Shown here piece after piece: positions 1 to 31,354 of a stretch of 31,354 bases of DNA. The notes below the pieces were generated by a model that worked only from the letters and a program-made list of their open reading frames with translations, made no database searches and was not told the DNA's origin. Each line of letters opens with the position of its first letter. Position 1 is the stretch's first letter. The translations under genes were made by a program, and so were the position numbers. The stretch comes from Ichthyophthirius multifiliis (lineage: Eukaryota > Ciliophora > Oligohymenophorea > Hymenostomatida): assembly GCF_000220395.1 (NCBI RefSeq), contig NW_004086357.1, forward strand, positions 1 through 31,354, read 5' to 3'.

Positions 1-1036
1 TTTAAACTTATTTTTTAATTATTAAACAATTACATAGTAAAAATTATTAAGTTTTTATTTATAATTATTCTTTAGCTTATATAATAATAATTATTTTTAT
101 TTTTATAATTTTATATTTCGTATTAATAAATATCATATCAATTTTATATTATTGAGATTACTTTTATTAATAAAACAAATATATATTTAATTTGTTTTTT
201 TAATATATTTTTAAAATAAAGATATTATAAATAATTATTATTTAATAGAATATATTTACAATTTTTTAAACTTAATATATTTTTATTATTTGTTATTAGT
301 CTTTATTAAAATATAAACATAATAAAATTATTAAATTTATCCATATTTAATTTTTTTTATATAAAATCAAAAAATTTATTGCCACAATTTTAATTATTTC
401 CTCATAAATTGCATATCATATGTTTTTTATTTATTTAAATTATTCTATTTTTTTATTTTTTAATTTCTCATATTATTTATATTTAATATTTGATTTTATA
501 ATTTTTGAATTTTTTTATGTATAAATAAAAAAAAGTTAAAAAATGTTTAAATATAAAGAAATAATTAAAATATATTAGAATTAAAATTAAATTTATTATT
601 TTATAAACATAGGTGTAAATTAATATAAATTTAACTAATTATATAGTAATATTTAATTAATAATTAATATAAAATAATAATGATAAAATATAAATAAATG
701 GTTTAAATATATTTAAATTCTTTAAATATCTAGTAGATAATTTGTTTTATTAGAATTTTTTGATAATTATAATAACTAAATAATAATAATAAATAAATAC
801 TTATTAATCTTTTTAAAAATTAATATAAATATATTAAATATATTAAATATAATATAATATTTAAATTTTAGGAAAAAATAATAAAATTAGACAAAAAAAC
901 ATATAAAAAGTATAAAAATAAATATATAATCTTGAATATATAAAGAAAAAATAAATAAATATATTATATATTGTAAAGATCAATAAATAAATATAATTAA
1001 TTTATTATATATTAATAAAAGAAATTAAATCAAATA
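1..1036. other. AT-rich intergenic stretch, no gene seen
   Basis: The stretch is almost pure A/T with frequent TGA in all frames and no run of codon-like G/C. I see no coding segment here, including none that could supply an N-terminal ENTH domain for the gene that follows. Confidence 0.7.
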
Positions 1037-2945
1037 ATGAATTTCAATAAATTTAAAAAACATACATAATAATAAGAATAAATTACTTAAGAACCAAAAG
1101 CATTAGAATAAACGGCAATTTAAGCATAATAAAAAAACTATGGATAATGTAAATTATTAAAAATATAATATTAATGATAAGTATAAAAATATTATTTATT
1201 AAAAAATATATATTTTAAATTTTAAACATTTTTTTATATTAATCAAGTTTGGGATGAACCAGAAGAAAAACCTTAAGTATAAATTAGCAATGTTTAAGCA
1301 AAAGGAAAACCAAATTTTTTTAAAATGAAAGAATAAAGTAAATAATAAAAAATCTAATAACTAGATGAGTAAGATAGCAATAATATTATAATTAATAAAA
1401 ATTGCTTAAAATAGTAATAATCATTAAATAACTAATAGAAATCCTAAATATAGAATTAAAAAAATATTTAATTGCCAACAAATTTAGAGTAATAAATAAT
1501 AAAAAATAACTAATTATTTTATAAATTAAATAGTAAATAGACAAATAATATAGCTTTGTCTAAGTAATTTAAAATAAACGATGATTATCAATTTCTTGAT
1601 GACGAATAATTAAAAGATTAATTAATGTATTTATTTTATCTTTTTTAAAATTATTTTTTACAAAAAAAGTTAATTCGAAGCTAAATATGTATAAGAAATC
1701 ACTAAACCTGGTGGGATAAGAATAAAATAGTCTTAAGAAGATTTGAAAGAATTTAACATTTCAGCTAATAATTTTTAAGTTCCTATTATTGGAAGTTTAT
1801 TAATAGTAAATTTGTATTCAAATATTGATTATATTTAAAAAACGGTAATAATACATACATTTAATATTTTAAATAATTAAAAAAATAATCAAAAAAATAA
1901 AAAATAAAAATTTAAAAAAGAGGACATTATATGCTATTTAAGAATTAATATAAAACTACGAAAAATATTAAAAGTATTTTAAGCATCATTGGAATAAAAT
2001 TTAAAATATGGAAATACCTTAAGATGATAAATAAAATATAATTTAAAAAGAAATAAATTAAATAAAGAGACTATTAGATCCATAATAAAATAATCAAGAC
2101 AAAGTAAAAAATAAAAAAAAATATTAATTATCCATTAAAAAAAGTACAATGATATATAATTTGATTTTAATAATGATCCTCTAGGTAAGTTTAACAATTT
2201 AGAATGCAATAACTCTTAAAATAATAATACTATACATAAATAAAATAATTAAACTGATTTATTAGAAGATATATCATAAGAAGGAAATATTTAAAGTAAT
2301 AATGGGAAATAAGAATAATAAAAGAAAAATGCATTCCAATTTTTAAAAAAATAAAAGAGTAATAAAGCTTTAATTGACTTTCAAAATGAAGAAGATAATA
2401 ATTAATAAAAAAAATTAATAGAATTCATAAACACTAATAAAAATGAAGAATAAAAATAATAATTATAATATAATCAAGAAAATAATAACTAGAAAATAAA
2501 CTCAGAACATTAAAGTAAATAAGAATATTTAAATTAAAATGGAAATGATTTAATTGATATTCAAAGCTGTAATAACAAATAAGAAATTAGTTAATAAAAA
2601 GTGAATAATTTGCAACCAAATTAAGTAGAAATGTAGTAAGCATAAACTTAAATGTTTTAATAAATGACTCCTTAATAATAAATGTTATTAATGTAATAAT
2701 AACAACAATAATAACAAATTTTAATGTATTAAATATACTAATAATAATATATGAATACTTAACTCGGATCTTAACAAATTTATGCTAACCCAATGATGTA
2801 TAATCAATTATTACATAAGTAAGCACATCTTTAAGCATAAATACCCCAAGTAAATATGCCAAATATGCTAAATAATTTGTAATCTGGTAATAAAGAATAA
2901 TAATAAAAAGGAAATGGTTCTGATCCTTTTAATTATTTAATATGA
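1037..2945 (+). CDS. TEPSIN/MTV1-like VHS-type trafficking adaptor
   Basis: Five exons joined across GT...AG introns 1149-1247, 1627-1669, 1845-1920 and 2104-2144 give 549 residues in the ciliate code, ending at TGA. Residues about 160-283 contain ITKPGGIRIK, then LKEF, VPIIGSLL and TRTLYAIQELIQNY. These match the second (VHS-like) domain of the plant MTV1/TEPSIN family, whose hallmark is an I-T-x-P-G-G-x-R start followed by K/R-x-x-A-L-Y/C-x-x-E-x-L. Known members are accessory proteins of AP-4/AP-1 clathrin-type coats at the trans-Golgi and endosomes. The C-terminal ~265 residues are Gln/Asn-rich and carry a DPF motif (543-545, GSDPFNYLI) and LIDF/LIDI/LLEDI stretches like adaptor or clathrin-binding peptides. 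The first ~160 residues are Gln/Asn-rich and show no ENTH domain, unlike plant and animal relatives. The first ATG is used because upstream sequence is non-coding. The domain match is good; the partner is inferred. Confidence 0.7.
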
Positions 2946-3229
2946 AATAATTTTTATAAAAATATAATTATTTTTATTTAAGTTAGTAAAAAAAAAATAA
3001 TTACATATTTTTTTTTTAAATATATATTATTTTATAAATATATTTTTAAATTTTATTATTTCCTTTTTATAAATTTTCATTTTTTCATTTTTTTAAATAT
3101 TATAAAAAAAATTTGTAATATATAAATATTAAACAGACAGATATATTATTTTATGTATTTAAAAAAAAAATTCTTTATTTTTTTTAGAAGAAGAAGAATT
3201 TTATTTATATATCTTAAAATTATTTCAAT
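2946..3229. other. Intergenic, nothing seen
   Basis: AT-rich spacer between the adaptor gene and the decayed minus-strand stretch. It contains a small imperfect palindrome near 3171-3201 (AAAATTCTT paired with AAGAATTTT) but no coding signal. Confidence 0.6.
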
Positions 3230-3960
3230 AATTGAATTTCCTCTCAAATTTGTATAGCTTTATTTTCACAAGTTTAATAGATAAAATCCATCACAAAGTA
3301 CTTAAACTTAAATTATTATTTATGGATTAATTTAAACCTCTAAAATAATAACTAATATAAATGGGTGTCATAATACGTCCTAGAAGTTTTAATATGATTA
3401 AAAGCATAACTTTATATATTTAATTTATGTTTAAAATTATACTATTTGTCCAATTATCCTGCAAATCCCTATCATTAAGACCTTAATACAGTTAGAGAAG
3501 ATTCTCTTTAAAAGTTAAAATTTTAAAATCGAAAAAATAATTAATGTTAAAATCAAATACAATAATCAGTATTTTAATAAAATAAAAAGGAATATAGTTA
3601 TATATTACTAAAGAAAAAGCCATAATATATTTTAAATTCTATATATTAAATTATGCCTTTTATTTGATATTTAATTAAAAAAAGTACTCATAAAAATCTG
3701 AAAATAAATATAGATTTTTTAATAACAAGAAAAGTGTATATTCATACTAAATACTTTTTATTAATAGTATTAGCAAAATTCTTAAGATATTGAATTATAG
3801 GAAATAATCTTATTTAACTTAATTGATAAATCACATATATTATATTCTAAAAAATGAGTAAATCAATAATTTTTATTTGAGCAACATTAAAATTACGGGC
3901 TTCTAAGCATCATTGGAAACCAAAACCATGAATAATAAACTGTTGAATAACCATTACTTA
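3230..3960 (-). pseudogene. Decayed coding stretch, unrecognised
   Basis: Read on the minus strand with the ciliate code, this stretch has patches that look coding: CLEARNFNVAQIK, then ENLLQLYQGLNDRDLQDNW, then YFVMDFIYQTCENKAIQI. They lie in different frames and are cut by TGA codons, for example at 3910-3912 and 3291-3293. Local G+C is higher than in the flanking spacer. I do not recognise the family. The pieces could be a pseudogene, a decayed element, or exons whose splice sites I cannot place. On the plus strand a TGA-free frame runs 3361-4032 (223 codons), but its composition is poorer, so I treat it as a shadow. Low confidence in anything beyond former coding capacity. Confidence 0.3.
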
Positions 3961-4666
3961 TTTATTTTTAATTATAAAAATTGCATAAAAATATATAAAT
4001 ACAATACTAATATCCTTTTAATTTTTTATTGAATATTGAATTACCGCAAATATATTCGTATTATTAATAAAGATTTATAAATATATTTTTCATGTTATAA
4101 ACTTAAAATACAGGTATTTTAACTTTTTTACTCTTTATTTTTATAATAATATAAATAAGTTTTATATAATTTAAATACAGATTTAAAAAATTTAAACTTT
4201 ATTTGATAGTATTTTTAGCATATTCTATATACTTTGATTTTATTTATTTAATTAATAGCTTTTTAATTATTTATTATTTTTCATAAATATAAAATTATGT
4301 TTTGGTTTAAATTATTTTTAAAAAATATTTAATTTGAATATACTAAAATATATAATTATTTTAATACTTAAAAGTTATTATATATCCATTTGTTTAATTT
4401 ATCTTTATAAAAATAACAATATACTAATAAATTCTTTTTTTCACCAAATGCAATCACTATAAATTTTTGTATTTTTTTATATTTAAGTTCAAAATGAATA
4501 AAATGTATTAAATAAATATAATTAAATTACGGAATTAATAATATATGTTAAAAATATTAAATAATAAAATAATTAAATATAAATATATTTTAAAATATGC
4601 TTTAATATTAATTTAAATTAGAAATTTCTTATAAAATAAAATTTATATATATTAAAACAAAAAGAT
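3961..4666. other. Intergenic, nothing seen
   Basis: About 700 bases of A/T-rich sequence with no coding patch on either strand. It should include the promoter of the SOD-like gene, but no element can be recognised by eye. Confidence 0.6.
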
Positions 4667-5303
4667 ATGTTTAATTCAATTATATTCAAAGGTTGCTTTA
4701 TAGGATTGACAAATGCTTTTTATATGAAACATAAAGAAGCAAAAAATGATTAAGTTTAAACATAAAGAAATGCAGTTTGTATATTATATCCTTAAGATGA
4801 ATAGGAAGTACAAGGCATATTTTCATTTACATAAGAAGCAGCATAATAACCAGTAAAGATAGTAGGATCACTAAAGAATCTATAACCAAACTAAGCTCAT
4901 GGAGTAAGTATACATGAATATGGTGATTTCTACGAAATAGGAAACCACTATAATCCACATAATAAATAACACGGAAGTCCATACTATTCAGAAGAAAGAC
5001 ATCTTGGAGATTTAGGTTTACTTTTTAAATAAAAAATATGTATAATTATTATATTTAAAAAAAATTAAAGGAAATATAAAAGCTGACCAATTTGGATTTG
5101 GATATTATACTTTGAGTAATAATTAAATAAGCTTATTTGGGGAACTTTCAATTTTAGGTAGAAGCTTAGCAATTCATAAAAATTAAGATGATATGGGATA
5201 AGGAGAAAGCAAAATTTCTTTAGTTAATGGAAACTCTGGAAGTGTTGTTGCTTGTGGAATTATTGGAATAGCCTCTAAATTTATAAATTTATAAGCTAAA
5301 TGA
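4667..5303 (+). CDS. Cu/Zn superoxide dismutase-like protein with altered copper site
   Basis: Two exons (intron 5016-5070) give 193 residues, a little longer than the usual ~153 because of a ~35-residue N-terminal extension with a hydrophobic patch (residues 4-20), which could be a targeting signal. The SOD fold signatures are clear: HGVSIHEYGDF, NHYNP, KQHGSP, RHLGDLGN, LSILGRSLAIH and the ending ACGIIGIAS. Using human SOD1 numbering, ligands H48, H63, H71, H80, D83 and H120 are present (H83, H94, H102, H112, D115, H152). The copper ligand H46 is Ser81, the guiding R143 is Val175, and C57 of the structural disulphide is missing (loop shortened) although C146 (C178) remains. The normal enzyme dismutates superoxide. 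With the copper site incomplete, activity is doubtful, so this may be a pseudoenzyme or a metal-binding paralogue. The family call is very secure; loss of function is inferred. Confidence 0.93.
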
Positions 5304-5459
5304 ATTTTTTTTTTAATGAATTTTTGATTTAATAAATGTTTTTAGTATATTTATTATTATTAATTTTTTTTATTAATCAAGTTTATATTTACAATATTTT
5401 TTTTTATAATTTATTTAACACAGTAAAATATAATTTTAATCAAAATTTAATATTATAAA
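5304..5459. other. Spacer downstream of SOD-like gene
   Basis: Short T-rich spacer after the TGA stop of the SOD-like gene. Nothing recognisable is seen. Confidence 0.5.
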
Positions 5460-5600
5460 ATGAAGATCGATAACAAAATATATTATCAATCTGTTTCAAA
5501 TTTATTAAATAACTAAATTGAAAATAATAAAATATTTAATTAAATAAAATAATAATTTATTAACATTTTTAAATAATTCCATTATAAATATATATATTGA
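5460..5600 (+). CDS. Possible small ORF, 46 residues, unrecognised
   Basis: An ATG in an A-rich context opens a TGA-free frame of 46 codons beginning MKIDNKIYYQSVSNLL and ending at TGA. The first 14 codons have better G/C content than the surrounding spacer, while the second half is Ile/Asn/Lys/Gln-rich and could be spacer read by chance. There is no recognised domain. It may be a short real gene, a first exon, or noise. Confidence 0.25.
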
Positions 5601-5744
5601 AATTACTTTGATAATTTTTAATTTATTTTTAAAAAAATAAACAAAATCTAATAAATTATTTTACGTTTTAAAAATATTTATAGATGTTTTTTTTAAAATA
5701 AATAAATAGAAGGAAAAAAAAAGTAAAAAAAAAGTGATAGTAAA

Positions 5745-5816
5745 TACCTTTTATTGTATAAACAAATTTAAAAAATATTACATAATTAATATATTAAAAT
5801 TAATGAATAAAAGGTA
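5745..5816. repeat. Perfect 11-bp inverted repeat
   Basis: TACCTTTTATT at 5745-5755 is exactly complementary to AATAAAAGGTA at 5806-5816, with a 50-base spacer. It lies 28 bases upstream of the start of the V-PPase-like gene. It could be a hairpin in a 5' leader, a paired binding site or a remnant of a small inverted-repeat element. The pairing is seen; the role is unknown. Confidence 0.5.
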
Positions 5817-5843
5817 AAAATAAATTCTATAAAAAAATATAAT

Positions 5844-8800
5844 ATGTACCAAGAAACGGATTGTTAAGTAGTTATTACTTTATTCTCTATTTTCGGAATA
5901 ATATATGGAATCGTTCTTTCATTTTTAATTGTTATAAATATTAAAAAAAACAATTAAATATATAAATTAAAATTATTATAATATTAATATATATATTTAG
6001 CACCTTAATAAGAAGCACTCACTTTAATTAAATTTAAAATCAACTGATTAAAAGTAGTTAAATATAGAACAAAGCTAAATTAATTCTTAATAGATACATT
6101 CTTAATAAGATAGATATTACAAAGGCTTAATAGATTATCTATTACATGTGTCATTTAATTTATTTTTAAATTAATCAATTTTAATGATTGTTTTTGCTGT
6201 ATTATTTGCTTTGATATTTCTTGTATTAAAAAAATAGAATTTTATTTATATTTCTAAATTAATATAAATAATTATTTATAAAAAATAGATATATTTTTCT
6301 GATGAAGGTTATAGTTTTTATGTTATTTTTGCTTATTTACTAGGATGCTTTTCTATTTCTTTTATTACAATATTTACATAAATTGTTTCTGTTTTAGGAA
6401 TAACAAAAATACCTAATTTATAAGATAAAAATAATGTTTTTATGTTTTCATATACAGTATCTTCAATCATAAGTATAACATCGACATCAATCTAAATATT
6501 TATATTTTCAATATTGATTATTTCTTATTCAAGTATTTTATTTATATTTATTAAAAAAACTTTATAACTACCAAATAAAAATAAAAAAGAACTTATACTA
6601 ACTGAAGAGACAAAAGATTTATATTTAAAGTTAGCAAAAAGTGTGATGGGCTATGCTTTAGGGAATATATTTTCTTGTATATTTTATCGAGAAGCAAATA
6701 ATTTATCTTCAAAATCTATAATAATAGGAAGTTTTTTAATTTAAAAAAATAACACAAATTAAGATGAATTAAATAGAATTTAGTTAAATATTGAAATGGC
6801 GAAAATTATATCAAATATTTAAATAAATAATATAACAAATGTTTTAGATTATTAAACAATTTTCGCAACTTTTACTTGCGCTTATTTAGTAATTTTGAGT
6901 TAACTAAATTAATTTTATCATCCTTTTTTTTATATGCCATTATTTTTCTTAATTCTAAATTTACTTATAACAATTACTGTAAGCTTTGGTTGCCGAATGA
7001 AAGCTTAAAATTGTATTTTTATATATTTAATTTTCATAATTTAATATTTAAGTTTTATATTTTATTTTTTGCATATAGAAATAGCAAGTTTTAGTGCAAA
7101 ATAAATTAAATATTAAATAATTTTATGTTAGTTTTTTAATTTTATATTTATAATGACTCTTAGTTTATATTTAGTTCCTCAATAAATATCTATATAAGCA
7201 GAAAGTCAATATTTTAATGTATAAAATATTCCAAGAAGTAGCATAGTAATATGCCTTGTTCTAGGACTTTTTCTATAAGGATTAATTGTTTTTTATTCTG
7301 AAGTTTTGACTTCTCATTATCATTACCCTGTAAGAAAACTTGCAAATATAAATGGAAATAATTAAAATGGTATTTTTAAACAAATTTAAACATGAAATAT
7401 ATATACATTTTATAATTATTTCTAAAAATAGATTTTACAAATAGTATACTTATATCTTAATTTTAAACATATATAAGTTAAATATTTATATTCTTTCTAA
7501 TAAGCCTTATTATTCTAATTACTTATTTCTTGGCAGGCTTTTTAGGAATTGCATGTTCTGCTATAGGATTAATATCAACCCATTAATATCTATTAACTAC
7601 TAATATTTTTGATTGCATAACAAGTTAGTCTTTCGAAATGTGTAAAATTGGTAAAAAAATAAAAAAATATTTGAAAAAATTAACAATAACCTTTTTAATT
7701 ATATATCAGGATATATATATAACGATAATAGACAATATATTTTCAAATAATAATGGGCTACTTAAAATTATAGCATTTTTTCATAGATAGTTTACATAAT
7801 GATAGTTTTTTTAATAACTTAATATTTATTGGGGCCTTTTTATTACTTCAAAAAAGTAAGGATTAATAATTTAATGGAGGGATTATTTTTAGCTTTTTAA
7901 TGGGAGGATCTACTATTTATTTTTTCAAAGGCATTTCAATGTTTAATATATAGTTATTAAGTCAAAATATAGTAAATATATATAAAAAAAAAAAAAAAAA
8001 ATATAAAACAGAATTAAAATTAAATAAAATAATTATCTGGTTAATAATCTTATTTAAGGACATTAAATTCTTTTATGGATTAATAATATTTTTAATCCAT
8101 AAAAAAAGTTTCTTTAAATATATTTTTGGTATGAAAATTATATTAAATATATATTATTATTATTTTAGGTATTAATTTTAATATTTTTTATTGGTTTATT
8201 ATTTGGATCTACAAGCCTTATTTCATTTATTTTTGGAATTAATTTAGTGGCTATTTTTATATGTTTCACATCATTAACAATAAGCTATAGTGTAAAAAAC
8301 TCAAAAGAATTCAATAAAAGTATTATAAAATTTATATAACTAGTTAAAATAGAATTTTTAATTTGTTAAATAATTTAAAATAAAAACTAAATCTATAAGT
8401 AAAAATGTTAATTAAATTTTACATTAAAAAATTAAATATCTTAAGAAAAAATAAACAATATTAAAAAATTATAATTTAAAAAAAAAAAAAATTGAAAAAA
8501 ATAAAATAAAATGAATATATATTAATATTAATAGACTAATTTATATTTAAATAAATTTTAATGAAAAATTATAGTAAAAAAAAATAAAAATAAAATAAAA
8601 TATAAAGGATATAATATTTATAAAATTAAATATATTTATAAAGATATATATGTAAATATATATACGTATATATATATATATTACTAATTTATTTATTTTT
8701 CTATATATATAAATATATAAATTTTTATTTTAATATTTTAATTATATACAAACATATATTACTTATAAAATAGATATTGGAGATTATAATTTAGACAATA

Positions 8801-9045
8801 TTTTTTCTTATAACTACGTTTCATTAGTTATTGAAGGTGTTCCAGGTACACATTTTATTCTTTATATAGTTTTTATTAGTATTTTTTCTTTATTTTGTAT
8901 CAATTCATGGAATTAATATGAGTTTGTTACAAATTTGAATAAGGATCAAAACAATAATACAAAATAAATAATTTAAAATGGATTTTATTTTGCTTAATAG
9001 ACTTTTGAAGGTGCTAAATAATTTTTTTAAAAATACTATTAATGA
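5844..9045 (+). CDS. Membrane pyrophosphatase (V-PPase) homologue lacking catalytic residues
   Basis: Ciliate-code exons spanning ~3.2 kb align in order with H+-translocating pyrophosphatase: AYLLGCFSISF; GYALGNIFSCIFYREANN; YSEVLTSHYHYPVRKLAN (family: E-Y-Y-T-S...PVR-x-x-A); GFLGIACSAIGLIST; FNGGIIFSFLMGGSTIYFF; VLILIFFIGLLFGS; and IGDYNLDNIFS near the end. Best introns are 5931-6000, 7013-7078, 7370-7431, 7651-7709 and 8129-8168. 6223-6288 is possible, and one long intron about 8365-8773 is less certain. The frame slips by one base at T7 (7806-7812) and A18 (7984-8001). The normal enzyme couples pyrophosphate hydrolysis to proton pumping in vacuoles or acidocalcisomes. Here a gapless alignment of the catalytic loop gives R242 and K250 kept (Vigna numbering) but D253 to Ile, D257 to Phe, D279 to Ala, D283 to Ser, D287 to Ile. 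The C-terminal D731 is Ser. About 14 membrane segments are expected. Homology is confident; exon details are partial; enzyme activity is unlikely. Confidence 0.8.
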
Positions 9046-9360
9046 ATTTATATTATATAATAAAGCTAGTTTAATAGTTTGAACAATATATTATTAATTA
9101 ATCTATTGATATATATTTTTATTTAATATAAAATAAAAATTATTCTATATTTGTTAAATTTTAACAAAAAAATTCAATTAATTTTAAAATGCAAATTATT
9201 ATAAATTAATTTTTTTTAATTCATTAATTTAGATTTAAATATCAATAATATAATTATAAAAATAAATATATTTTAATATATTATTTTATTAATTAAAATA
9301 TAAAAAAGAAGAACATATTATAAATAAAAATAAGAAATAAAATAATTATTAATAATACAT
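9046..9360. other. Convergent intergenic spacer
   Basis: About 315 bases between the converging 3' ends of the V-PPase-like and PAP2-like genes. It is A/T-only in most places. No terminator or RNA gene is visible. Confidence 0.6.
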
Positions 9361-10089
9361 TCATAATTTATTTTATGAATTCTAAATAAATTCAGATTAG
9401 TTATTGCTACTGATTTTGCTTTCAATATCGCTATCTTTATTAATCTTAGTCCAAAAATACTAGAATAATTTTTTAATTTATGCATCAATTTTATCAGAAT
9501 TACTACCTTCAAACGTCATAAAACAATAATGTCCCATAATAATTCCTATAAAAATATCTACAGTATAATGTATTCTAAAACCAATCATAACAATTCCCAT
9601 GTATAAAGCAATAAATATAGTTATAGTGCTCATTAAATATTTTTTATTATAATACCATTCTAAAGCTGCAAGAGTTAAAAATCCACAATGCCCGGACCAA
9701 AAAAAATCTGTGGATTTTCCATAAGGAATTGTAAGAGAAGGAAAGCCAGGAGGATCCCAAAAATCACCATCTGGATAAGGAAAAACTACTATTTATTAAA
9801 CAAAAAACCTTGTCAAATAAAAAAGTGACATTGAATATAAAATACGGCCTGTATTTATTCTAAATACCCAATATATAAATAATGTCAAAAAACTAAAATC
9901 CATCAATAAACTACTTGATATTTGTAAAAATTTAGTTAAAGAAGAGTTTTTATTTATTTCCGTATTCATTCCTGCTAAACAATTCATAATTGGATCATGG
10001 ATCCCATTATAGCTTTTTATAGGAACGCCGAATATTTTTCCTAGAAAAATCGCTATAACGGAAATAAAAAAAATACATGTTTTTAACAT
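9361..10089 (-). CDS. PAP2-fold / sphingomyelin-synthase-like membrane protein
   Basis: A single uninterrupted ciliate-code frame of 242 residues, ending at TGA. The catalytic motifs of the SMS/PAP2_C group are in order. A D2-like motif GRILYSMSLFYLTR...PYPD spans residues 81-107, FWSGHCGFLT carries the first catalytic His (H134), and FRIHYTVDIF carries the second His and the Asp (H174, D178). At least five hydrophobic segments flank them, including residues 5-22 and 61-80. Family members transfer a phosphocholine or phosphoethanolamine head group between glycerolipid and ceramide, or act as lipid phosphatases, in Golgi or plasma membrane. The His/His/Asp triad is intact, so it should be active, but the head-group donor cannot be told from sequence. 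The C-terminal ~40 residues are a polar Asn/Ser/Lys tail. The first ATG is chosen because it directly precedes a signal-anchor-like stretch. Confidence 0.82.
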
Positions 10090-10240
10090 TATTTATGTTT
10101 TTGATTACATATTTTATTTCATTTTTCTGAATTTTTAAACAATTATTTTTTAATTTTTTATTTTTTGGATTAAAAAAAATATTATTGATATATTTTGTTT
10201 TTTTGGATTTTTTTTATTTATATTTTTCTATAATTTTTTA

Positions 10241-10330
10241 AAAGATTCAATCAAGAAAAATAAGACCAATTATATTTTGTTGCCTTTATTTTTGGTTGAT
10301 TAAGTTTTTTTAAAAAAACTAAAAAAAATA
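10241..10330. repeat. Short hairpin repeat, copy 1
   Basis: A left arm ending AATCAAGAAAAATAA (about 10249-10263) pairs imperfectly with a right arm GCCTTTATTTTTGGTTGATT (about 10282-10301), followed by AAG and a T-run/A-run. The right arm resembles the sequences at about 10548 and 23416, giving a small family with core GCCTTTwTTTTkGTTGATTgAG. Confidence 0.4.
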
Positions 10331-10487
10331 AAAAATAAAAAATTATAAGCTATTAATATTTATTATTTACTTATGAATAAATTAAAAATCTTATTTATAT
10401 AAGATGATAAAATATATCCTAATTACATAAATTCATGATAATATTTTTTATTTTTAATTTCAAATACTTTAAATATTTATAGAGAAT

Positions 10488-10600
10488 TAAAATAAAAGAA
10501 CTTTCAAATAATATATTGCTTGCTTATATTGTTTTTTTATTTATATAGCCTTTTATTTTGTTGTTGATTGAGTTTAAAAAAACAGAAAAAAAAAAAAAAA
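10488..10600. repeat. Short hairpin repeat, copy 2
   Basis: GCCTTTTATTTTGTTGTTGA followed by TTGAGTTTAAAAAAAC (about 10548-10583) matches the right arm of copy 1 closely. The left part, AAAATAAAAGAACTTTCAAA (about 10492-10511), can pair partly with it and also resembles AAATAAAAGACCTTTCAA near 11571. Origin and function are unknown. Confidence 0.4.
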
Positions 10601-10685
10601 CTATATGAATAATATTATATTATTATCTGTAAATTTAGTGAAAATAAAATATAATAATATTAGAATTAAATAATTTATATATAAT

Positions 10686-13600
10686 TCAAATTAATTTTTC
10701 ATTTATTATCTGTTTTTAGTCAATTTTATGCTAATTATATACATCAATCATATCTTAATAATTAAATCCTAATTTTTCAGCCCCTTTAGTACTGTAAGTT
10801 GCCTATTTTTATTAACATAAAAAATATTTTAAAAATAATCATTTACTTCTCTAAAAAATTCAAGAATTTATTATTCATAAAGATTTCCTTTAACTTAAAT
10901 TATACGTTTAGTCAAGCTTTTCAAATCAATTTTATACAGATTATATTTTGCAAAAGAGTAAAATGCTTATACAAACTTTAAAAATATTTTATTATAAGGT
11001 TTTTATATATATTAAATATTTTACTAATCCATTTTTTAAAAATTCGTCAAATATGATATAATGTTATTTAAGCCTATGTAACATATCTAACCCAGATTAA
11101 AGTCCTTATTAAAATTTAGCAGCTTTTATTAATTTTAATTATTTTTTAATTTGTTAAATATTTATTGATTATTTTAATACTTTTATATAATTCTATCATT
11201 TATAATGATAATTATAGATCGTCTTAAATAATTCTATTCTAAATTAAAAATTATATATCTTGATATTTTTATTATTTAATCTTATTTTAAATTAAAAGTT
11301 ATTGGATATCATTATTTATTGTTAATTTAAAGTCTAGTCAAAAAAAAAAAAATTGAAAATATTTAAGTATATATTTACCTATAGATAGACGTATGTATTC
11401 GTAAATTAATTAACATAAAAATTCTTAATCAATTTCTTAATTCCTTTATAGTATTAAAAAATATTATTAATACATATCTTAAGAATTTATTAAGGATTAA
11501 GACTATGTTTTATCGTCTTTTATTTGTTTTGAAATATATTGAATACAAAAAATTAATATATAAAATAATTAAATAAAAGACCTTTCAATTAGCTAATTTA
11601 AGATTAAATAATTTGACAAAATATTTATGAAAATAAAAGTACAGATCAATAATTAAATACGATAAATTTCTCAAAATACTTGGTTTTTTAGCGTTACTAT
11701 TTTTTCTTTTTTAATAAATAAAAATTATCAGAATTAATATTTTTTTGCCAAAATAATTTTTTTAATCTTTATTATATCTTTAGTTTTTTTAATTTAATTC
11801 TTAGTATCTTAATTATTAAAAATTTATCTTAATGCAAAATAAAAAAAAAAATTATAAAGACCCAATATATAGATAAATTTTTTAATAAATCCGTGTATTA
11901 AGTTATTACAAGTAAATCTTATTTTTTTGACGATAAATTTCTCAAATATTCAAGTGAAATTTATTTACTATTTTCTCTCCTAATTATAACAATAAAGCAT
12001 TAATACTTTTATTATATAATTTGAAAAAACTAGTAATTATAAGATAAATATTATAAATAACTTCATCTTTTATTATTTACTAAATTAATTTTAAATCTAT
12101 ATTCATTTAATAAAATTTTCTTTGTTTAGGATTTATTATATATTAATCTTCAGTAAATATATTCTAATTTAAATTGTCTTTTAATTTTTTGATATATTCT
12201 TATAATTTATATTTTTTTATTACATAAATTTTCTAAATTTTCTTCAAAATTAAAATTTTCATTCTGAATTTCAATCTCTATAAAATTCTAATTATTTATT
12301 TTATTTTTTAAGCATTATTATTTTTAAATGTTTTTTTAATTAGCATTTTCTTGTTCAGAATTGAATAAATCAAATTTTTCATTTTTAATCTCTTATTGAG
12401 GATTAAAGGTTTTTATAGTGTTGTCCGATAGTTTATAATCATCTAAAAATTTAGCTTCAGACTTATAAAAAAAATTTTGATCACCAATTTAATCGACTTC
12501 TAAAATATTATCTTTATAATCAAATACATTAGAAAAATTATTTTCATTAGTTTAAAACATTTCTAAGTTTTGACTAGAAATAGGTTATGAGTTTTAATCA
12601 ATTTGATTTATATATGCTGCAATATCAATATTATTATTATTTTCTATTTAATTATTATCATAATCTTAATCATCATCATTAAAGTTATTATTATTAAATT
12701 ATTCTTATAAATTAAAATTCTCATTTTAGATTAAATTAATAGTAGCTTTTTTTTTATTTTATTTCTTATGTTAAGACTTTGTGGAGGTCCAATTTAATAA
12801 GCTTAACTTTTCCTTCTGATATCATAAACAAGCGTGATTTTTTCAGAAATAGAATTTATTACGAGTAAATTATCTAAAATACAAAATCTAATTTAACTTT
12901 CACTTGGACAAGGAATGCTAAAATCACATTTTTAACTTTTTTCATATTTTAATTAATAAAGAAAAATTTTATTATTATAAGGATTTAAATATATTAAATA
13001 TGTTTTCTTATTTAATACTCCTATAGATATTTTATGACAAATTCGAGGATCTTAAGGAATCAATGTTAATTCTTTATTTTTGTTATCTCCAATTGTTACA
13101 AAGTTTACATATTATTATTAATTTTAGGCCTGTTTAAATTTTGATAAAAAACTATTAAAAACATCTTGTTTTGTACTACTGTTTCGACTTTGTTATTATT
13201 CGGTATTATATTCACCAACCTCTACATAAAACTCTTATCCTTTTTGTTTCAGATTGTGTTATTTGTATTTGAAAAAAAGGTTCTATTTTTCCATTTTCAT
13301 AAAAATTAGAACAGCATAAAATCTCATTAATAGGATCAAACCAACATGCTCCTATCATAATATTAAATATCTTTTATTCTTTTAAAATTTATTTATCATG
13401 ATCTAATTTATATAAAACTAGACCACTTTATTTACATAGTATAAAATCTATTACATTCTAACAACCATAAATCCACTCAAAATGTATGATTGGGTCCATT
13501 CGATCGTCTTTGCTTACTTTTATTCTTGTTTCTATTAATTATTGCCCTACTTTTCCTTATAAAAATACTATACTAAAATAATTATGTGCTATAGTATATG

Positions 13601-13871
13601 CTATATATTTTTGGCTCTTATGCAGCAATAAATCATAAATGGGACCGCTTTTTTAAAGAGTTAATTTATTATTTAAATTATTTATTTTTTACGTATATGG
13701 TATTAATAATTTTGATATATTTTAGGTTACCATTTATATTTAAAATATATTTTTTTCTTATCTAAAAATTAATGTTGATGAAGCTCTATTATAAAATATT
13801 TAATAGTTTATATTTTTATCAAAACATTCCTCAAATAAATCGTATTCTTTACAAAAAATAGCACCATTCAT
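10686..13871 (-). CDS. RMC1/Mic1 homologue, MON1-CCZ1 complex subunit
   Basis: The N-terminal half (from ATG at 13871) matches the RMC1 beta-propeller: FEWIYGCQNVIDFILCKQSG, ACWFDPINEILCCSNFYENG, CILDNLLVINSISEK. The C-terminal half matches the alpha-helical Mic1 domain: IRRENSKQISLEYLRNLSS, LLVITQYTDLLKNL, INSQDMYQQYF, YEYIRLSI, FQQGLQSGLDMLHRLK, FLKNGLFVQAFYSFAKYN. RMC1 is the third subunit of the MON1-CCZ1 exchange factor that activates Rab7 on late endosomes and in autophagy. Clear 3' introns are 10803-10846, 10976-11024, 11123-11180 and 11334-11378; introns around 11400-12150 are only partly resolved. The frame slips by one base at the A7 run 13272-13278 (plus strand), and possibly again near 12050. 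An Asn/Asp/Glu-rich insert of about 170 residues (roughly 12230-12770) separates propeller and Mic1 domain and makes the protein longer than the ~650-residue animal form. Homology is based on many motifs in the right order. Confidence 0.8.
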
Positions 13872-14035
13872 AGTTTTTTATAACCAAAATTAAATAAAAT
13901 AATTAATAAAATTTAAAAAAATAAAATAAAAAAAAATAGATATTAAAAATATTACTTTTTAAATATAATTAAATTTATCAAAAAAAAAATTAAAAACTCT
14001 ATTTATATACTCAATTAAATAAATATAAAATTAAT

Positions 14036-14770
14036 TCATTATTATTTTTATAAATAAAAATTATTTTCTTAAATATGCTTGTGCTCATCACTAGGTTTTT
14101 TTATGTTTTCACCTTAATAAGATATAGTTTAATCGACTTCGAAAACATTTTAAGTTGAAGCCTAAAAATCGATAACATAACCAGCTTAAATTAGCCATTA
14201 TCTATGTAATTTAGATACTAATTCTAAGGCTGTTAAAGGCGTATCAATATTAGAATTGTTATCGTTATTTTTAATTGGTGCGAATTCTTATTCTCTATTA
14301 ACTTCTATTAATCCAAATGAATTAGAAAGTTGAAAAGCATCAAAAATAAAAAGTTCAAATTTATAAGCATTTTTTTCATTAGGATAAACAATTTCTTTTT
14401 TGAAAACATCATAATAAGAAACTTATTTAATAGCTTAATGATATACCATAAGCTAATTTGTTTATTAAGAATCTTAAATGATTCGATTTAAAAAAGAGAC
14501 TTAGCAAATAAAATTACAAATAAATCCTTAATTAAATTTGTATTATCCTGATAAATTTTTTTCATATATTTATTATTAAGTCATATCAGAATATTCAATA
14601 ATAAAAGGTTTTTAGTTTTTTAAAACATGTACACCAACACATTCTTCTGGATATGCTTTTTTTACAAATTTTGATACTATTTCATAATTGTTTTATATCA
14701 AATAACCTAATTATGTTGGATCGCCAAGTTTTACAAGTATATTATCTATTCCAACAATCTGTATATAAAA

Positions 14771-14810
<40 letters not shown>

Positions 14811-15744
14811 AATAAATATATTTTTTTTTTTTTTTTTTATAAATTTTTTTTTTTTATTTATTTTAATATCATTATAATTGAATTTTTTGTTTTTATTTAT
14901 TATTTTTTTATATGTTATATAATTAATTTTTTTTTTTAATATTTACATGAACATATTTTATTTTTTATTCATTAAGTTATTTTAATATTTTTTTATTTTC
15001 TAGAGCTTCGTATACCCCTCCGTTTCCATTCGGTGATAAATATATTTAATTTTCATTTTCAAGCAATATTTTTCCATTTTTATCAATACAAGTCACATAA
15101 CCTTATTAGAAAAAGTGTAAATTTTCATCTCTTATTCCAAAATTTTTATTTTTTTTGAAAAAATCTTTTGTTTCTTTATCAGTTTATTTAGATGTCATTA
15201 AATACCATTAAATTCCACTTTAATTTTCTTTTTAGGGAAATCTTTATAAACTTAATTCATAAAGACGATTAATTCTTTCAGCAAAAATTTAAAATAAGCT
15301 TTTTTTAGAGTGTAAATTAATCTTAAACATTCCTTTAGGATTATCGAAGCCTAATCTTGTTCCTTTTTATAATTTTTTATTTTATTCAATTTTTTTTTAA
15401 ATACCTTATCCTCCTGCTAATGTTATTATTGCTAACTAACCTTAAGAAATAGATTTTAAACCTATTTATTATAATTCTTCAATTATGTCTTAAGTTTATT
15501 TTTCAAGACTTAGTAAATTTTCAACAGGTTAAATAAGATTGTCTTTTTGTTAATTAATTATTATTTCTTTCTTAATTATCTTTTTAAAAATTTCTACTTA
15601 ATCAAAATCAATTTCTTTTAGTTATTCATAAAATTGGTCTAATTCTGCTTAAGAGAGTTCACTTATTTCAGAAACTATTTGAGATTAATCATGATTAATT
15701 ATTTTAGAAACCAATTAAGATAGTAATAACTCTGTTACTGACAT
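14036..15744 (-). CDS. UAP1: UDP-N-acetylglucosamine pyrophosphorylase
   Basis: Three exons (introns 15363-15404 and 14759-14946) give 492 residues, the usual length for the family. The enzyme makes UDP-GlcNAc from UTP and GlcNAc-1-phosphate in the cytosol, feeding N-glycans, GPI anchors and any chitin-like polymer. Diagnostic motifs are present: the nucleotide loop LAGGQGTRLG (109-118, spanning intron 1), NPKGMF, SLFQIFAERI, WYLMTS, FFQQGYVTCID, SPNGNGGVYEAL, GIDNILVKLGDP, VGVHVLKN, FELFIFDAFQ and EVNREQEFAPIKN. Intron 1 removal restores the glycine-rich loop exactly, which confirms splicing. Intron 2 is unusually long and holds a TAAA microsatellite and A/T homopolymers. Exon lengths sum to a whole number of codons, with no frameshift. 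It lies 164 bases upstream of the RMC1-like gene on the same strand. No unusual residue is seen in the active site, so it should be functional. Confidence 0.96.
14766..14808. repeat. TAAA tetranucleotide microsatellite in UAP1 intron
   Basis: About ten tandem TAAA units lie near the 3' splice site (minus strand) of UAP1 intron 2, next to long T and A runs at 14820-14855. Such tracts are prone to length change and to assembly error. Confidence 0.85.
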
Positions 15745-15988
15745 TAATAAATTAATAATTTTTTTTTTAATTATATTTATTTATAAAAATTAAAAATATT
15801 AAACTATTAATAAATTAATTTTATTTATAACAAAATAAAAATAAATTATAGCATAAAAAAGTTAATAATAATTTATATTTATTATATAAAATAATTTATT
15901 TATATTAGCTATTTTTTAATAAAAATTTAAAAATTTTATAATTTTCTAAATATAATATTCCTAATGAAATCAATAAAATTAATTCTTT

Positions 15989-16810
15989 TCATGCTATAGG
16001 TTTTACATCTAAAATTTCTTTATATCTTTTATGTTCTACTTAATAATTAGGAATATAGTCTTTATAATAAGAAGGAAAAACGATTTCACTTTCATTTAAT
16101 TCTTTAATTAATTTATCGTTTGAATAAATACCACAAACAATTAATTTTCCATCATTAGAATAGATTTTTCCATGTCCTTCATATTTATCGTTAGACCAAT
16201 ATCCAATGTAATATTTATTTTGATAACAATATCCTCCAAAGCCTTGGTATAAAGAGTTATAGAAATTTCCAACATAAAATTAGAAGAGTTTCCCATCTTA
16301 TGCAAAATAAAATTTTCCAAAACCATTTTGATCATTATCTTTCCATTACCCTTCATAAATATTTCCATTAGAAAAATAAAAAGTTCCATATGAATCTCTT
16401 CCATTATTTTTTATTCCTCCCATATAAATACTTCCGGATGGATAGAAATATATTCCTTATCCAAAAAGTTAATCATTTAAAAAAGTCCCTTCATATCTGT
16501 TTAAATAATTTTTACTTTTCTAAAGCTTATTATTATCAGTAAAAAATTTCTATTTATATAGTAAATGTTTAAACTATGGATGTAAATTCAACCTTTACTT
16601 ATTTAATTCAAATTTTTATTAGTTTTATGTATCATTTCTATAAATTATATCATCTTCACCTTTATTATTAATTTATTTAAAATTATTAATTTTGGTTTAT
16701 TTACCATCTATTAAACCAGAGCCGAAGTTATTATGTACATCATTTTCTTCTATTTATTTATATATTTAACAACTATCTGATCTTTTTTATTTTTAAATTT
16801 CGTTTCCCAT
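15989..16810 (-). CDS. MORN-repeat protein
   Basis: An intronless ciliate-code frame of 273 residues from ATG at 16810 to TGA. Residues 106-222 form five MORN-type repeats: YEGTFLNDQLFGQGIYF, YMGGIKNNGRDSYGTFYF, YEGQWKDNDQNGFGKFYF, YVGNFYNSLYQGFGGYCY and YIGYWSNDKYEGHGKIY. MORN repeats form elongated beta-hairpin plates that bind lipids or act as scaffolds for cortical and ciliary structures in protists. The N-terminal ~100 residues are polar and Gln/Lys/Asn-rich with no recognised domain, and the last ~50 are also unassigned. The protein begins MGNE, so N-myristoylation is possible, but residue 6 is Gln, a poor fit. It is the first of three minus-strand genes in a row (MORN, UAP1, RMC1), with 244 bases before UAP1. 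Cellular role is not deducible from repeats alone. Confidence 0.88.
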
Positions 16811-17334
16811 TCTATTTTTGCTCTTAATGAAATAACTATTTTATAGATGTTTATTTTTTAAAAAAAATATTTAATTATTTTATATAAGCCACAATTTTTT
16901 TTTAATTATTTTTAAACATAGAAAATAATATTTTATAAATTAAAAATGTTTATTAACAATAAATTAATTAATTATTTATTTAATATAGTTAATGTTAATT
17001 TATTTTAATTAAAAATAATATTAAATTATTTACTATTATTAATATCAAATTAAGAATTTTATATATATTAAAAAAAATATATATATAATAAAAAACTACA
17101 CATTAATAATATTTAATTTTAGGAATTATCAATTTAATTATTTAAAATTACATTAAAATAAATAAAAAAATAATTTTAATAATTAATAAATTATTAATTT
17201 ATATAAAAAGCATCAAAAAGAGAAGTGTAAAGTTATTAAAAACATAATAATAATTTGAATATAATATTAAAAAAAAAAAAATTAAAAACAAAAACAAATA
17301 AAGTATTAAAAAAAAAAAAATTCTTTAAATTTGT
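16811..17334. other. Intergenic, nothing seen
   Basis: A/T-only spacer upstream of the MORN gene, with poly-A runs near 17270-17320. No coding patch, RNA gene or repeat of note is seen. Confidence 0.6.
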
Positions 17335-17739
17335 ATGACTTCAAACAATAAATTATGTACTAAATAAATGAATAATAAAGATTTAAGTATTACATATATA
17401 AGAACTGGCATAGAATTTATACTTTCAGAAATAACTTATGGCAAAAATTGTTTATTAATATAATTTTAATATATACGCAAATATACAGAAAGATTAAATG
17501 AAATATGTATATAATTCAAATAAAATATAATATAATAAAATATAATTTAATTTAGATTATTAATTAATTTAATAATTAAAATTATTAAAAAATATATAAA
17601 TATTTTATTTTTATATTATAGATGTTTTATATTAAATATATTTTTAATATTAGAAAGTATTTTATTAATATTATTTACAATTTTTTTATTTAAAAAATTT
17701 ATAAATATAAATTATTTATATATAATTTTTTTATTATGA
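17335..17739 (+). CDS. Hypothetical ORF or first exon, unrecognised
   Basis: A TGA-free frame of 134 codons from ATG at 17335. Its first ~55 codons look coding (KDLSITYIRTGIEFILSE then ITYGKNCL), with balanced codons and some G/C. From about 17510 on it becomes Ile/Leu/Phe/Lys-rich, like translated spacer, so a real exon may end near the possible donor GTATAT at about 17508. No downstream exon could be found within the next 600 bases. There is no recognised domain. It could be a short orphan protein, a truncated gene or chance. Confidence 0.35.
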
Positions 17740-18339
17740 TTTAATCATATAATTATTTCTCTAATTTTTTAATATTATTCTTTTTTTTATATAAATGATA
17801 TTTAATTATTATACTATTTTATATATATTTCATAAATATTATTAATTTATATATATATTTAATTTATAATCCTATCTACATTAAATTTATAACCTTATAT
17901 TATATATAATTTTTAGCCTTTTAATAATAATATTTTGAGTATAATTATTTATGCTTATAATTTAAATATTTTACTAAATAAATGATTATTTTTACAACAT
18001 TATAAATTTTAAATAATATATTGACTAATTTAGTTTGAACTAAAATTAAAATTATATATCTTTTATTTTAACTTTTTATGTTTTAAAAATCTTATTTTTA
18101 TTATTTTTTAATCGAAAAATTGTAAAATAGCTTATTTTTTAATGAGAATAATTATTTTAAAGTTATATTAATAGCTAGATTTATTATAAAATATAATTTA
18201 TTTACTAATTTTATTATATTTAAACTTTTATAAACAAAGAAAATATTAAATAAAAATATTACTCATTTTTTAATGACATAATTTAAATAAAGGAAGAAAT
18301 TGATAAAATAAAAAAGTATTAAATGAAAAATTAATAATA
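17740..18339. other. Intergenic, nothing convincing
   Basis: Mostly T- and A-rich sequence with no coding frame I trust. Short Lys/Gln/Glu-rich patches near 18280-18340 may belong to the ORF that follows. Confidence 0.5.
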
Positions 18340-18888
18340 ATGAAAATAAAAATAGTAATGCTTTTAATTCATATTTAACTTTATAAGAATAAATTCTTTT
18401 AATTTGTTTCAATAACTAATAATCATGATCATAATAATAATAAAAATATTTATATAAATTAAAATATTACAATTTAATTATCAGTTTTAATTAAACCTCA
18501 TTAAAATAATTTTAACATAATATTTGACTAAAATAATTAATAAAAATATAGTTAAGCATAATTTTATCTAAAATTTTATAATATTAATACATATATTGTT
18601 GGAATACAATTAATAATAGCAATTTATCAAAAATATAAAAAGCTAACACAATAAATAAATGCTAATACAATTTATTAATTTTTATTATCATCCATCCTTA
18701 AAAATATAAAATAATAGAATGGGTAAACATAGATATTAGATAATTAAACTAAGTCATTGTTCCTGAAGAGATATACAAAGCATCTATAATTAAATAAATT
18801 GAAATAAACTGAAATAAAATAAAATATTGATAACTAAGATAAATATTAAAAATAGATTTTGCATTAAATTATTAGATGCATATAATGA
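18340..18888 (+). CDS. Unrecognised ORF, possibly interrupted by TGA
   Basis: From ATG at 18340 a TGA-free ciliate-code frame gives 182 residues, with coding-like segments such as TYIVGIQLIIAIYQKYKKL, NANTIYQFLLSSILKNIK and SLFLKRYTKHLQLNKLK. After the TGA at 18886-18888 the same frame continues with AVTASNRKEAIQKCIEKEM, a second TGA at 18961-18963, and then YYSLFNFYGYQYALPIKNGF. This suggests either a longer gene broken by TGA or an unplaced intron; no convincing GT...AG pair removes the first TGA. I do not recognise the family. No Cys/Sec context suggests selenocysteine. A pseudogene is a fair alternative. Confidence 0.35.
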
Positions 18889-19460
18889 GCCGTTACTGCA
18901 AGCAATCGTAAAGAAGCTATTCAAAAATGTATTGAAAAAGAAATGTTGTATATATATGTATGAAATAAGTATTATAGTTTGTTTAATTTTTATGGATATT
19001 AATATGCATTGCCTATTAAAAACGGTTTTCAAACTATTATTTAATTAAAATAATTTATTTCTTAGTAAAAAATATGTTTAAAGATATTAATGTTTGTTCA
19101 GATTTATTAATTTTTTAAATAATATATAAGATGTTAATACGTTTTTCTGATTATTTTATTTATAAACATATTAATTAAAACAAATTAATTTTATTTAATT
19201 GAAAATAAATTTTAATTTTTAATGATTTTAGTTGATATTTTTAATAATATTAGTATTTTTTATTAAATAATTTATCATTTTTAATATTTACTATCGATTC
19301 AAAAATTTTGGCTCAAATTTTAAATTAAATTATATTATTAATTATTTTTATTAGTATATTTAGATATTTACGTAATAAATAGCGGCATTCAATTTATATA
19401 AAATTAATTTATATTATATATATTCAAAATAAAATTAATATTTTTACATAAATTTTGTAA
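18889..19460. other. Possible pseudogene tail, then spacer
   Basis: The first ~170 bases continue the coding-like frame of the previous ORF beyond its TGA. From about 19060 to 19460 the sequence is plain A/T-rich spacer with nothing recognisable. Confidence 0.4.
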
Positions 19461-21177
19461 ATGATTAAAAATAATATTCATAACTAGATTAAGTTGAAAT
19501 AAGAAAATATGAGAGTTGAGATAAGAAAAAAAAAAATTAATGACAACCTAAATTTAAAACGTTTTGCAATTTTGAAAACTTAAGATAGTGAAGAATGGCA
19601 TGATGAATTATTTTAAGAACAAGAATAATATCAAAATGTAAAAAAAATAAAAAATATAAAGGAAAATAAATAAATCAAAAATAAAAGAATTAAATTAAAT
19701 AAAATTATTAATTATATTAATTTTCATAAAATTTATAAACATTAATTCGTATTTTAATTTTAAATTTATTTAAGACAATTCAATTAAATATTAAAGAATA
19801 GTATTAAATAGAATAATTAGATTAATTTGTTTTAAATTTAAAAAAGTAAATTAAAGCTAACAATTATGTAGAAATCTATTAAACAGTAGCTAAATTCAAG
19901 CCTTTAATATTTAATTTAAACCCTAAAAAATAAATATAAAATATAGAAATAATTAATAAGACTGAATACATAATAATTTTAATAAATTTTATTTCTTAAA
20001 AATAATATTATTAAAACAAATAATTATTTAGAGCATCATTATAATAATTATAAAACTTAACGTTTACATATATTAACAATATAATGTAAAAAATATTAAA
20101 TTCTGATTTAATATAAAACCTTATAATAATATTATAAATATAAAATGATAATATTTCTATATAATACGTAATTTTTTTATAAATAATTTTAAATATAATT
20201 TTTTATTATATAAAAGGCTTTACATATTTTAGCAAATATATGTTCATATAATGAAGCAAAAGTATTTTATATTTTGATTGATTTAAAAATTTTAGATATT
20301 ATTATTACACTTATAGATTTTGACATTTTTAATGATCATTTGATATTTTTTATGTGTAGTTTTTTGTTAATTATTCTGGATTAATGTAAAATAGTTCAAT
20401 AACGACAATTTATAAATAATAAACAGAAAGAGCATTTATATACATAGTAAACAGATTAAAAATATATATATAAAATGAACAAAATTATATGATATTATCA
20501 GAATGCTTATGGATATTAGCAAGTTTAATAAAATTAAATGTAGTAAATTAATTTGAAAATGAAAGTGAATATGATTTCTTTTAAATATATTAGAGAATTT
20601 TCATTAAACAGATAATATAGTAGGTGCATTAAAATGTATAGACTTTTTATTATATTCTTCAGATTATAATTGTGAAATTTTTTATTAGAAAAATTTAATT
20701 TTTTATTTAAAACAATATTCAGATAATTAAAAATTTGAAATAAGAAAATAAGCCATTCATGGATTATTTAATATGGCAGGGTCAAACATATAAGAGATAA
20801 AAGATAATTTATTAGAAAGTTAATTTATATCAAAAATGTAAAACATACTTATAAATGATAGTTTGGAAATTAAAGAATTTTGTAGTAGGTTTTTCATTAA
20901 TTTATTAACTTCAAATTAATATTTGTTTGTTTTAAATGCATTTAGTCAAATGAATTTCGATTATATAATATCTTATATATTTGAAAATATATATAATTTC
21001 TCTATTATTTAATAGTTATTGCAAGTTATTTTAAAGATTCTTTAAGATCTATAAAATGAAATATTGTAGTATTTATAAAAGTTTCAAATAATTAAAAAAA
21101 TTGAAGAGCTTTAGTTTAGTAAATTTGATGATTTATCTTTATTAGCATAATAAATTATATAAGAAATAAATAAGTGA
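19461..21177 (+). CDS. Divergent importin-alpha (karyopherin alpha)
   Basis: The N-terminus has an importin-beta-binding-like segment, MRVEIRKKKINDNLNLKRF (from about residue 17), like the family's V-x-L/I-R-K-x-K-x-D-x-x-L-x-K-R. Armadillo-type helices follow: LFRASLQQLQNLT, YALHILANICSYNEAK, CLWILASLIKLN, ALKCIDFLLYSSDYNC, KQAIHGLFNMAGSNIQ, FCSRFFINLLTSN. The C-terminus IIKKIEELQFSKFDDLSLL matches the family's final L-x-K-I-E-x-L-Q-x-H-E-N motif. Importin-alpha links nuclear-localisation signals to importin-beta for import. An intron at about 20170-20220 is clear (TAC, then GTAATT...AAAAG); splice joints near 19700-19810, 20390-20460 and 20540-20600 are unresolved, and a one-base slip may exist there. 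Most of the Trp/Asn ladder that grips the NLS (W-x-x-x-N per repeat) is replaced, so cargo binding may differ. ATG 19461 is the first in frame; ATG 19509 is an alternative that starts right at the IBB. Confidence 0.72.
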
Positions 21178-21206
21178 ATAAAATAAAAAGATGAACAATT
21201 AATAAA

Positions 21207-21225
<19 letters not shown>

Positions 21226-21252
<27 letters not shown>
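21226..21252. repeat. (TA)n dinucleotide repeat
   Basis: An uninterrupted alternation of T and A of about 27 bases, shortly after the importin-alpha stop codon. Confidence 0.8.
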
Positions 21253-21254
<2 letters not shown>

Positions 21255-21726
21255 ATAAACTTATAATTTTTTCATATTATCATTTTATTTTATTAATTAC
21301 ATTAAATAAAAACTTATAAATTATGAAATTAAATTTTTTAATAAACAAAATTTTAATATAATTATAAGCATAAATAATAATTATAAATTAATTAAAATAG
21401 GTTCCATATTAAATTTTATAAATATTTAATAAAAAAATATACTTGATATAGATTTTTTTTTTTTTTTAAAAAAAAATAAAATAAATAGATTATATATTTT
21501 ATTTTTAATAAAAAAATTAAAATTTTTAGAAAATAATAAAAAAAAAAAACTAATTAAAAAAAAAATTAAATTAATAATAAAAAAACTTTTAATTTAAATA
21601 TATAAAAAAATTAATAAATTTAAAAGACGAATAATATTATTAATTATTTAAGTAAAATTAAATTAATTAATTATAATATAATTAAAAGAATATATGCTAA
21701 AGTAATAAAAAAATAAATATTAAAAA

Positions 21727-21795
21727 ATTATATAATATAATATAATATAATATATAATATAATATAATATAATATAATTTAATTTAATTTAATAT
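21727..21795. repeat. TATAA/TTTAA tandem repeat
   Basis: Tandem five-base units read TATAA about ten times, then grade into TTTAA units. It is a low-complexity tract with no flanking element boundary. Confidence 0.75.
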
Positions 21796-22257
21796 TAATA
21801 TCATTATTAATATTTTATTATTTTTTTTTATAAATTATTAAATAAAAAGTATAATAACAACTAGTTTATACCTAATACATTATTTATATATACAGAAAGG
21901 CATAATTTATATATAATAGATTGTTTATTTACAATTTTATATTATCAAATGTAATATGTATTTTTTTATTTAAATTTTTTATATTTCTTATTTCTACATT
22001 ATATATATTTTACATTGTATAAAAAAATTATTTTTTATTTATAAATCTAGATAAAAAACATGTATTATTATAATAATTGGACATAAAATTTTAGCATGTT
22101 TTTTATTTTAAATTATAAATATTAAGTAAAAGCAAATAATGTAAAAATTACTGTACTTCTTTATTAAATAATTAAAAATATAATATCATAATGTCTATCG
22201 AAATTTGTACAATTATATTTATAAAATATATGAAAATTACATAAACAGTTTGTAAAG

Positions 22258-22590
22258 ATGACAAAAATCAAGAATTTTAATATATTTTTTGAAATTTAAA
22301 ATAAATAAATAATTTAACTAAGCAATATTTCTTAAGAAATATTAATTTAATCCAAAAATTTTTGTACCTTTAATAAATAAATAATAAGTTCAATAAGTCA
22401 AATTTTAGTTTTTTATAATAAAGACTTTGAAAAATTAAATATAGAAATGGATTAATTAATAGGTATTATCGTTTAAGAATCGTATAATTAAAAAAAATAT
22501 ATTAATAGCAATTTGCACCCTAATAACAAATACAAAGATGTTCAAATCAATAAAAAATATATAAAATTAATTTATTTATATATAAATTGA
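22258..22590 (+). CDS. Unrecognised protein, probable 5' exon
   Basis: From ATG at 22258 a TGA-free frame of 110 residues looks coding throughout: SNISQEILIQSKNFCTF, then LVFYNKDFEKLNIEMDQLIG, then VQESYNQKKYINSNLHPNNK. No domain is recognised. Pattern and strand suggest it is an upstream exon of the ORF at 22891-23436; the intervening 300 bases are A/T-rich like an intron, but I cannot fix the splice sites. It may instead be an independent 110-residue protein. Confidence 0.45.
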
Positions 22591-22890
22591 AACACTATAC
22601 ATAAATATTAATGCAATTTTAATTTTAATATTAATTATTATTAAAACTTATTATTATTCTTTTCTTATTTAAAATATTATGATTTTTTATTTTTAAAATT
22701 TTTATTTATAATTTAGTTTTTTAAAAGCATAAATTTTAAATTAAATCTTATGATTTTTTATTGGATAGTTATATTATTATATAGGATATTTAAATTTAGC
22801 TTATTAATATCATATTACAATAACTTAATGGTTATTTAATAATAAATAATTTGCTATAAAAAAATCATAGAATAAAAATATAAATTAAGA

Positions 22891-23436
22891 GTTTTAATTT
22901 CTTCTAATAGTGAAGATAATCTTTGTTTGCTTGTTACTGAAAATACTATTGAATTAGTTGAAGATTAAAAAAAGTTATCATTTAAGCAAAAAAATATAGT
23001 TAATTAGAAAAAATTAATGTTAATATTGATCATAGTAATAAATACAATATACCTACCTTTAAAAAAAAGTTACTCTGAGTATGGGAAAATAATAAGTTTT
23101 ATAAAAATTTTAAATTATAAATAAGCAAATGAATATAATGAATATATTGATGTTGGAAAGAATATTTTTTTTTCCTTAAAACATTTTAATCAAATCATTA
23201 TTAAAAATCTTTCTGGTTAGGCAAAAACTAATTTTTTTATATTTAAGTTTTTAAGTTCTTATAAAAATAATTAGATAATTATTATATATTCGATGCTCAA
23301 ATAGTAAATCCTAAATATTTTAAATTTAATTATTATTGCTTTTTATATTTTTACTGTCATTTTATTTTAAAAAGTTAATCAAAGTAAAAAAAGGGGGCCG
23401 TTATCAATTTTTTACGGCCTTTTTTTTGTTAATTGA
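22891..23436 (+). CDS. Unrecognised coding stretch with membrane segments
   Basis: A TGA-free frame of 181 codons. The start VLISSNSEDNLCLLVTENT then IELVEDQKKLSFKQK is clearly coding-like. Hydrophobic stretches at LMLILIIVINTIYLPL and ILNLIIIAFYIFTVILF look like membrane segments, and between them SYSEYGKIISF and NEYNEYIDVGKN are coding-like. A second frame (EKINVNIDHSNKYNIPTF) looks coding around 23010-23060, so an intron or a one-base slip at the A7 run near 22965 is likely. There is no in-frame ATG at the 5' end, so it is probably a 3' exon of the gene starting at 22258. The frame ends at TGA 23434-23436, just past the hairpin. No function is assigned. Confidence 0.45.
23384..23430. repeat. 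GC-rich hairpin with A/T-run arms (repeat copy 3)
   Basis: GGCCGT (23396-23401) pairs perfectly with ACGGCC (23414-23419) across a 12-base loop. The stem extends through AAAAAAA on the left and TTTTTTTT on the right, with two extra G. It looks just like a bacterial intrinsic terminator, but no such use is expected in a ciliate nucleus. The right arm GGCCTTTTTTTTGTTAATTG continues AGTTT and resembles the hairpin repeats at 10241-10330 and 10488-10600. It is the most G+C-rich stem in the window. Confidence 0.6.
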
Positions 23437-23797
23437 GTTTATTAACAAAAAATTAAAGAAAGTAAAATAAAAATATGAACAGCTAATATATTTATGATTT
23501 ATTTAAAAGAATTTAAAAATTAAAATAAAATTTCAAAAGAAAATCAAAAATTTCGAATTAAAAAATTAATTAAGAAAGAAAATTCTAAATAAAATAATAT
23601 TCTGTGTATAAAATATAATAATTAAAAATTTAAATACATTTTTAAACGAAAAATAATAAAAATATAATTTATTTTTTGTTAAATAATTATATCTTTTATA
23701 TATTATTAAACTAATTTATATATATTAATTAGGTAAGATATATTTAGAAATAAACATTTATATATATATCATTTTTATAATAAAATTTGATTATTAA

Positions 23798-24109
23798 TCA
23801 TTTAGCGTTATTTTAAAATGCTGTAATTGCATCATTTATTGTAATTATTTTTTCTGCATAATTATTTTCTAAAGTTAAATCAAGCGCTTCTTCGATTTCA
23901 GCCAAAATTTCAACTCTTTCTAATGAATCTAATCCTAAATCTTAGAATTTAGTATTTAATTCAAAGATTTTTCCAGATAGTTTGTTATTTTGTTTTAATG
24001 TGTCTAGTATTTTTTATTGTATATTATTATTCAAGCTAATTCCGAATTTCAATTAATTATTTAAGCGTATTTGAACAATATTTAATTATTTCAAGTAATT
24101 TTTAAACAT
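23798..24109 (-). CDS. Acyl carrier protein, mitochondrial type
   Basis: An intronless frame of 103 residues. Residues 57-74 read QDLGLDSLERVEILAEIE, the standard ACP helix with Ser62 as the 4'-phosphopantetheine attachment site in D-S-L. The rest fits the ACP four-helix bundle, including KIITINDAI before the last helix. The first ~28 residues are basic and amphipathic with no acidic residue, like a mitochondrial presequence. In mitochondria ACP carries acyl chains for type II fatty-acid synthesis (lipoate precursor), stabilises LYR-motif proteins of Fe-S assembly, and is a complex I subunit. The length matches the mitochondrial form with presequence. It could in principle be a plastid-type ACP, but no plastid is expected in this organism. 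Confidence 0.93.
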
Positions 24110-25007
24110 TAAATTGATTATAAATATATTATAATTATTAACTTTTTTAATTAAAATTATATTATGTTTAAAAAAATATTGTAAAGTATAAAAATATAAA
24201 AATTAATATTAATTAAATTTATATTTAAAAAATTTTATATAATTTATATAAAATATTTATAAATTATTAATTATAAATATAATATTTTTGTAATTTAAAT
24301 AAATAAAATATTTCCACTATTTTTTTTGATTTTCTATATAATTTTTAAAATTGTATAAAAGAAATATGCAAGGAATTACTCTTTTTTATATTTTTTTTTA
24401 AATAAAGTTACAAATAGAATTAAAAAAAAAAATATGAATATTTAATTATATACTTTTTATTATTAAATAATAAAATAAATAAATAAAAAACAATTTATAA
24501 ATATATACCAAATTAAAAGGATAATTTTAAATCTATAAAATCTTTGTTTTATAAAAAAAACTTTAGCATACTAAATAAAAAAAACGTAACTATAAAAATG
24601 TATTTTATAAAAAAATATTATTTAATATTTATAAAAAATAAAATTATATATAAAAAAAAACAATAGTTTCATAAATTGTATTTATTAACTTATATATTGA
24701 TTAATTTTAAATATGTTTGATTTAAAAATAAAAATTTACATTTCTTTATTATTAATAATTTTATTAACTTATTAATAATTAAAATAAAGTAGTCTTGCAT
24801 TAAAAGAATATAGTTAATTCATTAATAAAAATTATAATATAACTATTTATATATAAAAATTAATTTATTTAATAATAAAGTTAAATTTAGAATAGGAACA
24901 TATAATATTATTTTAAAACAATAAAAATCAGAATAAAATTATTTTTTAAATAAATTAGTAATCAATTCACATATGTTATTAATTTAACGCAAAATTTTAG
25001 TGAAAAC
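24110..25007. other. Intergenic, nothing seen
   Basis: Nearly 900 bases of A/T-rich spacer between the ACP start and the decayed transposase. I see no coding patch or structured RNA. Confidence 0.6.
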
Positions 25008-25640
25008 TCAATACAATTTTTATTATTTTTTTATTTCTAAATTATTCATAATAACATCATCAATATAGTCTTTAAATACCTTAAAGTTCTTTAAAGTTTT
25101 AAAAAACTTTAAATTCAACCATGTTTTCTCAATAGTATTAGCATTAGGACTTTAAATATACCAAGGGAGAATATTAGTATTTTATTTTTAAAAAAAATTG
25201 TTACTCTTTTACCTGTATATGTTTAATATGTTTAAGTAATGTCGTATTAAAAATAATGTCTCATTCTAAATTAGTTTCTTCTAAAAATTTAGTAAATGTT
25301 TGAATGTATTTATCTAAATTAAAGTTTCTTTAAATAAATTAAATATATGGAACAATCTTTTTAGAGAATACACCCCACCCCATATTAATATTTTACTAGA
25401 CCTATTTGAAATTTTTATACTGAGATTTCTTAATCTACATCATGAATCCAAATTAATGATTTTATCACTATATATGTAAGATTTTAATGTTTTTTATTAT
25501 TTTTTAATTTAGAGTATATTAGCAAAAATAATCACTCTCTTATTGATATTTTCTTTGTTAATGTTAATTTTATTCTATACTATTTTACTTTATGTTTAAA
25601 AAAATTTAAGTTTGCTTCTTCGCTAGCTTAGAGATATTTT
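25008..25640 (-). pseudogene. Decayed Tc1/mariner-type transposase
   Basis: The minus strand keeps recognisable pieces of a DDE/D transposase. RVIIFANILQIKKQQKTLKS leads to YIYSDKIINLDS, the first catalytic Asp as in F-S-D-E. LIWGGVYS corresponds to V-M-V-W-G-x-x-S. FFQKQNTNILPWYIQSPNAN then TIEKTWLNLK corresponds to W-P-x-x-S-P-D-L-N-P-I-E-x-x-W. A TGA interrupts the frame right after INLDS (about 25439-25441). The second catalytic Asp region reads IFNTTLLKHIKHIQVKEQ in another frame, with Asp replaced by Thr. Between the two catalytic blocks the frame is lost and regained. The 3' part ends at TGA 25008-25010. No clear terminal inverted repeats were found. It is a dead copy; G+C is not different from other genes here, which argues for long residence. 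Confidence 0.72.
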
Positions 25641-26643
25641 TATTTTTTTAAATTTGAATTATTATATTAAATATTATATACAAATTTATTATTTATAATT
25701 TAATTTCTGTAGTTGAAATCAAACTATATCATTATATCATATAGAGGTAATGATTCATATAATAATATAAATTATTAGGCTTACATAATATTATAATTAT
25801 TATGTTAATACTAATTATTTTTTCTTACCAAATACTATAAATGTTATTTACATATGTGTATTATATAATAATATTATTCTAAAAGAATTTTTAAAAATAG
25901 TAAATCAATATATAAAATATTTAAAATATAAGTGAAACGAGAATAAAATGAAATCCTTTAAATTTACAAATTAACTAATTTTAAAAATTTAATAGAACAT
26001 AAAAAAATCATAAAAATTGAAGAAAAGATTAAAAATATATTTAAATAAAAAAAATATATCTATTTGGTTTCCTTATTTATAGAAAAAAAAATTAAATAAA
26101 CCATATATTTAAAAACATTAGTTGTTGAATATATAGACATTATATATAAAATGATATTAATAAAAAAAAACTAGAAAAAAAATAAAAATTTAAAAAATTC
26201 AAATAAAAAATAAAAATTAATATTATATAATTGATACAAATGATTTAAAATATTATAAAAAAATAAATAAAAGAAAATATTTCTAAATAAAAATTAATAT
26301 AATAGATCTTTGAAAATTATTAAACAATAATTATATATATATTAATTAAAAATTTTGATAATAATTTTGTAAATATAAATATAAATATAAATATAAATAT
26401 ATATAAAATAATATAATATAAATATAATATTTAAAATTAAAAAAATATTTTTTTTATTATTAATTAAAATTATTTTTTTAATTAGATAAAAATATGAAGA
26501 TTATCTTATATTTTTTATTAATATTCTATTTTTAATAAATTATTTATATATAATCAAATGTAAGTATATTTTTAAATTATTACATAAAATAAAAACAAGT
26601 ATTTATATATAATACAAATATAATTAATAAAATAAAATTAAAA
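25641..26643. other. Intergenic with short A/T repeats
   Basis: One kilobase of spacer with no coding patch, containing an ATAAAT-type tandem tract at about 26373-26402. Any 5' terminal repeat of the decayed transposon should lie near 25640-25760, but none can be picked out by eye. Confidence 0.55.
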
Positions 26644-28660
26644 TCAATTATTATCTTCATCTTCAATATCAAATTAAAATTCAAAGTTATGATCTTATAA
26701 ATTTTAATAATATTCTTCACTGTTTTTCTTATCAAATTTTTATTTATTTTGCTCTAAAAACTAAGATTAAATATCCTTATTATTTTTTTCGTTATCCTAT
26801 AAATTTTGTTAAAAGTTTAAATTAATTTATTAGAAATTGTCTTTTTAGTGATTTTCTAAATTTTATTTAATACTATTTTCTTAATTTTTTTATTATAAAT
26901 ATAAATTTTAATTATTAATTTAAAGTTAATCTTAATTTAAATTAACCTAAAAGTTTTAATTTTATTCATAATCATCACTTTCTTTTTTCAATACAGATTA
27001 TAAAAAATCCAACTAAATATTTTCTTCTTGAATTTCTTTTTTATTTTCAATAATAATATTTTCTCTATTTTTATTATTAATATCTTCTTATTTTTATTCT
27101 TTCTTTTCTTAATATTATTCAACTTAATAATCAATCTCTTAGTTTTTTTTTTGGTTTTTAAAAATTTATAATGTTCCTTTAGAGCTATAGGTATAATACA
27201 AATAAGGCTTCCTGTACAAATAAGCATGAAGAATACAAAAATACTTTTTTCTCCAATATTTGGAATAATAATCTAAGCTAAAGCAGCTGATAAACTGCCT
27301 GATCCTTCAACTAAGCCAACCATAGTACCTACAGCTTAAGCATTTCCTTTTAGTTTTGGATGATTTCCAAGATCAATAATGACTGGACCTCCAATAATAT
27401 TATAACAGCTTCCAAGAAAAATACCAATTAAAAACCCCAAAAAATAAAAATAAACGGAATTCGATTTATATTTTCCTAATTTATTAAAACTGTATAAACA
27501 AAAAAGTAGAATTATTTATGAAGGGGGCATTATGATTGCCCTTTTTTTAAGTAAATCTCCTAAATACCCCCCCAATATTCCTCCAATAAGCATTCCTACA
27601 GACCATAAAATGGAAACTGTAGCACTAATATCTGCCAAATTATTATCTTGTAAATATTTTGGTAACCAAAAAATTAAACCATAATTTAAAGATTTTAAAC
27701 ACATAAAAGAAAGCATTACATTAAATACACCGGAAAGTTATATCGCTTATAATACAGTTATTGTGTTTTTTTGTTTTGGTTGCTATATAGTTTAATCAAC
27801 TTCTACTATTATTTCTTCATTTTTGTTCTCTTCTTTTTTTAAATCGTTTTTATCTTTCTTTCCTAATGTCAAGTCTTCATCTTCAGGATATGCAGATAAA
27901 AAAAGCTGAGCTAAAACACAAGTCACAAATACATATATTGATAAATATATTAAGGTTGTTTACCAAGAACTTCCTAATTTTATTATATATAATTCGCCCA
28001 TTAAAGAGCCTATAATATCGCCTAAATTTCTTGAGCCTATCCATAACGAGATTATCAAACCTTATATTTTTTTATTTTATTGTTATATATTTAATTTTAC
28101 CTCTGTTTAATTTGCTATACCAATTACAAAATAAACTTAAAAAAGAAGGTAGGCATATTGAGTCAAAGAAACCATATAGAATTTGAAAAAAACAATACAA
28201 GTATATATTTTTAGAACCAAAAATTCTTGAAATGCTAATCATAAAAACACATAATGTTGAAAATGATAATCCTATGATTAATGTTTTTTTTGGATTGCTT
28301 TTATCAACTTATAAATTAAAAATATGATTTTTAATACAAAATTATAATATTTTGTTTTATATAAAAACCTTTTTGCCCCATAAATTTAAATGAAATCGCT
28401 AAACTTAATAAAAAGCACATATTTAATGCACCTAATTATTTATCATTTATACCTGTATCTTATTAAAAATACATAGATATATAACTCCATCCAGACCTTA
28501 ACGCTTAAATAAATTATTATTATTACATTCTTATATATTTTTTTATTTTTTTACTATGAGAAGAAGAATACGTTAATAATAGTAAAAAAAAAGTACGTAT
28601 TTAATACCTAAAAAGTTTACTTTTTTTAATCTAATATATATACTTTTTCAAATAAATCAT
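26644..28660 (-). CDS. SLC37-type sugar-phosphate/phosphate exchanger (MFS)
   Basis: Three exons (introns 28308-28368 and 28061-28100) encode a major-facilitator transporter of the organophosphate:phosphate antiporter family. Family motifs run in order: FRYQIRTFFLLLLTYSSSHS (TM1), LGALNMCFLLSLAISF, FQILYGFFDSICLPSFLSL, NWYSKLNRGLIISLWIGSRN, CLKSLNYGLIFWLPKYL, VGMLIGGILGGYLGDL, GGPVIIDLGNHPKLKGNAQA and VGLVEGSGSLSAALAQ. SLC37/GlpT-like carriers exchange glucose-6-phosphate or glycerol-3-phosphate for phosphate, mostly in the ER membrane. An acidic Lys/Glu-rich loop joins the two six-helix halves. After the last helix the frame slips at the T10 run 27143-27152 (plus strand): staying in frame gives a Lys-rich tail to TGA 26988, while a one-base correction gives an acidic Gln/Asn/Glu-rich tail of ~170 residues to TGA 26644, which looks far more natural. 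ATG 28660 is in frame just ahead of TM1. With the correction the protein is 638 residues; without the tail it matches the usual ~500. Confidence 0.85.
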
Positions 28661-30339
28661 ATTATTTTATTGAGAAAAAATTAAATATGTAAACTAATTA
28701 GTTATATAAATATTTTTTATATAAAAATTCTAATTATAGATTTATTTTCTTTATTTATAAAAAATTTTTATTACAAAATATTATTTTCATAAAAGATTTT
28801 TTTTATAAATAATAAAATAAATTTTTAATTTTGCTTTTTTTAGAGTATTAAAAATATTTTTTGTTAAAACAAATAAATAGTATACAAAAATATTATTAAA
28901 TTTATTAAATTATTTAACTTATTTAATAAATTAAATAAATTACGTAAGAAAAACATTTTAGGTGCTCGTTGCTTTATTTTAAACCTATATATAGACTTAA
29001 TAAATAATTTTACATATTTTTTATATTATTTTTAATTTATGTTATTAGACATTTTGAAAAGAAACTTGTATATTAATTATATTTATTTTTATAAAAAATG
29101 TTATTTTAAATAGAAATAATTTATTACAAATTTTTCTTAGTATTTTTATAATTTTATCAAAAAAATATAAATAAAAATCTTAGTACTTTTTAATAATTTA
29201 AAGTTATAAACTAAAATATATTTAAAAAAAATCTATATATTTATATAAATATTTTGATTTAATATATTCATAAAATTAAATTTTTAGTTATGTATATCTT
29301 TAACAAAAAATAAAATTAAACAGAGAAATGATTTTTTTTAAAAAAAAGTATTGATTGATAATATATTTATATAATATTATTTCATAATTATAATTCAAGA
29401 TATTAAAATAAAATATTAATAATATTTTTTTCAAATAATATTTTTTCTCAAATAATACATAAAAGTTTTTAAAGAATAAATTATTTTTTTACTTTTGTAT
29501 ATTAGAAATCAAAAACTATAATAAATTTCTTTAATATGAAATATAAAAATATTGAATAAATTAAAAATGTAAAAAAAAATATTTTAATAAGTTATAAGTA
29601 AAAAAATCTTTTATATAAATGCATTATTAAATAAAAATGAATATATTTATATTAAAAGCTATTATAAAAAAAGATACAAAAAAATAAATAAATGTAGGAT
29701 AATATTTAAAGATTTATTAATATTAATATATTAATATATAAATATATAAATATATATATAAATAAATATATATAATTATATTCATATAAATATAAACATA
29801 TAAAAATATATTTATTTTATTTATAATTTATAATTACGTGTTTAAATAAATTTAATAAAATTTTTCATTTTTATATATATATTTTTTATAATTAAAAATT
29901 TTTACTATCTAAAATTATTAAATAAATTAATTTTAAAATAATTTTTTTTTATTTTATGCCTATTATAATTTTCTATTTTTTTTTTAATTATTATATATGT
30001 TTTTCAGTGTTTGACAATATTTAAAGTTAATATTTTAAAGTCAAATTATAAAATTAGATATTAAATTCATATATTTTTAATTATTTATTATTTTTATTTT
30101 ATTAAAAATTCTATTTATTAACATCATATACAAAATATATTTTTAAATAAATATATATATAATTATAAATCTCAAAAATTTTTTTTTATATATAATTATT
30201 TTTGATAAGAAACACTATTTAAAAATTACTTACTTAAAAATATGTATATTTATTAAAATAATTTCTATTCAAGTAATTATTTTAATAAACGCAATCAAAT
30301 TTAAATATATATAAAATTATATATAAATATTTATTTATT
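28661..30339. other. Long AT-rich intergenic stretch, nothing seen
   Basis: About 1.7 kb with almost no G or C and frequent TGA in all frames. It contains short A/T tracts (for example 29720-29770) but no gene, RNA or repeat of interest. It separates the divergent or tandem starts of neighbouring minus-strand genes. Confidence 0.65.
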
Positions 30340-31305
30340 TCATAGCATCAAATTAAAATATGAAGAATTATAAGTATTTTCATTTGAATGTTTCATACTA
30401 ATTGGTGTGTTATTATACATAATCCTAATTAATAAAGGATTTAATTCAGTAATAAAGTTTTCTTCTATTTCTTAAAATAAATCCATTTCAATTTAACTAT
30501 AATTAAGGGTATGTTCACTATATACTTTTAATATTATATTCTTTGATAAAAAAAAGTTTTAATAATAATAAAAAAATAAAATATAATAACTTATAATTCA
30601 CTTAATAAATAATGTGCTTCTTAATTTTTTAATAAAGCTTCCTCAATTTTTTTTTTATAAGGTTTTTTTGTTTTCTCTTTAAAAATCAAAGAATTATTAT
30701 GAAATGTTATCAGATTATAAAATATTCAGGTCATCTTTAAATTAAGTATTTTCAAAAATCAAAGCAAAAAGTGGGAAAATCATATTCTTCACAATATTTG
30801 ATTCAAAATAATAGAAAACTCTAAGAATTCCAATCAAAATTTAATATTAAATATTCTTCTACGATAAGCCTTCTTTAAATATTTCTTACAAAGTTTCACA
30901 AATATTTTATTTTAAAGTTACATACTTAAAACAATATCTATTTACAATATTAGCTAAACATATAGCACTTTATTATCTAAAGGTTATTTCATCTTGACAT
31001 TTATTTGCACTAAGGATAGGTGCAGATACAAAATGTATTAATATTTTTATAAATATATGAAGCTTTTTTTTATTATTATTATATTGAATATCTATATTAT
31101 AAACAATTTTACATGATATTCTATATTTATTCCTGTGTTTACTATTAATGTACTCATTATTTTTAAATAAATAAATTTCTTTGTTACACCATTTAATTAT
31201 TATAAATCATAATCTTAATATATATAGTTTAATAGAAATGGTATTAAACTTGAAATTCCTCTATTTGATTTTAAGTTATTTAATACTTTTATAAATTTAA
31301 ATAAG

Positions 31306-31342
<37 letters not shown>

Positions 31343-31354
31343 TTATTTATTACC
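30340..31354 (-). CDS. TAF6, C-terminal HEAT part (5' end outside window)
   Basis: Exons 31113-31285, 30591-31062 and 30340-30540, plus one exon base at 31354, are joined across introns 31286-31353, 31063-31112 and 30541-30590. They match the C-terminal HEAT-repeat domain of TFIID subunit TAF6: VLNNLKSNRGISSLIPFLLN, then IEYHLHIFIKILIHFVSAP (junction of two exons), then TFRQQSAICLANIVNRY and NICETLQEIFKEGL. TAF6 pairs with TAF9 through an N-terminal histone fold, which is not in the window, and sits in TFIID at Pol II promoters and sometimes in SAGA. The frame slips by one base at the T10 run 30647-30656; removing one base keeps EEALLKNQEAHYLLSEL open to TGA 30340-30342. The window ends exactly at a splice donor (GGTAATA on the minus strand), so the previous exon is just outside. 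The family call rests on the ordered HEAT motifs. Confidence 0.72.
31309..31342. repeat. (AT)n repeat in TAF6 intron
   Basis: An alternating A/T tract of about 34 bases lies inside the intron at the right edge of the window, followed by TTTA units. Confidence 0.8.

Follow-up and report, generated by a model that had tools for sequence, protein, structure and literature searches.

Membrane pyrophosphatases are dimers with communication between their subunits (PMC6882861), and their catalytic residues are almost invariant, as each of the 16 hydrolytic positions compared in this work is conserved in 85/85 reference sequences. Trypanosome prozymes, which are dead paralogues, activate enzymes by heterodimerisation (PMC5201418). 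For another ciliate that parasitises fish, two H+-PPases are described in PMC8055999, where homologues in Ichthyophthirius and Tetrahymena are also mentioned; the word pyrophosphatase is absent from the main text of the Ichthyophthirius genome paper (PMC3341644). A literature search, with subscription journals mostly outside its coverage, found nothing joining membrane pyrophosphatase with pseudoenzyme; among the matches listed, the titles and abstract openings named no such family in a ciliate, and no title concerned a dead membrane pyrophosphatase.

The window analysed here is a 31,354-base stretch of Ichthyophthirius multifiliis DNA on contig C492 of a genome copy of 45 Mb in 937 contigs; it is very AT-rich (8-26% GC per kilobase) and was translated with the ciliate code. 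A sequence-only reading had placed a gene for a pyrophosphatase-like pseudoenzyme at 5844-9045, and this span holds, with an ATG at 5844 and a TGA at 9043-9045. Nine exons on the + strand, joined via GT-AG introns, give 777 codons (one of them an X) followed by the TGA. The exons are listed below; residue positions are in Vigna numbering, and sister genes elsewhere in the genome are designated by their contigs (C856, C255, C770 and C560).

Exon 1, 5844..5930, + strand: start codon and first hydrophobic helix; the column of intron 1 is common to C856, C770 and C560
Exon 2, 6013..6222, + strand: acceptor at 6012 picked by likeness to C856
Exon 3, 6289..7012, + strand: helices 3-7 with the 5-6 loop that was once catalytic; equivalents of R242, K250, E268 and D294 kept, D253, D257, D269, D279, D283 and D287 lost
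Exon 4, 7079..7369, + strand: carries the TSH..PVR stretch; the preceding intron is one of four open candidates
Exon 5, 7432..7650, + strand: region of helices 10-11, in which the DNAGG-type motif and D507 are missing
Exon 6, 7710..7971, + strand: helix 12-13 region with the family motif W...NYSIF.Q; frame break near the T-run 7805-7812
Exon 7, 8012..8128, + strand: both flanking introns match C856 and C255 in column and phase
Exon 8, 8169..8319, + strand: helix 15 with S-V-K-N; the D691 equivalent is Lys
Exon 9, 8774..9045, + strand: helix 16 and the stop TGA; D723, D727, K730, D731 and K742 lost

For five of the eight introns a single open candidate exists between anchors, and the others (six candidates for the first, four for the third and thirteen for the last) were settled with help from the sister genes. 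Specifically, the exon 2 acceptor was one of six open options with the donor used, including 6000, 6012 and 6015, and the intron upstream of exon 9 was picked by homology to C255. The 66-base, frame-preserving intron at 6223-6288 was spotted by likeness to C856. The reading frame breaks once, in exon 6 near the T-run 7805-7812, a feature that the sequence-only reading did not mention. Two introns that would bypass this break, 7790-7860 and 7805-7860, were set aside because splicing them out would delete a helix for which the sister proteins have an aligned counterpart, and because, as judged by eye, their GGGGCC stretch sets them apart from the remaining introns.

Several other genes lie in the window. 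Just upstream, a copper/zinc superoxide dismutase exon is located at 4746-5303 on the + strand (PF00080, E 2.1e-13). The next gene, at 9361-10428 on the - strand, encodes a PAP2 superfamily C-terminal protein (PF14360, E 8.3e-8) and has no apparent connection with the gene at 5844-9045. Also on the - strand are a UTP-glucose-1-phosphate uridylyltransferase-like exon at 14036-14872 (PF01704, E 1.1e-6) and an MFS/OATP-like transporter at 26988-28220 (PF07690, E 5e-25). A Pfam scan of the adjoining gene and ten other frames of the stretch provided no functional hint.

The fold-wide match to membrane pyrophosphatase that had been proposed is evident in the spliced protein, which matches PF03030 (H_PPase) with an E-value of 2.1e-15 and 56.9 bits, versus a cut-off of 29.7, over residues 78-670 of 777. 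When the whole genome was searched with this profile, the unspliced locus scored 23.7 bits at 7467-7682, under the cut-off. The sister proteins match PF03030 with E-values of 5.4e-28 (C856), 1.1e-29 (C255), 1.8e-19 (C770) and 7.9e-18 (C560). All three family members scanned with TIGR01104 (the NCBI equivalog V_PPase) give matches, the best E-value being that of C856 (9e-20), which scores 70.8 bits versus a cut-off of 651.9. A profile made from the window gene, C856 and C255 matches 10 distinct PDB sequences, all of which are membrane pyrophosphatases. An AlphaFold model of P0001, a 514-residue database protein from C856, is weak (mean pLDDT 60.2, pTM 0.61, TM-score about 0.4); Foldseek nevertheless gave 26 PDB matches for it at E up to 0.001, of which 26/26 belong to the membrane pyrophosphatases, a result that lends support to the fold and is not independent proof, because 23 normal homologues formed the model's alignment. 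With regard to the proposed frame of 14-15 helices, a crude count of hydropathy peaks gives 13 for the window protein, 14 for the normal enzyme C648 and 12 for Vigna (16 helices are present in solved structures), which suggests a similar frame and sets no exact number.

The genome contains at least ten pyrophosphatase relatives, five of them normal (C730, C648, C721, C2 and C765) and five divergent. C765 is type II-like, to judge by the Lys in its GNVTKANTKG stretch, a motif of that type; it differs from the other four normal genes in that R242 is replaced by Gln, D500 by Ser and N738 by His. Among the divergent members, the window gene, C856 and C255 came from the PF03030 search of the genome. 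C770 and C560 were not among its matches and emerged only when a family protein served as the query (E 2.2e-30 and 7.4e-22, respectively, with C856; E 1.3e-23 and 2.6e-13 with the window protein). These two members are as follows.

C770 member, C770:41000-47500: modelled with three uncertain joins and with introns picked among candidates
C560 member, C560:85000-91800: modelled with one uncertain join and with introns picked among candidates

A tree built from 32 of the aligned sequences groups the five divergent genes into one clade with a support of 100/100, which is split into C770 and C560 (99/96) versus the window gene with C856 and C255 (100/99). The tree does not fix the position of this clade among the normal enzymes, because the branches are very long and the composition is skewed. 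Intron positions were also compared, with some of the junctions having been picked among candidates, partly by homology: two introns match in column and phase in the window gene, C856 and C255, two in the window gene and C255 only, and one in C856 and C255. The columns of one window/C856 intron and one window/C255 intron recur in C770 and C560, which were compared by column. None of the eight intron positions of the normal genes matches those of the window gene, C856 and C255, the nearest being two columns off and in another phase.

Residues of known function were inspected in the full alignment of 95 sequences, comprising 84 database proteins, Vigna and the ten I. multifiliis genes (P0001 was omitted as a fragment of C856); 85 of these sequences serve as references. 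The hydrolytic-centre, funnel and gate residues are those listed in PMC6882861, whose Table 3 was used to obtain the corresponding Vigna positions, except that N12.53 of the list would equal residue 544 and the invariant Asn N534 was used instead. The window protein retains 3/16 hydrolytic residues (K250, E268 and K694), and the other members retain 4 (C856), 4 (C255, in which one cell is an X and is scored as lost), 3 (C770) and 3 (C560), whereas all five normal I. multifiliis genes retain 16/16. The same division is seen over the 191 columns that are at least 95% invariant in the 85 references, where the normal genes keep 151-167 and the family 32-46, and over the 45 charged or Asn columns that pass this threshold, where they keep 40-44 and 9-13, respectively. 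Within the coupling funnel (R242, K250, D283, D294, D500, K541, K730 and D731) the window protein has 3/8 residues, namely R242, K250 and D294. The ionic gate formed by D294 and K742 retains D294, and K742 is replaced by Val in the window protein and by a non-basic residue in 5/5 members. By its hydrolytic centre, funnel and gate, the window protein does not qualify as a functional V-type/H+-pyrophosphatase.

Individual substitutions had also been named from the letters of the stretch. The changes of D253 to Ile and D257 to Phe, the retention of R242, K250 and E268, and the absence of the DNAGG-type motif all reappear in our alignment. D279, D283 and D287 are indeed replaced by non-acidic residues, the letters of which depend on the alignment: they are Lys, Asn and Asn in the 95-sequence alignment, and Ala, Ser and Ile in the gapless one originally used. 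The assignment of Ser to D731 does not stand, as the residue aligned at this position is Gly in the window protein; it is Ser in C255, Asn in C856, Glu in C770 and Asp in C560. Because the alignment of the 5-6 loop and of the region around helix 12 crosses indels, individual letters there can shift. In C770 and C560, an Asp-Ala-Tyr triplet resembling the normal DAYG motif is located about eight columns off, and their retention of D500 is ambiguous.

It could be argued that a working enzyme persists, i.e. a phosphohydrolase or pyrophosphatase whose catalytic residues have moved or whose substrate is a different one, as K250, R242 and D294 are present in 5/5 members and C856 and C255 still carry D257, E268 and D723. 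However, most of the hydrolytic Asp residues are gone, D691 has become Lys in 5/5 members and K730 has become Glu in 4/5. The stretch from K250 to D294 is also depleted in Asp, with 2 in the window protein and 1-4 across the family versus 7-9 in the normal I. multifiliis genes and 8 in Vigna, though six Glu residues are found there in C560. We consider retained catalysis very unlikely. Even less credible is a normal enzyme concealed by wrong exons or a faulty alignment. Such an artefact might be suspected in a heavily split gene with several open candidates for 3/8 introns and in an assembly with frame breaks, but the losses lie inside exons 3, 5, 6, 8 and 9, in frame and between conserved flanks, and recur at four other loci. 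No intron interrupts the K250-D294 stretch in the window gene, C856 or C255, and the Asp motifs do not reappear once the exons are worked out (3/16 here versus 16/16 in the five normal genes).

The suggestion of a non-catalytic relative is thus strengthened by the 3/16 hydrolytic residues, by the single clade and by losses that are common to four paralogues elsewhere in the genome. Taken together, these comparisons provide good support for assigning the C492 gene to a five-gene I. multifiliis family of predicted non-catalytic membrane-pyrophosphatase relatives. At the level of sequence comparison, the existence of five members with common losses and common new residues, which lies outside the coordinates first read, is a stronger fact than the original observation, which stands in its essentials.

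The new residues are informative about what the family conserves. The columns identical in all five members number 43 (X cells set aside), and 18/43 carry a residue seen in <5% of normal sequences; these rare fixed residues include V243E, F296Q, T535N, I539F, K541Q, D691K and L740Y. R242, K250, D294 and N692 are kept in 5/5 members. We take the inner ring of the fold to consist of helices 5, 6, 11, 12, 15 and 16. The hydrolytic residues sit on these helices in PMC6882861, consistent with this assignment, and helix zones were defined as 14 residues on each side of the helix centres in its Table 3. Family-invariant columns occupy 23/174 inner-helix positions versus 10/290 outer ones (Fisher p 1.3e-4), with ten more outside both, a lean that depends on the ±14 zone and may partly reflect better alignment of the inner helices. 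Helices 4, 10, 13 and 14 have no family-invariant column within 14 residues of their centres, the invariant G582, L659 and G661 being just beyond this limit.

A channel, a regulator and a structural partner of the true enzyme had been offered as possible roles. The main rival to the reading preferred below is a dead regulatory subunit that would modulate one of the five normal V-PPases by pairing with it, much as a prozyme does. Subunit communication in the dimeric enzymes and the trypanosome precedent make this conceivable, and two interface positions are partly preserved, with Y587 being Tyr in 4/5 members and A601 being Ala in 3/5. However, most of the 16 published interface positions (helices 10, 13 and 15) are not kept in the family, R609 is lost in 5/5 members although it is Arg in 85/85 references, and helices 4, 10, 13 and 14 show the dearth of invariant columns described above. 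The interface argument is a weak one, because several of these positions vary among normal enzymes too. We regard a regulatory subunit as unlikely; the residue pattern would fit re-use of the inner core better than a role as dimer partner, because conservation is found mostly in the inner bundle and little of the interface is retained.

The preferred reading of the family, re-use of the inner core, can be set out using established residue roles. Its members have preserved the frame of a pyrophosphatase together with K250 and the R242-D294 pair, and have lost 12-13/16 hydrolytic residues. Because the acidic cluster is missing, the protein should not bind Mg-PPi, and because K541 (funnel) and K742 (gate) are missing, the known coupling and gating path should be broken; we hold both predictions with high confidence. 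With Mg-PPi unbound, neither hydrolysis nor PPi-driven pumping would be expected, and the inner six-helix core would now serve a different ligand or ion. To the overall interpretation, i.e. a pseudoenzyme family that neither splits PPi nor pumps with it and has its inner core re-used for another ligand or ion, we assign an even chance. The likeliest role may be that of a passive membrane pathway, or of a membrane protein that senses a ligand independently of PPi. More tentatively, and with doubt outweighing confidence, we suggest that an ion pump became a five-member PPi-independent transport or sensing family in one ciliate lineage, in which a fixed Lys/Gln/Asn/Glu set on inner-ring helices would replace the acidic Mg-PPi site and the central pair R242-D294 is kept.

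Even within a functional pseudoenzyme family, the C492 copy could itself be a decaying pseudogene. Its frame is broken once, D257 and D723, both of which are kept by C856 and C255, are lost, and its protein was not found in database searches (including nr and EukProt). Homopolymer errors in 454 sequencing are well known. The exon 6 break is likely to be an assembly error, as single breaks likewise occur in C856, in C255 and in the normal gene C2. According to PMC3341644, the published assembly (49.0 Mb, 1,803 scaffolds) came mainly from 454 reads, which bears on this point if it is the assembly from which the 45 Mb, 937-contig copy derives, as is likely. The break in C2, an otherwise intact normal V-PPase, is located at rc position about 3102 and serves as a yardstick for the other breaks. 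Decay is also at odds with the absence of internal TGA codons, as the frame has 0 in 777 codons versus 13.2 expected by composition (10 and 12 are present in the other two forward frames), a deficit that is inflated because exons were chosen to be open. The window protein keeps 43/56 columns common to the other four members, which is within the range of its sisters (43/53 in C856, 43/49 in C255, 43/70 in C770 and 43/74 in C560). The dN/dS check that had been proposed was run on a codon model of 573 columns and yielded an omega of 0.10 for the window branch, with omega 1 rejected (2dlnL 25.7); this value is the highest of three compared (the others are 0.015 and 0.053, and imposing a single omega on all three costs 7.6 in 2dlnL), a point in favour of decay, and it is rough because substitution is saturated (one branch length is at the bound of 40). 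A simple-pseudogene reading is disfavoured, although the one frame break leaves it some probability, and we judge decay of this copy improbable.

Searches beyond the genome bear on how widely the family is distributed. A protein search with the frame 5845-7395 returned nothing at E 0.001, the 7992 candidates with the most words in common being scored. The family profile, run on proteins including nr and EukProt, returned P0001 and 84 proteins, all with a PF03030 domain, from 7998 scored candidates, a full list from which weak relatives may have been crowded out. Residues 186-290 of C856 gave 102 candidates, with P0001 as the sole match at E up to 10. This search would miss distant ciliate relatives because few or no words are shared: a C255-like relative has 18 five-letter words in common with the query, a window- or C770-like relative 3 and a C560-like relative 0. 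The label 'ciliate-specific' is therefore not established, as members were seen only in Ichthyophthirius, and no further member was found in protein databases including nr and EukProt, at a sensitivity that is limited for distant ones. A family that keeps the frame and drops the fuel site would reveal the abilities of the frame without PPi and the residues that couple fuel to transport.

Several known systems can be set beside this family. The I. multifiliis protein P0001 (514 aa), annotated as 'proton-pumping vacuolar pyrophosphatase, putative', belongs to it. Its name suggests an activity for which it lacks the residues, and a database record of a family member as a proton pump is probably wrong in function. 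P0001 starts about 230 residues into the 776-residue C856 model made here and lacks most of the former catalytic loop, so both its annotated name and its start are probably wrong. The trypanosome prozymes of AdoMetDC and deoxyhypusine synthase likewise place a dead paralogue beside an active protist enzyme (PMC5201418 and PMC3663545). They differ in fold, and they have been shown to associate with their active enzymes; for the family described here such an association is hypothetical. The five normal V-PPases are homologous and encoded in the same genome but possess the full hydrolytic set and have eight intron positions that do not coincide in column and phase with those of the window gene, C856 and C255. 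A further comparison is with membrane-integral pyrophosphatases such as the Vigna radiata H+-PPase (4A01) and the Thermotoga maritima Na+-PPase (4AV3), which are alike in length and hydrophobic frame, align collinearly over most of the protein and have R242, K250, D294, N692 and several glycines in common with the family. However, in the case of the family, 12-13 of the 16 hydrolytic residues of these enzymes are absent, as are K541 and K742, and a lysine occupies the position of D691.
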